The notes beneath the pieces were generated by a model, which saw only the letters and a program-made list of their open reading frames with translations, had not been told where the DNA came from and made no database searches. Positions 1 to 64,000 of a DNA stretch of 64,000 bases are shown one piece after another (the first letter of the stretch is position 1; each line of letters opens with the position of its first letter). Made by a program: the position numbers and the translations under genes. This stretch comes from Histidinibacterium aquaticum (lineage in GTDB: Bacteria; Pseudomonadota; Alphaproteobacteria; Rhodobacterales; Rhodobacteraceae), in assembly GCF_008710275.1 (NCBI RefSeq), contig NZ_VYQE01000004.1, forward strand, positions 248,001 to 312,000. The letters are read 5' to 3'.

Positions 1-110
1 GGTTCGCCGTGCTGACCACGCTCACCGGCGGGATCGGCATCCTGCTGACCGGCACGGTGGTCGAGAACTGGTACGTCTGGGCCCAGGTCCACGGCTACGC
101 GCCGCAGTAA
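1..110 (+). CDS. pufM: Photosynthetic reaction centre subunit M, 3' fragment
   Basis: Only the last 35 codons are in the window; the gene begins upstream of position 1. Seen: the reading frame from position 3 ends at a TAA at 108-110, and its residues contain [20 protein letters not shown]. This closely matches the C-terminal fifth transmembrane helix and tail of PufM from Rhodobacter species. Known: PufM is one of two membrane core subunits of the type II reaction centre and binds the bacteriochlorophyll, bacteriopheophytin and quinone cofactors. The next gene is pufX, 13 nt away, in the usual puf operon order. The tail is short, as expected for a species without a PufC cytochrome. Confidence 0.95.
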
Positions 111-123
111 GAGGAGAGAAGAC

Positions 124-366
124 ATGCGTCTCGACGACAACAACTACCTCGGTCTCGATCGCCGCTCCCAGCTCGCGGCCAGCGTGGCGATGCTCCAGCT
201 CAAGGGTGCGGGCTATGCCGCGATCGTGGTCTTCGGCATCTGGATCGGCATCGCCGTTCTCGCCTGGATCGGCACGCTGCTGCCGCCGGACAGCCGGCAG
301 ACACCCGATCCGGTCATCCGTGACCGGGTCGAACTGACCCTGCCGGCCGAGACCCTGCGGGTCTGA
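124..366 (+). CDS. pufX: PufX, RC-LH1 core complex polypeptide
   Basis: Encodes 80 residues. PufX sits at the opening of the LH1 ring around the reaction centre and lets quinone/quinol pass; it is known only from Rhodobacter-type bacteria. Seen: a hydrophilic N-terminus, then [10 protein letters not shown] leading into a single transmembrane helix (about residues 26-52), then LPP and a polar tail. The KGAG(Y/W)A segment and the overall size match PufX of R. sphaeroides. A strong ribosome site (aggag) lies 7 nt before the ATG. PufX diverges fast, so recognition rests on the short motif, topology and position right after pufM. PufC is not an alternative, as it is a large haem protein. Confidence 0.9.
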
Positions 367-375
367 CACGAGATC

Positions 376-398
376 GGGCGGGGCCGCCGGCCCCGTCC
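376..398 (+). terminator. GC-rich hairpin after pufX
   Basis: A 10-bp stem with a 3-nt loop (376-385 pairs with 389-398, one G-U pair) starts 10 nt after the pufX stop codon and is followed by gtttg. It could be an mRNA 3'-end stabiliser or a weak terminator of the puf transcript. Confidence 0.6.
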
Positions 399-487
399 GT
401 TTGCCACCCGGGCCGGGGCTCCCCGCGCCGGTCCGGTCAGGGGTCGCAACCCGGCCCCGGTTCCCATCCTGTTGGCGACAGGAGCTG

Positions 488-520
488 GCGCCGCAAGGGG
501 ATCCCTCCTTGCGGCGCTTT
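488..520 (+). terminator. Second hairpin in the pufX-dxs gap, terminator-like
   Basis: A perfect 11-bp stem (488-498 with 507-517), 8-nt loop, then TTT. It ends 19 nt before the dxs start codon, so it probably terminates or attenuates puf transcription before dxs. dxs is then transcribed by read-through, or from a promoter not recognised here. Confidence 0.7.
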
Positions 521-539
521 CCATCCGAGGGAGGCGACG

Positions 540-2450
540 ATGGAAACCAGACCCCAGACCCCCACGCTCGACCGTGTGCGCGGCCCCGGCGACCTGAGGC
601 AGATGTCCGACGGCACGCTCGCCCGGCTCGCCGCCGAGCTGCGCGACGAGGTGATCTCCGCCGTCTCGCACACGGGCGGGCATCTCGGGTCGTCGCTCGG
701 CGTGGTCGAGCTGACCGTCGCCCTGCACGCCGTCTTCGACACGCCGCATGACAAGCTGATCTGGGACGTGAGCCACCAGTGCTACCCGCACAAGATCCTC
801 ACCGGCCGACGCGACCGCATCCGCACCCTCCGGCAAGAGGGCGGGCTGTCGGGCTTCACCAAGCGCGCCGAGAGCGCGTACGACCCCTTCGGCGCTGCGC
901 ATTCCTCCACCTCGATCTCCGCCGCGCTGGGCTTCACCGTGGGGCGGGACATGGGGCAGGACACCGGCGACGCCATCGCGGTGATCGGCGACGGCGCGAT
1001 GAGCGCCGGCATGGCCTACGAGGCGATGAACAACGCCGGCCACGAGGGCCGCCGCCTCTTCGTCATCCTCAACGACAACGAGATGTCCATCGCGCCGCCG
1101 ACCGGCGCCATGTCGAGCTACCTCTCCGGTCTCTATTCCGGCCCGATGGGCCTCGCCCGGCACATGGCCGAGGGCTTCGAGGCGGCCCTTCCCGGCCCGA
1201 TCCGCGATCACGCCCGCCGAGCACGCCAGCTCGTCACCGGATTGCCGGACGGGCAGGGCACGCTCTTCGAGGAGCTGGGCTTCACCTACATCGGTCCGAT
1301 CGACGGCCACGACATGTCGCAGCTCCTGCCGGTCTTGCGCGCGGCCAGGGCGCGCGCGACCGGGCCGGTGCTGATCCACTGCTGCACGGTCAAGGGCAAG
1401 GGCTACGCCCCCGCCGAACACTCTGCCGACCGCGGACACGGCGTCTCGAAGTTCGAAGTGTCGACCGGAACGCAGGCCGCGAAGGCGGCCTCGGCCCCGA
1501 GCTACACCAAGGTCTTCGGCCAGACCCTGACCCGCCTCGCCGAGCGCGATCCCCGGATCGTCGCGGTCACCGCCGCCATGCCCTCCGGCACCGGCGTCTC
1601 CCAGATGGCCGAGCGCTTGCCCTCCCGCGTCTTCGACGTGGGCATCGCCGAGCAGCACGCTGTCACCTTCTGTGGCGGCCTTGCCGCCAGCGGGCTCCGA
1701 CCCTTCGCGGCGATCTACTCCACCTTCCTCCAGCGCGGCTACGACCAGGTCGTCCATGACATCGCGCTGCAGAACCTGCCCGTCCGCTTCGCCATCGACC
1801 GGGCCGGACTCGTAGGGGCCGATGGTCCGACCCATGCCGGCGCCTTCGACGTGGGCTTTCTCTCCGCGCTTCCCAACATGACCGTGATGGCCGCCGCCGA
1901 CGAGGCCGAACTCGCGCGCATGACCGCCACCGCGGCGGCCTGGGACGAAGGCCCCATCGCCTTCCGTTACCCGCGCGGAGCCGGAGAGGGCGTGCCGGTG
2001 CCCGAGCAGCCCGAGTCTCTCGAGATCGGCCGCGGTCGGATCCTGCAGGAGGGAGAGCACGTCGCGCTTCTCTCCTTCGGCGCTCACCTTGGGGAGTGCT
2101 GCCGCGCCGCGGCGCTCCTCGAAGAGCGCGGCCTCACCGTCACCATCGCCGACGCCCGCTTCGCCAAGCCGCTCGACACCGCCCTGATCCGACGCCTCGC
2201 CCGGGACCACCGCGCGCTGGTGACGGTGGAGCAGGGGGCCCAAGGCGGCTTCGGCGCGATGGTCCTGCATCACATGGCCAACACCGGCCTGCTCGACGGT
2301 GCCTGCCGGGTCCGCACCATGACCCTGCCCGACCGCTACATCGACCAGGCGAGCCCCGCCGCCATGTACGCCGATGCGGGGCTCACCGCGACCGACATCG
2401 CCGCGACGGCGCTGGAGGCCGCCGGGATGCAGCTCACCACTGCGCCCTGA
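540..2450 (+). CDS. dxs: 1-deoxy-D-xylulose-5-phosphate synthase
   Basis: 636 residues, normal length. Condenses pyruvate and glyceraldehyde-3-phosphate with thiamine diphosphate, the first step of the MEP isoprenoid pathway; the products feed phytol, carotenoid and quinone synthesis. Seen: the N-terminal [13 protein letters not shown] segment, the thiamine-binding [18 protein letters not shown] motif near residue 150, and the transketolase-like central part with [15 protein letters not shown]. The start is supported by gggagg 5 nt upstream of the ATG. Location downstream of pufX is conserved in Rhodobacter. Many relatives carry a second dxs elsewhere, so this may be a phototrophy-linked copy. 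Confidence 0.96.
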
Positions 2451-2458
2451 AGCGGCAT

Positions 2459-2486
2459 GGCAGAGGCCGGCAACCCGGCCCCTGCC
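2459..2486. terminator. Bidirectional terminator between dxs and putP
   Basis: A 12-bp inverted repeat with one mismatch (2459-2470 with 2475-2486, loop of 4) fills the 45-nt gap between two convergent genes. The next bases on the plus strand include tcgtctt, so termination of dxs is plausible; it may serve both strands. Confidence 0.6.
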
Positions 2487-2495
2487 TGCGTCGTC

Positions 2496-3965
2496 TTACT
2501 CCGCCGGTGAGGCTTCGGTGGGCCGGAACTCCCCCTGGTCCGCTGTCGCGAGGCTGACCGCGTAGATGGCGAGCCAGGACAGCGCGAAGCCGGGGATCAT
2601 CTCGTAGAGACCGGTGGCGGCCCCGAGGCCGGTGAAGATCCAGAGCCCGACGGTCGCGGCGCCCACCACGAGCCCCGCCACGGCGCCCGCACCGTTCATG
2701 CGCGGCCAGGTCAGGGAAAGGATCATCAACGGCCCGAACGCCGCTCCGAACCCGGCCCAGGCATTGGCCACGAGGCCCAGGACCTGGCTCTCGGGATCGC
2801 CCGCGATCAGCGCCGCGACGATCCCCACCGCGACCACGGCGATACGCCCGACGGTCACGAGCGTGGTCTCGGAGGCGTTCTTGTTGAGCACGAGCTTGTA
2901 GAAATCCTCGGCCAGCGAGGACGACGAGACCAGAAGCTGGCTCGACACCGTCGACATGATCGCGGCCAGAAGCGCCGCCAGGAGGAAGCCGGTGATCAGC
3001 CCGGGAAAGAGGTTCTCGGCGAGGTAGATGAAGATCGTCTCGCTGTCCTCGATCGAGACGCCGTTCCGCTCGACGTAGGCGCGGCCGAAGATGCCGACGC
3101 CGATGGCGCCGATGAGCGCGATGCCCATCCAGGCCATGCCGATGTTGCGCGCGGTCGAGACCGCCGCGACGCTCTTCACGGCCATGAAGCGGACGATGAT
3201 GTGTGGCTGGCCGAAATAGCCGAGGCCCCAGGCCAGCAGCGAGATGAACCCGATGAAGGTCATGTCCGCGGTCCAGAGCCCGAGGGTGAACCCCTCGACA
3301 CCGGATAGCGTCTCCCTCGCCTGCGCGAACCCGCCGCCTTCACCGGCGTAGAGCACGATCGCGGGCATGATGATCAGCGCCAGCATCATGATGAGGCCCT
3401 GGCAGAAATCGGTGAGCGAGACGGCCAGAAAGCCGCCGACCACCGTGTAGGCCAGGACGACGCCGAGGGTCAGCCAGACCCCGAGCTGGTAGCTGCCGTC
3501 GAAGGCGGTCTCGAACAGCTTGCCCCCGGCGACGAGGCCAGAGGCGGTGTAGACGGCGAAGAAGACCACGATGATCACCGCGGAGATCATGCGCAGCGTT
3601 CCGCCCTGCGACGGAAAGCGGTTGGCGAGAAAGGCCGGGATCGTCAGCGAGTTGTCGTAGCGCTCGGTCTGTTCTCTCAGCCGGGGGGCGACGACGATCC
3701 AGTTGACCAGCGCCCCGATGAACAGACCGATGCCGATCCAGGCCTCGACGAGGCCCGCGGCGTAGAGGGCCCCGGGCAGGCCGAGCAGCAGCCAGCCCGA
3801 CATGTCGGAGGCCCCGGCGGACAGTGCGGCGACGGCCGGGGGGAGATTGCGTCCGCCGAGGATGTATTCCTCGGAACTCGATGTGGAATTCCTGTAGGCG
3901 TAGACGCCGATCCCGAGCATCAGGATGAAGTAGGCCGCCAGGCTGATGAAGACTCCTAAAGACAC
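2496..3965 (-). CDS. putP: Sodium/proline symporter family protein (PutP-like)
   Basis: 489 residues with about 13 transmembrane helices. Solute:sodium symporter family; the closest match is PutP, which imports proline with Na+. Seen: TM1 followed by GGRNLPPAVAALSAGASDMSG, then LLGLPGALYAAGL, motifs typical of PutP; the DMSGW segment lies in the sodium/substrate region of the family. The start is GTG at 3965, with ggaggg about 5 nt upstream. The gene is not part of the photosynthetic operons. Proline is the likely substrate by family resemblance, but related members carry other small solutes. Confidence 0.85.
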   Translation of the reverse strand: MSLGVFISLAAYFILMLGIGVYAYRNSTSSSEEYILGGRNLPPAVAALSAGASDMSGWLLLGLPGALYAAGLVEAWIGIGLFIGALVNWIVVAPRLREQTERYDNSLTIPAFLANRFPSQGGTLRMISAVIIVVFFAVYTASGLVAGGKLFETAFDGSYQLGVWLTLGVVLAYTVVGGFLAVSLTDFCQGLIMMLALIIMPAIVLYAGEGGGFAQARETLSGVEGFTLGLWTADMTFIGFISLLAWGLGYFGQPHIIVRFMAVKSVAAVSTARNIGMAWMGIALIGAIGVGIFGRAYVERNGVSIEDSETIFIYLAENLFPGLITGFLLAALLAAIMSTVSSQLLVSSSSLAEDFYKLVLNKNASETTLVTVGRIAVVAVGIVAALIAGDPESQVLGLVANAWAGFGAAFGPLMILSLTWPRMNGAGAVAGLVVGAATVGLWIFTGLGAATGLYEMIPGFALSWLAIYAVSLATADQGEFRPTEASPAE

Positions 3966-4107
3966 GATGCCCTCCGATCTTTTTCCGGTTTAGACGACAG
4001 GGCTGACTTGGCCTGACAGGTCGAGCATGACGGATCATGACAGCCGATCAAGGTTTCTCTGCACCACGGCCTATCGACCGAGCTCCGGCCATGGACCGAG
4101 CGTCCTT

Positions 4108-4845
4108 CTAAGCCTCACGCAGCAGGCGCGGACCTTCGAAACAGAGCCGGAGACCCGCCGCGCGCGCCATGTCCCAGGCCAGCGCGAGATTGCTCCCGAT
4201 GACGGGGCACCCAAGCTCGCGCTCGAGCGGCTCTATCACGTCGAGGGTGCGCAGGTTCGTGCAGGACAGGAAGATGCCGTCCACAGTCCCGCGACGCGCG
4301 ATCTCGCGGGCAGCCGCCGCGATGGACACCGGATCGATCCGGGCGACGTTCGCCTCGACTTCCTCGCCGAAGCTCATCGCCTCGGGCACGGCCACGCCCT
4401 GCTCCTCGAAGGTCGCTCTCAAGGCAGCCGCGATATCGGTCCCGTAGGGAGAGACGAGCCCAACACGGCGCACGTCCAGGTGGCCAAAGGCGGCGAGCGC
4501 GGAGTCGAGAGGATTGCAGACCGCCCGCGCCCCGCAGCCCTGCCGCACGAGCTCCGCCGCCCGCGCCGCGCCGATCAGCGTGGTACCGGAGGTGCAGCCG
4601 TAACCCACGACGTCGTACTCGGCGCCGCGAGGAAAGAGCGCGGCCGCCGCCGGCAGGTCCAGCGCCATCTGGGCGATGCTCTCGGGCGTGAGATCGGCAC
4701 CCGACGGGATCCGGCTCACCTGCAGAGCGGTCTCCGGCGGCAGCAGTCGTCGGAAGTCGCCCTCGATCGTCTCGTCGGCCTGCAACACGATCAGCCCGAG
4801 CCGCGGGCGGTCGGCCGGGGTCAGGCGATAGGGCAGGCGGCTCAT
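4108..4845 (-). CDS. Asp/Glu racemase-superfamily protein (maleate isomerase/EutA-like)
   Basis: 245 residues. Aspartate/glutamate racemase superfamily, in the maleate cis-trans isomerase/arylmalonate decarboxylase branch. Seen: two Cys-containing motifs on the two halves of the fold, GYGCTSGTT and FLSCTNLRT, the usual catalytic pair. The start at 4845 overlaps the stop of the M24 gene by 4 nt (ATGA), so the two are cotranslated. In ectoine-utilisation clusters a protein of this type (EutA) accompanies an M24 hydrolase and a PLP dehydratase, as here. The substrate cannot be named from sequence. Confidence 0.75.
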   Translation of the reverse strand: MSRLPYRLTPADRPRLGLIVLQADETIEGDFRRLLPPETALQVSRIPSGADLTPESIAQMALDLPAAAALFPRGAEYDVVGYGCTSGTTLIGAARAAELVRQGCGARAVCNPLDSALAAFGHLDVRRVGLVSPYGTDIAAALRATFEEQGVAVPEAMSFGEEVEANVARIDPVSIAAAAREIARRGTVDGIFLSCTNLRTLDVIEPLERELGCPVIGSNLALAWDMARAAGLRLCFEGPRLLREA

Positions 4846-6005
4846 GGAGCGATCACCGGCAGCTCGCGCGCCGCGCGGGTCGAGAGGAGCTCCGGCCCGT
4901 CGTCCCGCAGCACGACGTTCTCTTCCTGGACGAGGATCGTCCCGTCGCCGACCTCGACGCCCGGTTCGATGGCGAGAACCATGCCCGCCCGCAGCTCTGT
5001 CTCGTCGCGCGGCGTGAAGGAGGGCCATTCCGTCAGAGCGACCCCCAGCCCGTGCCCGAGCCGACCGCCCGCCGGAACACCGCCCGCGTCGGTCATCGCC
5101 TCCGACAGGACCCGGTGGGCGTCCTTCGCCGTCATCCCCGGTCGCAGCTGGCCCAGCGCGGCCTCAGTCGCCGCGTCGAGCACGGCATAGGCTCTTTTCA
5201 TCGCGTCCGACGGCCGGCCGATCGCGAAGTTCCGGTCGAAGTCGCAGAAGTAGCCGTTCCTCACGGCGCCGGTATCGAGCATCACGATATCTCCCCGCCG
5301 GAGCGGCTGCCCCGACGCGGGCGCTATGACCGTCCCGTAGCCCTCGGGCCCGGCCCCGCCCGCAACGTAGCTCACCCAGTCCGCACCCTCCTCGAGCAGC
5401 GCGATCTGGAAACGCCGGAAAAGCGTCTCGAGCGTTGCGGCTCCGGCGACCAGCTCCGGCATACGGTCGAAGGCGGCGTCGGCGATGCCGCAGGTGGCAC
5501 GGATCGCCTCGATCTCCGGCTCCGACTTGATCTCGCGGACTCGGTGCAGGGTCTCCGTCGCGTCCACGACGTGGCGCTGTCCGAGGCTTTGCCGGACACT
5601 CTGCCAGTCCGCGAGCGGCATCCGGAGGTTCGTCTCGGCGCCCATCGGCACCCCCAGCCGGCCGCCCTCCGGCACAAGGCTTGTCAGGCACTCCGTCAGA
5701 AGAGAGACACCGTCGTCGCCCGGGACGGGAGCGGGCCAGGCCCTGATCTCGCCCACGGCGCAGTGCGACATCAGCTCGACCCCGATCTCTGGAATGATCG
5801 CCAGGGGCTCGCCGGACTTCGGCAGGACGAGGAACCACGGCCGTGCAGGACTTTCCCAGAACCGGGTCAGGAACCCGGTGACGTAGAAAATGTCCTGTGG
5901 AGAGGTGAGAAACAGGGCGTCCTGGCCCCGGGTCGCCATCCCGTGCTGCAAGGCCTTCCACCGCCGCTCGAACTCGGCGCGAGGGAAGACGGCCGGGTCA
6001 GTCAC
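4842..6005 (-). CDS. M24 family Xaa-Pro peptidase/ectoine hydrolase-like protein
   Basis: 387 residues. Creatinase-type N-terminal domain (about 1-150) plus a pita-bread M24 domain. Seen: the five metal ligands expected for an active M24 enzyme appear present: two Asp in MLDTGAVRNGYFCDFDRNF, His in RLGHGLGVAL, Glu in LAIEPG and Glu in VQEEN. Known members cleave Xaa-Pro peptides, creatine or the ectoine ring (DoeA/EutD). The gene starts with GTG, overlaps the end of the dpaL-like gene by 8 nt and the start of the racemase-like gene by 4 nt, so the three form one translational unit. Ectoine hydrolysis is a possibility, not established. Confidence 0.8.
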   Translation of the reverse strand: MTDPAVFPRAEFERRWKALQHGMATRGQDALFLTSPQDIFYVTGFLTRFWESPARPWFLVLPKSGEPLAIIPEIGVELMSHCAVGEIRAWPAPVPGDDGVSLLTECLTSLVPEGGRLGVPMGAETNLRMPLADWQSVRQSLGQRHVVDATETLHRVREIKSEPEIEAIRATCGIADAAFDRMPELVAGAATLETLFRRFQIALLEEGADWVSYVAGGAGPEGYGTVIAPASGQPLRRGDIVMLDTGAVRNGYFCDFDRNFAIGRPSDAMKRAYAVLDAATEAALGQLRPGMTAKDAHRVLSEAMTDAGGVPAGGRLGHGLGVALTEWPSFTPRDETELRAGMVLAIEPGVEVGDGTILVQEENVVLRDDGPELLSTRAARELPVIAP

Positions 6006-7044
6006 CCTCGGGCCCTTCGCTCACGATCGCGAGCACCCGCGCCTCCGGCCCGCATCCCCGCAACCCGGCCAGGAGAGCGGCCACGCCCGCCGCACCGGAA
6101 GGCGTTGTCGGCAGCCCCGCCTCGGCGAGGGCCGAAACGGCCTTCTGCGCCTCCTTCTCGGTGATCGTCACGAAGAGATCCGCGTCCTGCGCCAGCCCAC
6201 CGAGCGCGATGAGCGAGGGCGTCTTGCAGTCGAGCCGGCCCATGGCGGAGGCCTGGCCCTCCGTCGTCACCAGCTCGCCAGCCCGGATGCTCTCGATCAG
6301 GGCGGGCGCCCTGTCGGGCTCGACGACCACGATCACCGGGTCGTCGCCCCAGGCCATACGGAAATGCCGGGCCACTGCGGCAGCCAATCCACCGACCCCC
6401 GCCTGGAGAAGGATATGCGTCGGAGGGTCGTCCAGTTGTTCGACGGCCTCCTGCGCCAGTTGCAGGTAGCCCTCCATCACGCCGGTCGGAGGAAGCAGGT
6501 AACCCTCCCAGGAGCTGTCCGAGAGCAGCGACCAGCCCTCGGCCTGCGCCCGGTCCTGCGCCGCCGCCATGCTCTCCGCGTAGCTCGCCCCTTCCCGGAC
6601 CACCTCGGCCCCCTTGGCCCGCAGGCGCTGGGCGAAAGCCTCGGGCACCGTCTCGCTCAGGTAGATCACAGCCCTCGCGCCGAAGACGCCCGCTCCGGCC
6701 GCGACGGAAAGCCCGTGGTTCCCCGCGCTCGCCGCGACATAGGTGCGTCCGGTGAGCGTGTCGGGGCCGATCTCTGCGCCGTTGGCCACCTCGGCCGCCT
6801 CGCGGGCGATGACGAAGGCCGCGCCGAGCGCCTTGAAGCTGCCGAGCCCCATGCGCCCGCTCTCGTCCTTCAGGTGCAGCCGGGACACGCCGCAGGCCGT
6901 GGCGAGGTCCGGGACCTCCCGCATCGGTGTCTCTTCATGCTTCGGACAGAGGTCCAGCAGCCGCGCCACCGCGTCGGACCGCGCAATGGGCCGCTCGGCG
7001 ATCGGCAGGCCCGTGCCGCGATGCGGATTGTCGAGATATTCCAT
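5998..7044 (-). CDS. Diaminopropionate ammonia-lyase-like PLP enzyme
   Basis: 348 residues from the ATG at 7044; an in-frame ATG at 7068 would add 8. Fold-type II PLP enzyme of the threonine dehydratase/tryptophan synthase beta family. Seen: the PLP lysine in RMGLGSFKALGAAF, the substrate loop ASAGNHG, and a glycine-rich cofactor stretch QAGVGGLAAAV. The SFKALG form and general sequence resemble diaminopropionate ammonia-lyase (DpaL), which forms pyruvate and ammonia; EutB-type dehydratases of ectoine clusters belong to the same fold. First gene of the three-gene unit with M24 and racemase-like genes. Confidence 0.78.
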   Translation of the reverse strand: MEYLDNPHRGTGLPIAERPIARSDAVARLLDLCPKHEETPMREVPDLATACGVSRLHLKDESGRMGLGSFKALGAAFVIAREAAEVANGAEIGPDTLTGRTYVAASAGNHGLSVAAGAGVFGARAVIYLSETVPEAFAQRLRAKGAEVVREGASYAESMAAAQDRAQAEGWSLLSDSSWEGYLLPPTGVMEGYLQLAQEAVEQLDDPPTHILLQAGVGGLAAAVARHFRMAWGDDPVIVVVEPDRAPALIESIRAGELVTTEGQASAMGRLDCKTPSLIALGGLAQDADLFVTITEKEAQKAVSALAEAGLPTTPSGAAGVAALLAGLRGCGPEARVLAIVSEGPEGD

Positions 7045-7110
7045 GACCGTCCGTCCCCATCGCCTCATGTCAGTCTGACGCTAGGGCAGCCCGGCGATCA
7101 ACCCCGTGAA

Positions 7111-7142
7111 ACGCGAAAGGCCGCGCGCTCTCGCCCGCGGCC
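7111..7142 (-). terminator. Terminator after the ABC importer operon
   Basis: On the minus strand a 7-bp GGCCGCG/CGCGGCC stem (7142-7136 with 7125-7119) is followed by TTTCGCGTTT. It begins 23 nt past the solute-binding gene stop and lies before the dpaL-like gene. Confidence 0.65.
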
Positions 7143-7165
7143 CTCCAATCCCTGGTCCCGTCAGA

Positions 7166-8104
7166 TCAGAACGGGCTGTCGGGGTAGTAGTAGTCCTCGG
7201 CGTTCTCCTCGGTCACCAGGACGGAGCCGATGGTGAACTGGCCGGAGACCGGCGCGGAGGAGACCATGCCCACGGCCGTCAGCTCGATCGCCGTGGCGAT
7301 CATCGCCGGCGGGTAGGTGACGTTGGCCGGGATCATCTCGTCGCCTTCCATGGTGCGCTGGATCATCTCCTTCATGCCGGCGCCGCCGAGCACGAACTGA
7401 ATGTCCTCGCGGCCCGCGGCCTCAATGGCGGCGAGCACGCCGACGGCCATGTCGTCGTCGGAGGCCCAGACGGCGTCGATCTGCGGGTACTTCGACAGGA
7501 AGTCCTGCATCACGGTGAAGCTGTCGTCACGGTTCCAGTTGCCGTGCTCCATCTCGAGAACCTCGATGCCCGAGCCCTCGATGGCCTGCTCGAAGCCGGC
7601 CACGCGCTCGTTGTCGATGGTCGTCGGGATCCCGCGCAGGGCGACGATCTGTGCGCCCTCGTCCAGGTTCTCGGCCATGTATTCGCCCGACACCTGGCCG
7701 AAGCCGGTGTTGTCGCCGGCGACGTAGAGATCCTCGATCCCCTCCTGGCTCAGGCCACGGTCCACGACCGTCACCCAGACGCCCTGGTTGGCGACGTTGG
7801 CGACCGGCCCGGTGAGCGGCTCGGATTCGAAGGGCAGCACCACCAGCGCGGAGATCCCGCGGGTCGCCACCATGTCCTCGATGTCGCTGACCTGCTCGGA
7901 CGGATCGCCGGCGGTCGCGAGCACGAAGTCGAGCTCGGGATAGACCTCTTCCAGACGGTCGACGGCCTCCTGGGCGTGGAAGTTCATGCCGCCGGCCCAG
8001 CCGTGGGTGGCCGCCGGGATCGACACGCCGATGACGGTCGTGTCCTGCGCGAGCGCGGGCGCCGCGCAGAGCGCCACGATGCTTGCCGCTGCAAAGTGCT
8101 TCAT
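7166..8104 (-). CDS. Sugar ABC transporter, periplasmic binding protein
   Basis: 312 residues. Type I periplasmic binding protein (ribose/LacI-like fold, Peripla_BP_4) feeding a CUT2-type importer. Seen: a signal peptide MKHFAAASIVALCAAPALA, then a mature domain with VIGVSIPAATHGWAGGM at its first strand and ALVVLPFESEPLTG near residue 95. The ATG at 8104 has CAGGAGGAGT just upstream, which settles the start over an in-frame ATG eight codons earlier. Third gene of the operon after the ATPase and permease. A pentose, hexose or related polyol is likely; I cannot name it. Confidence 0.85.
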   Translation of the reverse strand: MKHFAAASIVALCAAPALAQDTTVIGVSIPAATHGWAGGMNFHAQEAVDRLEEVYPELDFVLATAGDPSEQVSDIEDMVATRGISALVVLPFESEPLTGPVANVANQGVWVTVVDRGLSQEGIEDLYVAGDNTGFGQVSGEYMAENLDEGAQIVALRGIPTTIDNERVAGFEQAIEGSGIEVLEMEHGNWNRDDSFTVMQDFLSKYPQIDAVWASDDDMAVGVLAAIEAAGREDIQFVLGGAGMKEMIQRTMEGDEMIPANVTYPPAMIATAIELTAVGMVSSAPVSGQFTIGSVLVTEENAEDYYYPDSPF

Positions 8105-8141
8105 TGGTCTACTCCTCCTGTTGACCAAAACCGCGGAGGGT

Positions 8142-9146
8142 TCAGCCCTCCGCCTTTCTCCCCCGCTGCAGGATGACAGCGAGAATGATGATGACCCCCT
8201 GGATCGCGCCGTTCAGGTAGGGCGACACGAAGTCCGTGAGGTTCAGAATGTTGCCGATCAGGCTCAGGATCAGCACGCCGACCACGGTGCCCCAGACCCG
8301 GCCGAAGCCGCCCTTGAGCATCGTGCCGCCGATGATCACCGCCGCGATCGCTTCGAGCTCCCAGAGGACCCCGGTCGAGGACGAGGCCGAGCCGAGCCGC
8401 GGGACGTACATGATCGTCGCGACGCCCACGAGCACGCCGAGCAGGATGTAGGTCAGGATCCGCACCCGCCCGACGTCCACGCTGGAATAGCGCGCCACCT
8501 GGTCGTTCGACCCGATCGCGGCGCAATAACGCCCGAAGGCCGTCTTGCGCATGACGATCTCGCCCGCGATGGCCACCAGCGCGAAGATGATGATCGGCCA
8601 GGAGATCCCGAGGATCCCCTCGTAGTACACGGGCCGGTATGTCTGACGCAGGCCGAAATCGAGGCTGAGCGTGCCCCCGTCGGCGAGCCAGGTCACGAGG
8701 CTGCGGTAGATGCCCATGGTGCCCAGCGTCACGATGAAGGCCTCGATCCGCATGTTCGTGATGAGAAAGCCGTTCAGGAACCCGGCCGCGAGCCCCGCGA
8801 CGAGGGCGGCCAGCATGCCCACCAGGATGATCGGCACCCCGTTCCCCATCGACGGCAGAAGATAGTTCATCACCAGGATCATCAGGCCCGCGATGAAGGC
8901 CGCCATCGAGCCCACCGAGAGGTCGAGGCCCCCCGCCGTGATGACGAAGGTCATGCCCACGGCGATGATGCCGATGAAGGCCGAGCGCGCCAGCACGTTG
9001 GTCACGTTGGCGTAGCTCAGGAAGTTGGAGTTCATCAGCGCGCCGACGATCACGAGGACGACGAGCGCGATGATCGGGCCCAGCACCTGGATGTTGATCT
9101 TGCGCGGCGCCTGCGTCGGGGCCGAAGTTGTCTCTGCGGTGCTCAT
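8142..9146 (-). CDS. Sugar ABC transporter, permease
   Basis: 334 residues, 8-10 hydrophobic helices. Inner-membrane permease of the RbsC/XylH (CUT2) family. Seen: the family segment VITAGGLDLSVGSMAAFIAG near residue 67 and the cytoplasmic coupling region around IAAVIIGGTMLKGGFGRVWG. The start codon overlaps the ATPase stop by 4 nt (ATGA). It would form the channel as a homodimer with the RbsA-like ATPase and receive substrate from the binding protein encoded 37 nt downstream. Confidence 0.88.
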   Translation of the reverse strand: MSTAETTSAPTQAPRKINIQVLGPIIALVVLVIVGALMNSNFLSYANVTNVLARSAFIGIIAVGMTFVITAGGLDLSVGSMAAFIAGLMILVMNYLLPSMGNGVPIILVGMLAALVAGLAAGFLNGFLITNMRIEAFIVTLGTMGIYRSLVTWLADGGTLSLDFGLRQTYRPVYYEGILGISWPIIIFALVAIAGEIVMRKTAFGRYCAAIGSNDQVARYSSVDVGRVRILTYILLGVLVGVATIMYVPRLGSASSSTGVLWELEAIAAVIIGGTMLKGGFGRVWGTVVGVLILSLIGNILNLTDFVSPYLNGAIQGVIIILAVILQRGRKAEG

Positions 9147-10657
9147 GCCGTCGTCTCCGTCTCGCGCGCGCCGAGACCCATCGCCAGCCGGACGATGGCA
9201 TCCTCGGTCTTTTCCGCGCCGCTGACCTCGCCCGCGACGCGGCCCTGCCGCATCACGATAATGCGGTCGGCCAGGCCGATCACTTCCGTCATCTCGGACG
9301 AGATGACGATGACCGAGACGCCTTCCGCGGCGAGGTGGTGAATGAATTCGTAGATCTGCTGCTTCGTGCCGATGTCGATGCCGCGTGTCGGTTCGTCGAT
9401 GATGACGATGCGCGGCTCGGCCAGCATGATCTTGGCCACGAGCAGCTTCTGCTGGTTGCCGCCGGACAGGTTGCCGGCCTTCATCGAGCGGTCGGGCGCC
9501 CGGATGTCGAAATCCTTGATCGCCTTGTCAAGGGCCTCTTCCTCGGCCTTCTGGTCGAGGAACGGCTTCGCGAAGCGGGGGAGGGACTGCAGCGTCAGGT
9601 TCTCCCGCAGCCCCATGTTCAGGACAAGGCCCCGGCTCTTGCGGTCCTCGGTGAGGTAGACCAGCCCGCGCGACTGCGCGTCCCGCGGCGAAGTGATCTT
9701 CACCGCCTCGCCGTCGATTTCCACGGTGCCCTCGTGGCTGCGCAGGCCGACGAGACCCTCCATCGTTTCCGTTCGGCCCGAGCCGATCAGCCCGGACAGG
9801 CCCAGAACCTCGCCACGCCGCAATTCAAAGCTCACGTCGGTCGCATGGCCCGGGACAGTCAGGTTCGACACCTTCAGCGCAATGTCGGAGCTGATCTCGG
9901 CGCTCCGCTTGGGGAACAGGTTCGACAGCTCGCGGCCCACCATGGCCTCGGCCATGCTGTCCGCCGTCAGCTCGGAGGTCGGCCGGCTCTCCACGACGTG
10001 CCCGTCGCGCATGACCGTCACCCGGTCGGAGATCCGCTTCACCTCGTCCAGCTTGTGCGAGGTGAAGAGCAGCGCCACACCCTGGCTCCGCAGACGGTCG
10101 ACCTGCTCGAAGAGCACCTCGGCCTCGCGGTTGGTCAGAACGGCGGTCGGCTCGTCCATGATCAGGACGCGGGCGTCGCGGCGTAGCGCCTTGGCGATCT
10201 CCACCATCTGCTTGTCGGGGGTCGAGATGTCGCGCACCCGCGCCTTGGGGTCGACGCGGCAGTCGAGCCGGTCGAGCAGGGCCACGGTTTCTTCGCGCAT
10301 CGCCTTCTTGTCGAGGAACAGACCCTTCCTGAGCTCATGCCCGAGAAAGACGTTCTCCTCGACGGTCAGATCCTCGGCGAGGTTGAATTCCTGGTGGATC
10401 ATCACGATCCCCTGCGCCTCGGCCTCGTCGCTCGAACGGAAACGCACTGGCTCGCCGCCCACCGAAACGGTACCGTGAGACGGGGAGAGGTAGCCGCCCA
10501 TGATCTTCATGGTCGTGGACTTGCCGGCCCCGTTTTCGCCGATGAGGGCGTGAACTTCTCCGGGGAAGAGGTCGATCGCTACTCCGAACAGAACCTGAAC
10601 CGGGCCGAAGCTCCGGTCTATTCCCTCCAGCGACAGGGCCGCCGTGGCACTAGTCAT
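9143..10657 (-). CDS. Sugar ABC transporter, tandem ATP-binding protein
   Basis: 504 residues with two fused ABC domains, as in RbsA/MglA/XylG. Seen: the first domain has Walker A GENGAGKST and Walker B VLIMDEPTAVL; the second has a degenerate Walker A (GLIGSGRTE) but an intact signature LSGGNQQK and Walker B IVIIDEPTRG. That asymmetry is normal for this family. First gene of an ATPase-permease-binding protein operon. No regulator or kinase is adjacent, so the substrate is unknown. Confidence 0.9.
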   Translation of the reverse strand: MTSATAALSLEGIDRSFGPVQVLFGVAIDLFPGEVHALIGENGAGKSTTMKIMGGYLSPSHGTVSVGGEPVRFRSSDEAEAQGIVMIHQEFNLAEDLTVEENVFLGHELRKGLFLDKKAMREETVALLDRLDCRVDPKARVRDISTPDKQMVEIAKALRRDARVLIMDEPTAVLTNREAEVLFEQVDRLRSQGVALLFTSHKLDEVKRISDRVTVMRDGHVVESRPTSELTADSMAEAMVGRELSNLFPKRSAEISSDIALKVSNLTVPGHATDVSFELRRGEVLGLSGLIGSGRTETMEGLVGLRSHEGTVEIDGEAVKITSPRDAQSRGLVYLTEDRKSRGLVLNMGLRENLTLQSLPRFAKPFLDQKAEEEALDKAIKDFDIRAPDRSMKAGNLSGGNQQKLLVAKIMLAEPRIVIIDEPTRGIDIGTKQQIYEFIHHLAAEGVSVIVISSEMTEVIGLADRIIVMRQGRVAGEVSGAEKTEDAIVRLAMGLGARETETTA

Positions 10658-10840
10658 ACTATTTCCTCCCCGCGCACAGCGTTAGCGGCAACAGGGAGCG
10701 TGTCAACACGTCGCGGCGGGGCTTTCGGGGGAAGAGAAGCGGAAAATTCCGGGGAGGGGGCCTCGGAGGATGCCCGAGCCCGCTGCACGGGGGTCTCACG
10801 CGCAGCGCCGGGGTCCGGTCAAAGGTTAACAGACGGCGGC
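10658..10840. other. Gene-free gap upstream of the ABC importer
   Basis: No convincing coding region. It must hold the promoter of the minus-strand ABC operon, whose first ribosome site (gaggaaat) is at 10662-10669. An extra GTTAAC lies at 10825-10830. I see no clear operator palindrome in this part. Confidence 0.5.
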
Positions 10841-10901
10841 GTTAACTTTTTTACGGTTTAATATCAGCGACATGACCCCCTGTCCAAGTTTGGACAGGGC
10901 G
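10841..10901 (-). repeat. Extragenic palindrome element, copy 1 (after idi)
   Basis: Read on the minus strand, directly after the idi stop: a 22-bp inverted repeat with 10-nt arms (10878-10887 and 10890-10899, core GTCCAA/TTGGAC, 2-nt centre), then GGTCATGTCGCTGA, an A-run, and GTTAAC (10841-10846). The centre of the inverted repeat is exactly 45 bp from the centre of GTTAAC, as in the other two copies. It may be a bound operator/promoter or a 3'-end RNA element. Confidence 0.7.
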
Positions 10902-11432
10902 TCAGGCCCGGACGAGATCCCCGAAGATGCTCTCGCCGTGCCGCTCCAGGTAGATGCGGAGCCAGGGGGTGTAACACTCGGGTCGGCGCCGGACATCCGC
11001 GGCGAGATCGTGGAGATCGATCCACCGGGTCTCCGACACTTCGGATGGGTCGGGCCGAACCTCCAGCCCCGCCGGCGCTTCGGCGACGAAGATCTCGACC
11101 ACCTCGTGCTCGATCAGCCCGCCGCCCACATCGGCCCGGTACTCGACCCGCCCGCGATGAACCGGGGCGAGACCGGAAATGCCCAGCTCCTCCCGGAGCC
11201 GCCGAATTGCGCAGTCCGCCGCGCTCTCGTCCCAGCCGGGGTGCGTGCAGCAGGTGTTCGCCCAGAGCCCGGGGGTATGGTACTTCCCCTCGGCCCGGCG
11301 CTGGACCAGCACCTCGCTCCCGCGCAGCACGAAGACGCTCACCGCCTTGTGCCGCAGCCCCAGCCGGTGCGCCTCGAGTTTGTCGACCGGCGTCAGCGCA
11401 CCATCGACCCAGGCGGGAATGGTGTCCGTCAC
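10902..11432 (-). CDS. idi: Isopentenyl-diphosphate delta-isomerase (type I)
   Basis: 176 residues, the exact length of ORF176 in the R. capsulatus cluster. Interconverts IPP and DMAPP, balancing precursors for phytyl, carotenoids and quinones. Seen: NUDIX-fold type I Idi motifs: HRLGLRHKAVSVF with its metal-binding His residues, the WANTCCTHP catalytic Cys segment and RRLREELGI. GTG start overlapping the bchP stop by 4 nt. Last gene of the bchG-orf428-bchP-idi operon, a conserved order. Confidence 0.95.
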   Translation of the reverse strand: MTDTIPAWVDGALTPVDKLEAHRLGLRHKAVSVFVLRGSEVLVQRRAEGKYHTPGLWANTCCTHPGWDESAADCAIRRLREELGISGLAPVHRGRVEYRADVGGGLIEHEVVEIFVAEAPAGLEVRPDPSEVSETRWIDLHDLAADVRRRPECYTPWLRIYLERHGESIFGDLVRA

Positions 11433-12607
11433 ACGCGCTCCGCGGAGACCAGTCCGGTAAGATGGGCCATGTTCTTCAATCCGATCTTGATGTGCGCAAG
11501 CGGCCGCGCCTTCACGAGCTTCTTGTTCATATAGGCCTCGAAGGTCAGCCTTTGAACGTCAATGTCGTGGCAGAGCGACACGAACCGCTCCCGCCGCTCG
11601 TCGCTCCGGTAATAGGCCCGCTGCATCGCGCCGAGAACCCGGAAAACCTGCCCGTGTTCCTTGAGGAACAGCCGCCGTGCGAGCTGCAGATCCTTCACCC
11701 GACCCGTCTTGAGGTAGGCCGCCGCCGCCGTGGCGGCGACCCGGCCGCCGATCATCGCGTAGTAGATGCCCTCTCCCGAAGAGGGCGCGACCACGCCGGC
11801 CGCGTCGCCGGCGAGCAACACGTCCTTCCCGTTGTCCCAGCGCTTCAGCGGCTCCAGCGGGATCGGGGCGCCCTCGCGCCGGATCGTCTCGCAATCCGCC
11901 AGCCCGCTCGCCTCGCGCAGCGCGGCGGTGGCGGCCTTGAGGTTCACGTCCTTGACGAGGCTCCCCATCCCCACGCTCGCCTGCCCGCCATGCGGGAAGA
12001 CCCAACCGTAGAAGTCGGGCGAGATCCGCCCGTCGTAGACCACGTCGCAGCGGTCGGGATGATACTCCCCGCGCGGTCCGGGGGCCGCGATGATCTCGTG
12101 GTAGGCGATGACGTAGGGGATGCGGTCGCCGCCCTCGACCTCGTCGCGCGCCACGTTGGACCGCGCCCCGTCCGCGCCGATCACCAGCTTCGCCCGGGTC
12201 CTCCGTTCCTCGCCCGTCGCTTTGTCGCGCCAGACGACGGTGGAACCCATCTCGTCCCGCTCGATCCGAAGATAGGTTCCGGTGAGCCGCTCGGCCCCGG
12301 CCGAGGCGGCGCGGGCGCGCAGGAACTCGTCGAAATGCTCGCGGTCGACCATGCCGACGAAGCCGTTCTCGATCGGGATGTCGACGCGCCGCCCCGTCGG
12401 GGAGATCATCCGCGTCGTCCGGATCCGGGCCACGAGCTGATCCTCGGGGATGTCGAAGTCCGCGATGAGCCGGGGCGGGATCGCGCCACCGCAGGGCTTG
12501 ATCCGGCCCGCCCGGTCCAGAAGCGCAACGGAATGGCCGGAGCGGACGAGGTCCTCCGCGGCGGTCGCGCCCGAGGGCCCGCCTCCCACGACGATGGCGT
12601 CATACAT
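11429..12607 (-). CDS. bchP: Geranylgeranyl diphosphate/bacteriochlorophyll reductase
   Basis: 392 residues. FAD-dependent reductase that saturates three double bonds of the geranylgeranyl tail to give phytylated bacteriochlorophyll a. Seen: N-terminal dinucleotide-binding motif AIVVGGGPSGATAAEDL, a second flavin motif with VIGADGARS near residue 145, and LLAGDAAGVVAPSSGEGI near residue 265, all typical of the BchP/ChlP family. The start at 12607 gives the right N-terminus; upstream in-frame codons belong to a different gene's strand shadow. It begins 5 nt after orf428 and overlaps idi by 4 nt. Confidence 0.95.
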   Translation of the reverse strand: MYDAIVVGGGPSGATAAEDLVRSGHSVALLDRAGRIKPCGGAIPPRLIADFDIPEDQLVARIRTTRMISPTGRRVDIPIENGFVGMVDREHFDEFLRARAASAGAERLTGTYLRIERDEMGSTVVWRDKATGEERRTRAKLVIGADGARSNVARDEVEGGDRIPYVIAYHEIIAAPGPRGEYHPDRCDVVYDGRISPDFYGWVFPHGGQASVGMGSLVKDVNLKAATAALREASGLADCETIRREGAPIPLEPLKRWDNGKDVLLAGDAAGVVAPSSGEGIYYAMIGGRVAATAAAAYLKTGRVKDLQLARRLFLKEHGQVFRVLGAMQRAYYRSDERRERFVSLCHDIDVQRLTFEAYMNKKLVKARPLAHIKIGLKNMAHLTGLVSAERV

Positions 12608-12612
12608 CGGCT

Positions 12613-13890
12613 CTACTCCCCCGGAACGAGCTCCGGGGTGCGGCCCCGGTCCATGATGCGCGCCGCCATTAGTGCGGCGGCGACGAAGAGGGTCGCCTCG
12701 AAGAGAAAGACCCCGGCAAAAGCTTCGGCGTCGGGCAGCAGCCCGCGCAGCAGGTCGACGGCGGCGGCCCCGGTGAGCCCGCCGAACCCGGCGGCGATGG
12801 CCTGCGCCGCGCCCCAGAGGCCCATGCGGGTCCCCTCGCGCCGCTCGCGGCCCTCTCCCGCCATGGCCATCATCGACCCGATTGCGGCGACGGCGAACAT
12901 ACCGTTGAAGACGCCGAGCGTGACCACGGCGGGCACGAAGGCCCCCGCGAGTCCCGCCGGACCGAGCGCCGCGATGACCGCGAGCGCCGTGGCGGAGCCG
13001 ATGCACCCGGCGATGACCCAGTGCCGAAGCGCTCCGATCCGCAGGCCAGTCGCCGCGATCCCCACGGCCAGCATCCCAAGGAAGACACCGCCGTTCTGCG
13101 CGCCGGACAACGAGGTCGACTGGCCCGGCGTGAAGTCGAAGACGAGACCGGCGTAGGGCTCGAGGATGAGCTCCTGCATGAAGTAGGCGGTCATCGACAG
13201 GAACACGAAGAGCGTGAAATTCTGGGCCCGCGGCTCGGCCCAGACCTGGGCGAGGCCCTCGCGGAAGGGCGTCCCTTCCGGCTGGCGCTCTTGCCGCACA
13301 CGGGCCTCGATGCCCCAGACGGCGACAGTGGTCAGCAGGACGGCCCCGCCGGTCACCACGCCCACGATCTTCATCAGCCGCAGGGGCGTGTAGGGGTCGA
13401 GGATCTGGCCGACGATCCCGGCGGTGAGGGCGATGCCGAAGATCATCATCAGCCAGGTGATCGTCGCCGCCGCCGCACGCCGCCGCTCGGCCGTGGCGGT
13501 CGCCAGCAGGGCGAGGAGCGAGGTGCCCGAGGCGCCGACGCCCGCGCCGATCATGACGTAGGCGAGAACCGAGAGGGCCAGCGCCCCCGCGTAACTCACG
13601 GGGAAGAGCGGAATGCAGAGCGCAGCCAGCGCAGCCCCGGCAGCGAGCATCGCCATGCCGCCGATGATGTAGCGCGTCCGCTTGCCGCCCGTGTCCGAGG
13701 CATGTCCCCAATGCGGGCGCGACAGCTGCACGGCGTAGTGCAAGCCCACCAGTAGCCCCGGCAGGATCGCGGCAAGCGACAGCTCGACCACCATGAGCCG
13801 GTTCAGGGTCGATGTCGTCAGAACCACGATGGAGCCGAGGCACATCTGTACGAGCCCGAGCCGCACGATCTGTATCCAGGAGAGCGTCAT
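12613..13890 (-). CDS. PucC-family MFS protein of the bchG-bchP operon (ORF428-like)
   Basis: 425 residues, 12 predicted transmembrane helices, BCD/PucC major-facilitator subfamily. Seen: N-terminal IQIVRLGLVQMCLGSIVVLTTSTLNRLMVVEL, matching the LhaA/PucC signature, but the second half is clearly different from LhaA encoded at 26943. Its place between bchG and bchP is the same as ORF428 of R. capsulatus (Bch2). Known PucC-type proteins assist assembly of light-harvesting complexes, probably by delivering bacteriochlorophyll; a role in pigment hand-over from BchG/BchP is inferred. Confidence 0.9.
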   Translation of the reverse strand: MTLSWIQIVRLGLVQMCLGSIVVLTTSTLNRLMVVELSLAAILPGLLVGLHYAVQLSRPHWGHASDTGGKRTRYIIGGMAMLAAGAALAALCIPLFPVSYAGALALSVLAYVMIGAGVGASGTSLLALLATATAERRRAAAATITWLMMIFGIALTAGIVGQILDPYTPLRLMKIVGVVTGGAVLLTTVAVWGIEARVRQERQPEGTPFREGLAQVWAEPRAQNFTLFVFLSMTAYFMQELILEPYAGLVFDFTPGQSTSLSGAQNGGVFLGMLAVGIAATGLRIGALRHWVIAGCIGSATALAVIAALGPAGLAGAFVPAVVTLGVFNGMFAVAAIGSMMAMAGEGRERREGTRMGLWGAAQAIAAGFGGLTGAAAVDLLRGLLPDAEAFAGVFLFEATLFVAAALMAARIMDRGRTPELVPGE

Positions 13891-13891
13891 G

Positions 13892-14803
13892 TCAGACCCC
13901 CAGTCCGCGCAGCGCCGTGGCCGCGATCATCATGCCGGTGATGTAGAGAAGGACCCCGGTGCCGTTGTACCAGGGCGCCTTGCCCTTCGGGTCGCGCAGC
14001 AGGGTCCGCATGGCGAGGGCCTGCAGCAGCAAAAGCCCGGCGACCGCGAGCGCATGCCAGGGCCGGTCCCAGAAAGCGAGAAGGCCGACGACGACAGCTT
14101 GCGGAAGCGCCATGACGGCGCAGGCGAGCCTGGCCGCCCGCTCGGGGCCGAGCGTGACGGGCAATGAGTTCACGCCGGTCTGGCGATCGCCTTCCAGCGC
14201 CTTGAAATCGTTGAGCGTCATGATCCCGTGCGCGCCGATCCCGTAGAGCAGGGCGACGAGCAGGACCTCGGGGGCAGGGGCGCCGGCCGAGAGAACCGCG
14301 GCGCCGGTAATCCAGGGCAGGGTCTCGTAGGACAGGCCCACCAGTCCCGGACCCCACCAGCCGGAACGCTTCAACCGCACGGGCTCTGCCGAATAGGCCC
14401 AGGCGGCGAGCACGGCGGCCACGGTCGCGCCGAACCCCCAGGGCCCGAGTTGCCAGCCCACGAGCAGAGACAAAGCGGACATCGCGAGCGCGATCCAGAG
14501 CCCCCATCGCCCGGGAATGCGGCCCGAGGGGATCGGGCGGTCGGGCTCGTTGATCGCGTCGACGTGCCGATCGCACCAGTCGTTGGCCGCCTGGCTCATC
14601 CCGCAGACGATGGGACCGGCGAGCAGAATGCCGAGAAGCACCAGCCCCCAGCCCTGCGACAGCGACCCGCCCGAGGAGACAGCCCCGCAGGCGAAGGCCC
14701 ACATCGGCGGGAACCAGGTGATCGGCTTGATGAGTTGCAGCGCCGCCCGCGGCTCGGGCCAGCGGCGTGCCTCGAGGGCGGCGATGTCGGGGGTCGCACT
14801 CAT
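13892..14803 (-). CDS. bchG: Bacteriochlorophyll a synthase (geranylgeranyl transferase)
   Basis: 303 residues. UbiA-family membrane prenyltransferase that esterifies bacteriochlorophyllide a with geranylgeranyl diphosphate. Seen: the Mg2+/diphosphate motif NDWCDRHVDAINEPDRPIPS around residue 75 and about nine hydrophobic helices. First gene of bchG-orf428-bchP-idi; orf428 starts 1 nt after its stop. No Shine-Dalgarno sequence precedes the ATG. A TAGACT -10-like hexamer ends 6 nt before it, so a leaderless transcript is possible. Two PpsR operators flank this promoter. In R. capsulatus bchE and bchJ precede bchG; here they do not. Confidence 0.95.
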   Translation of the reverse strand: MSATPDIAALEARRWPEPRAALQLIKPITWFPPMWAFACGAVSSGGSLSQGWGLVLLGILLAGPIVCGMSQAANDWCDRHVDAINEPDRPIPSGRIPGRWGLWIALAMSALSLLVGWQLGPWGFGATVAAVLAAWAYSAEPVRLKRSGWWGPGLVGLSYETLPWITGAAVLSAGAPAPEVLLVALLYGIGAHGIMTLNDFKALEGDRQTGVNSLPVTLGPERAARLACAVMALPQAVVVGLLAFWDRPWHALAVAGLLLLQALAMRTLLRDPKGKAPWYNGTGVLLYITGMMIAATALRGLGV

Positions 14804-14805
14804 GG

Positions 14806-14823
14806 TGTCAGTCTAGGCTGACG
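14806..14823 (-). promoter_or_regulatory. PpsR operator overlapping the bchG -10 region
   Basis: TGTCA-N8-TGACG, one base off the TGT-N12-ACA consensus. It covers a TAGACT -10-like hexamer (14810-14815) for bchG on the minus strand; a TTGCCG -35-like hexamer sits 18 bp upstream. Confidence 0.7.
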
Positions 14824-14840
14824 GCGCGATTCTCGGCAAG

Positions 14841-14858
14841 TGTAAACTCAGCCTGACA
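14841..14858 (-). promoter_or_regulatory. PpsR operator upstream of the bchG -35 region
   Basis: A perfect TGT-N12-ACA (TGTAAACTCAGCCTGACA), 35 bp from the other site start to start. Paired operators of this kind are known for PpsR/CrtJ repression. It overlaps the stop codon of the neighbouring CDF gene. Confidence 0.8.
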
Positions 14859-15762
14859 CCCGGTGCCCGATGACCTTCGGATCGGTGCAGGCGTGGTTCG
14901 AACATTCCAATTCGAGCGTCGAATGGTCGATGCCGACGCGCTGCAGCGCGTCCTTGACCCGGCCCTTGATCGCGTCTGCCTCGCCCCAGCGGCCTGCCGC
15001 GATCACGACGTGCGCCTCGAGGGCCGGGCGATGCTCCTCCATCTGCCAGAGGTGCGCGTGGTGGACGGAGTCCACGCCTTCGACTGCCGCGATGTCCCGA
15101 ACCACGTTGCCCGTGTCGATCGTGTCGGGCGCGCCGAGCATCAGGATCCGGATGACGCCGCCGATTTCCGCGATGGACATCCACAGGATGTAACCGGCGA
15201 TGGCGAAGGTCACGATCGGGTCGACGATGGTCCAGCCGAAGAGCAGGATCAGCGAGCCCGCGACGATGACGGCAACCGAACCCAGCGCGTCCGCGAGATT
15301 GTGCAGGAAGGCGGCGCGGATGTTCTGGCTCGTCTTCGACATGGCGTAGGTCAGCGCCGCCGTCGCCAGGTCGACCGCGAGGGCGATGCCGGCAACGATC
15401 ACCATGATCCAGCCGGCAACGGGCTCGGGCGAGATCACGCCCATCAGGGCCTCGTAGACGAGGTAGAGTGCCAGGACGATCAGCGTGGTGTAATTCACCA
15501 GCGCCGCCACCGTTTCGGCCCGCGCGTAGCCGAAGGTCATCTCGGCGTCGGCCGGGCGGCGCGCGATCTTGCGGGCGACGAGCGCGATCACCAGCGCGAG
15601 CGCGTCGGAGAGGTTGTGAAGCGCGTCGGCGATCAACGCCAGGGAGCCCGAGATCACGCCACCCACCACCTGCGCGACGGTGAGGAACAGGTTCACGCCC
15701 ACCGCGGCGACGAGCTTGCCGTCGCCCTGCGGGACATGGTGATGATGGTGATCGTGCGGCAT
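14848..15762 (-). CDS. Cation diffusion facilitator (Zn2+/Co2+-type exporter)
   Basis: 304 residues, six predicted transmembrane helices then a cytoplasmic domain. CDF antiporters export divalent metals, most often Zn2+, using protons. Seen: a His-rich N-terminus (HDHHHHH); LIADALHNLSDALAL in TM2 and FLHNLADALGS in TM5, giving the His/Asp pairs of a zinc-type site; a C-terminal domain from about residue 205 with several His/Cys. No good ribosome site precedes the ATG. It lies between bchG and ppsR, where other species have bchJ/bchE, so a metal transporter here is unusual. Confidence 0.88.
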   Translation of the reverse strand: MPHDHHHHHVPQGDGKLVAAVGVNLFLTVAQVVGGVISGSLALIADALHNLSDALALVIALVARKIARRPADAEMTFGYARAETVAALVNYTTLIVLALYLVYEALMGVISPEPVAGWIMVIVAGIALAVDLATAALTYAMSKTSQNIRAAFLHNLADALGSVAVIVAGSLILLFGWTIVDPIVTFAIAGYILWMSIAEIGGVIRILMLGAPDTIDTGNVVRDIAAVEGVDSVHHAHLWQMEEHRPALEAHVVIAAGRWGEADAIKGRVKDALQRVGIDHSTLELECSNHACTDPKVIGHRVSG

Positions 15763-15802
15763 CGATCAGACAGTGGGCCCTGACGGGCCCGACCTCAAGT
15801 CC

Positions 15803-17230
15803 TCAGGCCTCGTCGTCCCGGCTCAGCAGTCCGTATTTGCGGAGCTTCACGTAAAGCGACTGGCGCGAGAGGCCGAGCATCTCGGCCGCGGCGACCCGGT
15901 TGTTCATGGTCAGCTCGACCGCGGTCTCGATGCACATCTTCTCGACCACGTTGGTCGTCTCGCTGACGATCTCCTTGAGCGTCGCGGAGCCCACGAGTTC
16001 CATGACCGACCGCATCCCCTCGTCGCTCACCGGCGAGGCGGCGCTGCGAACCGTCTCGGCGCGCGAGACGTCGCGGATCACGTAGGCAAAGATCTGGGCC
16101 TCGCCGGCGTCTAGCGCGGTCGCCGCGATCTCGACGGAGCGGGGCCTGGTGTAGTCGCCCATCACCTTCGTCGCGTACATTCGCATGCGACCTGCCCTGG
16201 CGGCGTTTTCCGACAGAACCCGCAGATCGACCGAGCCGCGGTGCAGGAACTCGGTCAGGGAACGTCCCTTCACGCTGAGGTCGTGCGCTGTGTCGATGAG
16301 GTCGAGGAAGCCCTCGTTCGCGGAGAGGATCGTGCCGCCCGCATCCGTGAAGACGATCGCGTCCGGCCCGCTCTGGTAGAGGTCGATCAGCCGGTTCGAC
16401 AGCGCATCCTGGCTCACCTTGCCCTCGGACAGCGGTTCGATCCGGACAAGGAGCATCCGCTCGCCTGCGGAGCGGAAGATGGTCGGCACCAGCGAGACGG
16501 GCTCCTTGCCGTGGCGCACCAGGGCGTCTACCGGCACGGGCCGGTCCGACAGGGCCTGGGTGCGCAGCGTCTCGATCAGGTCGCCCTTGCGCTTCGGCTC
16601 GCAGAGTTCGGAGAGCCCGGCCTCCGGCAGGTCGTCGCGGCGCCGCCCGAGCAATGCGCCCGCCGCGGTATTGCCCTCGACGATGCGGCCGTCGTGGACC
16701 GAGACGAAAACATAGGCCTCGCGGCTCGCTTCCATCAGCACCCGGTAGCGGGTGTCGCTCTCTCTCTGGGCCTCGTAGTCCCGTTCGAGCGCGATCTGAG
16801 CCTTGACCAGCTGCTGCTGCATCTCGGCGACGGGCTTGAGGTCGCGGCCGAGCAGGAGGATCGCGCCGTCAGGGCCGATCCGGTGGAAGGAGTAGCGAAC
16901 GGGGAAGTCGGGGCTGACCTGGCCGTAGGAATGGTTCAACTCGATGGGCCGGACGTTGCCTGTCTCGCCGCCCTCCAGGAAGCTCTGCAGGCGCTCGTCG
17001 AACTTCTCCACGCTCTCCGAGGTCAGTCCGGTCCGGAAGTCCTGCCCCTCGAGGCCGTGCAAGGCCTGGAAGCTATCGTTCATCGGGTTCACGAGGACCG
17101 ACAGGACGGACCCTGTCTCGGACACCACGACACCCACGTCCGATATCTGGGTGATGATATCGCCGAGTATCTCGGGCGCGATGAGCGGAATGGCTCCGCT
17201 GTTCCAGTATTTGGCCCCCCGGGAGGTCAA
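15803..17230 (-). CDS. ppsR: Photosynthesis repressor PpsR (CrtJ)
   Basis: 475 residues from the proposed TTG at 17230. Redox- and light-linked repressor of bch, crt and puc genes; binds TGT-N12-ACA. Seen: N-terminal PAS-like region, conserved LLLGRDLKPVAEMQQQLVKAQ Q-linker, PAS1 (about 155-260), PAS2 (about 275-385), and a C-terminal Fis-type helix-turn-helix NNRVAAAEMLGLSRQSLYVKL. The redox Cys before the HTH is present in EKMCIETA; the second Cys of R. sphaeroides PpsR is replaced in its PAS region. An in-frame ATG at 17320 would add 30 residues that run into ppaA and do not resemble PpsR. Confidence 0.92.
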   Translation of the reverse strand: MTSRGAKYWNSGAIPLIAPEILGDIITQISDVGVVVSETGSVLSVLVNPMNDSFQALHGLEGQDFRTGLTSESVEKFDERLQSFLEGGETGNVRPIELNHSYGQVSPDFPVRYSFHRIGPDGAILLLGRDLKPVAEMQQQLVKAQIALERDYEAQRESDTRYRVLMEASREAYVFVSVHDGRIVEGNTAAGALLGRRRDDLPEAGLSELCEPKRKGDLIETLRTQALSDRPVPVDALVRHGKEPVSLVPTIFRSAGERMLLVRIEPLSEGKVSQDALSNRLIDLYQSGPDAIVFTDAGGTILSANEGFLDLIDTAHDLSVKGRSLTEFLHRGSVDLRVLSENAARAGRMRMYATKVMGDYTRPRSVEIAATALDAGEAQIFAYVIRDVSRAETVRSAASPVSDEGMRSVMELVGSATLKEIVSETTNVVEKMCIETAVELTMNNRVAAAEMLGLSRQSLYVKLRKYGLLSRDDEA

Positions 17231-17265
17231 AGTACGCTCTTGTGGTAGCGCCGTGGCCTCATGGG

Positions 17266-18075
17266 TCAGGTCCTCATCATGCGGGGTGCGAGAGGTCCGC
17301 AGTCTTGGTTCAGGTCGCACCGGTCGAGAGCCTCGTTCAGATCGTTGGTGCCGAAATCGGCGCCCGTCGAACGGCAGAGGTCCCGCGCCGTCTCGACGAC
17401 GCTTCCGCCGATTACGACGGGCGGCGATCCGATCACCGCCCGGCGCAGCGTTTCCACTACCTTGCCGAGGGAATCAAGCGATTGCCCGCGCGCCGCCGAA
17501 ATCATCACGGCGTCGTACCGGCCGGGCATTGGTTCGCGGCGCATCTCCCGGTGGCAGAAGCCGAGCTTCACGCGGACCGAAATCCCCCGCCGGCGCATCT
17601 GCCCTGCCAGGACGAGGGCACCCAACGTGTGCTGCTCCTCGGCCGGAACGACTAACAGGACCGTCTGGGCGTCCGGCGCCGCGGACCTGTCGGCCCGCCA
17701 GTCGGGCGAAACCGCCCGCAGCAGGCCCTGCAACCGGGCGAGGCTGATCGTGACGAGGGTGAAGCTCAGGCGGTCGGCACACCACTCCTCGCCGATCCGG
17801 CGGGCGAGGGCGGGAATGTAGAGATCGGCGACCGCCTCGGGCCGGATCCCCGACGCGATCATCCGCCGGAGCACCAGGAGGCTGCCGTCACGCTCGGGGT
17901 CGCACACGGCGCTGTCGAGCTGGTCCATGAAGCCCGCGTTCAGCTCTCCGGAGCGTCCCTCCGGCCGAGGCGCACGCGCCGCGACGACCGAGAGCGCCCG
18001 GTTCGCGAGAGAGCCGACCCCGCGCCCGGAGGCATCGCGCGGCGCGGTGTCCCTTTGGCTGGGCTTTTCCGGCAT
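17266..18075 (-). CDS. ppaA: B12-binding antirepressor PpaA/AerR
   Basis: 269 residues. Cobalamin-binding partner of PpsR/CrtJ that modulates repression, linking pigment genes to light and B12. Seen: a helical domain with ADLYIPALARRIGEEWCADRLSFTLVTI (about 83-110), then a Rossmann-like B12 domain without the DxHxxG motif. A His in AEEQHTLGA (residue 149) matches the cobalamin-ligand His of AerR. The ATG at 18075 is chosen because ggagg lies 8 nt upstream; upstream in-frame ATGs read into the operator region. Cotranscribed with ppsR. Confidence 0.9.
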   Translation of the reverse strand: MPEKPSQRDTAPRDASGRGVGSLANRALSVVAARAPRPEGRSGELNAGFMDQLDSAVCDPERDGSLLVLRRMIASGIRPEAVADLYIPALARRIGEEWCADRLSFTLVTISLARLQGLLRAVSPDWRADRSAAPDAQTVLLVVPAEEQHTLGALVLAGQMRRRGISVRVKLGFCHREMRREPMPGRYDAVMISAARGQSLDSLGKVVETLRRAVIGSPPVVIGGSVVETARDLCRSTGADFGTNDLNEALDRCDLNQDCGPLAPRMMRT

Positions 18076-18168
18076 TTCCGTGCCTCCGAAGGCTGATCGG
18101 TCGGGCTGAGGCGAGCAAACGGCCAGCAAGCTCGCCGCCGCGGCTAGTCTCCGGGAAGACCCAAATAA

Positions 18169-18186
18169 TGTCAAAGCAAATTGACA
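18169..18186. promoter_or_regulatory. PpsR operator, ppaA side
   Basis: Perfect TGT-N12-ACA with symmetric TGTCAA/TTGACA ends. The minus-strand TTGACA (18174-18169) is a good -35 for ppaA, although the -10 region is poor. It lies 119 bp from the bchF-side site. Confidence 0.8.
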
Positions 18187-18287
18187 GTCGTTCCGGTGCC
18201 GACTGGCCAGGGGCATTTCACCCCGTAGACGTGGGCTTCAAGCGGTGTCTTGCGAAGATCATTAGTGATGGATGACGGTGTGCAATG

Positions 18288-18305
18288 TGTAAGGAAAAGT
18301 TGACA
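18288..18305 (+). promoter_or_regulatory. PpsR operator and bchF promoter
   Basis: TGTAAGGAAAAGTTGACA is a perfect TGT-N12-ACA. Its right end is a consensus -35 (TTGACA, 18300-18305), followed after 18 bp by TAGAGT (18324-18329) as -10. PpsR binding would block sigma-70 polymerase from the whole bchFNBHLM superoperon. Confidence 0.8.
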
Positions 18306-18358
18306 CACGACGATTCTCGACCCTAGAGTTTACGGTATCGAATGTCTCACGAGGTTGA

Positions 18359-20143
<1,785 letters not shown>

Positions 20144-20146
20144 TCC

Positions 20147-20210
20147 TCTTCTGGGCGGAAATATCCTCTGGGGGTCCGGGGGGCGAAGCGCCCCCGGTCC
20201 GCGCCCGGAA
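20147..20210 (-). repeat. GC-hairpin intergenic repeat, bchN-bchB copy
   Basis: On the minus strand: a G/C hairpin (around 20176-20199), a C-run, then GGATATTTCCGCCCAGAAGA (20166-20147). The last 20 bases are identical to the bchH-bchL copy but in the opposite orientation. Confidence 0.75.
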
Positions 20211-20231
20211 CTTGCACCATGGGGGAACCCC

Positions 20232-21744
20232 GTGAAGCTGTCCGTCTGGACATACGAGGGCCCGCCCCACGTCGGCGCGATGCGGATCGCCACCGGAATG
20301 AAGGGCCTGCATTACGTCCTGCACGCGCCGCAGGGCGACACCTACGCGGACCTGCTCTTCACCATGATCGAGCGGCGCAACCACCGGCCGCCGGTCACCT
20401 ACACCACGTTCCAGGCGCGCGACCTCGGGGCCGACACCGCCGGCCTCTTCCGCACCGCCTGCGAGGAGGCCGTCGCCCGCTTCCGGCCCGAGGCCATCAT
20501 CGTCGGCGCCTCCTGCACCGCCGAGCTGATCCAGGACGATCCCGGCGGCATGGCCGAGACCATGGACCTCGGCATCCCCGTCGTGCCGCTCGAGCTGCCC
20601 TCCTACCAGCGCAAGGAGAACTACGGCTGCGACGAGACCTTCTACCGTCTCTGCCGCGCCCTCGCGCAGCCGCAGGACCGCACCGCGCGGATCACCTGCA
20701 ACATCCTCGGTGGCACCGCGCTGGGCTTCCGCCACCGGGACGACATCGCCGAGATCACCAGCCTGCTGGCCGACATGGGCATCGAGGTGAACGTCGCCGC
20801 TCCGCTCGACGCGACGCCCGCGGACATCGCCCGCCTGCCGGCGGCGCACTTCAACGTCCTGCTCTACCCCGAGACGGCCGAGGCCGCGGCCCGCTGGCTG
20901 CAGAAGGAGCACGGCCAGCCCTACACCCGGACGATCCCCATCGGCGTCGGCGCCACGCGTGACTTCGTCCGCGAAGTTCAGCAGATCGCCGGGACCGACA
21001 TCCTGCCTGACGAGAGCCACCTGCGCCTGCCCTGGTGGACCGCCTCCGTCGACAGCACTTACCTGACCGGCAAGCGCGTCTTCCTCTTCGGGGACGCGAC
21101 CCACGTCATGGCCATGGCCCGCGTCGCGCGCGACGAGATGGGCTTCGAAGTCGCGGGCATGGGCTGCTACAACCGCGAATTCGCCCGGCCCCTGCGCAAG
21201 CTCGCGAAAGAGTACGGTGTCGAGGCACTGATCACCGACGACTACCTCGACGTCGAGGCCGAGATCGAGCGGCTCGCGCCCGAGATGATCCTCGGCACCC
21301 AGATGGAACGCCACATAGGCAAGCGGCTGGGCATCCCCTGCGCCGTCATCTCCGCGCCGGTGCACGTCCAGGATTTCCCCGCGCGCTACTCGCCCGTCAT
21401 GGGCTTCGAGGGCGCCAACGTGCTCTTCGACACGCTGGTGCATCCGCTGGTCATGGGGCTCGAGGAACACCTGCTGGCGATGTTCCGCGAGGATTTCGAG
21501 TTCCACGACGACGCCGGCCCCAGCCATCACGGCGGCGGCCATGCGGCGACGTCGCCCGTCCGGGCGGAGGAGCGCGTGCCCGAGAGCACCGTCGGTGTCG
21601 TCTGGCTCCCCGCCGCCGAGAAGGAGCTCAAGAAGATCCCCTTCTTCGTCCGCGGCAAGGCCCGTCGGAACACCGAGACCTTCGCGGCCGAGCGCGGCCA
21701 GACGGAAATCGGCGTCGATACGCTCTACGAGGCCAAGGCCCACT

Positions 21745-21755
<11 letters not shown>
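20232..21755 (+). CDS. bchB: Dark-operative protochlorophyllide reductase, B subunit
   Basis: 507 residues with a GTG start at 20232. Partner of BchN; binds substrate at the NB interface. Seen: [19 protein letters not shown] at the N-terminus and Asp36 in [10 protein letters not shown]; Asp36 is the unusual Asp ligand of the NB Fe-S cluster, and its numbering supports the GTG start. C-terminal small domain with [21 protein letters not shown]. An 88-nt gap holding an intergenic repeat separates it from bchN; it overlaps bchH by 11 nt. Confidence 0.95.
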
Positions 21756-26250
<4,495 letters not shown>

Positions 26251-26251
<1 letters not shown>

Positions 26252-26946
26252 TGCGCCACGCCGCCACCCTCAGCCGCGTCGAGCATTACTTCGACCGCAC
26301 CGCGACCCGGACATGGGAGCGGCTGACCTCCGACGCGCCGGTCTCGGGCATCCGCGCCACGGTGCGCGCGGGGCGCGACCGGATGCGGGCGGCGCTGCTG
26401 GCCGAACTTCCGGCGGACCTGACCGGGCAGCGCGTGCTCGACGCGGGCTGCGGGACAGGGGCGCTGGCGGTGGAACTGGCCCGGCGCGGGGCCGAGGTGA
26501 CGGCGGTGGATATCGCGCCGAAGCTGGTCCAGATCGCCCGCGAGCGTGCTCCGGCGGGCCTTGGCATCGACTTCCGCGCGGGAGACCTGGCTGACGCGGG
26601 CCTCGGGCGGTTCGACCACGTCGTCGCGATGGACAGCCTGATCTACTACGATGGGCCGGAACTGGCCGAGCTCCTGGGCCGCTTGCGCCCGCGCGTCTCG
26701 GGCCGGATCGTCTTCACCCTCGCGCCGCGCACGCCCCTGCTGATGGCGATGTGGCGGGTGGGGCGGCTCTTTCCGCGCTCGGACCGGTCTCCGGTCATGG
26801 TTCCGCAGAGCGGCTCCCGCCTCGCCGCCGCGCTGCGCGAGGCCCGCGTCCCCGGGAACCTGCGCGAGCGCGAACGCGTGACCTCGGGCTTCTACATCTC
26901 CACCGCTTTCGTCCACGAGAGCGCCAGGCCGCGGGGGTCCGCATGA
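26251..26946 (+). CDS. bchM: Mg-protoporphyrin IX O-methyltransferase
   Basis: 231 residues. Methylates the C13 propionate of Mg-protoporphyrin IX with SAM. Seen: class I methyltransferase motif VLDAGCGTGALAVELARRG (about residue 60), acidic end of strand 2 in VTAVDIAP, and motif IV VVAMDSLIYYD. C-terminal Mg-protoporphyrin methyltransferase segment from about residue 130. Start overlaps the bchL stop (TGATG); its stop overlaps lhaA. Confidence 0.94.
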
Positions 26947-28370
26947 TCCCGCGCGCCCTCCTCAAGAGGGTGACGATCCGCTACCTGCCCTTCTCCGACG
27001 CGGCCTCGGACGACCTGCCGCTCGGGCAGCTTCTGCGGCTGTCCCTCTTCCAGATCAGCGTGGGCATGGCCACGGTCATGCTGCTCGGCACACTGAACCG
27101 GGTGATGATCGTGGAACTCGACGTCCCCGCCACCATCGTCGCCGCGATGATCGCGATCCCGGTTCTTGTGGCTCCATTCCGGGCGCTCCTGGGCTGGAAG
27201 AGTGACACATATCGGTCCGCGATCGGGTGGAAGCGGATCCCCTATCTCTGGTTCGGGACGCTCTACCAGTTCGGCGGGCTTGCGATCATGCCAATGGCGC
27301 TGCTCGTCCTGTCCGGCGACCGGACGCTGGACTGGCCCGTGGCCGGATACCTCGGCGCCGCGACCGCCTTCCTGCTGACGGGGCTGGGCATGCACATGAC
27401 CCAGACCGCCGGTCTCGCGCTTGCCGCCGACCGCGCCGACGAGGAGACGCGCCCCCGGGTCGTCGCGCTGCTCTATGTGAGCTTCCTGGCCGGGATGGCA
27501 CTGGCGGCGGTGGTCGTCGGCTGGCTGCTGCGGGACTTCTCGCCGCTGCGGCTGGTGCAGGTGATCCAGGGGACCGCGGTGGTCACCCTGCTGCTGAACG
27601 TCATCGCCCTGTGGAAGCAGGAGCGCGTGCGCCCCATGAGCCGCGAGGAACGCAGCAAGCCGCGGCCCCTGTTCCGCGACGCCTGGGCCGATTTCACCTC
27701 GGGCGGCGATGCCGGGCGGCTGCTGGTGGTCGTCTTCCTCGGCACCATGGCCTTCAACATGCAGGATGTCCTGCTGGAGCCCTACGGGGGCGAGATCCTC
27801 GGGCTCTCGGTCAGCGCGACGACGCTGCTCACCGCCCTCTGGGCCGGCGGGGCGCTCGTGGGTTTCGCGCTCGCCGCGCGCTGGCTCGCCCGGGGCATCG
27901 ACCCGCACCGGATGGCGGCGGGCGGGCTTCTGATCGGCCTCGTCGCCTTCTCGGCGGTGATCTTCTCTGCCCCCACCCAGGCGCCCGCGCTCTTCTTCAC
28001 CGGCGCGGCGCTGATCGGGCTCGGCGGGGGGCTCTTCGCGGTCGCCACGCTGACCGCCGCCATGACCATGCCCACCGGCAGCGCCGCGGGCCGGGGCCTC
28101 GCCCTCGGCGCCTGGGGCGCGGCACAGGCCACCGCCGCGGGGCTCAGCATCTTCATCGGGGGCACCGCGCGTGACCTCGTGAATCACGCCGCGGGAACCG
28201 GCGTGTTCGGAGAGGCGCTCGCCACGCCCGCCACCGGCTACTCGGTCGTCTACCACGCCGAGATCGGCCTCATCTTCCTCACCCTCATCGCCCTCGGCCC
28301 GCTCGTGCGCGCGCGGCCCATCGGCATCCGGGAACCGGTCAAGCTCGGGCTTGCCGATTTCCCGACCTGA
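26943..28370 (+). CDS. lhaA: Light-harvesting 1 assembly protein LhaA
   Basis: 475 residues, about 12 transmembrane helices, PucC/BCD family. Needed for efficient LH1 assembly around the reaction centre, thought to deliver bacteriochlorophyll to apoproteins. Seen: LSLFQISVGMATVMLLGTLNRVMIVEL, GWKRIPYLWFGTLYQFGG and NMQDVLLEPYGGEILGLSV, all strong LhaA signatures. ATGA overlap with bchM; puhA follows after 18 nt. Located just before puhA as in R. capsulatus (F1696). Confidence 0.94.
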   Translation: MIPRALLKRVTIRYLPFSDAASDDLPLGQLLRLSLFQISVGMATVMLLGTLNRVMIVELDVPATIVAAMIAIPVLVAPFRALLGWKSDTYRSAIGWKRIPYLWFGTLYQFGGLAIMPMALLVLSGDRTLDWPVAGYLGAATAFLLTGLGMHMTQTAGLALAADRADEETRPRVVALLYVSFLAGMALAAVVVGWLLRDFSPLRLVQVIQGTAVVTLLLNVIALWKQERVRPMSREERSKPRPLFRDAWADFTSGGDAGRLLVVVFLGTMAFNMQDVLLEPYGGEILGLSVSATTLLTALWAGGALVGFALAARWLARGIDPHRMAAGGLLIGLVAFSAVIFSAPTQAPALFFTGAALIGLGGGLFAVATLTAAMTMPTGSAAGRGLALGAWGAAQATAAGLSIFIGGTARDLVNHAAGTGVFGEALATPATGYSVVYHAEIGLIFLTLIALGPLVRARPIGIREPVKLGLADFPT

Positions 28371-28388
28371 CAACGAAAGGACCAAGAC

Positions 28389-29168
28389 ATGGTTGGAGTT
28401 ACTTTCTGGGGGAACGTCGATCTGGCGAGCCTGTCGATCTGGGCCTTCTGGTTCTTCTTCGCCGGCCTGATCATCTACATCCAGCGTGAGAACATGCGCG
28501 AGGGCTACCCGCTCGTCGACGACGACGGCAAGGACACCGGGATCTCCGGCTGGCCGCTGCCGGAGCCCAAGATCCTGAACCTGCCGCACGATCGCGGTCA
28601 GACCATCGTGCCCTCGGCCGAGAACGAGCGCGCCCATGACCGCACCGATCTGAAGCTCGCCCGGACGGCCGTTCACGGAGGCGCGCCCTATGAGCCCACC
28701 GGCGACCCGATGGTCGACGGGGTGGGGCCCGCGTCCTGGGTCCCGCGTCGCGACGCGCCCGAGCTCGACGCTCACGGCCATCCGAAGATCAAGCCGATGT
28801 CGGCGCTTCCGGCCTTCGCCGTGACTGCTGGCAACGATCCGCGCGGCAAGCCGGTGGTCTCCTACGACGGCGAGGTCGTGGGCCGCATCACCGACATGAT
28901 GGTCGACATTCCCGAGGCGCTCGTCCGGTACCTCGTCATGGACCTGAATCCGGAGGGGACGGGCCAGACCAGGCTGATCCCCATCAACCTCTGCCGCATC
29001 AAGTCCGACAGGGTCTACGTGCAGTCGCTCTATGCCGCGAACTTCGCCGGCATTCCGACCGCCAAGAGCCCGGACGAGGTGACGCTGCTCGAGGAAGAGA
29101 AGGTCATGGCCTACTTCGCCGGCGGCAAGCTCTATGCCGATCCGTCGCGCCTCGGGCCGAAGCTCTGA
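28389..29168 (+). CDS. puhA: Photosynthetic reaction centre subunit H
   Basis: 259 residues. One N-terminal transmembrane helix (about 11-31) and a cytoplasmic PRC-barrel domain that caps PufL/M and helps proton delivery to QB. Seen: NVDLASLSIWAFWFFFAGLIIYIQRENMREGYPL in several conserved pieces, and the PRC-barrel around residues 150-200 with KSDRVYVQSLYAANFAGIP. gaaagga lies before the ATG. Confidence 0.97.
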   Translation: MVGVTFWGNVDLASLSIWAFWFFFAGLIIYIQRENMREGYPLVDDDGKDTGISGWPLPEPKILNLPHDRGQTIVPSAENERAHDRTDLKLARTAVHGGAPYEPTGDPMVDGVGPASWVPRRDAPELDAHGHPKIKPMSALPAFAVTAGNDPRGKPVVSYDGEVVGRITDMMVDIPEALVRYLVMDLNPEGTGQTRLIPINLCRIKSDRVYVQSLYAANFAGIPTAKSPDEVTLLEEEKVMAYFAGGKLYADPSRLGPKL

Positions 29169-29221
29169 CACAGACCCCGGGCGGCCCGCCACCGCCCGGG
29201 ACACACGAGGGGGACCCCGCC

Positions 29222-29845
29222 ATGCACCACGACGACTTCAACTTCGAACCGGTTCGCGGCCTGCCTGCCGCCCTGCCGCCGGACGAGCACATCCTCTGGC
29301 AGGGCGCGCCCTCGGCATGGCGGCTCGCGCGGGAGGCCTTCGTGATGGACTGGGTCGCGCTCTACTTCGTCCTCGTCGCGGTCTGGCGGGTCGGCGTCAG
29401 CTCGACGCTGGTGTCCGTTTCGGTGGCGCTCGCGCACGGTATCCCCTTCCTCGTCATGGGGCTTGTGGCCTGTGCGATCCTCTACGGGCTCGCCTGGATG
29501 CAGGCGCGGTCGACCGTCTACACGCTGACCAACAAGCGCGTGGCGCTGCGGATCGGGGCGGCGCTCACCATGACGCTGAACGTTCCCTACGTGCAGATCG
29601 GCAACGCGCACCTGCAGACCCGGCGCGACGGCACCGGCACACTGGCGTTCGAGACCATCGGCGACGCGCGGATCAGCTACCTGATGTCCTGGCCGCATGT
29701 CCGGCCCTGGCACATCCGCACCCAGCCCGCCCTGCGCTGCATTCCCGACGCCGCGCGCGTCTCGGAGATCTTCGCCGAGGCCGCCGAGGCACGGGTGAAC
29801 CGGCCGCAGGTCGCCCCCGTCCAGCAACCGATCGCGGCGGAGTAG
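29222..29845 (+). CDS. puhB: Photosynthetic complex assembly protein PuhB
   Basis: 207 residues. Membrane protein with a bacterial PH-like domain; in R. capsulatus it is needed for normal reaction centre assembly. Seen: PPDEHILWQGAPSAWRLAREAF near the N-terminus, two hydrophobic hairpins (about 40-95), then a PH domain with TLTNKRVALRIG and NVPYVQIGNAHLQ. 53 nt after puhA, 4 nt before puhC. Confidence 0.93.
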   Translation: MHHDDFNFEPVRGLPAALPPDEHILWQGAPSAWRLAREAFVMDWVALYFVLVAVWRVGVSSTLVSVSVALAHGIPFLVMGLVACAILYGLAWMQARSTVYTLTNKRVALRIGAALTMTLNVPYVQIGNAHLQTRRDGTGTLAFETIGDARISYLMSWPHVRPWHIRTQPALRCIPDAARVSEIFAEAAEARVNRPQVAPVQQPIAAE

Positions 29846-29849
29846 AGCC

Positions 29850-30305
29850 ATGTCCCACCTCGAACAGCAGATGCGCAACCGCGATCGCGAGATGGTCCCC
29901 CGGGCCCTCGTGGTCGGCATGTTCACCATGATGGCGGCGGCCCTGGCGCTCGTGACCTACGAGCAGCTCTCGGGCCGCGCGAACGTCGGAGTCCTCGTCG
30001 AGGCGCCCGTCGAAGCCTCGCGGACGGTGGAGCTGCGGCACGAAGGTCGCGGGATCTACACCGTCTCCGAGAACGGAACCGTCCTGGCCTCCTCCGCCGA
30101 CGAACTGGGCGGTTTCTACGGTGTCATGGGACGGGTCATCGACCGCCGTCGCATCGCGCACGGAGTCATCGGCACGCCGCCCATCGAGATCGTCCGCCGC
30201 CAGAACGGGCACGTCGCGATCCTCGATCCCGCCACCGACTTCTCTGTCGAACTGATCGGCTACGGCGCCGACAACATCCACGCCTTCGCCAGGCTCGTGG
30301 ACTGA
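29850..30305 (+). CDS. puhC: Photosynthetic complex assembly protein PuhC
   Basis: 151 residues. One N-terminal transmembrane helix (about residues 18-37) and a periplasmic domain. PuhC supports reaction centre/LH1 organisation. Seen: MRNRDREMVPRALVVGMF at the N-terminus and FYGVMGRVIDRRRIAHGV near the middle, typical of the family. Sequence is less conserved than its neighbours; the call relies also on position between puhB and the acsF region. Confidence 0.9.
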   Translation: MSHLEQQMRNRDREMVPRALVVGMFTMMAAALALVTYEQLSGRANVGVLVEAPVEASRTVELRHEGRGIYTVSENGTVLASSADELGGFYGVMGRVIDRRRIAHGVIGTPPIEIVRRQNGHVAILDPATDFSVELIGYGADNIHAFARLVD

Positions 30306-30355
30306 ACCGGCCGGGGCCTCGCCAGCCCCGGTCCCCAACCTGAAGGGAACCGAAC

Positions 30356-30652
30356 ATGGGACTGATTACACGGGAAAAGGAGACCGCGCCCTGCACGGTC
30401 ACCATCTCCCACCGCTTCGAGGAGCTCTCCGCCCACGTGCGGCTGAACAACGGGGCCGTCGTGAACCCCGGCGACACCGTGGAGGTGCAGGGGCCCGAGA
30501 TCATGGCCGCCTACGGAGAGGTCGTCTCCGAGGACCGCACCGCCGTCATTACCCGCGCCAGCCGGCTGGAACAGCTCTGGACCCGCGCGACGGGCGACCT
30601 GGAGTTCATGGAGCTCTGTGAATTCTCCTTCTCCGAGGAGGCCCTGCAATGA
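30356..30652 (+). CDS. bciE: BciE-like subunit of the oxygen-dependent cyclase
   Basis: 98 residues, no signal peptide or membrane helix. A small protein of this type lies just before acsF in phototrophic Rhodobacterales. In R. sphaeroides it is BciE, required with AcsF for Mg-protoporphyrin monomethylester cyclase activity. Seen: VTISHRFEELSAHVRLNNGAVVNPGD, EVQGPEIMAAYGEV and an acidic end MELCEFSFSEEAL. Its stop overlaps the acsF start (ATGA), which supports equal production of the two. The assignment rests on position and size more than on a motif I can prove. Confidence 0.75.
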   Translation: MGLITREKETAPCTVTISHRFEELSAHVRLNNGAVVNPGDTVEVQGPEIMAAYGEVVSEDRTAVITRASRLEQLWTRATGDLEFMELCEFSFSEEALQ

Positions 30653-31785
30653 ACGCGCCAACCAGAGATCTCGCCCATTCCGCCGACGCGAAGACGGCCG
30701 AAGAGGGCCTCGCCGCAGAGAACATGAGCGGGCCGGTCGACAGCAAGATGGCGACCGACGTGGCGATGCAGAACACGCTGCTGACGCCGCGGTTCTACAC
30801 CACCGACTTCGACGAGCTCGACGCCATCGATGTGAGCCCGGTCCGCGCCGAATGGGACCAACTCATCGCGCGGATGAAAGCGGACCCGAACAAGGGCCAT
30901 TTCAAGAAGAACGCCGATTGGGACACCGTCGACTGGGAGGGCATGGACCCCAAGCTGCGCGCGGAGTTCATCGACTTTCTCATTTCCTCCTGCACCGCCG
31001 AGTTCTCGGGCTGCGTGCTCTACAAGGAGATGAAGCGCCGCGGGAAGAACGAGGATGTCACCGGCCTCTTCCAGCTCATGGCCCGCGACGAGGCCCGGCA
31101 CGCCGGTTTCATCAACGACGCCCTGCGCGAGGCGGGGATCGCGGTGAACCTCGGCTTCCTGACGCAGGCCAAGAAGTACACCTACTTCCGGCCCAAGTTC
31201 ATCTACTACGCCACCTACCTCAGCGAGAAGATCGGCTACGCGCGGTACATCACCATCTACCGCCACCTTGAGGCGCATCCCGAGAAGCGCTTCCACCCGA
31301 TCTTCAAGTGGTTCCGGGAGTGGTGCAACGACGAGTTCAGCCACGGCGAGGCTTTCGCCCTGCTGATGCGGACCGACCCGAAGATCACCCAGAGCTGGCA
31401 GAACAAGCTCTGGATCAAGTTCTTCCTGACGGCGGTCTTCTCGACCATGTGGGTCCGCGATCACCAGCGCCCCGCCTTCCACGAGGCGCTCGACGTCGAT
31501 CCCGCGTGGTACGGGCAGGAGGTCTTCCGAAAGACCTCCGAGATCAGCAAGCAGGTCTTTCCGCTGACGCTCGACATCGACAATCCCCGCTGGCGGCGCG
31601 GCCTCGACCGGCTGGACCGCGCGAACCGCGAGATCGCCGCCGCCAAGCGGCAGGGCGGCGTGCGTGGCAAGCTGCGCCAGTGGGCCGGTTCGGCGAAGGC
31701 CGGTGCGGCCTTCCTCGGGCTCCTGTCGATCCCGAGCCAGCGCAACGAGGTGCCCGACACCTCCCGGCTGGAGCCTGCCTACTGA
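30649..31785 (+). CDS. acsF: Mg-protoporphyrin IX monomethylester oxidative cyclase (aerobic)
   Basis: 378 residues. Membrane-associated diiron enzyme that forms ring E with O2. Seen: carboxylate/His diiron motifs: EFSGCVLYKEMKRR, ARDEARHAGFIND (ExxH) and WCNDEFSHGEAFA (ExxH). MQNTLLTPRFYTTDFDELD near residue 40 is a family signature. Presence of this O2-dependent form, with no bchE in the window, fits pigment synthesis in air. Confidence 0.97.
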   Translation: MNAPTRDLAHSADAKTAEEGLAAENMSGPVDSKMATDVAMQNTLLTPRFYTTDFDELDAIDVSPVRAEWDQLIARMKADPNKGHFKKNADWDTVDWEGMDPKLRAEFIDFLISSCTAEFSGCVLYKEMKRRGKNEDVTGLFQLMARDEARHAGFINDALREAGIAVNLGFLTQAKKYTYFRPKFIYYATYLSEKIGYARYITIYRHLEAHPEKRFHPIFKWFREWCNDEFSHGEAFALLMRTDPKITQSWQNKLWIKFFLTAVFSTMWVRDHQRPAFHEALDVDPAWYGQEVFRKTSEISKQVFPLTLDIDNPRWRRGLDRLDRANREIAAAKRQGGVRGKLRQWAGSAKAGAAFLGLLSIPSQRNEVPDTSRLEPAY

Positions 31786-31790
31786 GCGAG

Positions 31791-31845
31791 GCGGGGGGCC
31801 AGCCCCCCGCACCCCCCGCGGTATTTGGAGCTAGATGAAGGACAG
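31791..31845 (+). repeat. GC-hairpin intergenic repeat, acsF-puhE copy
   Basis: Perfect 9-bp GCGGGGGGC/GCCCCCCGC hairpin (31791-31810), C-run, then GGTATTTGGAGCTAGATGAA, a diverged form of the ATATTT...AGAAGA tail. It ends in the ribosome site of puhE. Confidence 0.7.
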
Positions 31846-32628
31846 ATGAGCTCACCCTGGATCGCAGCGCTGACGGCCCTTTTCGCCTGGTGGTTCTCCA
31901 CCGGCGCGATCCTGCTGGTCGTGCGCCGGTCCGACCGGACCGGCCGCGAGGCGCACGCCATGTCGCTGGTCCTGGCCGTGCCGCTCCTCGCGCTGGGCGC
32001 GGCGGCGCTGATCGTCACGCGGGAGAGCCAGTCCGTCGCCGCGACCTACGCGGGCTTCGCCGGTGCGCTGGCGATCTGGGGCTGGATCGAGCTCTCCTTC
32101 CTCTCCGGCGTCGTCACCGGGCCCGACCGCCGGCCGGCGGCACCGGGACTATCGGGGAGCGACCGCTTCGCCGCCGCCTGGGGCACCGTCGCGCATCACG
32201 AGGTCCTGCTGCTCGGCGGTCTCGCGGGGGTCGTGCTGCTGACCACCGGCGCCGCCGACGACACGGCGCTCTGGACCTACGCCATCCTCTTCGTCGCCCG
32301 GATCGCGGCCAAGCTGAACCTCTTCCTCGGCGTTCCCCGGATCAACCTGGAGTTCGTGCCCTCGACCCTCTCCCACCTGAAGAGCCACATGCGCCAGGGT
32401 CCTGTCACCTTGGCCTTTCCGGTCGCCGTGACCCTGCTGACCTTCGCGACCGGCTGCTTCGCCGAGCGGCTGATCTCGGCCCCCGATCCGGCGAGCACCG
32501 TGAAGTTCGCGCTGCTCACCGCGATCTCGGCACTCGCTCTTCTGGAGCACTGGTTCATGGTGCTTCCCCTGCCCGACGCCCGCCTCTGGCGCTGGATGCT
32601 GCCCGCTCCGCGCTCAAGACAAGACTGA
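31846..32628 (+). CDS. puhE: Photosynthetic complex assembly protein PuhE
   Basis: 260 residues, 7-8 hydrophobic helices. PuhE (DUF3623 type) affects bacteriochlorophyll level and complex assembly in R. capsulatus. Seen: [26 protein letters not shown], and the conserved loop [19 protein letters not shown] near residue 160. ATG at 31846 with aagga 5 nt upstream; an in-frame ATG seven codons earlier lies inside the repeat. hemA follows after 17 nt. Confidence 0.92.
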
Positions 32629-32645
32629 CCGACAAGGACGACGCA

Positions 32646-33860
32646 ATGGATTTCGACGCGCTCTTCACCACCCAGCTCGACGCTCTCAAGGCCGAGGGCA
32701 ACTACCGCTACTTCGCCGAGCTCGAGCGCAAGTGCGGCAAGTTCCCGAAGGCGGCGAACCACGGCGAGGACGGTGTGCGCGACGTGACCGTCTGGTGCTC
32801 GAACGACTACCTCGGCATGGGCCAGCACCCGAAGGTGATCGCCGCGATGACCGAGGCGGTGCAGCGCTGCGGCACCGGGGCCGGGGGCACGCGCAACATC
32901 TCGGGCACGAACCACGACCACCTCCTGCTGGAGGCCGAACTCGCGGACCTGCACGGCAAGGAGGCGGCGCTGCTCTTCACCTCGGGCTACGTCTCGAACT
33001 GGGCCGCGCTCTCGACCCTCGGCTCGCGCCTGCCGGACTGCGTGATCCTCTCGGACGCGGGCAACCATGCCAGCATGATCGAGGGCATCCGCCACTCCCG
33101 CGCGCAGAAGGTGATCTGGAAGCACAACGACGTGGCCGATCTCGAGGCCAAGCTCGCGGCGCTCCCCGCGAACGCGCCCAAGATCGTCGCCTTCGAGAGC
33201 GTCTATTCCATGGACGGCGACGTCGCCCCGATCCGGGAGATCGTCGAGGTGGCCGAGCGCTACGGCGCGATGACATACCTCGACGAGGTGCACGCCGTGG
33301 GCCTCTACGGCCCCCGCGGCGGTGGCATCTCCGAACGTGAGGGGATCGCCGACCGCATCACCCTGATCGAGGGGACGCTGGGCAAGGCCTTCGGCGTCGT
33401 CGGCGGCTACATCACCGGCTCGGCCGCGCTCTGCGACTTCATCCGCTCTTTCGCCAGCGGCTTCATCTTCACCACGGCCCTGCCGCCCGCCGTCGCCGCG
33501 GCGGCCCGGGCCTCGATCCGGCACCTCAAGGAGAGCGGCGACGAGCGCCGGCGCCACCAGGCGCAGGTCGCCCGGCTGCGCGCCGAGCTCGACCGGGCCG
33601 GGATCCCGCATATGCGGAACGAGAGCCACATCGTGCCGGTGATGATCAAGGACCCGGTCAAGACGCGGATGCTCGCCGACTACCTCATGGAGGAATGGGG
33701 CATCTACGTGCAGCCGATCAACTACCCCACGGTCCCGAAGGGCACCGAGAGGCTGCGTTTCACGCCTTCGCCGCTCCACACCGACGCCGAAATCGACCGG
33801 CTCGTCGTCGCGCTGAGCCATCTGTGGAAGCAGTGTGCGCTGGCCCATGCCGTCGCGTGA
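32646..33860 (+). CDS. hemA: 5-aminolevulinate synthase
   Basis: 404 residues. Condenses glycine with succinyl-CoA (C4 pathway), the first step for haem and bacteriochlorophyll. Seen: [40 protein letters not shown] and the PLP lysine in [13 protein letters not shown]. Tight linkage behind puhE ties precursor supply to complex assembly. Many relatives have a second ALAS gene (hemT) elsewhere. Confidence 0.97.
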
Positions 33861-33948
33861 CGCCCGCTCTTTACGCAACCCGTGAATGCCCTACCATCGC
33901 ACCCCGACTGGGGAGTCGCGTTCAAGATCCAACGGAGGAAGGACGACT

Positions 33949-34437
33949 ATGAAGACCATGACATTTGCCGCCGCCCTCGGCCTGCTGGCCGCACCGGCCC
34001 TCGCCCAGGACGGCCCCGCCGGCGACGCTTCGGCGGGCCAGGAAATCTTCGACCGCAACTGTGTCGCCTGCCACGTCGTCGTCGACGACTCCGGCGAAAC
34101 GCTCGCGGGCCGCAACGCCCAGACCGGGCCGAACCTCTACGGTGTGGCCGGACGGCAGGTCGCCTCGATTGAGGACTTCCGCTATTCCGACAGCCTGGCC
34201 CAGGTCGGCGCCGAGGACGGCCTCGACATGGAGTGGAACGAGGAGCACTTCGTCGCCTACGTTCAGGACCCCACCGGTTGGCTGCGCGAGGTGCTGGACG
34301 ACCGCCGCGCCCGCGGCAAGATGGCGTTCCAGCTGCGCTCCGAGGAAGACGCGCAGAACGTCTACGCCTACCTGCACTCGCTGGCCCCGCCGGAAGAGGG
34401 CGAGATGGCCGAAGAAGGTGAGGGCGAAGGCAGCTGA
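33949..34437 (+). CDS. cycA: Cytochrome c2
   Basis: 162 residues. Soluble periplasmic carrier from the bc1 complex to the reaction centre. Seen: signal peptide of about 20 residues ending in ALA, haem motif CVACH at 38-42, and a C-terminal Met in GKMAF (M125) as the sixth ligand. An acidic tail of about 20 residues (EEGEMAEEGEGEG) extends past the cytochrome fold, which is longer than in R. sphaeroides. Strong ggagg before the ATG; 88-nt gap from hemA. Confidence 0.93.
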   Translation: MKTMTFAAALGLLAAPALAQDGPAGDASAGQEIFDRNCVACHVVVDDSGETLAGRNAQTGPNLYGVAGRQVASIEDFRYSDSLAQVGAEDGLDMEWNEEHFVAYVQDPTGWLREVLDDRRARGKMAFQLRSEEDAQNVYAYLHSLAPPEEGEMAEEGEGEGS

Positions 34438-34464
34438 TCCAGCGCCCGACCTGACTATCCGAGG

Positions 34465-34492
34465 GGGCCGTCCGCCAGGGCGGCCCTTCTCG
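34465..34492 (+). terminator. Terminator after cycA
   Basis: GGGCCG (34465-34470) pairs with CGGCCC (34481-34486), followed by ttctcgttt. It closes the superoperon. From here to 34663 I see no other feature except the likely DMT promoter. Confidence 0.7.
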
Positions 34493-34663
34493 TTTCGGCG
34501 CATGCCCGATCGCCGCGCGCGCCGCTTGACCTCCACGGTGACCCCGGCGTACCCGGCCCTCGATGGTCCGTGATGGCGTCACGGTCCGGATCGCCGCATT
34601 TCCGTCCTGCACGCCCGGACGCCCCCGCGACCGCGAGGGGACAGATCGTCACGAGGTGATGCC

Positions 34664-35611
34664 ATGAGCCAGCCCACCGATACCCGCCCCGTTTCGGCGC
34701 TCGCCGCGAACGCGGGGCTGATCTGCATGATCGTCGCCATGCTGCTGCTGCCGGTGGGCGATACCTTCGCCAAGGCCCTCACCGGCGCCATCGGTCCGGT
34801 CGAGGTCACCATGTGGCGGTTGCTGGCCCAGGCGGTCTGCCTCGTCCTCGTAGGGCTTCTCCTGCGGCACCGGCTCCAGGGCCCGATGTTCTCGCCGGTG
34901 GTGGCCCTTTCGGGCGGGCTCATCATGATCACGCTCACCAGCCTGATCGGTGCCTTCGCGGTCATGCCCATCGCGACGGCCATCGCCATCTTCTTCGCCG
35001 AGCCGCTGATCCTTACGTTGCTCGCCGTGCCCCTGCTGGGCGAGCGGATCGGTCCGAGGAGGCTTGTCGCCGTCGGCGTCGGGCTCTTTGGCGCAATGGT
35101 GGTGATCCGGCCCGGCTTCTCGACCTACGGCTGGGCGACGCTGCTGCCCCTGCTGGCCGCGACGACCTATGCGCTGAACATGATCGTGCTGCGCTACGCC
35201 AGCCGCGAGCGGTCGGGCCTGACGATCCAGTGCGGCGCAACGCTCTACGCCGCGGGTGGCATGGTGGTCGTCGTGGCGGCCTGCGGCGCGCTGGGCCTGA
35301 TCGAGGTCACGCCGCTGAACCGTCCCGCCTGGACCTGGGGCGCGATCGCCGGGGCCGGCGTCTTTGCCGCGGCGAGCTTCGTACTCATCGCCGAGGCCTT
35401 CCGCCGGGCCGAGGCCGGGCTGCTCGCGCCTTTCCAGTACCTGGAGATCCTCGGCGCGACGGCGCTTGGCTACTTCGTGTTCGGAGACTTTCCGGACCTG
35501 CTGACCTGGGTCGGTATCGCCATCATCCTGGCATCGGGGCTCTACGTCTTCCACCGCGAGCGGCAGCCGGGCGCAGATCGCCCCCCGCGCCGGCGACGCG
35601 GGGGGCGTTAA
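34664..35611 (+). CDS. EamA/DMT-family transporter
   Basis: 315 residues with ten hydrophobic helices in two EamA repeats (about 15-140 and 155-300). Drug/metabolite transporter superfamily; members move amino acids, nucleobases and other metabolites. Seen: GDTFAKALTGAIGPVEVTMWRLLAQA in TM1-2, FFAEPLILTLLAVPLLGERIG at the end of repeat one, and FQYLEILGATALGYFVFGDFPD in repeat two, the usual EamA pattern. Substrate not predictable. Its TAA stop lies inside the GTTAAC of repeat element copy 2. Confidence 0.85.
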   Translation: MSQPTDTRPVSALAANAGLICMIVAMLLLPVGDTFAKALTGAIGPVEVTMWRLLAQAVCLVLVGLLLRHRLQGPMFSPVVALSGGLIMITLTSLIGAFAVMPIATAIAIFFAEPLILTLLAVPLLGERIGPRRLVAVGVGLFGAMVVIRPGFSTYGWATLLPLLAATTYALNMIVLRYASRERSGLTIQCGATLYAAGGMVVVVAACGALGLIEVTPLNRPAWTWGAIAGAGVFAAASFVLIAEAFRRAEAGLLAPFQYLEILGATALGYFVFGDFPDLLTWVGIAIILASGLYVFHRERQPGADRPPRRRRGGR

Positions 35612-35666
35612 CTCTTTTAGCGTTCCATTTCAGGGACATGACCCCACGTCCAAATTTGGACGGTCC
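35605..35666 (-). repeat. Extragenic palindrome element, copy 2 (after msrA)
   Basis: On the minus strand, 4 nt after the msrA stop: a perfect 16-bp palindrome CGTCCAAATTTGGACG (35662-35647), then GGGGTCATGTCCCTGA, an A-run and GTTAAC (35612-35607). Centre-to-centre distance is 45 bp. It fills the whole gap between two convergent genes. Confidence 0.75.
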
Positions 35667-36347
35667 TCACGCCTGCGAGGGCAGGAAGGGCGCGTCGTCG
35701 CCCCAGAGCTCCCGGATGCGCTCGTCGCGGCGGCAGGCCTCGCGGTAGAAATCATAGGCGTTGGCCTTCGACTTCGGGCCCCGCCGGGTGAGGATGATCT
35801 CGTCCTTCTTGTAGTAGTCCTGGTGGTACTCGTCGACGAGGTAGAAGGGCGCTTCGTCGTAGATCGGGGTGACGATCTCCTGGCCGAGTTCCTCCTCGGC
35901 CGCCGCCTTCGCCGCCTCGGCGATCTCGCGTTCCTCCGCGTCGTCGACCCAGATGCCGGTACGATAGCTCGGGCCGCGGTCGCAGAACTGGCCGCCGTCG
36001 TCGGTGGGGTCGATGGAGCGGAAGAACAGGTCGTAGAGCTGTCGGCGATCGACCACGTCGGGGTCGAACGGGATTTCGACCGCCTCGTAATGGCCGGTGC
36101 CTCCGCCGGTCACCTGCCGGTAGGTCGGGTTCTCCACGTCGCCGCCCGTGAAGCCGGAGACGACGTCGCCGACGCCCTCGACCTTCTCAAAATCGGCCTC
36201 GACGCACCAGAAACAGCCGCCCGCCACGGTGATCGTCGCCGGGTACTGCTCGTCCTGGGCGCGGGCCTTGTCCGCATTCAGCCAGCTGCCCGCCGCGATT
36301 CCCGCGATCAGAAGGCCGCTCTTCAGACAGGATTTCATCGTCGCCAT
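35667..36347 (-). CDS. msrA: Peptide-methionine (S)-S-oxide reductase, exported
   Basis: 226 residues. Reduces S-form methionine sulfoxide in oxidised proteins. Seen: catalytic GGCFWCVEADFEKVEGV and the downstream GHYEAVEIPFDP and YHQDYYKK segments. The N-terminus (about 1-30, ending in ADKARAQ) is a signal peptide, so this copy acts in the periplasm. Start ATG at 36347 has ggagg 7 nt upstream; a second ATG three codons in is possible. Confidence 0.93.
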   Translation of the reverse strand: MATMKSCLKSGLLIAGIAAGSWLNADKARAQDEQYPATITVAGGCFWCVEADFEKVEGVGDVVSGFTGGDVENPTYRQVTGGGTGHYEAVEIPFDPDVVDRRQLYDLFFRSIDPTDDGGQFCDRGPSYRTGIWVDDAEEREIAEAAKAAAEEELGQEIVTPIYDEAPFYLVDEYHQDYYKKDEIILTRRGPKSKANAYDFYREACRRDERIRELWGDDAPFLPSQA

Positions 36348-36410
36348 GGGCTATCCTCCTTGCTTGCCGGAACGGTGTGCCCAAGACACGGGTCCGTCCA
36401 GTCACCCGGG

Positions 36411-36422
36411 CGTGACGTCACG
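36411..36422. promoter_or_regulatory. 12-bp palindrome between divergent msrA and aminotransferase genes
   Basis: CGTGACGTCACG is a perfect palindrome in the 123-nt divergent promoter region, 64 nt from the msrA start and 49 nt from the aminotransferase start. It could be an operator; no regulator is known for it. Confidence 0.35.
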
Positions 36423-36470
36423 GGCGTTTTACTCCTTGGAACAATCGGATCGCCCCCGTAGCGTTCCGCC

Positions 36471-37367
36471 ATGACAGAGGTAAGCACCCACGCCAGCGTC
36501 GAGGATGTCCGGAACGAGCAGGTTCTCGTCTGGGTCAACGGCGTGCTGAAGCCGCGGCCCGAGGCGGTCGTCAACGTCTACGATTCCGGCTTCATGCTGG
36601 GCGACGGCATCTGGGAGGGGCTGCGCCTCTACGACGGGCGCTGGGCCTTCATGGACGACCACCTCGACCGCCTGTTCGAGGCGGCGAAGGCCATCGACCT
36701 CGAGTTGCCGCTCGACCGCGAGGGGATCGCCGACGCGCTGGAAGAGACCCGCGCCGCGAACGGGATGGAGACCGACGCCCATGCCCGCCTGATGGTAACG
36801 CGCGGGATCAAGCACCGGCCGTTCCAGCACCCGTCGCTATCGCGCCAGGGGCCGACGATGGTCATCATCATGGAGCATTCGACCCCGTCGATCCCGCGCC
36901 CTATCCGGCTGGCGACGGTGCCGCACCAGCGTGGCCTGCCGATGACGCAGGACCCGAAGCTCAACTCGCATTCCAAGCTGAACTGCATCCTCGCCTGCAT
37001 CGCCGCCGAGAAGGCCGGGGCCGACGAAGCACTGATGCTCGACGTGCATGGCTTTGTGAACACCACCAACGCCTGCAATTTCTTCATCGTCCGCAAGGGC
37101 GAGGTTTGGACCTCTACCGGCGACTACTGCATGAACGGGATAACGCGGCGGAAGGTGATCGACCTCTGCCGTGCGAACGGCATCCCGGTCTTCGAGAGGA
37201 ACTTCTCGCTGGTGGACACCTACTCTGCCGAGGAGGCCTTCCTCACCGGGACTTTCGGAGCGCAGACCCCGGTGGGCGAGATCGACGGGCGGCGTATCGG
37301 CGAGGGCCGCCTCGGCCCGGTGACGGAGCGGATCCGGGGACTCTACAAGGAGCTGATCGCGGCATGA
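36471..37367 (+). CDS. Class IV aminotransferase (branched-chain/D-amino acid type)
   Basis: 298 residues. PLP fold-type IV transaminase. Seen: YDSGFMLGDGIWEGLRLYDG near residue 38, PLP-lysine K169 in LNSHSKLNCI, and TTNACNFFIV and GITRRKVIDLC in the C-terminal half. Family members include branched-chain aminotransferase, D-alanine aminotransferase and aminodeoxychorismate lyase; the pattern is nearest the first. Its stop overlaps the start of the sulfotransferase-like gene by 4 nt, so they are made together. Confidence 0.82.
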   Translation: MTEVSTHASVEDVRNEQVLVWVNGVLKPRPEAVVNVYDSGFMLGDGIWEGLRLYDGRWAFMDDHLDRLFEAAKAIDLELPLDREGIADALEETRAANGMETDAHARLMVTRGIKHRPFQHPSLSRQGPTMVIIMEHSTPSIPRPIRLATVPHQRGLPMTQDPKLNSHSKLNCILACIAAEKAGADEALMLDVHGFVNTTNACNFFIVRKGEVWTSTGDYCMNGITRRKVIDLCRANGIPVFERNFSLVDTYSAEEAFLTGTFGAQTPVGEIDGRRIGEGRLGPVTERIRGLYKELIAA

Positions 37368-38062
37368 AGATCGCCTGCTGGTCCGGCCCGCGGAACCTCT
37401 CGACCGCGATGATGTACGCCTTCGCGGCCCGCGGCGACTGCGCCGTCTGGGACGAGCCATTCTATGCGCCCTACCTCGTGCGGACGGGCCGCGCCGACCC
37501 GATGCGGGACGAGATCATCGCGAGCCACGAGACCGACCCGAACCTCGTCGGCGCAATGTGCGGCGGCTCGATCCCCGAGGGAAAAAGCCACTACTACATG
37601 AAGCATATGGCCCTCCACATGCTGCCGGACTTCCCGCTGGACTGGGCCGAGAGCTGCACGCATGTTCACCTCCTGCGCCACCCCGCGCGGGTGATCGCAA
37701 GCTACTCGGACAAGCGGGACGAGGTGACGGCCGACGACATCGGCTTCCACCAGCAGGCCGAGATCTTCGACAAGGTCGGAGGAGTCGTCGTCGACAGCGC
37801 CGACATTCGCGCCGATCCGGGCGCCACGCTGCGGCGGCTCTGCGAGGCGATCGGGCTGGACTACCGGCCGGAGATGCTGCGCTGGCCCGAGGGCGGTCAC
37901 CGGTCCGACGGCGTCTGGGCGGCGCACTGGTACGAGGCGATCCACCGCAGCACCGGCTTTGCCGGCGCCGAGGGCGACCTGCCGGAGCTCACCGGACGCG
38001 ACGCGGCCTTGGCCGAAGAGGCCATGCCGCACTACGAAAAACTGCTCTCCCTCAAGATCTGA
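37364..38062 (+). CDS. Sulfotransferase-family protein
   Basis: 232 residues. Seen: an N-terminal P-loop-like phosphosulfate-binding motif SGPRNLSTAMMYAF (residues 7-20), and LRHPARVIASYSDKRDE around residue 103, which resembles the 3'-phosphate binding motif. Residues WCH/E for typical catalysis cannot be confirmed. The tight coupling to the class IV aminotransferase (ATGA overlap) suggests the two act on one small amino metabolite. Could instead bind nucleotide without sulfur transfer. Confidence 0.7.
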   Translation: MKIACWSGPRNLSTAMMYAFAARGDCAVWDEPFYAPYLVRTGRADPMRDEIIASHETDPNLVGAMCGGSIPEGKSHYYMKHMALHMLPDFPLDWAESCTHVHLLRHPARVIASYSDKRDEVTADDIGFHQQAEIFDKVGGVVVDSADIRADPGATLRRLCEAIGLDYRPEMLRWPEGGHRSDGVWAAHWYEAIHRSTGFAGAEGDLPELTGRDAALAEEAMPHYEKLLSLKI

Positions 38063-38167
38063 CGCTCGAAGAAAAAATGCTGCAGGCCCCGAAACTCTTC
38101 CGGGCTGCTCTCCGTGTCTTGAACCGACGCCTCGAAATCGGGGCGCGGTAACATGGAGATATGAACA

Positions 38168-38587
38168 ATGCTTCGCACTTTTCTGACCGTCGGCCTCTAT
38201 GCCACCTCCGCCACCATCGCGCTTGCCGCGGGACACGAGGAGATGGCTCCTGCCGTGACCGCCAGCGACCAGGACGTCTCGGGCGGCACCGTGACCGCCG
38301 AGTCGATCACCGCCGCTGAGAATGGCTGGCTGGTCGTGCACCGCACCGACGAGGAAATGGCCCCGGGCCCTGTCGTGGGTTACGCCCCGCTCAAGATGGG
38401 CGAGAACATGGACGTCAGCGCCATCCTTCAGGAAGACGTCGCCTCGGGCGATATGCTGATGCTCATGGTCCACTCCGAGGCCGGCGGCAACGAGACGGGT
38501 GTCTTCGAGTACACGCTCGGCGCGACCGAGGACGGCCCGATCCGCATCGAGGACGAACTGGTGATGACCACGATCACCGCCCAGTAA
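38168..38587 (+). CDS. Secreted DUF7282-like protein
   Basis: 139 residues. Signal peptide of about 21 residues (ends ALAA). The mature part is acidic and contains GYAPLKMGENMDVSAIL and GVFEYTLGATEDGPIRIEDEL, a single beta-rich domain of the DUF7282 type. Function unknown. Start chosen at 38168, with ggagata upstream. It stands alone, 105 nt after the sulfotransferase gene and convergent with argG. Confidence 0.72.
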   Translation: MLRTFLTVGLYATSATIALAAGHEEMAPAVTASDQDVSGGTVTAESITAAENGWLVVHRTDEEMAPGPVVGYAPLKMGENMDVSAILQEDVASGDMLMLMVHSEAGGNETGVFEYTLGATEDGPIRIEDELVMTTITAQ

Positions 38588-38677
38588 GTCAGGAATCCGG
38601 CTCGCGCGTCTGTCAGTTCCGCGCGGGTCGGTTCACGGGGAACCGGTCGCTGAATCCCTCGTCGGCCGGTTCTTCGC

Positions 38678-38743
38678 GACCGGGGCCATACCTGTCCCCG
38701 GTCACCCGCTCCCGGGCGGAGTCCATCGCCCGTACCGGGAGCG
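38678..38743 (-). terminator. Two hairpins after argG
   Basis: Minus strand: CGCTCCCGG/CCGGGAGCG (38743-38735 with 38715-38707) starts right after the argG stop, then GACCGGGG/CCCCGGTC (38703-38696 with 38685-38678). No T-run follows, so they may stabilise the mRNA end or be Rho-linked. Confidence 0.5.
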
Positions 38744-39967
38744 TCACTTGATCCGCTTGTTCCGCGCGGCGAGCAGCTTCAGCCGAAGGGCGTTCAGCTG
38801 GATGAAGCCGGCGGCGTCCTTCTGGTCGTATGCGCCGAGGTCGTCCTCGAAGGTGACGTGCGCCTCGGAATAGAGCGAGTTCTCCGACCAGCGGGCGACG
38901 GTGCGGGCCGACCCCTTGTACAGCTTCAGCCGGACGGTGCCCGAGACGGGCTCCTGGCTCTTGTCGATCGCCGCCTGGAGCATCTCGCGCTCGGGCGAGA
39001 ACCAGAAGCCGTTGTAGATGAGCTCCGCGTAGCGGGGCATCAGCGAGTCCTTGAGGTGCCCCGAGCCGCTGTCGAGGGTGATCTGCTCGATCCCGCGGTG
39101 CGCCTCGATCAGGATCGTACCGCCGGGCGTCTCGTAGATGCCGCGGGACTTCATGCCGACGAAACGGTTCTCGACGAGGTCGAGCCGGCCGATGCCGTGC
39201 AGCTTGCCCAGTTCGTTGAGCTTGGTGAGGATCGTGGCCGGCGACATGGCCTCGCCGTCGATTGCGACGGCGTCGCCCTTCTCGAAGGTGATCTCGACCA
39301 TCTCCGGCGTATCGGGCGCCGTCTCGGGGTCGTCGGTGCGCTGGTAGACGTAGTCGGGGGCCTCCTGGCCCGGGTCTTCCAGCACCTTGCCCTCGGACGA
39401 GGTGTGCAGGAGGTTCGCATCGACCGAGAAGGGCGCCTCGCCCCGCTTGTCCTTGGCGATCGGGATCTGGTTCTTTTCGGCAAACTCCAGGAGCTTCGTC
39501 CGCGAGGTCAGGTCCCACTCGCGCCAGGGCGCGATGACCTTGATCTCGGGGTCGAGCGCATAGGCGGCGAGTTCGAACCGGACCTGGTCGTTGCCCTTGC
39601 CGGTTGCGCCGTGGGAGACGGCGTCGGCGCCGGTCCCGGCCGCGATCTCGACCAGACGCTTGGAGATCAGCGGGCGCGCGATGGAGGTGCCCAGCAGGTA
39701 CAGCCCCTCGTAGAGCGCATTCGCGCGGAACATCGGAAAGACGAAGTCGCGCACGAACTCCTCTCGGAGGTCCTCAATGTAGATGTTCTCGGGCTTGATA
39801 CCGAGCATCTCCGCCTTCTTGCGGGCGGGATCGAGCTCTTCTCCCTGGCCGAGATCGGCGGTGAAGGTCACGACCTCGCAGCCGTATTCGGTCTGGAGCC
39901 ACTTGAGGATGATCGAGGTGTCCAGGCCGCCGGAATAGGCGAGGACGACTTTCTTCGGCGCGGGCAT
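38744..39967 (-). CDS. argG: Argininosuccinate synthase
   Basis: 407 residues. Joins citrulline and aspartate with ATP in arginine synthesis. Seen: the ATP pyrophosphatase P-loop [15 protein letters not shown] at residues 7-21, [17 protein letters not shown], and [18 protein letters not shown] near the C-terminus. Start ATG at 39967 matches the family N-terminus [14 protein letters not shown]; the frame stays open upstream but that part does not resemble ArgG. Confidence 0.96.
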
Positions 39968-40088
39968 GGGTTCTCCGTCTTCTGACGGAGGCAGGGGGTA
40001 GCGGGAAACGCCCCTGACGGCAAGCTGGCGCCTTGACCGCTGACGGGGCGCGGGCCACGGTCCCGGCGACCCGGACAAGGAGACGGCG

Positions 40089-40895
40089 ATGGCGGTCCAG
40101 ATCCTCAGGCACGCGATCCTGATGGTGCTCAACAACCTCGGCGACGCGCTGAAGGCCACGCTGGCGCCGCTGGTCGCTGGAGCGGTCGCCGTGATGCTGC
40201 TCTTCGCCGTACTGGGAATCGACGTCGAGGCGCTTTCCGCGCTCTCCGGTCCCGGGGGCGACCCCCTGGCGCAGGAAGACCTGCCGCCCGAGGCATTGCA
40301 GAACGTCGGGTCGCTGATGATCTTCCTGCTTCTGGCGGCGCTGATCTCGATCCTCTGTTTCAGCTGGGCCGCCGTGGTGTGGCATCGATTCATCCTGCTC
40401 GAGGAATATCCCCCCGCGCTTCCCAGCCCGTCCGGGAAACCGGTCGGCGCCTATCTATGGCGGTCGCTCCTGGTGGCGATCCTGCTCATTGTCGTGATGA
40501 TCCCGGTTTCGCTGATCGGCGGGCTGCTGCTGGGGCCCCTGCTGGCCGGTTCGCCGGTTCTCGCCACCGCCGTCTTCAGCACCGTCTTCGGCGTGCTCGC
40601 GAGCTACCTCTGGCTGCGCTGGGCGATGGTCCTGCCGGCAGTGGCCGTCGGCCGGGGCCTGACGATCCGCGATAGCTGGAAGGCGACAGGGCGGCTCGGG
40701 TCGACGATCCTGGGCGTGAGCGTGCTCACGATCCTGCTGAACCTCGTCCTTGGGCTCCTTGCCGTACCCTTTGGCGCCTCGTTCGTGGCCCTGCTGGTCA
40801 ACATCGTCGTCAGCTGGTTCACCGCGCTGGTGGGTCTGTCGATCCTCACGACCCTCTACGGCCACCTGATCGAAGATCGGCCCCTGGTCGAATAG
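40089..40895 (+). CDS. Integral membrane protein of unknown function
   Basis: 268 residues with about six hydrophobic helices, partly in long pairs (about 20-45, 75-98, 118-165, 175-195, 210-250). I do not recognise a family motif; [11 protein letters not shown] between helices looks like a conserved cytoplasmic loop, as in membrane proteins related to YciC or the glycerophosphodiesterase membrane domain. gacaaggagacggcg precedes the ATG. Its 3' end overlaps the convergent NUDIX gene by 40 nt. Confidence 0.65.
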
Positions 40896-41323
40896 AGGCG
40901 CTTCAGCGCCTCCCGCTCGCCGTCGTTGGCGACGGCTTCCAGTGCTTCCTCCGGCGTGAGCCAGAGCGCGGTATGTCCCGGTTCGGTCGGCGGCCCGAGA
41001 CGGCGGACGGGGACGGCCACGTAAAGGTGGGCGATCTTCTCGGCCCACTTGTCGTATTCCGGCATGTAGGCGAAGCGGCGATAGGCTCCGATCCGGCGCG
41101 GCCGGGCGATCAGCCAGCCGGTCTCCTCGTAGACCTCCCGGTGCAACGCGCGGACAGGTCCTTCGCCCGGGTCGATCCCGCCGCCGGGGCACTGGAACTC
41201 GGGTTCCGGTTCGGCCTGGAAGGTGACCAGCAACTTGCCGCCGCGCGGCAGGATCGCGTAGGCCCCCGGGCGCGGGCGGTAGCGGATGCCGGGGCGGACC
41301 GGTTCGCCGTAGCGGGGGATCAT
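40856..41323 (-). CDS. NUDIX hydrolase
   Basis: 155 residues. Seen: the NUDIX box GGGIDPGEGPVRALHREVYEETGW, complete with REVYEE. Preceded by YRPRPGAYAILPRGGKLLV as first strand. NUDIX enzymes cleave nucleoside diphosphate-linked substrates; the particular substrate is unknown. The last 13 codons lie antisense to the end of the membrane-protein gene, a real convergent overlap. Confidence 0.82.
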   Translation of the reverse strand: MIPRYGEPVRPGIRYRPRPGAYAILPRGGKLLVTFQAEPEPEFQCPGGGIDPGEGPVRALHREVYEETGWLIARPRRIGAYRRFAYMPEYDKWAEKIAHLYVAVPVRRLGPPTEPGHTALWLTPEEALEAVANDGEREALKRLYSTRGRSSIRWP

Positions 41324-41393
41324 GGGGTTTCACCTTGCGTTGCCGCGATTATATGGACGCGGTATGCCAAGCCCCGACAAGATGGGAAAGACC

Positions 41394-42380
41394 ATGACCC
41401 TCGGCTCTCAGATCGCCTGGGACGACACCGTGCTGCCGTTCCAGCTCGACCGCTCGGACATCCGCGGCCGCGTGGCGCGGCTCGACGGTGTGCTGGACCG
41501 GGTGCTCGAGCAGCATGACTACCCTGCGCCGATCGAATCGCTGGTGGCGGAGATGGCTCTGCTGACCGCGATGATCGGCCAGACGATCAAGCTTCGCTGG
41601 AAGCTCTCGCTGCAGGTGCGAGGCGACGGCCCCGCGCGGTTGATCGCGACGGACTATTACGCGCCGCCCTCCGAAGGCGAGCCCGCGCATGTGCGTGCCT
41701 ATGCTTCCTACGACGCGGACCGGCTGCACGAAAGCGCCGAGCCCTTCGGCCTGATCGGCAAGGGCTACTTCGCCATCCTCATCGACCAGGGCGAGGGGAC
41801 GACACCGTACCAGGGGATCACGCCGATCGCCGGCGGGTCGCTCTCGGCCTGTGCGGAGACCTATTTCGCGCAGTCCGAGCAGCTGCCGACGCGCTTTGCC
41901 CTCAGCTACGGCCGCTCGTCCTCGCCCGGCACGGGCGAGACCTGGCGCGCAGGCGGCGTGATGCTGCAGGTGATGCCCGCCGCCTCTCCTTTTGCCGGTG
42001 GTGGTGGCTCGGGGGAAGAGGGGCTGATGGAGCCCTCGGACATTCTCGAAGGCGACGAGGAAGAGAACTGGGGCCGCGCGAACATGCTGCTCGACACGGT
42101 CGAGGAACTGGAGCTGATCGGACCCTCGGTGCAGCCGACGGAACTGCTCGTCCGGCTCTTCCACGAGGAGGGACCGCGCGTCTTCGACCCGCAGCCCGTG
42201 GCCTTCGGGTGTTCCTGTTCGCCCGAGAAGGTGCGGCAGACCCTGTCGATCTACTCGGCCAAGGACATCCGCCACATGACGACCGACGACGGCATCGTCA
42301 CGGCGGACTGCCAGTTCTGCGGGGCGCACTACGAGTTCGATCCCGAAACGCTGGGATTCGAAGCGACGAAGGATCCGTGA
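41394..42380 (+). CDS. hslO: Redox-regulated chaperone Hsp33
   Basis: 328 residues from ATG at 41394 (upstream in-frame ATGs at 41382 and 41364 are possible). Holdase switched on by oxidation. Seen: the C-terminal zinc switch with CSC in FGCSCSPEKV and CQFC in ADCQFCGAHYEF, the CxC and CxxC pairs that bind zinc when reduced. Overlaps the following NUDIX gene by 4 nt. The three genes hslO-nudix-cca are translationally linked. Confidence 0.93.
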   Translation: MTLGSQIAWDDTVLPFQLDRSDIRGRVARLDGVLDRVLEQHDYPAPIESLVAEMALLTAMIGQTIKLRWKLSLQVRGDGPARLIATDYYAPPSEGEPAHVRAYASYDADRLHESAEPFGLIGKGYFAILIDQGEGTTPYQGITPIAGGSLSACAETYFAQSEQLPTRFALSYGRSSSPGTGETWRAGGVMLQVMPAASPFAGGGGSGEEGLMEPSDILEGDEEENWGRANMLLDTVEELELIGPSVQPTELLVRLFHEEGPRVFDPQPVAFGCSCSPEKVRQTLSIYSAKDIRHMTTDDGIVTADCQFCGAHYEFDPETLGFEATKDP

Positions 42381-42964
42381 GCGGGCTGCGCGAGCGTTTG
42401 ACGGCGGCCCTTTCGGCCGCCGGTGAAGGGTCCTCCGACCACGACTTGAACGCCGACGTCCACCTGCCGCCGGGCCGCATCCTGCGTCCGGCGGCGGTCC
42501 TCGTCGGCGTGACCGAGGCGGGGCGGGTCGTCCTGACCCAAAGATCCTCGCTTCTGAAGCATCACCCGGGCCAGATCGCCTTTCCGGGAGGAAAGGTGGA
42601 AGATGACGAGACGCCGGAGCAGGCGGCTCTCCGCGAGGCGCGCGAGGAGATCGGGCTCGATCCGGCCTCCGTCGAGCTTCTCGGCACCCTGCCGCCGCAC
42701 GAGACGGTGACGGGTTTCACGATCACGCCTTACATGGCCCTGATCCACGGAACATTCGACCCGGTGCCCGAGGCCGGGGAAGTCGCCGAGGTCTTCGAAG
42801 TGCCGCTCGGCCATGTCACCGACGCGGCCCGCTTCCGGATCGAGGGTCGGCTCTGGCAGGGCCGGGTCAGACACTATTACACCGTGCCGTGGGGCCCCTA
42901 TTACATCTGGGGCGCGACGGCGCGGATCCTGCGCGGACTGGCGGGGCGGATGTCATGCGAATGA
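42377..42964 (+). CDS. NUDIX CoA pyrophosphatase-like protein
   Basis: 195 residues with a GTG start at 42377 (GTGA overlap with hslO). Seen: LTQRSSLLKHHPGQIAFPGG followed by the NUDIX box GGKVEDDETPEQAALREAREEIGL; the KHHPGQIAFPGGK region is typical of the CoA-diphosphatase (NUDT7/YeaB) branch. Probably recycles damaged CoA. Next gene cca overlaps its end. Confidence 0.87.
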   Translation: MSGLRERLTAALSAAGEGSSDHDLNADVHLPPGRILRPAAVLVGVTEAGRVVLTQRSSLLKHHPGQIAFPGGKVEDDETPEQAALREAREEIGLDPASVELLGTLPPHETVTGFTITPYMALIHGTFDPVPEAGEVAEVFEVPLGHVTDAARFRIEGRLWQGRVRHYYTVPWGPYYIWGATARILRGLAGRMSCE

Positions 42965-44097
42965 TCGAGGCCGACTGGCTGCAGAACCCCCAGGCCCAGA
43001 AGGTCTGCGCGATGCTCACCGATGCCGGTCACCAGGCCTGGTTCGTCGGGGGCTGCGTGCGCAATGCGCTGATCGATATGCCGGCGACGGATCTCGACAT
43101 TGCCACCGAGGCCCACCCCGAGCGCGTCATCGAGCTGGCCGAGGCCGCCGGGCTGAAGCCGGTTCCGACGGGGATCGACCACGGGACGGTGACGGTCGTC
43201 GCCGAGGGCCGGCCCTTCGAGGTCACGACCTTCCGCCGGGACGTGGAGACGGACGGTCGGCGCGCCGTGGTGGTCTTCGCCGACTCGCTGGAAGAGGACG
43301 CGCGGCGTCGGGACTTCACAATGAACGCGCTCTACGCGGCGCCGGACGGGCGGGTTACGGATCCGGTCGGGGGGCTGCCCGACCTCGAAGCGCGGCGGCT
43401 ACGCTTCATCGGCGATCCGCATGACCGCATCCGCGAGGACTATCTTCGCATCCTCCGTTTCTTCCGATTCCACGCCTGGTACGGAGAGGACCTCGACGAG
43501 GAGGGGCTCGCCGCCTGCGCCTCCGAGGCGGATGGCATCGAAGGCCTCTCGCGGGAACGGATCGGCCACGAGATGCGCAAACTGCTTGCCGCGCCCGACC
43601 CGGCCCCCGCGACTGCGGCGATGGAGCAGGCCGGTGTGCTCTGGCGCGTCCTGCCCGGGACCTCGTCCGCCGGACTCGCGCCGCTCGTGCATCTCGAAGG
43701 GATGGTGGGCCTGGCGGCAAACTGGCCACGGCGACTGGCGGTCCTTGGCGGTGACGGGCAGGACGAGCTGTTGCGGCTTTCGAGAGCGGAGGCCCGGCAG
43801 GTGAGAGCCCTCCAGGAGGCGGCGAGCGGCAGCGCGCCTGCGGCCGAGCTCGGGTACCGGATGGGCGCGGACGCCGGGCTGGACGCGCTGCTCGTGCGAG
43901 GGGCGCTTCAGGGCGGCTTTTTCGACCCGAACCTCGCCGAGGACGTTCGGCGCGGGGCGCGCCAGAATTTCCCCATCAGCTCTGCTGACCTGGCCGAGCG
44001 ATACCAGGGGCCGGCCCTTGGGAGGGCGCTCCGGGAGACCGAGCAGCGATGGATCGATAGCGATTTCCGCCTGAACAGAGACGAGTTGCTGAAGTGA
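42955..44097 (+). CDS. cca: CCA-adding tRNA nucleotidyltransferase/poly(A) polymerase family
   Basis: 380 residues from 42955; an ATG at 42961 giving an ATGA overlap is equally good. Class II nucleotidyltransferase. Seen: VGGCVRNALI, the catalytic acid pair in ATDLDIAT, HGTVTVV, RRDFTMNALY and EDYLRILRFFRFHAWYG. Adds or repairs the tRNA 3' CCA end. Alphaproteobacteria commonly keep one such enzyme after a NUDIX gene, as here. Confidence 0.9.
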   Translation: MRMIEADWLQNPQAQKVCAMLTDAGHQAWFVGGCVRNALIDMPATDLDIATEAHPERVIELAEAAGLKPVPTGIDHGTVTVVAEGRPFEVTTFRRDVETDGRRAVVVFADSLEEDARRRDFTMNALYAAPDGRVTDPVGGLPDLEARRLRFIGDPHDRIREDYLRILRFFRFHAWYGEDLDEEGLAACASEADGIEGLSRERIGHEMRKLLAAPDPAPATAAMEQAGVLWRVLPGTSSAGLAPLVHLEGMVGLAANWPRRLAVLGGDGQDELLRLSRAEARQVRALQEAASGSAPAAELGYRMGADAGLDALLVRGALQGGFFDPNLAEDVRRGARQNFPISSADLAERYQGPALGRALRETEQRWIDSDFRLNRDELLK

Positions 44098-44666
44098 TCG
44101 GTCCGCTCGCGGGGTTCGTTTTCCTGGGCCTTTTCTCGCCCGGTCCCAACGTGATCTTGCTGACGGCCTCCGGCGCGAGGTTCGGATTCCGCCGGACGGT
44201 GCCGCACTTGCTGGGGGTCGCCCTCGGCGTCGGCGTCACCAGCTTCGTGACCGGGCTTGGTGTCGGGTCGCTGCTGCTGGCCCGGCCCGGGCTCACGCTC
44301 GCCCTCAAGATCGTTGCCTGTCTCTGGATCCTCTGGATGGCGGTGCAGCTCTGGCGCTCGGACCCGGTGCGCCGCGAGGCGGAGCGGCCCTTCACCCTGA
44401 CCAAGGCAGTGCTGTTCCAGTGGGTGAACCCCAAGGTCTGGGCGGTGGCTCTGGCGGCGACGGCCTTCGTGGCCGAGCTCGGGCCCCTGGGTCAGGCGGC
44501 GACACTCGGGCTGACATTCTCGGTCATCAACCTGGGCGTCTGCCTGTTCTGGACCTCCGCCGGCAGCCTGCTCTCGCGCCTGCTCTCGGACCCAGCCAAA
44601 TGGCGGCTCTTCATGCGGGGGATGGCGGTTGCCCTCGCGGCGTTCGCGGGGCTGGTTTTCCTCTGA
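44094..44666 (+). CDS. LysE/RhtB-family exporter
   Basis: 190 residues, six hydrophobic helices. Seen: LGLFSPGPNVILLTASGARFGFRRTVPHLLGVALG, the characteristic LysE N-terminal signature (SPGPN), and FQWVNPKVWAVALAATAF. GTG start overlapping the cca stop. Exports amino acids or similar; the substrate is not predictable. Confidence 0.85.
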   Translation: MIGPLAGFVFLGLFSPGPNVILLTASGARFGFRRTVPHLLGVALGVGVTSFVTGLGVGSLLLARPGLTLALKIVACLWILWMAVQLWRSDPVRREAERPFTLTKAVLFQWVNPKVWAVALAATAFVAELGPLGQAATLGLTFSVINLGVCLFWTSAGSLLSRLLSDPAKWRLFMRGMAVALAAFAGLVFL

Positions 44667-44732
44667 CGGAAGACGGTCTATATCCCGCAGGCACGCGGGT
44701 GGCCGGTGGCCGCCCGTCTCCCGAGAGGCCCG

Positions 44733-46583
44733 ATGTTCCGATGGTTCGAAAGCCTCGTCGATCCCTATACCGCGTATCAGGAGACCGACGCCCCCCCGAC
44801 CCGGTTGGTGCCGTACCTGCGGTCCTTCTCCGGGCCGTTTCGGCGTGTCTTCGCGGCGACGGCCTTCATCACGGCTCTCGTGGCGATCACCGAGGTCTGG
44901 ATGATCTGGTACCTCGGCGAGCTGACCGACCTGCTGTCCGGCGGCGTGCCGGCGGAGATCTGGGCTGAGAACTGGCCAGAGTTCATCGCGGTCGCCGTCT
45001 TCATCCTTCTGATCCGGCCGGCGGTGCAGGTCCTGAACGAGCTGATCCTGAACCACGGCGTCGGCGTAAGTTGGGGGACCCTGATCCGCTGGCGCGTGCA
45101 CCGGCACGTCATGCGCCAGTCGGTCGGCTGGTTCGAGAACGACTTTGCCGGGCGCGTCGCGAACCGGGTGATGCAGACGCCCTCCGCCGCGAACGAGGTC
45201 GCCTTCCAGGTCTTCGATGCGGTTGCCTACGCCGTGACCTACGCCATCGGCGCTGCGGTCCTGCTCTCCGGCGCCGATCCGCGGCTGCTCTTGCCCCTGC
45301 TGATCTGGCTCGCGCTCTACGCCGCGCTGATGGTCTGGGCGGTGCGCAACGTGGCGCCTCGGTCCAAGGCCTCGTCCGAGGCGCGGTCGCAGCTCAACGG
45401 GCGGCTGGTGGATGGGTATACGAACATCCACTCGGTGAAGATGTTCGCGCACCACGACCGGGAGATCGAGTACGGCCGCGAAGCGATCGAGGAGGTCCGC
45501 CGCACCTTCGGGCGCGAGATGCAGGTCTACTCGCTGATGAACGGGATGCTCGTGTTCCTGAACGGCGTCCTGATCGTCGGCGTCGTCGGCTGGGCGATGG
45601 GCCTGTTCTTCACCGGTCAGGCGAGTCTCGGGATCGTCGTCGCGGCCTCCGCGCTGGTGCTGCGTCTCAACGGGATGACCGGCTGGATCATGTGGGCTGT
45701 CACCAATCTGTTCCAGCAGCTCGGCATCGTCGCCGAGGGAATGCAGACGACGAGCGCGCCCGTGACGCTCAAGGATGCGCCTGGCGCGCAGGACCTCGAG
45801 GTCACCGAGGGCCGGATCGAAATCGAGCACCTCTCGCATCACTACGGCCGCGAGGTCGGCGGACTCGACGACGTCGACCTCACCGTCTCACCCGGTGAAA
45901 AGGTGGGTCTCGTCGGACCTTCGGGTGCGGGCAAATCGACCCTGGTGAAGCTGCTTCTCCGGTTTTATGACGCCGAGTCCGGGCAGATCCTCATCGATGG
46001 ACAGGACATCTCCTCGGTCACGCAGGAGAGCCTCCGCCGCTCCATCGGCATGGTGCAGCAGGACAGCTCCCTCCTGCACCGGTCCGTGCGTGAGAACATC
46101 CTCTACGGTCGTCCCGAGGCAAGCGAGGACGAGGTGCTCGCCGCCGCGCGTCAGGCCGAGGCGAATGACTTCATCGTCGATCTCGAGGACCGGCACGGGA
46201 ACCGCGGATACGATGCGCAGGTTGGCGAGCGCGGCGTGAAGCTCTCGGGCGGGCAGCGGCAACGGATCGCGCTGGCCCGGGTGATGCTGAAGGACGCGCC
46301 GATCCTTGTGCTGGACGAAGCGACGAGCGCGCTCGACAGCGAGGTCGAGGCGGCGATCCAGGAGACGCTCTATGGCCTGATGGAAGGCAAGACGGTGATC
46401 GCCATCGCGCACCGGCTGTCGACCATCGCGCGGATGGACCGGATCGTGGTGATGCAGGACGGACGCGTGATCGAGGACGGCCCGCACGAGGCGCTGCTTG
46501 CGCAGGGCGGGCTCTACGCCCGGCTCTGGGCGCGGCAGTCGGGCGGGTTCCTCGGCGAGACGGAGACGGAGGCGGCGGAATGA
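44733..46583 (+). CDS. ABC exporter, fused membrane and ATPase domains (first of pair)
   Basis: 616 residues from ATG 44733, which has gagagg 5 nt upstream; a GTG nine codons earlier is less likely. Six-helix exporter domain (about 30-330) then ATPase (about 365-600). Seen: Walker A GPSGAGKST, Q-loop GMVQQDSSLL, signature LSGGQRQRIALAR, Walker B ILVLDEATSALDSE, H-loop IAHRLST: all intact. Resembles MsbA/multidrug types. Followed directly by a close paralogue, suggesting a heterodimer. Confidence 0.9.
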   Translation: MFRWFESLVDPYTAYQETDAPPTRLVPYLRSFSGPFRRVFAATAFITALVAITEVWMIWYLGELTDLLSGGVPAEIWAENWPEFIAVAVFILLIRPAVQVLNELILNHGVGVSWGTLIRWRVHRHVMRQSVGWFENDFAGRVANRVMQTPSAANEVAFQVFDAVAYAVTYAIGAAVLLSGADPRLLLPLLIWLALYAALMVWAVRNVAPRSKASSEARSQLNGRLVDGYTNIHSVKMFAHHDREIEYGREAIEEVRRTFGREMQVYSLMNGMLVFLNGVLIVGVVGWAMGLFFTGQASLGIVVAASALVLRLNGMTGWIMWAVTNLFQQLGIVAEGMQTTSAPVTLKDAPGAQDLEVTEGRIEIEHLSHHYGREVGGLDDVDLTVSPGEKVGLVGPSGAGKSTLVKLLLRFYDAESGQILIDGQDISSVTQESLRRSIGMVQQDSSLLHRSVRENILYGRPEASEDEVLAAARQAEANDFIVDLEDRHGNRGYDAQVGERGVKLSGGQRQRIALARVMLKDAPILVLDEATSALDSEVEAAIQETLYGLMEGKTVIAIAHRLSTIARMDRIVVMQDGRVIEDGPHEALLAQGGLYARLWARQSGGFLGETETEAAE

Positions 46584-48433
46584 TAAGACGACTATACGAT
46601 CGCTGGATCCACTGGGCCGCGAACCTGATCCAGAGCGTTCAGCCCGCCGACGGACCGCCGCCGCGGACGCTCTGGCGCTTCATCGCCTGGTGCCTGAAGG
46701 GCGCCTGGCCGATCCTCGCGCTCGCGACCTTCATCTCGGCCTTCACCGGCGCCTCCGAGGTTCTGACCATGTGGCTGCTGGGCGAGGCGGTGGACGCCGC
46801 CGCCACCGGCTGGGCGCAGTTCTGGGCGGACTACTGGTGGCTCGTCGTTCTTTCGGCGGTGACCCTGCTGATCCTCCGTCCCCTTTTCTTCGGCGCCTCG
46901 GCGACGTTCCAGGCAGTCGTCATCAACCCTTCCGTCTTCACGCTCACGCTCTCGCGGCTGCATCGCTGGACGCTGGGCCACGCGGTGACGTTCTTTGACA
47001 ACGATTTCGCCGGGCGCCTGGCACAGAAGCAGATGCAGGCGGCGCGGTCGCTGACAGAGGCCGTGGTCGAAACGGTCAACGCGATCCTCTTCGGGCTCGC
47101 CTCGGTGATCGGCGCGCTGATCCTCGTCGGGGCGGTCAACCTCTGGCTGATGCCCATCGTGATCGTCTGGTTCGCCGCCTACGCCTTCTTCCTGCGGGTT
47201 TTCCTGCCGCGCATCCGCGTGCGCTCCAAGGCGCGGGCCGCTGCACGGGCCATGGTGACGGGCCAGGTCGTGGACACGATCACCAACATCAAGACGGTGA
47301 AGCTCTTTGCCCGGGCGGATCACGAGGATGAGGCGGCCCTCGAGGAAATGGCGAACTTCGAGAAGCGCTCGGTCGAGTTCGGCCGGGTTTCGGCCCTGTT
47401 CCGGCTCGGTCTCGTCTTTCTCGCGGGCACCTTGCCGATCGCGCTCGTGGGGGCGGGCATCTGGATGGGTGAGGCCGGTGGCGTGACCCCGGGCGACATC
47501 GCCGCCATGGGCTCCGTCGCCATCCGGCTCGCGCAGATGACCGGTTGGATCAGCTTCACCCTACTCGCCATCTACGGCCACATCGGCGAGGTCGAGGACG
47601 GGATGCACACGCTGACCCCGCCTCACACGCTCGTCGACGCGCCCGACGCCACCGAACTGAAGGTGGATAAAGGCGAGATCGTCTTCGAGGACGTGACCTT
47701 CGGCTACGGCCGCGACGTGGGTGGCGTCGAGGGCATCCGCCTTACGGTGAAGCCCGGCGAGAAACTCGGGATCGTCGGTGCCTCCGGCGCGGGCAAGTCC
47801 ACTCTGCTGTCGCTACTCCTGCGGCTCTACGACCCCGAGAAGGGACGGGTGACCATCGACGGGCAGGATATCTCGAAGGTCACGCAGGAGAGCCTTCGCG
47901 CGGCCATCGGGATGGTCACGCAGGAGACTGCCATGTTCAATCGGACCGCGCGGGACAACATCGTCTACGGCCGACCGGAGGCGACGGAGGACGAGCTGAT
48001 CTCGGCGGCGGAAAAGGCCGAGGCGCACGAGTTCATTCTCGACATGGAGGATCACAAGGGTCGCCAGGGCTACGAGGCGCATCTCGGCGAGCGGGGCGTG
48101 AAGCTCTCCGGCGGTCAGCGGCAGCGCATCGCGCTCGCCCGGGCGATGATCAAGGATGCCCCGATCCTCGTGCTGGACGAGGCCACATCGGCGCTCGACT
48201 CCGAGGTCGAGGCGGCAATCCAGGAGGCGCTGGAGCGGGCGATGGAAGGCAAGACCGTCATCGCCATCGCGCACCGGCTTTCGACGATTTCCGACATGGA
48301 CCGGATCATCGTTCTGGATCATGGCCGCATCGCCGAGGAAGGCACCCACGACGAGCTGATCGCCCGCGCCGGCCTCTATGCCCGGTTCTGGGATCGGCAG
48401 TCCGGAGGCTTCGCACGCGAGGCGGCGGAGTGA
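46580..48433 (+). CDS. ABC exporter, fused membrane and ATPase domains (second of pair)
   Basis: 617 residues. Same architecture as the preceding gene, with which it overlaps by 4 nt. Seen: Walker A GASGAGKST, Q-loop GMVTQETAMF, signature LSGGQRQRIALAR, Walker B ILVLDEATSALDSE, IAHRLST. Both nucleotide sites look competent, unlike heterodimers with one degenerate site. The shared motif FFDNDFAGRLAQKQMQ versus WFENDFAGRVANRVMQ indicates a tandem duplication. Substrate unknown; lipid or drug are candidates. Confidence 0.9.
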   Translation: MIRRLYDRWIHWAANLIQSVQPADGPPPRTLWRFIAWCLKGAWPILALATFISAFTGASEVLTMWLLGEAVDAAATGWAQFWADYWWLVVLSAVTLLILRPLFFGASATFQAVVINPSVFTLTLSRLHRWTLGHAVTFFDNDFAGRLAQKQMQAARSLTEAVVETVNAILFGLASVIGALILVGAVNLWLMPIVIVWFAAYAFFLRVFLPRIRVRSKARAAARAMVTGQVVDTITNIKTVKLFARADHEDEAALEEMANFEKRSVEFGRVSALFRLGLVFLAGTLPIALVGAGIWMGEAGGVTPGDIAAMGSVAIRLAQMTGWISFTLLAIYGHIGEVEDGMHTLTPPHTLVDAPDATELKVDKGEIVFEDVTFGYGRDVGGVEGIRLTVKPGEKLGIVGASGAGKSTLLSLLLRLYDPEKGRVTIDGQDISKVTQESLRAAIGMVTQETAMFNRTARDNIVYGRPEATEDELISAAEKAEAHEFILDMEDHKGRQGYEAHLGERGVKLSGGQRQRIALARAMIKDAPILVLDEATSALDSEVEAAIQEALERAMEGKTVIAIAHRLSTISDMDRIIVLDHGRIAEEGTHDELIARAGLYARFWDRQSGGFAREAAE

Positions 48434-49629
48434 CGGACACCGCGCTCGCCATCGAGGGGCTGGCACCCTCGGGCCTCGGCCGGGCCGAGGATGGCTCGCT
48501 GGTGCCCTTTGCCCTGCCCGGCGACGCCGTGACGGCGGGCGGCAAGGTAATCGAGCGCGCGGCGGAGCATGCCGCGCCGCCCTGTCCGCATTTCGCGCGT
48601 TGTGGGGGCTGCGTCATCCAGCATGCGAGCGATGCCTTCGTCGCCGATTGGAAGGCCGGGATGGTGCGCGACGCCCTGACCCGGAACGGTCTCTCAGCCG
48701 AGATCGCGGGCGTCGAGACTTCTCCGCCCGCCACGCGCCGCCGGGCCAAGATCGCCGGGCGCAGGACCAAGTCCGGGGCGCTCGTCGGTTTTCATGAACG
48801 GCGGACTCACCAGATCGTGCCGATCCCCTCGTGCAAGGTTCTCCGCCCCGCCCTGGTCGAGCTCTTGCCCGCGCTCGAGACCCTGACGCGTCGCATCGCG
48901 AGCCGGAAGGGCGAGGTGGCCTACACCGTCACCGAGACCGAGACGGGACCCGATCTGCTGATCTCGGGCGGCAAGGCGCTCGACGGGGCGCTGCGGATGG
49001 AGCTGGCGGCTTTCGCGCAGGAACAGTCCCTCTCGCGCCTCGTCTGGGAAGACGAGCCAATCGTCACGCGCACGCCACCCTTCCACCGGATGGGCCGCGC
49101 GGAGGTCGCTCCGCCTCCGGGCGCGTTCTTGCAGGCGACGCGGGAGGGCGAGCAGGCCCTCGTGTCGCGTGTCACCGAGGCCGTCGGAGACGCGAGGCGG
49201 GTGATCGACCTTTTCAGCGGTTGCGGGACCTTCTCGCTCCCACTGGCGGAGCGGGCGGAGGTCCATGCCGTCGAGGTCTTCGGACCGATGCTCAAGTCGC
49301 TCGACCACGGATGGCGGCATGCGAAGGGGCTGAAGCGGGTCACGACCGAGACCCGCGATCTTTTCCGGGAGCCGGTGCGCGCCGATGAGCTCTCGCGTTT
49401 CGAGGCCGCCGTTCTGGACCCGCCCCGGAAAGGCGCCCGCGCGCAGGTCGCGCAGGTTGCTGCCTCGTCGCTCGGACGGGTCGTGATGGTTTCCTGCAAC
49501 CCGGCGACCTTCGCACAGGATGCCCGCGTTCTAGTCGAGGCCGGCTTCGAGATGGGACCGATCACCGTCGTGGACCAGTTTCGCTGGTCCGCGCATGTCG
49601 AGCTGGTTTCCGCCTTCACGCGTCTGTGA
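48430..49629 (+). CDS. RumA/TrmA-type RNA m5U methyltransferase
   Basis: 399 residues, GTG start overlapping the ABC gene. SAM-dependent 5-methyluridine methyltransferase of COG2265. Seen: Fe-S cluster Cys in CPHFARCGGC at about 54-63, SAM motif VIDLFSGCGTFSLPLAERA near residue 258, LDPPRKGARAQ and the catalytic Cys in VMVSCNPATFA. Targets 23S rRNA or tRNA; which one cannot be told. N-terminal TRAM-like domain. Confidence 0.88.
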   Translation: MTDTALAIEGLAPSGLGRAEDGSLVPFALPGDAVTAGGKVIERAAEHAAPPCPHFARCGGCVIQHASDAFVADWKAGMVRDALTRNGLSAEIAGVETSPPATRRRAKIAGRRTKSGALVGFHERRTHQIVPIPSCKVLRPALVELLPALETLTRRIASRKGEVAYTVTETETGPDLLISGGKALDGALRMELAAFAQEQSLSRLVWEDEPIVTRTPPFHRMGRAEVAPPPGAFLQATREGEQALVSRVTEAVGDARRVIDLFSGCGTFSLPLAERAEVHAVEVFGPMLKSLDHGWRHAKGLKRVTTETRDLFREPVRADELSRFEAAVLDPPRKGARAQVAQVAASSLGRVVMVSCNPATFAQDARVLVEAGFEMGPITVVDQFRWSAHVELVSAFTRL

Positions 49630-49705
49630 CCGCCTGGGGAGCTACACCGGACGTAGCGTCTCGTGTAAACACTTCGAAAAAGCGCTTGGGCAGAGGGGCA
49701 GTTTC

Positions 49706-50200
49706 ATGCGCGTTCGGATATTTGTACTGCTTGCGGTGCTCGTCGGCTTGGCTGCCTGCGCGCCGCCGTCGAAGTTCCTGACCTACAACGGCCCGGCCGT
49801 GACCCAGGTCCTGCTCTTCAAGGAGCAGCGCCGTCTCTACCTGATGCACCACGATCAGACGCTCGAGAGCTACGAGTTCGAACTCGGCTTCGCGCCCACA
49901 GGGCACAAGACCTTCGAGGGCGACGGGCGCACGCCCGAGGGCCACTACTTCATCGATCGGCGGAACCCGAACAGCGAATATCACCTCTCCGTCGGAATCT
50001 CCTATCCTGACGCCGAGGACGTGGCCCGCGCGCTCGAGATGGAGCTCGAGCCCGGCGGCGACATCTTCATCCATGGAACGCCCAGTCTCTTCGCGGACCG
50101 CGACGACTGGACCGCGGGCTGTATCGCCGTCTCGAACGAGGCCATCGAGAAGATCTACGCGATGGTCCCGAACGGAACGCCGATCACGATCTACCCCTAG
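49706..50200 (+). CDS. L,D-transpeptidase (YkuD) lipoprotein
   Basis: 164 residues. Seen: lipoprotein signal peptide MRVRIFVLLAVLVGLAAC with lipobox Cys18; YkuD catalytic motif HGTPSLFADRDDWTAGCIAVSN with the His and the catalytic Cys. Links peptidoglycan peptides 3-3 or attaches proteins to peptidoglycan in the periplasm. Convergent with a CAP-domain lipoprotein gene whose stop overlaps by 4 nt. Confidence 0.86.
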   Translation: MRVRIFVLLAVLVGLAACAPPSKFLTYNGPAVTQVLLFKEQRRLYLMHHDQTLESYEFELGFAPTGHKTFEGDGRTPEGHYFIDRRNPNSEYHLSVGISYPDAEDVARALEMELEPGGDIFIHGTPSLFADRDDWTAGCIAVSNEAIEKIYAMVPNGTPITIYP

Positions 50201-50793
50201 GCGCCCGGCCGCAGCGGCGGGGCGACGGCGGGCTGAGCGGAGGCCTCGGGCGTCGGGGCGGGACGTGGTGCCTGGATCGCTTCTGTACCCATGACCAGAG
50301 TCCACCACAGCTTGCCCGCGGGCTCCTGGTACCAGGCGAAGCCCAGCTGTCGGGCGCGAGGGTCCATGATGACCTCCCGCGTGTCCGGCTGCTCCATCCA
50401 GGCGCCTAGCGTCTCGATCTCGGACTCGTAGCTCTCGGAGATCGTCTCTCCAAGGATCAAGCCGCCGTAGCCGACGCGTCGCGCGCGATCGAGCGGCGAC
50501 GAGCCGTCCGACCCGAAGTGCCAGGGCCGGTTCTGCACGGCCATGTCGCGGGCGTGCGTCGCGGCGGCCGAGTTCAGGCGGGGATCGTAGCGGACCGGCG
50601 TAAGACCCTGGGCCTGCCGCAGGGTGTTCACGCTGTCGAGCAGGCGGATCTGCACGGCGTCCGCCTCTTCCGGTGCGATGCGGTAGATCTGGGGCAGGGG
50701 CAGGCCGTCCGGCCCGATGGCCACCTGCGGGCCGCGCCCGCCACATGCCGCAAGCGCCAGCAGGGCCGCGCCGAGTACCAGAGTCCGCTTCAT
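50197..50793 (-). CDS. CAP-domain lipoprotein
   Basis: 198 residues. Seen: lipoprotein signal MKRTLVLGAALLALAAC (Cys17), then a CAP/SCP domain from about residue 50: LNSAAATHARDMAVQNRPWHFGSDG, LGETISESYES, and GFAWYQEPAGKLWWTLVMG. Contains the His typical of CAP at HARDM and a Glu in GETIS. Ends in a Pro-rich tail. Function of bacterial CAP proteins is poorly known. It sits between two L,D-transpeptidase genes. Confidence 0.82.
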   Translation of the reverse strand: MKRTLVLGAALLALAACGGRGPQVAIGPDGLPLPQIYRIAPEEADAVQIRLLDSVNTLRQAQGLTPVRYDPRLNSAAATHARDMAVQNRPWHFGSDGSSPLDRARRVGYGGLILGETISESYESEIETLGAWMEQPDTREVIMDPRARQLGFAWYQEPAGKLWWTLVMGTEAIQAPRPAPTPEASAQPAVAPPLRPGA

Positions 50794-50957
50794 CGCCTAC
50801 CTCAGTGTGACGTTTCGGACGGCGGCTTACTCCCTCCGGCGTGGCCTTTCAAACCCAGATGGGCGGGAAGGTGCCGGTCGCACGGGCCCGTGAATTGCGG
50901 CGTCCCTCGCGTGAGCCTAAGCCATTCTCGTTCGAGCAGTTAACCGGAGGCAGGAAC

Positions 50958-51536
50958 ATGTCCCGACACCTCACGCGCCGCGGTTTCATCGCGACATCCG
51001 CGGCCGCCCTGGGCACCGGCGCGCTCGCGCAGGAGAACTCGACGGAGATCGAGGCCGACATCTCGCGCGCCACGCCCCGCAACGTATCGTCCTTCCGCTC
51101 CCTGGACTGGCGGCCCTATTTCGAGAGTCTCGCGGGCGGTGCGATCCTCTGTGACATCCGGTCCCGCGCGCTGCACTTCTGGTCGGAAGACCAGAGCATC
51201 TACAAGCTCTACCCGACCTCCGTCCCGCTGACCGAGGACCTGACCCGGCGCGGCCGGACCGAAGTGATCCGCAAGGTCGAGGGCCCGGACTGGCGCCCGA
51301 CTCCCGAGATGCAGCAGCGGAATCCCGAGTGGCCAGACTACGTACCGCCGGGGCCGAACAACCCGCTCGGCACCCACGCGCTCTACCTGTCCTGGCAGTA
51401 TTACCGCATCCACGGGACACACGACACGCGGAAGATCGGCCGGCGCAGCTCGAACGGCTGCATCGGGCTCTACAACGAGCACATCTCCGAACTCTTCAGC
51501 CTGACCGGTGTCGGGACCCAGGTGCTCTTGATCTGA
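50958..51536 (+). CDS. L,D-transpeptidase (YkuD), Tat-exported
   Basis: 192 residues from ATG 50958, with ggaggcagga upstream. Seen: twin-arginine-like signal RRGFIATSAAALGTGALA; catalytic HGTHDTRKIGRRSSNGCIGLYN near residue 157, with the S-x-G-C core. N-terminal in-frame extension back to 50841 has no signal peptide and is rejected. Second such enzyme within 2 kb, different from the lipoprotein form. Confidence 0.87.
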   Translation: MSRHLTRRGFIATSAAALGTGALAQENSTEIEADISRATPRNVSSFRSLDWRPYFESLAGGAILCDIRSRALHFWSEDQSIYKLYPTSVPLTEDLTRRGRTEVIRKVEGPDWRPTPEMQQRNPEWPDYVPPGPNNPLGTHALYLSWQYYRIHGTHDTRKIGRRSSNGCIGLYNEHISELFSLTGVGTQVLLI

Positions 51537-51581
51537 CGAAGCTGCCGGGCGAAGGTTCAGGAAGACCGACCGGAGGGCCCC

Positions 51582-51824
51582 ATGACGCGCAAGATACTCG
51601 CCGCTACCCTCGCCGCCAGCCTGGCGGCGACGTCCCTCCACGCGGACCAGCACGAGCCCGCGCCGCAGCCGACGATGGAGGGCATCGAGCAGCGCACGAT
51701 GGGCGGCTCGTTCCCCGTCGAGACGGTCGTCACCTTCGTGCTGCTTGGGATCATCGCGGCCGCGATCAGCGCCAACAACAGTAGCGGTGGTGGCGCATCG
51801 GTCGGCGCGGGGGCCGGTCGCTGA
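51582..51824 (+). CDS. Small exported membrane protein, unknown
   Basis: 80 residues. Signal peptide (about 1-21, ends LHA), a short linker with DQHEPAPQP, one hydrophobic segment VVTFVLLGIIAAAISA (about 49-64) and a Gly/Ser-rich tail. ggaggg is present upstream of the ATG. I do not recognise a family. It follows the L,D-transpeptidase gene by 45 nt and ends just before hemH on the other strand. Confidence 0.65.
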   Translation: MTRKILAATLAASLAATSLHADQHEPAPQPTMEGIEQRTMGGSFPVETVVTFVLLGIIAAAISANNSSGGGASVGAGAGR

Positions 51825-52919
51825 TCAGTCGACCCAGCCGGAGAGGTTCTCGTCGATCACGTTGACCAGCGCATCGATGTGCGCCGGATCGTCGTTGAGG
51901 CAGGGGATGTAGGTGAATTCCTCTCCCCCGGCTTCCTCGAAGCTCTCGCGGATCTCCTCGTTGATCTCCTCGAGCGTCTCGATGCAATCGGCGGAGAATG
52001 CCGGTGCACAGACCGCGATCCGCTTCTTGCCGCGTTCGGCGAGGCGGGCGACCTCCTCAACGGTGTAGGGCTGCAGCCACTCCTCGGGACCGAAGCGCGA
52101 CTGGAAGGTCGTCGTGATCTTGGTGTCGTCCCAACCGAGCCTCTCCTTCAACAGGCGCGTCGTCTTCTGGCACTGGCAGTGGTAGGGGTCGCCCTCTTCA
52201 AGGTAGCGCTTCGGCACGCCGTGGTAGGAGCAGACGAGGATGTCGGGACGGTTTTCCAGCTCGGCGTACTTGCGCTCGATCGACTGGGCGAGCGCCTCGA
52301 TGTAATCGGGCCGGTCGTAATACGGATCGACGATCCGCGCCGTCGGCTGCCAGGTCTCCTTCATCAGCGCGCGGAAGAACTGGTCATTCGCCGTTGCCGA
52401 GGTCGCGCCGGCGTAGTGCGGATAGAGCGGGAAGAAGAGGATCTTTCGGCACCCGGCCTCGACCATTTCCCGCACCTTGGACTCGGTCGAGGGATTGCCG
52501 TAGCGCATGCAGAAATCGACGCGGACCTCGCTGCCGTGGCGCTTCTTCAACTCGGCGGCGATGGAAGCGGTCTGCGACTTGGTGATCGTCATCAAGGGGG
52601 ACTCGTTCGCCTCCTCGTTCCAGATCGAGCGGTAGGCCGCGCCGCTGGAAAAGGGCCGCTTGCTCAGGATCACGAGCTGCAGGAGCGGCTGCCAGATCCA
52701 GGGGGAATAGTCGATCACCCGACGGTCAGAGAGGAACTCGCCCAGGTAACGCCGCATCGACCAGTAGTCGGTGGCATCGGGCGTGCCGAGATTGGCGAGA
52801 AGAATGCCGACCCGGGCCGGCTTGATGGCGGGATGATCCTCGGGAGCATGGGCCGGGCGCGCAGCAGTCGCGGATCCGTCCGATTTCACATCAAACATGG
52901 GCGTCGCCTCGTCCATCAT
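51825..52919 (-). CDS. hemH: Ferrochelatase
   Basis: 364 residues. Inserts Fe2+ into protoporphyrin IX, the branch that competes with Mg chelatase (bchH at 21745). Seen: ARVGILLANLGTPDATDYWSMRRYLGEFLSD, VCSYHGVPKRYLEEGDPYHCQC with the catalytic His, and FQSRFGPEEWLQPYT. Start could also be ATG at 52916 or 52898; the N-terminal 35 residues are not conserved. Only one base separates its stop from the preceding plus-strand gene. Confidence 0.95.
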   Translation of the reverse strand: MMDEATPMFDVKSDGSATAARPAHAPEDHPAIKPARVGILLANLGTPDATDYWSMRRYLGEFLSDRRVIDYSPWIWQPLLQLVILSKRPFSSGAAYRSIWNEEANESPLMTITKSQTASIAAELKKRHGSEVRVDFCMRYGNPSTESKVREMVEAGCRKILFFPLYPHYAGATSATANDQFFRALMKETWQPTARIVDPYYDRPDYIEALAQSIERKYAELENRPDILVCSYHGVPKRYLEEGDPYHCQCQKTTRLLKERLGWDDTKITTTFQSRFGPEEWLQPYTVEEVARLAERGKKRIAVCAPAFSADCIETLEEINEEIRESFEEAGGEEFTYIPCLNDDPAHIDALVNVIDENLSGWVD

Positions 52920-52962
52920 CGTCCTGGGTCTTCCCGGCCAGATAAGACTCGCGCTGATAGCG

Positions 52963-53796
52963 TCAATCTGGTCCGGGGTCGAGTTTGCGCTCCTCGGTTC
53001 CCAGGGCGTCGGCCAGCCGCTGGGCGGCGGAGCCGGGGCGCATCGGCTTCTGCTGGCTCTCGTCCGGGGCCCAGCCCGTCAGCGTAACAATCTCGAAGGT
53101 GGCGGGGATCCGGCCGTCGGGTCCTGCGAAGCGCTCCTGGTAGAGCCGCATCGCCTCCATCATGACGGCGCGCCGCGTGGGGCGGCGGAGGCGAGAGGCG
53201 AGGGCATTCTGCTCGCCCATCGCGCGCAGGTCGCGCATGAGGTGCAGCGGGCTCTCGTAAGTGGCTGTCAGGCTGAAGGAATCCGCCACCGGGAGCCCAA
53301 AACCGGCGCGCCCGAGCAGGCCTCCCAGGTCCCGGATTTCACCCATCGGAACGACCCGGGGGGAGAGGCCTCCGGTCACCTGCGCCTCGGCCTCGGCAAG
53401 GCAGGCGCGCAGCTCGTGGAGGGTCTGCCCACCGAAGAGCGCTGCCAGCAGGAGCCCGTCGGCGCGAAGCGCCCTGCGGCACTGCACGAGCTGTCCGACC
53501 GGATCGTCGGCCCAATGCAGGGCGAGGGCATGGACCACGAGATCGAGCGAGCCCGGCTCCAGATCCAGCGTCTCAGTGTCGCAGGCGATGCGCGCCTCCG
53601 GCATCGCGGTGCGCCATGGCTCGGGCCAGCCGGTGACGACGGCGCGGTCGCTAAAGCTCCTGTTAATATCCGCGAGTCTATCCTGAGCCTCGTCGAGAAC
53701 GGCCTCGTGCAGAAAGAGGGCCGGATCGGCGCGGCGGGCCCGGGCGCGGTGGTGCTCGAGGGCGGCGCGATCGGTCAGTTGGGGCGTGGATGTCAT
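52963..53796 (-). CDS. NDUFAF5/BioC-like SAM-dependent protein
   Basis: 277 residues. Methyltransferase-like fold of the C20orf7/NDUFAF5 family, which in mitochondria helps assemble complex I. Seen: RADPALFLHEAVLDEAQDRL at the N-terminus, LDLVVHALALHWADDPVGQL near residue 85 and ALFGGQTLHELR. The glycine-rich motif I of class I methyltransferases is not visible; the position has AVVTGWPEPW instead. So it may bind SAM atypically or hydroxylate. Divergent from comF by 29 nt. Confidence 0.78.
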   Translation of the reverse strand: MTSTPQLTDRAALEHHRARARRADPALFLHEAVLDEAQDRLADINRSFSDRAVVTGWPEPWRTAMPEARIACDTETLDLEPGSLDLVVHALALHWADDPVGQLVQCRRALRADGLLLAALFGGQTLHELRACLAEAEAQVTGGLSPRVVPMGEIRDLGGLLGRAGFGLPVADSFSLTATYESPLHLMRDLRAMGEQNALASRLRRPTRRAVMMEAMRLYQERFAGPDGRIPATFEIVTLTGWAPDESQQKPMRPGSAAQRLADALGTEERKLDPGPD

Positions 53797-53825
53797 GCAG
53801 GCTCATCTAAGAGGATGAGCTCCCG

Positions 53826-54536
53826 ATGCAAAGCGCACTTCGCCTGCTTTACCCCGCCCAGTGCCTGATGTGTGAGGAGCGCACGGCGATTGAGTTCGCC
53901 CTCTGCGGCACCTGCTGGGCCGAGACGCCTTTCATCACCGGCCTCTCCTGCGACCAGTGCGGTGCGGCTCTGCCGGGCGAGGCGGATGGCGCATCCGTCC
54001 TTTGCGACGATTGCCTGACCATCGCCCGTCCGTGGGAGCGGGGGCGGGCGGCGCTGTCCTACCGCGACTTGGGTCGGCGAATCGTTCTCGCTCTCAAGCA
54101 CGGCGACCGGACCGACCTCGCGCGCCCGGCCGCGACCTGGATGGCCGGCGCGGCGGGCCCCCTGCTGAGGGAGGAATCTGTCATCGTCCCCGTCCCGCTG
54201 CATTGGACCCGCCTCGTGAAGCGGCGCTACAATCAGGCCGCTCTGCTCGCCAACGCGCTGGGCCGCGAGACGGGCCGCCGTGTCATCCCTGATCTCCTGG
54301 CCCGCCGGCTGCGGACCCAGCCGCTGGGCGGAAAGAGCCGGGACGCTCGTTTCGCTGCACTGGCCGAGGCCATCGTCCCACGGGGACGCGGCCGGTTGGA
54401 CGGAGAACCGGTGCTTCTGGTCGACGACGTGATGACCTCCGGCGCCACGCTCGCGGCGGCGGCGGAGGCCGCAGGAACCGCCGGAGCCGGATCGATTGAC
54501 GTGCTGACACTGGCCCGAGCGGAGAAAGACCCTTAG
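53826..54536 (+). CDS. ComF-family phosphoribosyltransferase-like protein
   Basis: 236 residues. Seen: two zinc-ribbon pairs near the N-terminus (CLMC...CGTC and CDQC...CDDC) and a C-terminal phosphoribosyltransferase motif VLLVDDVMTSGATLAAAAEA. ComF proteins take part in DNA uptake in competent bacteria, but many non-competent alphaproteobacteria keep one. Starts with good spacing; grxC follows 27 nt later. Confidence 0.88.
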   Translation: MQSALRLLYPAQCLMCEERTAIEFALCGTCWAETPFITGLSCDQCGAALPGEADGASVLCDDCLTIARPWERGRAALSYRDLGRRIVLALKHGDRTDLARPAATWMAGAAGPLLREESVIVPVPLHWTRLVKRRYNQAALLANALGRETGRRVIPDLLARRLRTQPLGGKSRDARFAALAEAIVPRGRGRLDGEPVLLVDDVMTSGATLAAAAEAAGTAGAGSIDVLTLARAEKDP

Positions 54537-54563
54537 ATCATGGTGAAACCGGAAGGGATCACC

Positions 54564-54821
54564 ATGAAACCTGTCGAAATCTACACCACCCCGATCTGCG
54601 GCTTCTGCCATGCCGCCAAACGCCTTCTCACCCAGAAGGGCGTGAGCTTCACCGAGATCGACGTGCTCACCGACCCCTCTCGGAAGGGCGAGATGATCGA
54701 ACGCGCGAACGGAAAGCGGACCGTGCCCCAGATCTTCGTGGGCGAGACGCATGTCGGCGGGTGCGACGAGCTCTACGCTCTCGACCGCGCGGGCAAGCTC
54801 GACCCGCTGCTCGCGGCGTGA
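54564..54821 (+). CDS. grxC: Glutaredoxin 3
   Basis: 85 residues from ATG 54564, with agggat before it. Seen: CGFC active site in TTPICGFCHAAKRLL (usual form is CPYC), then TVPQIFVGETHVGGCDEL, the cis-Pro and glutathione-binding region. Reduces disulfides with glutathione in the cytoplasm. Its stop overlaps the next gene start (GTGA). Confidence 0.92.
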   Translation: MKPVEIYTTPICGFCHAAKRLLTQKGVSFTEIDVLTDPSRKGEMIERANGKRTVPQIFVGETHVGGCDELYALDRAGKLDPLLAA

Positions 54822-55648
54822 GGGCCGCCCTCCTCCAGCTGACCAGTTCGGACGATCCCGGCGAGAACCGCGAGACCGTCCGCTCGCTGCTGCGCGAGGC
54901 GGCGGCAGAGGGGGCACAGATCGTCTGCACGCCCGAGGTAACCAACTGCGTCAGCCAGAGCCGCACCAGGCAGAAGGAGGTTCTCTCGCACGAGGACGAC
55001 GACATCGTGCTCGCCATGGTGCGCGAGGAAGCGGCCAGGGCGGGGGTCTGGGTCTCCCTGGGCTCCATCGCGGTGAAGACGGGCGATGCCGACGGCAGGT
55101 TCGCCAACCGCTCGCTGCTTGTGACCCCGGACGGAGAGATCGCGGCGCGCTACGACAAGGCGCATATGTTCGACGTGGAGGTCTCCGAGACCGAGACATA
55201 CCGGGAGAGTGCGGGCTACCGGCCGGGTACTCGGCTTGCTCTGGCGGAGACGCCGATCGGGCCGGTCGGCCTTTCGGTCTGTTACGACCTGCGGTTTCCC
55301 TATCTCTACCGGCGGCTCGCGCATGCGGGGGCGGAGGTTCTCCTCGTTCCTTCCGCCTTCTCGCCCGTCACGGGGGCGGCGCACTGGGAGCCGTTGCTCC
55401 GGGCACGGGCCATCGAGTGCGGCGCCTGGGTCCTGGCCGCGGCCCAGACCGGCGGGCACCGGGCCGAGCGGGGAAAGGCGCGCCGGACCTACGGGCACGC
55501 CATGGCTGTCTCGCCCTGGGGCGAGGTGGTGCTCGACATGGGGACCGAACCGGGCATCGGCTACGTCGAGATCGACCGGGGGGCCGTCGCGGAAGCGCGG
55601 CGGAAGGTACCGTCCCTGACCCATGACAAGGAGCTTTCGGGACCGTGA
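54818..55648 (+). CDS. Nit1/nitrilase-family carbon-nitrogen hydrolase
   Basis: 276 residues with GTG start. Seen: nitrilase catalytic triad: Glu in CTPEVTN, Lys in RYDKAHMFD, Cys in LSVCYDLRFP, plus RARAIECGAWVLAAAQTG. The branch (Nit1) hydrolyses deaminated glutathione and similar amides, which fits next to a glutaredoxin gene. Forms one unit with grxC and the MarR-type regulator. Confidence 0.88.
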   Translation: MRAALLQLTSSDDPGENRETVRSLLREAAAEGAQIVCTPEVTNCVSQSRTRQKEVLSHEDDDIVLAMVREEAARAGVWVSLGSIAVKTGDADGRFANRSLLVTPDGEIAARYDKAHMFDVEVSETETYRESAGYRPGTRLALAETPIGPVGLSVCYDLRFPYLYRRLAHAGAEVLLVPSAFSPVTGAAHWEPLLRARAIECGAWVLAAAQTGGHRAERGKARRTYGHAMAVSPWGEVVLDMGTEPGIGYVEIDRGAVAEARRKVPSLTHDKELSGP

Positions 55649-56088
55649 GCGATGCGACCGACAGTCTCGCGGTCTCGCTCTTTTCCGAGATCATCACGGT
55701 GGAGCAGCTCGCCCGGACCAGCGTCGCGCGGATTCTGCCCAAGGGGATGGAGCTGAGCCAGTTCGCGGTCCTCAACCACCTTGCCCATACCGGGCTGGAG
55801 CGGAGCCCGGCGCAGCTGGCGCGGAGCTTTCACCTGACCCGGGGGGCGATGACCAATACCCTGAGAAAGCTCGAATGGGCGGGATGGGTTCACGTCAGGC
55901 CCGACTGGGACGACGCTCGGCGCAAGATGGTCTCGATCTCGCCGGCCGGGCTGAAGGCTCGGAATGCCGCGCTGGAGGCGATCACGCCTCTGATCGCCGA
56001 GGTCACGCGAAAGGTGGGACCCGAGAAGGTCCGTGCGGCGTTGCCGGTGCTGAGAGAGCTCAGGCTGAGGCTTCTGGCCGACGACTGA
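55645..56088 (+). CDS. MarR-family regulator
   Basis: 147 residues, GTG start overlapping the nitrilase gene by 4 nt. Seen: winged helix-turn-helix with GMELSQFAVLNHLAHTG, ARSFHLTRGAMTNTLRKLEWAGWV and a wing WDDARRKMVSISPAG. Ligand and targets unknown. Repeat element copy 3 begins 1 nt after its stop. Confidence 0.86.
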   Translation: MSDATDSLAVSLFSEIITVEQLARTSVARILPKGMELSQFAVLNHLAHTGLERSPAQLARSFHLTRGAMTNTLRKLEWAGWVHVRPDWDDARRKMVSISPAGLKARNAALEAITPLIAEVTRKVGPEKVRAALPVLRELRLRLLADD

Positions 56089-56147
56089 GGCGTCCAAATT
56101 TGGACGCATGACTAAATTACTGTTCTGTAATCAAAAAAGGGTTAACG
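56089..56147 (+). repeat. Extragenic palindrome element, copy 3 (after marR-like gene)
   Basis: Perfect 18-bp palindrome GCGTCCAAATTTGGACGC (56090-56107), then CATGACTAAATTACTG, an A6 run and GTTAAC (56141-56146), centres 45 bp apart. Only 4 nt separate GTTAAC from the GTG start of the next gene, so here the element occupies the complete promoter region of that gene. Confidence 0.75.
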
Positions 56148-56150
56148 GGC

Positions 56151-56951
56151 GTGACGCTCACCTTTGGACTCAAGTCGCTCGGACTGGCGACCGACCTGCT
56201 CGCGATGACGGGCCTTTCTGATATCGAGAGCCTCGAGGACCGGATCGTCGTCCGGACACCCGGCGAACCGGACTACTGGTTCGGCAACACCGTGATTTTC
56301 CGGGACGACCGGATCGATCCGCGGCCGCAGGTCGAGATCTTCAACGAGCATTTCCCCGATGCCCGGCACATCGTCATCCAGTGGGATTCGCCCGGCCTGA
56401 CCGCACCGCCCGAGCATCCCGATCTGGAGGCGCTGAAGCTGGAGCTAGAGTATTCCGATGTCCTGACACTCGATGGCGTTCCAGAGGACGCGGAGCCGCC
56501 GGAGGGGATCGACCTGAGACGTATCGGCACGGACGAGGAATGGGGCCAGGTCGTTACGCTCCAGAACGAGATGGGCCTGGAGGACGGCTACGATCCCAAC
56601 GCGCACCCCGCCTATATCGAACAGCGCTTTGCCGCGGTTCGTCGGCAGATCGAGGGCGGTCTCGGCGCCTGGTTCGGGGCTTTCGACGGCGATCGGCTGG
56701 TCGGGGACATGGGCGTCCTGCACGACGACAAGGTCGCCCGGTTCCGCAGCGTGGAGACGGCCGCGAGCCACCGGCGGCGAGGCATCTGCTCGGCCCTGCT
56801 CTCCAAGACCGGGCGCTGGGTCCGGGAGCGAGCGCCGGAGGCCACGCTGGTGATCGTGGCCGATTCGGACGGCTCCGCCGGACGGCTCTACCAAGCGGCC
56901 GGTTTCCGGATGACCGAACGGATGATCGCGGCGGTGCGGCCTGGGTACTGA
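56151..56951 (+). CDS. GNAT N-acetyltransferase-like protein
   Basis: 266 residues, GTG start. Two parts: an N-terminal region (about 1-110) with DYWFGNTVIFRDD and FPDARHIVIQWDS, then a GNAT domain (about 115-266) with FRSVETAASHRRRGICSALL as acetyl-CoA motif A and GRLYQAAGFRMTER as motif B. Substrate unknown. No ribosome site is obvious: bases before GTG are part of the repeat element. Separate from the preceding MarR-type gene by 62 nt. Confidence 0.82.
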   Translation: MTLTFGLKSLGLATDLLAMTGLSDIESLEDRIVVRTPGEPDYWFGNTVIFRDDRIDPRPQVEIFNEHFPDARHIVIQWDSPGLTAPPEHPDLEALKLELEYSDVLTLDGVPEDAEPPEGIDLRRIGTDEEWGQVVTLQNEMGLEDGYDPNAHPAYIEQRFAAVRRQIEGGLGAWFGAFDGDRLVGDMGVLHDDKVARFRSVETAASHRRRGICSALLSKTGRWVRERAPEATLVIVADSDGSAGRLYQAAGFRMTERMIAAVRPGY

Positions 56952-56963
56952 GCCGCTCGGTCG

Positions 56964-57713
56964 TCAGTCCGTCGGGGCAAGGGCCGCGGTGACGTAGTTC
57001 ACCGACAGGTCGCGATCCGAGAGGCGCCAGCTCCAGGTCACCGGGTTGAAGACGAAGCCCTTGCGGTCCACCGGGTCGAGCCCGGCCTCGCGCATCAGGT
57101 CGAAGAGCTCGTCGGGCGTGATGAACTTGCGCCACTCGTGGGTGCCCTTCGGCAACCAGCGCATGACGTATTCGGCCCCGACGATGGCCATGGCGAAGCT
57201 CTTAGGATTGCGGTTGAGCGTGGAGCAGATGTGCAACCCGCCCGGCTTCAGGAGTTGCCGGCAGGCCGTGAGGTAGGCCAGCGGATCGGACACATGTTCG
57301 ACCACTTCCATGTTGAGCACGACATCGAACGTCTCGCCGTTCTCGGCCAGCGCCTCGGCGGAGGTGTGACGGTAGTCGATCTCGAGGCCGGACTGCTCGG
57401 CGTGCAGGCGGGCGACGGGGATGTTGCGCTCCGCCGCGTCGGCGCCGACGACAGTCGCGCCGAGGCGCGCCATGGGCTCGCACAGAAGTCCGCCACCGCA
57501 GCCGATATCGAGGATACGCAGGTCCTTGAACGGGGCGTCGGCAGAGAGGTCGCGGCCGAACTCTCCGGCGATCTGCGCCGTGATGTAGTCCAGCCGGCAG
57601 GGGTTGAGCATGTGCAGCGGCTTGAACTTGCCCTCCGGGTCCCACCATTCCTCGGCCATGGCCTGGAACTTGGCGACCTCGGCGTCGTCGATGGTGCTGG
57701 CGCCGGTTTGCAT
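56964..57713 (-). CDS. ubiG: Ubiquinone biosynthesis O-methyltransferase
   Basis: 249 residues from ATG 57713 (ggaggg 6 nt upstream). Performs both O-methylations in ubiquinone synthesis. Seen: [22 protein letters not shown], motif [20 protein letters not shown] (about residue 68), [11 protein letters not shown] and [21 protein letters not shown], all UbiG hallmarks. Convergent with the GNAT gene by 12 nt. Confidence 0.95.
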
Positions 57714-57802
57714 GGGTCCCCTCCGTCGTGTCATTTCAGCAGGACGTGATCGCGGCCGCATTGGCGGATGCAATCCGTCATTCGCGCCTATATAGGTCAG
57801 GC

Positions 57803-58789
57803 ATGGACAAGGTCTCCGGACAAAAGCGCGCGGCGGCGCACCTTTACCCGCCCATCGACCCCTTCGATCAGCGGATGATCGACGTGGGCGACCGGCACCG
57901 GATCTACGTGGAGCAGTGCGGCAACCCGAAGGGCATTCCGGTCGTCGTTCTGCACGGCGGGCCCGGCGGCGGCTGCTCGCCCGCGATGCGCCGCTACTTC
58001 GATCCCGACCTCTACCGGATCGTGCTGTTCGACCAGCGCGGCTGCGGACGGTCGCGGCCCCATGCCAGCGTCGAGAACAACACCACCTGGCACCTCGTCG
58101 ACGATATCGAGCGGATCCGGCGCGAGCTGGGCATCGAGCGCTGGATCGTCTTCGGCGGGTCCTGGGGCGCGACCCTGGCGCTGGTCTACGCGCAGGAACA
58201 TCCCGAGCGCGCCGCGGCCTTGGCGCTGCGCGGCGTGTTCCTGATGACGCCGCCCGAGCTCGACTGGTTCTACGGCGGCGGCGCCGGCCGATTCTTCCCG
58301 GAGCTCTGGGAGAAGTTCAGCGGACTGGTTCCCGAGGACGAGCGCGACAACCTGATCGCGGCCTACCATCGGCGGCTTTTCTGCGGCGACGTGATGACCG
58401 AGACCCGTTACGCGCGGGCCTGGGCCTCCTGGGAAAACGCTCTGGCCTCGATTCACAACGAGGGGATGGGCGGCGAATCGCCGGCCGATTACGCCCGTGC
58501 CTTCGCCCGGCTCGAGAACCACTACTTCACCCATGGCGGCTTTCTCGGGGAGAAGCGGATCCTCGACCGGGTCGACCGGCTCGAGAAGGTGCCGGGAGTC
58601 ATCGTGCAGGGCCGCTACGACATGATCTGCCCGCCCTACTCGGCCTACCGGCTGTCGGAGGCCTGGCCCAAGTCTCGGCTGAAGATGATCGGGCGGGCGG
58701 GCCATGCGTTGTCCGAGCCCGGGATTTCGGCCGAGCTGGTGCGGGTCATGGACAACTTCGCCGCACGGCGCGAACGGCTGGAGGTGTGA
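57803..58789 (+). CDS. pip: Proline iminopeptidase
   Basis: 328 residues. Alpha/beta hydrolase, S33 family, releasing N-terminal proline. Seen: [21 protein letters not shown], nucleophile motif [11 protein letters not shown] (Ser), [15 protein letters not shown] (Asp) and [11 protein letters not shown] (His), so the catalytic triad is complete. ATG at 57803; the preceding 25 in-frame codons lack support. Overlaps the next gene by 1 nt (TGATG). Confidence 0.92.
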
Positions 58790-59562
58790 TGAGCGGACGG
58801 GCCGACCGGCGTGCTCTCCTGGCCTCGGGTCTCGCCGCGGCGGTCTTCGCCGCGTCGGGGATGCCCGTGCGCGCAGGGGCCGGACGCGGTGGCGTCCTGC
58901 GGGCCGCGGTTCCTCTCGCGGGCCTTTCGGATGCGCGCGACGGGCTGATCTACGAGACGCTGACCGAGCTGGCGCCCGACGGGACGCTGCGCGGGGCGCT
59001 GGCGACCGACTGGGAGCCAGTGGATGGTGCCCGTGCCTGGGCCCTGACCCTGCGGCCGGACGTGCGCTTTCACGACGGCCCCGCCTTCGGTGCCGACGAT
59101 GTGGTCCGGACGCTCGAGGGTGCCGTCGTCGAGGGGCCGCTGCGGGTGCGGGTGACGCTGCCCGACGCCGATCCCGACTTTCCGCTCAAGCTCGCGGTCC
59201 CCGCGCTGGCGATTCGCCGGGGTGAGCTGGGGACGGGCGCCTACGCGACGGTCGCCGAGGGCGGCGCGCGGTTCACCGCGCGGCGGCTGGAAAGCCATTG
59301 GCGCGACGGCACGGCAGGGTGGTTCGACCGGGTCGAGCTGATCGGCCTGGACCCGGGCGAGGCGCGTCTCTCGGCATTGCGCACGGGACGGGTCGATGCG
59401 GCCAGCGGGCTCGGGCTCCACGCCGAGGGTCGGCTGCGTGCGGGCGGCGATCACGAGGTCGTGCCCGGAGCGGCGGATCTCGAGGCCGTGTCCCACCGGA
59501 TCGGGCGGGGCGGTGTGCCAATGAGCCATCCGCGCTTCGCGCTTCATTGGTGGGCGGCCTGA
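58789..59562 (+). CDS. Short extracellular solute-binding protein (SBP_bac_5-like)
   Basis: 257 residues; family 5 peptide/nickel-binding proteins usually have about 500. Seen: RADRRALLASGLAAAVFAASGMPVRAGA, a Tat-like signal, then IYETLTELAPDGTLRGALATDW and WALTLRPDVRFHDGPAFGADDVVRTLE, the N-terminal lobe of the family. The second half is missing, with no frame break seen in the remaining 3' sequence. No permease gene is nearby, so it may be a scavenging or sensor protein. Confidence 0.78.
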   Translation: MSGRADRRALLASGLAAAVFAASGMPVRAGAGRGGVLRAAVPLAGLSDARDGLIYETLTELAPDGTLRGALATDWEPVDGARAWALTLRPDVRFHDGPAFGADDVVRTLEGAVVEGPLRVRVTLPDADPDFPLKLAVPALAIRRGELGTGAYATVAEGGARFTARRLESHWRDGTAGWFDRVELIGLDPGEARLSALRTGRVDAASGLGLHAEGRLRAGGDHEVVPGAADLEAVSHRIGRGGVPMSHPRFALHWWAA

Positions 59563-59585
59563 GGCCCCTTGCAATTGCGAGCCGC

Positions 59586-59676
59586 GGGGCGTATCTGCCC
59601 TGACAACAGCGGAGCGCTGGGGTCCAAACCCGGTGCCCCACCGATGAAGTGATGCGGGCCGCTGGCCCGCTTTTTT
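59586..59676 (+). ncRNA. Structured leader with premature terminator before rimP
   Basis: GGGGC (59586-59590) can pair with GCCCC (59635-59639), enclosing a 5-bp stem with a 7-nt loop (59617-59633); both resemble the acceptor and T arm of a tRNA, but no D or anticodon arm exists. A perfect 7-bp GCGGGCC/GGCCCGC hairpin (59654-59670) follows, with six T. Only 22 nt separate the T-run from the rimP ATG, so rimP must be transcribed through it: an attenuator-like layout, or read-through. Confidence 0.6.
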
Positions 59677-59698
59677 GTTTCTGGGACCGAGAAGAGAC

Positions 59699-60289
59699 AT
59701 GTCCGACATGATCGCCAAGACGGCGATGGACCGCAGGATCGCCGAGATCGTCACCCCCGTCATCGAGGACATGGGGTACGAGCTGGTGCGCGTGCGTCTG
59801 ATGAGCGGCAAGACCTCGACATTGCAGATCATGGCGCAGAAGCCCGATGGAACGATCGAGGTGGACGACTGCGCCGAGATCTCGACCGCCGTGAGCGCGG
59901 TGCTGGACGTGGAGGACCCGATCCTCGACGCCTACACGCTGGAGGTCTCCAGCCCGGGGATCGACCGGCCGCTGACGCGGCTGAAGGATTTCGACCCCTG
60001 GGAAGGCTACGTCGCCAAGCTGGAGACGGACGAGCTGATCGACGGACGTCGACGCTTCAAGGGCGTGCTCGGGGGCACCGAGGGCTCCGAGGTACTGATC
60101 GAGATCGAGGAACACGGGGAGCCGGTGACCATCGGCCTCCAGTTCGACTGGCTGAGCGATGCGAAGCTGGTCCTGACGGACGAACTGATCCGCGACGTTC
60201 TCAAGGGCCGCAAGGATGCGGGCCAGATCGACGAGACGGAATACGACGAGGTGGAGACCGTGCTGGACGGTCCGGATGAGGAGAGCTGA
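59699..60289 (+). CDS. rimP: Ribosome maturation factor RimP
   Basis: 196 residues. Aids 30S maturation. Seen: [60 protein letters not shown]: the RimP core; then an SH3-like C-terminal domain. First gene of rimP-nusA-ylxR-infB; 2 nt to nusA. An ATG eight codons upstream lies within the terminator and is rejected. Confidence 0.95.
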
Positions 60290-60291
60290 GC

Positions 60292-61908
60292 ATGGCGATT
60301 ACGTCTGCCAACCAGTTGGAACTGCTGCAGACCGCTGAAGCGGTCGCGCGTGAGAAGCTGATCGACCCCGCGCTGGTCGTCGAGGCGATGGAAGAGAGCC
60401 TCGCCCGGGCCGCGAAGAGCCGCTACGGCTCCGAGATGGACATCCGCGTGTCGATCGACCGCAAGACCGGCCGCGCGACCTTCACCCGCGTCCGCACGGT
60501 GGTGGATCCCGAAGAGCTCGAGAACTACCAGGCCGAAATGACGCCGGATCAGGCGAAGCAGTATCTCGAGAATCCGCAGATCGGCGACACCTACGTCGAG
60601 GAGATCCCGCCGGTGGAGATGGGCCGCATCGCCGCCCAGTCCGCCAAGCAGGTGATCCTGCAGAAGGTCCGCGAGGCCGAGCGCGAGAAGCAGTACGAGG
60701 AGTTCAAGGACCGTATCGGCACGATCCTGAACGTCCAAGTGAAGCGCGAGGAATACGGCAACGTCATCGTCGACCTGAACGCCGGCGAGGGCGTGCTGCG
60801 CCGGAACGAGAAGATCGGCCGCGAGAGCTATCGCCCGAACGACCGGATCCGCGTCTACATCAAGGACGTGCGCCGCGAGCCGCGCGGGCCGCAGGTCTTC
60901 CTGTCGCGCACCGCGCCGGAGTTCATGGCCGAGCTCTTCAAGATGGAAGTGCCCGAGATCTACGAGGGCATCATCGAGATCAAGGCCGTGGCCCGCGACC
61001 CCGGCTCGCGCGCCAAGATCGCGGTCATCTCCTATGATTCGAGCATCGACCCCGTCGGCGCCTGCGTCGGTATGCGCGGCAGCCGCGTGCAGGCCGTCGT
61101 GAACGAGCTGCAGGGCGAGAAGATCGACATCATTCCGTGGAACGAGGACCTGCCGACCTTCCTCGTGAACGCGCTGCAGCCCGCCGAGGTCAGCAAGGTG
61201 GTTCTCGACGAGGACGCCGAGCGGATCGAGGTGGTCGTGCCCGAGGAGCAGCTGAGCCTCGCCATCGGCCGCCGCGGCCAGAACGTGCGCCTGGCTTCGC
61301 AGCTGACCGGTCTCGATATCGACATCATGACCGAGGAAGAGGAATCGGCGCGTCGCCAGAAGGAATTCGAAGCGCGGACCAAGCTCTTCATGGACACGCT
61401 GGACCTGGACGAGTTCTTCGCCCAGCTGCTGGTCTCCGAGGGCTTCACCAACCTCGAAGAGGTCGCCTACGTCGAGCAGGACGAGCTGCTCGTGATCGAC
61501 GGCGTGGACGAGGACACCGCGCAGGAGCTTCAGACCCGCGCCCGGGAATACCTCGACGCGCAGAACGCGAAGGCGCTCGAGCGCGCCCGCGAACTCGGTG
61601 TGGACGACAGCCTGATCAACTTCGAGGGCCTGTCGCCCGCGATGGTCCTGGCGCTCGCGCTCGACGACGTGAAGACGCTCGAGGACTTCGCCACCCTGGC
61701 CGACTGGGAAATCGCCGGCGGCTGGACCACCGTGGACGGCCAGCGCGTGAAGGACGATGGCATCCTCGAGAAGTTCGACGTCGGCCTCGAAGAGGCGCAG
61801 GACATGGTCATGACCGCCCGCGTCCTGCTGGGCTGGGTCGACCCGGACGATCTGATCGCCGAGACCGAAGAGGGCGAGGAAGCCACCGAAGAGGAGGCGG
61901 AGGCCTGA
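60292..61908 (+). CDS. nusA: Transcription termination/antitermination protein NusA
   Basis: 538 residues. Seen: N-terminal domain with [24 protein letters not shown]1 domain (about 130-200); KH1 with [29 protein letters not shown] and KH2 with [23 protein letters not shown]-terminal acidic repeats with [20 protein letters not shown] and an acidic tail. Couples transcription pausing, termination and antitermination. Confidence 0.97.
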
Positions 61909-61930
61909 TGGGCCTCCGGGGACCGGAGCG

Positions 61931-62560
61931 ATGTCGCGAGGCGGCAAAACCAAGGATCGGAGCGTCTCGGAACGGCGCTGCATCGTCACTGGCGAGGTTC
62001 AGCCTCGCCAGGGCTTGATCCGTTTCGTTTCGTCCCCAGATAACCTCGTTGTGCCCGATGTGCTGGAAAAGCTCCCCGGGCGCGGCATGTGGGTTACGGC
62101 CGACCGCGCCGTGCTGGACAGCGCAAAGGATGGGCAGTTCAGCCGGGCCGCAAAGGCCAAGGTCCACGTTCCCGATGATCTGGCCGACGAAGTGGAACGC
62201 CAGGTCACCCGCAGGGTCATCGATCTCATCTCTCTCGCGCGGAAGGCCGGTCTGGCCGTCGCGGGCTTCGAGAAGGTAAAGTCGTGGCTCGCTGACAAGC
62301 CGGTTCGCGTGCTGCTCCAGGCGAGCGACGGGTCGGTTCGCGGAAAGGCCAAGCTCTGGACCCCGACCGGCGCCCGCTACTTCGATTGTCTCACGCAATC
62401 GGAACTCGGGATGGCCTACGGACGGGAAAGTGTGATACATGGCGCGCTCGCTACTGGCGGACTCAGCGACCGTGTTGTAGAGGAAGCCGCAAGACTTAAG
62501 GGCTTGCGCGACAGTGGCGGCGGCCAGGGGGCCGCCCGGAAGGAACAGACATCTCTATGA
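61931..62560 (+). CDS. YlxR-family RNA-binding protein with L7Ae-like C-terminus
   Basis: 209 residues. Seen: N-terminal DUF448/YlxR motif [21 protein letters not shown] and [15 protein letters not shown]-terminal half like ribosomal L7Ae, with [25 protein letters not shown]. Such fusions sit between nusA and infB in alphaproteobacteria and probably bind RNA. Overlaps infB by 4 nt (ATGA). Confidence 0.9.
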
Positions 62561-64000
62561 GTGATACCGACGGCAAGAAAACACTTGGTCTCCGTGGTTC
62601 CCGGTCGGGGAACGTGAAGCAGAGCTTCAGCCACGGGCGCACCAAGAACGTCGTGGTGGAAACCAAACGGAAGCGGGTGGTCTCGAAACCGGGCGCCGGA
62701 GCGGGCAAATCCGCTGCGCCGCAGGGTGGGGGCGATCCGTCCAAGCGGCCTGCCGGCATCTCCGAGGCCGAACTCGAGCGCCGGATGAAGGCGCTTGCCC
62801 TCGCCAAGGCGCGCGAGTCCGAGGACGCGGAGAAGCGCGCCGCCGAGGAGAAGGCCCGCGAGGAAGAGCGCCAGCGCCGCCGCGACGAGGCCGAGGCCAA
62901 GGAGCGCGAACAGCGCGAGGCCGAGGAGCGTGCGAAGGCGCGCGCCGAAGAGGAAGAGCGCAAGAAGCGCGAAGCCGAAGAGGCCAAGGCCCGCAAGGAC
63001 GCTGAGAAGAATGCGCCCGCCGCAGATCCGGCCGCCGCACAAGCGGCCGAGGCCGCTGGTGCCGCACGTCCGGCCAAGAAGGACCGTGAGCGCGACAACA
63101 AGGGCGGCGCCGACCGCGCGCCCAAGAAGGGTCGCGCCGACGACGGCGGCAACCGCCGCTCCGGGAAGCTGACTCTGAACCAGGCGCTCGCCGGTGGCGA
63201 AGGCGGCCGGCAGAAGTCGATGGCCGCTATGAAGCGCAAGCAGGAGCGCGCCCGCCAGAAGGCGATGGGCGGTCCTGTCGAGCGCGAGAAGGTCACCCGC
63301 GAGGTCCAGCTGCCCGAGGCCATCATGGTCTCCGAGCTGGCCAACCGGATGTCCGAGCGTGTGGCAGATGTCGTCAAGGCGCTGATGCAGAACGGCATCA
63401 TGGCGACCCAGACGCAGACGATCGACGCCGACACCGCCGAGCTCATCATCGAGGAATTCGGTCACAAGGTGCGCCGTGTGTCCGACGCCGACGTCGAGGA
63501 TGTCATCCACATCGAGGACGACAAGCCCGAAGAGCTGAAGGCTCGCCCGCCGGTCATCACCGTCATGGGCCACGTCGACCACGGCAAGACCTCGATCCTC
63601 GACGCGATCCGCAAGGCGCGCGTCGTGCAGGGCGAGGCCGGTGGCATCACGCAGCACATCGGTGCCTACCAGGTTGAGACCGACAGCGGTTCGACGCTGA
63701 CCTTCCTCGACACGCCGGGCCACGCGGCCTTCACCTCCATGCGGGCCCGTGGCGCGCAGGTGACGGACATCGTGGTGCTGGTCGTGGCCGCGGACGACGC
63801 GGTGATGCCGCAGACCATCGAGGCCATCAATCACGCGAAGGCCGCGAAGGTCCCGATGATCATCGCGATCAACAAGTGCGACAAGCCGGAAGCGAACCCG
63901 GACAAGGTCCGGACCGACCTTCTGCAGCACGAAGTCATCGTCGAGAAGCTCTCGGGCGACGTGCAGGACGTGGAAGTCTCCGCGACCACCGGCGCGGGCC
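62557..64000 (+). CDS. infB: Translation initiation factor IF-2, 5' part
   Basis: 481 codons before the window edge; the usual protein is about 830 residues. Seen: a highly charged Lys/Glu/Ala-rich N-terminal region (about 70-215) likely helical; IF2_N around 250-310 with [26 protein letters not shown] in parts; then the G domain: G1 GHVDHGKTS (338-346), G3 DTPGH, G4 NKCDK. Delivers initiator tRNA to the ribosome. No stop is reached. Confidence 0.96.

Follow-up and report, generated by a model that had tools for sequence, protein, structure and literature searches.

A predicted leaderless bchG promoter overlapped by PpsR-type operators in Histidinibacterium aquaticum and related Alphaproteobacteria

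Genes and promoter features at the bchG locus

We analyzed a stretch of 64,000 nucleotides from Histidinibacterium aquaticum, hereafter called the window. The features at its bchG locus are as follows, in the direction of transcription.

15803 to 17320, minus strand: ppsR, the cognate repressor gene (TIGR02040 PpsR-CrtJ, 429 bits against a cut-off of 275; Fis-type HTH, PF02954)
14848 to 15762, minus strand: CDF cation-efflux gene between ppsR and bchG, with its stop codon inside operator 1
14858 to 14841, minus strand: PpsR/CrtJ-type operator 1 (site 1), TGTCAGGCTGAGTTTACA, a perfect TGT-N12-ACA directly upstream of the -35 element
14839 to 14834, minus strand: -35 element TTGCCG (CTTG at 14840 to 14837; a single C separates operator 1 from TTGCCG)
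14823 to 14806, minus strand: PpsR/CrtJ-type operator 2 (site 2), CGTCAGCCTAGACTGACA, one mismatch to TGT-N12-ACA, overlying the -10 element
14815 to 14810, minus strand: -10 element TAGACT, with an 18-bp spacer from the -35 and 6 bases to the bchG ATG
14803, minus strand: predicted transcription start, placed by its distance from the -10 at the A of the bchG ATG, plus or minus about 2 bases
13892 to 14803, minus strand: bchG, (bacterio)chlorophyll synthase, 303 amino acids (NF005742, 409 bits, and TIGR01476, 372 bits, both above cut-off)
12613 to 13890, minus strand: orf428, probable BCD-family MFS transporter, by its open reading frame and by synteny with the annotated records of R. litoralis and Thalassococcus
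between orf428 and idi, minus strand: bchP, assigned by open reading frame and synteny only
10902 to 11432, minus strand: idi, which closes the bchG-orf428-bchP-idi set (scores above cut-off for NF002995 and TIGR02150)

The product of bchG carries out the final step in the synthesis of bacteriochlorophyll, and its start codon is an ATG at 14803 to 14801 on the minus strand. The sequence before it has the form of a sigma70-type promoter, with TTG in the -35, a TAnnnT -10, and a spacer within 16 to 19 bp. One perfect and one one-mismatch palindrome, 35 bp apart from start to start, form a pair of the PpsR/CrtJ type, and the cognate ppsR lies in the same genome. No Shine-Dalgarno sequence precedes bchG, the longest complement to the anti-Shine-Dalgarno at positions -18 to -4 being 3 bases, and this absence together with the AUG start codon is typical of leaderless starts. 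This ATG is the sole in-frame ATG, GTG, or TTG from the upstream stop (-12) to the conserved BchG block, which leaves no alternative downstream start codon before that block in the window; an alternative ATG occurred in 7 of 132 related loci. The sequence-only reading of this DNA had described TTGCCG-18-TAGACT six bases from the ATG, the missing Shine-Dalgarno, and paired PpsR sites 35 bp apart with one over the -10 and the perfect one just upstream of the -35, and each of these details was confirmed.

Perfect TGT-N12-ACA sites were only modestly enriched in the window (7 versus 2.78 expected; 2 of 100 shuffles reached 7), and thus a single palindrome is not decisive. The identity of the operators is carried by their position and by their recurrence in relatives rather than by the enrichment of single sites. 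Operator 1 includes the stop codon TGA (14850 to 14848) of the upstream CDF gene, and two loci of the same genus (L002 and L004) seem, by eye, to share this CDF end. At the other end of bchG, orf428, for which no NCBIfam model scored above cut-off, begins with an ATG placed a single base beyond the bchG stop (13888 to 13894, minus strand); because of this position, translation of orf428 may be coupled to that of bchG.

Loci, control genes, and tests

We searched 394 family genomes, nearly one per genus, and found bchG in 164. The Rhodobacteraceae set of 151 loci, hereafter the family loci, consisted of the 150 of these 164 that were among the matches listed plus L004; one omitted locus began at a contig edge. 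Weaker UbiA-family matches (L016 to L026) were left out, and the nonfamily L014 was also removed (152 to 151). Site 2 was sought as the best match among in-frame starts and nine offsets, a procedure with a rough chance level of about 8% for one mismatch and below 1% for a perfect site. The 134 loci with site 2, minus two with non-ATG starts, gave a 132-locus set for promoter, conservation, codon, and gap counts. A separate set of 80 loci, overlapping the main family loci, entered the codon totals and the tree. Control genes were 71 of the 77 annotated features in the two records from R. litoralis and Thalassococcus, after exclusion of both bchG genes, two cut features, one CDS at a stretch edge, and one other CDS. 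The outgroup comprised 39 bchG loci outside the family, drawn from class-wide (27 of 385 genomes with a match) and phylum-wide (31 of 398) searches. These were chosen without regard to any operator and were not limited to one per genus, with one genus contributing five and at least two others contributing two each. A strict promoter test demanded TTG, a 16- to 19-nucleotide spacer, A and T at -10 positions 2 and 6, and 5 to 8 nucleotides to the start.

Site 2 and the promoter spacing recur across the family

An equivalent of site 2 with at most one mismatch ended just before an in-frame start in 134 of the 151 family loci, 117 of them perfect, and was absent from 17. The gap between site 2 and the start was 1 to 4 nucleotides in 133 loci and 7 nucleotides in one, and the start codon was ATG in 132. 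In the R. litoralis and Thalassococcus records, the annotated start of bchG is one base beyond the palindrome. In 112 of the 134 loci, a CTTG corresponding to the -35 had an offset of -17 or -16 relative to site 2.

The position of the -10 within site 2 followed the gap. Where the gap was 1 nucleotide, the better -10 lay at offset 7 in 59 of 62 loci; where it was 2 to 4, the better -10 lay at offset 8 in 50 of 65 loci, the other offset being better in 15 of 65. Fisher's test gave a P value of 6e-18 (5 ties omitted, uncorrected for relatedness), which is descriptive only because the loci are related, and an independent-pairs test on the tree yielded too few supported pairs (3 for the link between -10 and gap, 2 for the upstream versus the coding partner site described below). 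Since shifts of the gap are matched by the -10 offset, the -10 tends to stay 6 to 7 bases from the ATG despite the shift of the operator. Distances from the -10 to the start peaked at 6 to 7 nucleotides, and any other single distance accounted for at most 12 of 132 family loci (4 nucleotides) and at most 2 of 39 outgroup loci.

The strict promoter test was passed by 73 of the 132 loci; shuffled sequences gave 2.4 passes on average and 8 at most, and 2 of the 71 control CDSs passed. It was failed by the remaining 59 loci. Many -10 elements are weak; among one-base-gap loci, A and T occupied -10 positions 2 and 6 at offset 7 in only 24 of 64. As in the window, the bchG start had no competing candidate in 73 of the 132 loci. 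Four of the 19 family loci outside the 132-locus set passed the test at one of their ATGs, and five loci (L011, L047, L068, L117, and L153) had no evident promoter before the bchG start. Chance palindromes were rejected as an explanation on the shuffle, family, and control-gene counts.

A similar promoter precedes bchG outside the family

A similar predicted bchG promoter occurs in other Alphaproteobacteria. A promoter passing the strict test preceded the bchG start in 26 of the 39 outgroup loci, with the -10 at six nucleotides in 20, seven in 5, and five in 1, compared to a shuffle mean of 0.74 (maximum, 4) and the 2 of 71 control CDSs. One of these 26 (L282), from outside the class but within the same phylum, has TTGACA-17-CAGAAT six bases before the ATG. 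A PpsR-type site with at most one mismatch lay near the -35 in 29 of the 39 loci, 5 of which also had a site at the -10, always 26 bp apart.

Thirteen outgroup loci failed the test. In four of them (L247, L257, L259, and L270) an upstream frame, by eye ppsR in three, ends at most 20 bases from the bchG start or overlaps it, so that cotranscription would be expected. This does not account for the other nine, although two of them (L280 and L283) have another in-frame ATG upstream where, by eye, the spacing would fit.

Predicted position of the transcript 5' end and alternative explanations

We consider it very likely, from the sequence comparisons, that bchG has a sigma70-type, PpsR-repressed promoter that starts transcription at the A of the AUG, plus or minus two bases, and yields a leaderless mRNA. 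With such a start the mRNA would carry no leader and would therefore be translated without a Shine-Dalgarno sequence. PpsR bound to the paired TGT-N12-ACA palindromes, one of which covers the -10 and ends just before the start codon, would block RNA polymerase, and relief of PpsR would allow transcription of bchG-orf428-bchP-idi. The partner palindrome in this scheme would be the one upstream of the -35 in the window and one within bchG codons 2 to 8 in many family loci. For the window organism itself, we infer from these comparisons the exact 5' end, translation without a leader, and what each site does. A start at or next to the bchG ATG, as the sequence-only reading had proposed, is supported by promoter spacing that recurs far beyond shuffles and control genes and by the depletion of Shine-Dalgarno-like matches, which would place the 5' end of the window mRNA at the A of the ATG or within about 2 bases of it. 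The proposed repression of this promoter by PpsR gains support from the binding and repression published for R. sphaeroides (PMC4344238).

We weighed three alternatives. The most plausible of them, a leader of 1 to 5 bases with a start on the A two bases before the ATG or nearby, is still unlikely. The choice of transcription start commonly varies by 1 to 2 bases, and an A stands at -2 in 72 of the 132 family loci. However, A at -2 is found in only 2 of the 39 outgroup loci. The base at -1 is a pyrimidine in 121 of the 132 family loci and in 32 of the 39 outgroup loci, which fits initiation at the A of the ATG. Even if such a short leader were formed, it would be without a ribosome-binding site. 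A more distant 5' end, in which bchG mRNA carries an ordinary leader from a start further upstream or from ppaA-ppsR-CDF read-through and the PpsR sites serve as roadblocks or mark a secondary promoter, appears improbable. It would be favored by the closeness of the codirectional CDF stop, just 44 bases upstream, and by the placement of ppsR immediately before bchG in R. litoralis and, as judged by eye, in many of the outgroup loci. Yet Shine-Dalgarno-like matches of at least 4 bases were found in 17 of 132 family loci versus 47 of 71 control CDSs (and in 1 of the 26 promoter-bearing outgroup loci), and the spacing peak 6 to 7 nucleotides from the start persists in outgroup loci unselected for operators. 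In addition, mean information did not exceed about 0.1 bit per base in the sequence preceding the -35 (loci with a coding site) or site 1 (loci with an upstream site); with so little conserved sequence there, no further promoter is visibly conserved, and a conserved promoter further upstream was rejected. Read-through transcripts with leaders, originating from ppsR or the CDF gene, may nevertheless exist beside a leaderless bchG mRNA.

The palindrome beside the ATG could also be an operator and nothing else, brought close to the start as a by-product of compact gene spacing. An operator by itself would suffice to conserve much of this sequence (TGTCA and TGACA). We regard this explanation as highly improbable, because TGT-N12-ACA includes neither the fixed-spacing -35 nor a -10 that tends to shift against the operator. 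Three loci with a damaged operator (L083, L147, and L179) keep, by eye, a -10-like hexamer six bases from the ATG, although L083 and L147 fail the strict test. The outgroup argues in the same direction: its operator lies near the -35 in 29 of 39 loci and over the -10 as well in just 5, yet the spacing between -10 and start is kept in 26.

The partner operator moves between upstream and coding positions

The second palindrome of the pair was found at two positions relative to site 2, again allowing one mismatch. A partner lay 34 to 36 bp upstream, the arrangement of the window, in 38 of the 134 family loci and 23 to 27 bp downstream in 85, of which 80 were at 24 or 25; 9 loci had both and 20 had neither. 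The downstream partner spanned bchG codons 2 to 8 in 84 of the 85 loci. A FastTree phylogeny of 109 BchG proteins required a minimum of 12 state changes for the upstream site and of 21 for the coding site. The spacings of 24 to 25 bp and 35 bp differ by about one helical turn; hence, the upstream and coding partner sites may present the same relative face of the helix. In two loci (L009 and L246), perfect PpsR-type sites occupy all three positions: one precedes the -35, one covers the -10, and one lies within the first bchG codons.

Codon usage at the coding operator was unusual. Leucine codon 7 was TTA in 45 of 64 cases, compared to 14 of 1,793 in codons 21 onward of the same 132 loci, and isoleucine was ATA in 24 of 33 cases, compared to 37 of 807 in codons 21 onward. 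These counts include all 132 loci regardless of a coding site and the available part of codons 21 onward, and P values from such related loci are descriptive. The concentration of rare TTA and ATA codons at the coding operator points to selection at the DNA level on this segment of bchG.

Comparison with known PpsR-regulated and leaderless genes

In R. sphaeroides, PpsR chromatin immunoprecipitation sequencing gave a 7.8-fold peak at bchG (chromosome 1, 2005000 to 2005599), and bchG expression changed about 8-fold in a ΔppsR strain (PMC4344238). We took our genome G079 to be the strain of that study or one with the same coordinates, since three published motifs fall inside the published peaks. 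At its bchG locus (L142, G079:C4) the published motif occupies 2005133 to 2005152 and the A of the bchG ATG is at 2005155 on the minus strand, so that the motif lies past the ATG, inside codons 2 to 8. The accessible text of PMC4344238 describes PpsR sites as upstream of operons; the bchG motif is instead coding, unlike the operator pair of the window, which is wholly upstream of bchG. The PpsR-bound R. sphaeroides operon bchG-pucC-bchP represents the same gene set as that of the window, and the same accessible text makes no mention of a leaderless bchG start. In our data, R. sphaeroides bchG has site 2 with one mismatch and a weak -10, TTAGGT, seven bases from the ATG, and it fails the strict test.

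R. capsulatus bchC, whose CrtJ palindromes occupy -4 to -21 and -30 to -47 (PMC5362033), resembles the window in its paired TGT-N12-ACA sites with the lower one over the -10. The lower palindrome, at -21 to -4, is close to the position of window site 2, which would be -20 to -3 with transcription starting at the A of the ATG. The bchC sites are 26 bp apart and the upper one covers the -35, whereas those of the window are 35 bp apart and the upper one lies just upstream of the -35. Pairs spaced by 26 bp as at bchC are found at 5 of the 39 outgroup bchG loci. In Dinoroseobacter shibae bchF (PMC10890935), TGT-N12-ACA sites cover the -10 and proposed start and the -35, and half-site mutations are derepressing. 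Relative to the translation start, these mutations hit half-sites at -79/-77 and -30/-28; thus, the proposed bchF start is well upstream of the ATG, unlike that of bchG.

A leaderless, regulated operon is known in the R. sphaeroides acuR-acuI-dddL genes, for which RACE placed the 5' end precisely at the AUG (PMC3017554). As proposed for bchG, its operator overlaps the promoter and no Shine-Dalgarno sequence is present. The difference is that acuR encodes its own TetR-type repressor, whereas bchG specifies a biosynthetic enzyme, is under PpsR repression, and can have an operator within its codons. Leaderless starts also occur in S. meliloti, where 171 were mapped (PMC3616915).

Standing and implications of the bchG arrangement

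PpsR control of bchG is already known, and paired-palindrome repression by PpsR/CrtJ and a leaderless regulated operon are known separately. For the two combined at bchG, for the conservation of this arrangement, or for an operator in the coding sequence, no paper was found among the matches listed in a search that largely covered literature other than subscription papers. We think it rather probable that leaderless bchG is an old, conserved trait of phototrophic Alphaproteobacteria, in which one module of 45 to 60 bp would contain the promoter, the operator, the start codon, and often the first eight codons. The operator, and not protein function, would therefore set the N-terminal residues and rare codons, and BchG output would not depend on a Shine-Dalgarno sequence.

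If this is true, BchG production relies on Shine-Dalgarno-independent initiation, while that of the downstream operon genes need not. Transcript starts accurate nearly to the base would then be predicted for a core photosynthesis gene in more than 100 genera. The locus would clearly exemplify a conserved gene for a biosynthetic enzyme that has stayed leaderless and whose codons carry the operator of a repressor, and it would bear on the use of leaderless translation in Gram-negative bacteria and on the annotation of start codons. For expression or recoding of bchG, synonymous changes in codons 2 to 8 would be expected to damage repression wherever the operator is coding.

Other PpsR-type palindromes in the window

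We also considered bchF (18342, plus strand) as a second leaderless case. A perfect site overlaps its first ATG, but the in-frame ATG at 18360 is the likelier start; because GAGG stands just upstream of that ATG and a Shine-Dalgarno-like leader is present at R. litoralis bchF, bchF is not claimed as leaderless. Perfect TGT-N12-ACA sites inside coding frames were present at 11563 to 11580, 19155 to 19172, and 22481 to 22498, by position in bchP, bchN, and a large downstream bch gene, respectively; chance alone would give about 3 perfect sites across the window.

What the first reader, a model, noticed from the sequence alone, without database searches (positions are those of the whole stretch)
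56089..56147. Three-copy extragenic element: palindrome 45 bp from GTTAAC, placed right after a stop codon
Copies at 10841-10901, 35605-35666 and 56089-56147 share one layout: 1-4 nt after a stop codon, an inverted repeat with core GTCCAA-N2-TTGGAC (arms of 8-10 nt), a CTG at a fixed place, an A-rich run, and GTTAAC. The centre-to-centre distance is 45 bp in all three. The flanking genes are unrelated (idi, msrA, marR-like). Fixed spacing with variable filler suggests two DNA-bound parts or a promoter with an operator over its -35: TTGGAC is followed by 17 bp and ATATTA in copy 1. A LuxR-type box is one possibility. I know no family with this description.
Basis: seen in the sequence. Interest (0 to 1): 0.72.

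Follow-up and report, generated by a model that had tools for sequence, protein, structure and literature searches.

The report
IHF-anchored repeats with lineage-specific palindrome
The finding is one visible part of a repeated DNA element that sits just after genes in scattered Rhodobacteraceae: a predicted site for the DNA-bending protein IHF stays the same in every species, while the palindrome beside it differs between lineages and has changed in step at many places in the genome, as if an unknown protein that reads it had changed too.

Summary
GTCCAA-N2-TTGGAC occurs 65 times in this 3.9 Mb genome (reversed control 0), nearly always with one right-hand layout. Seventeen copies have GTTAAC centred 44-46 bp away.

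A covariance model with randomised palindrome arms finds the same architecture in at least six other genera, usually with one palindrome per genome. Examples are GTGCACATGTGCAC, GGTTGCAAGGTTGCAACC, TTATCGCACGCGATAA and GTCCCAGCTRGGAC; the congener H. lentulum has GTCCAC..GTGGAC. Three other congeners lack it. Twelve of 34 H. lentulum elements share a neighbouring gene with an element here (about 1.9 expected), with the palindrome changed each time.

Elements avoid divergent promoters (67 convergent, 11 divergent), lie a median 9 bp after stop codons and show no strand preference. They are not promoters, LuxR boxes or RAYT-linked REPs. Best reading: an IHF-centred transcription-unit boundary element, like E. 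coli RIB/RIP (BIME-1), with an unknown co-evolving palindrome-binding protein. IHF binding and function are inferred.

The parts
10882..10895 (-). Copy 1, P1 palindrome GTCCAAACTTGGAC (arms extend to 10879-10898), 6 bp after the idi stop codon
10862..10874 (-). Copy 1, IHF-type site CATGTCGCTGATA (7 of 9 defined consensus bases)
   Evidence: consensus
10841..10846 (-). Copy 1, distal site GTTAAC; a second GTTAACC (10824-10830) faces it
35648..35661 (-). Copy 2, P1 palindrome GTCCAAATTTGGAC, 5 bp after the msrA stop codon
35628..35640 (-). Copy 2, IHF-type site CATGTCCCTGAAA (6 of 9)
   Evidence: consensus
35607..35612 (-). Copy 2, distal site GTTAAC; the TAA stop of the convergent EamA gene (34664-35611) lies inside it
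56092..56105 (+). Copy 3, P1 palindrome GTCCAAATTTGGAC, 3 bp after the marR-like stop codon
56113..56125 (+). Copy 3, IHF-type site TAAATTACTGTTC (6 of 9), followed by the A-tract 56132-56139
   Evidence: consensus
56141..56146 (+). Copy 3, distal site GTTAAC, 5 bp before the GNAT gene start at 56151

Best explanation
The element is a composite DNA-protein site that marks the 3' boundaries of transcription units. IHF binds the invariant right half and bends the DNA. A dimeric sequence-specific protein, not identified, binds the palindrome P1. With the fixed distal (half-)site near +49 the complex folds a compact loop between neighbouring genes and most likely acts as a barrier to RNA polymerase read-through and/or to supercoiling. 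The palindrome changes together with its reader, so lineages have their own version while the IHF part stays. Shown here: copy number, layout, lineage-specific palindromes, shared orthologous locations with changed palindromes, gene context. Inferred: IHF occupancy, existence of the P1 protein, looping, barrier function.
For: Position-specific constraint with near-random filler. IHF consensus match confined to one offset in G000 and G065 (6.8 and 7.2 of 9 against about 2.5 elsewhere), with A/T at 43-44 in 94-100% of copies. Distal sites at fixed places: GGTTAAC +47 to +49 and GTTAACC +64/65 in G000, TGTGGAC +49 and GTTAACC +66 in G065, GTGTTAACG in G004 and TGTGCACG in G118. R3, a model blind to palindrome sequence, returns hits that agree on one palindrome (two in G101) within each genome. 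Shared orthologous sites with changed palindromes. Convergent 67, divergent 11, P = 6e-11; tandem 33 against 27, P = 0.5; median 9 bp from stop codons and 74 bp from starts.
Against: No P1-binding protein was found. IHF binding rests on a motif, and R3 was trained on that half, so hits in other genomes are selected for it. Barrier function is by analogy. Distribution is patchy, even within the genus, which is odd for a housekeeping role. Several elements (27 tandem, 11 divergent) lie upstream of a start codon.
Confidence: 0.5

Rival explanations
1. A selfish non-autonomous repeat (REP- or MITE-like), spread and homogenised by an unidentified transposase with IHF help. Promoters are avoided only because insertions there are harmful, and replacement by transposition explains the lineage-specific palindromes.
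For: Patchy distribution across and within genera; two palindromes in one genome (G101); strand-neutral, promoter-avoiding placement as for REPs.
Against: No Y1_Tnp/RAYT in G000 or G065. Filler between fixed points is near random, with no recent near-identical copies. Sites are shared between species and genera more often than chance. No defined ends or target duplications seen.
Confidence: 0.27
2. An RNA-level 3'-UTR element: the palindrome forms a hairpin right after the stop codon that protects, terminates or stalls on the mRNA, as REPs near stop codons can.
For: Palindrome a median 9 bp after the stop codon; flanks of the core pair more often than expected.
Against: No strand preference in tandem pairs. 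Terminator-like hairpins with T-runs in only 11 of 53 and 3 of 34 copies, and on the other strand in 10 and 8. The palindrome centre leaves a poor loop. The most conserved part is the IHF-like half, not the hairpin. No Rfam match.
Confidence: 0.1
3. A DNA-uptake or self-recognition sequence with species dialects.
For: Dialect-like divergence between species; A/T positions spaced by about one helical turn.
Against: Only about 65-80 copies found per genome; IHF has no obvious part in uptake; patchy distribution.
Confidence: 0.04
4. A promoter with an operator, for example a LuxR-type regulon.
For: TTGGAC resembles a -35 box; GTNC-type arms with a 2-bp centre resemble tra/lux boxes (general knowledge).
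Against: Divergent regions are depleted; -35 becomes GTGGAC or other letters in other species; element-rich G101 and G004 lack Autoind_bind proteins.
Confidence: 0.03

Closest known systems
RIB/RIP elements (BIME-1) of E. coli: IHF-binding repeats at the 3' ends of transcription units (Boccard & Prentki 1993, cited in PMC12306157)
   Same: Short extragenic repeats, tens of copies, palindrome plus IHF site at a fixed distance, 3' ends of genes, promoters avoided.
   Different: Palindromes are unrelated to E. coli REPs and differ between lineages; contiguous half-sites with a 2-bp centre rather than a looped hairpin; no RAYT in G000 or G065; a distal GTTAAC-like site instead of a second REP.
CGTC-tagged REPs of alphaproteobacteria (Di Nocera 2013, PMC3733652)
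   Same: Extragenic palindromes in alphaproteobacteria without a dedicated transposase; several families per group.
   Different: Those have a CGTC tag, 8-9 bp stems with 4-5 base loops and a CCA tail, mostly head-to-head dimers; here there is an IHF-type site, no loop, and single copies.
RAYT-associated REPs/REPINs (GTAG type)
   Same: Lineage-specific palindromes in extragenic positions.
   Different: GTAG tag and Y1 transposase absent here.
Correia/NEMIS elements of Neisseria (PMC2229807)
   Same: Small intergenic repeats, one class with an IHF site shown to bind in vitro.
   Different: 105-155 bp MITEs with terminal inverted repeats; no such ends seen here.
Stoperators of Cluster A mycobacteriophages (PMC9283540)
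   Same: Many dispersed binding sites that stop transcription elongation; site and reader diverge between relatives (general knowledge).
   Different: Phage genomes, asymmetric site, monomeric repressor, no IHF.

Membership tests
RIB/RIP (BIME-1) | IHF-type site at a fixed place in an extragenic repeat | tested here: met
   Motif only:
RIB/RIP (BIME-1) | Location at 3' ends of transcription units | tested here: met
RIB/RIP (BIME-1) | Built from REP (PU) palindromes with GTAG tag | tested here: not met
   Palindromes unrelated, no GTAG tag
RIB/RIP (BIME-1) | IHF shown to bind | not testable with these tools
   Needs gel shift or ChIP
RAYT-associated REP | Y1 (RAYT) transposase in the genome | tested here: not met
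   PF01797 absent from G000 and G065, controls positive
CGTC-REP | CGTC tag, 8-9 bp stem, 4-5 base loop, CCA tail | tested here: not met
   Definition in PMC3733652; palindromes of G118, G101, G004 and G091 lack CGTC
Intrinsic terminator | GC-rich hairpin followed by a T-run | tested here: not met
   11/53 and 3/34 copies only
LuxR-type box | LuxR-type (Autoind_bind) regulator present wherever the site is repeated | tested here: not met
   None found in G101 and G004
Known structured RNA | Match to an Rfam family | tested here: not met
   No match in six loci

The most novel reading that the evidence does not exclude
A chromosomal boundary system in which one conserved architectural site (IHF) is paired with a palindrome whose recognition code is rewritten in concert at dozens of 3' gene ends, lineage by lineage, by an undiscovered co-evolving DNA-binding protein.
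Probability: 0.4. Interest if true: 0.88.

Novelty: new variant of a known kind. Interest (0 to 1): 0.72.

Why it matters
It extends the RIB/RIP idea to Rhodobacteraceae in a form where palindrome and reader appear to change together, so the old question of what extragenic palindromes do can be tested with natural replacements at orthologous sites. It also gives a search method (IHF half plus any palindrome) for similar element families that sequence-based repeat searches miss because the palindrome differs in each lineage.

Tried and rejected
The exact-palindrome search across the family suggested a one-genome oddity; this was misleading because only the palindrome sequence is lineage-specific. 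RAYT/REP mobilisation: no Y1_Tnp in G000/G065. LuxR box: PF03472 distribution does not fit. Promoter: wrong context, no conserved -10. Intrinsic terminator: few T-runs. Known RNA: no Rfam match. Model R2 had a mis-set bracket string and was never used; R3 replaced it. A class-wide search outside the family gave single hits in 7 of 384 genomes, read as chance. Looking for a gene family that recurs beside elements gave ABC ATPases, LysR regulators and cold-shock genes, no clear partner. One layout match inside a dehydrogenase gene (L043) was left out of the statistics. The msrA 3' end has no element in the other genera read there.

Full report
CHECK. Within the window alone the palindrome is only mildly surprising. 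In the whole genome it is not chance: 65 exact copies of GTCCAANNTTGGAC and none of the reversed control, against 0-3 in 295 other genomes of the family. GTTAAC follows within 15-45 bp in 17 copies, always with centres 44-46 bp apart. So the spacing is real but not strictly 45, and GTTAAC is present in about a quarter of copies.

ANATOMY. Fifty-four copies were oriented and stacked without gaps. Outside the palindrome the information is concentrated at a few points, Y21 A22 A23 G24, Y28 T29 G30 A31, W32-T34, A37 and A/T at 43-44, while columns in between are near random. This does not fit neutral decay of one master copy and points to a functional site. On the other strand it reads AWWTCAR-NNN-CTTGR, close to the IHF consensus WATCAANNNNTTR (consensus as found in the papers). 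The fit is confined to one offset both here (6.8 of 9 defined bases on average) and in H. lentulum (7.2 of 9), against about 2.5 elsewhere. The A/T tract lies about 10 bp out on the WATCAA side, as in the lambda H' site (my own knowledge). Single copies are imperfect: the three window copies match 6-7 of 9. Further fixed features are GGTTAAC at +47 to +49 and GTTAACC at +64/65 here, and TGTGGAC at +49 and GTTAACC at +66 in H. lentulum. The flanks of the palindrome core pair more often than expected.

OTHER SPECIES. G065, in the same genus, has no GTCCAANNTTGGAC, yet a covariance model of the element finds 43 matches there with the palindrome GTCCACNNGTGGAC. G065 is taken to be Histidinibacterium lentulum, because its contig C3 has the length and the msrA position of NZ_ML119083.1. 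To remove dependence on palindrome sequence, the arms of 61 copies were replaced by random complementary bases and model R3 was built. Among 296 Rhodobacteraceae, with only 18 candidates scored per genome, R3 finds 8-14 hits in G137, G118, G004, G101 and G285 and 2-3 in G091, G064, G202 and G284. The hits read in each genome share one palindrome, and genomes differ: GTCCCAGCTRGGAC (G137), TTTGTGCACATGTGCACAAA (G118), GGTTGCAAGGTTGCAACC (G004), GCGTTCACGTTTGAACGC (G285), TTTTCACGCGTGAAAA (G091), and both TTATCGCACGCGATAA and CATAACCATGGTTATG in G101. Some palindromes recur in single hits elsewhere: G284 has that of G091, and G244 that of G065. Because R3 cannot prefer any palindrome, this agreement within genomes is independent evidence; the IHF half in these hits is not independent, since R3 was trained on it. 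The other three congeners have 0-4 weak hits, best E 0.04. Outside the family only isolated hits appear.

SHARED SITES. Comparing genes next to elements, 12 of 34 H. lentulum elements share a neighbour (at least 50% identity) with an element here, six of them both neighbours. About 1.9 are expected under a simple estimate (3,700 genes, 75% shared; these inputs are my assumption), P about 7e-7. They include serS, dnaN-recF, asd, rpsO and two cold-shock genes (gene names from sequence, not from a database). In all 12 the H. lentulum locus has exact GTCCAC..GTGGAC; the partner here has exact GTCCAA..TTGGAC in nine and a degenerate form in three. Neighbours are also shared across genera: hslU with G137, fmt with G004, idi with G064 (the gene of window copy 1), and both neighbours of one element in G285 and G091. 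Location kept, palindrome changed: that is the most striking result.

CONTEXT. For 138 elements with both neighbours known in eight species: 67 convergent, 33 and 27 in the two tandem orientations, 11 divergent; P = 6e-11 for convergent against divergent and 0.5 for strand. P1 lies a median 9 bp from a stop codon but 74 bp from a start codon. Gene calls are my own codon-usage predictions. Terminator-like hairpins with T-runs are a minority and occur on both strands alike. No Rfam family matches.

HOW IT WORKS. Lack of strand preference, avoidance of promoters and the IHF-type half argue for a DNA-level structure at transcription-unit boundaries. I propose that IHF bends the element and that a dimeric protein on P1, with the distal site, completes a nucleoprotein barrier. 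The protein is unknown. A LuxR-type regulator is not a general answer, since none was found in two element-rich genomes, and RAYTs are absent from G000 and G065. The main rival is a mobile repeat with an unknown enzyme.

KNOWN KINDS. It works most like RIB/RIP (BIME-1) of E. coli, described as IHF-binding repeats at the 3' ends of transcription units (Boccard & Prentki 1993, cited in PMC12306157), but it is not filed as a member, because the REP/RAYT features were tested and not met. It is not a CGTC-REP as defined in PMC3733652. Literature searches found no description in Rhodobacterales, within the limits of an open-access library.

Noticed in passing
L043 (G000:C4:507464-507523): A full layout match (palindrome plus IHF-type half) lies in frame inside a 676-aa dehydrogenase-like gene; whether it is a real intragenic element or chance is unclear.
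   Followed up: partly
G101, loci L282-L285, L331, L332 against L328-L330: One genome carries two palindrome types with the same IHF layout, as if two reader systems coexist.
   Followed up: partly
L215 (G065:C6:331960 onward): Two DnaA-box-like TTATCCACA/TATCCACA motifs lie just downstream of the IHF half of one element.
   Followed up: no
L237, L239, L242, L245, L246, L006, L033 (G000): A subset of copies has a GG centre (CCAAGGTTGG), some with degenerate outer bases such as GTCCAAGGTTGGTC or GACCAGGGTTGGTC; possibly an older or second palindrome type in this genome.
   Followed up: no
window 35607-35612: The stop codon of the EamA-like transporter gene is inside the distal GTTAAC of copy 2, so the element fills the whole convergent gap.
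   Followed up: no
L249 (G296:C77:12319-12666): A Y1 (IS200-like) transposase gene with one internal TAG stop in a congener that lacks the element.
   Followed up: no
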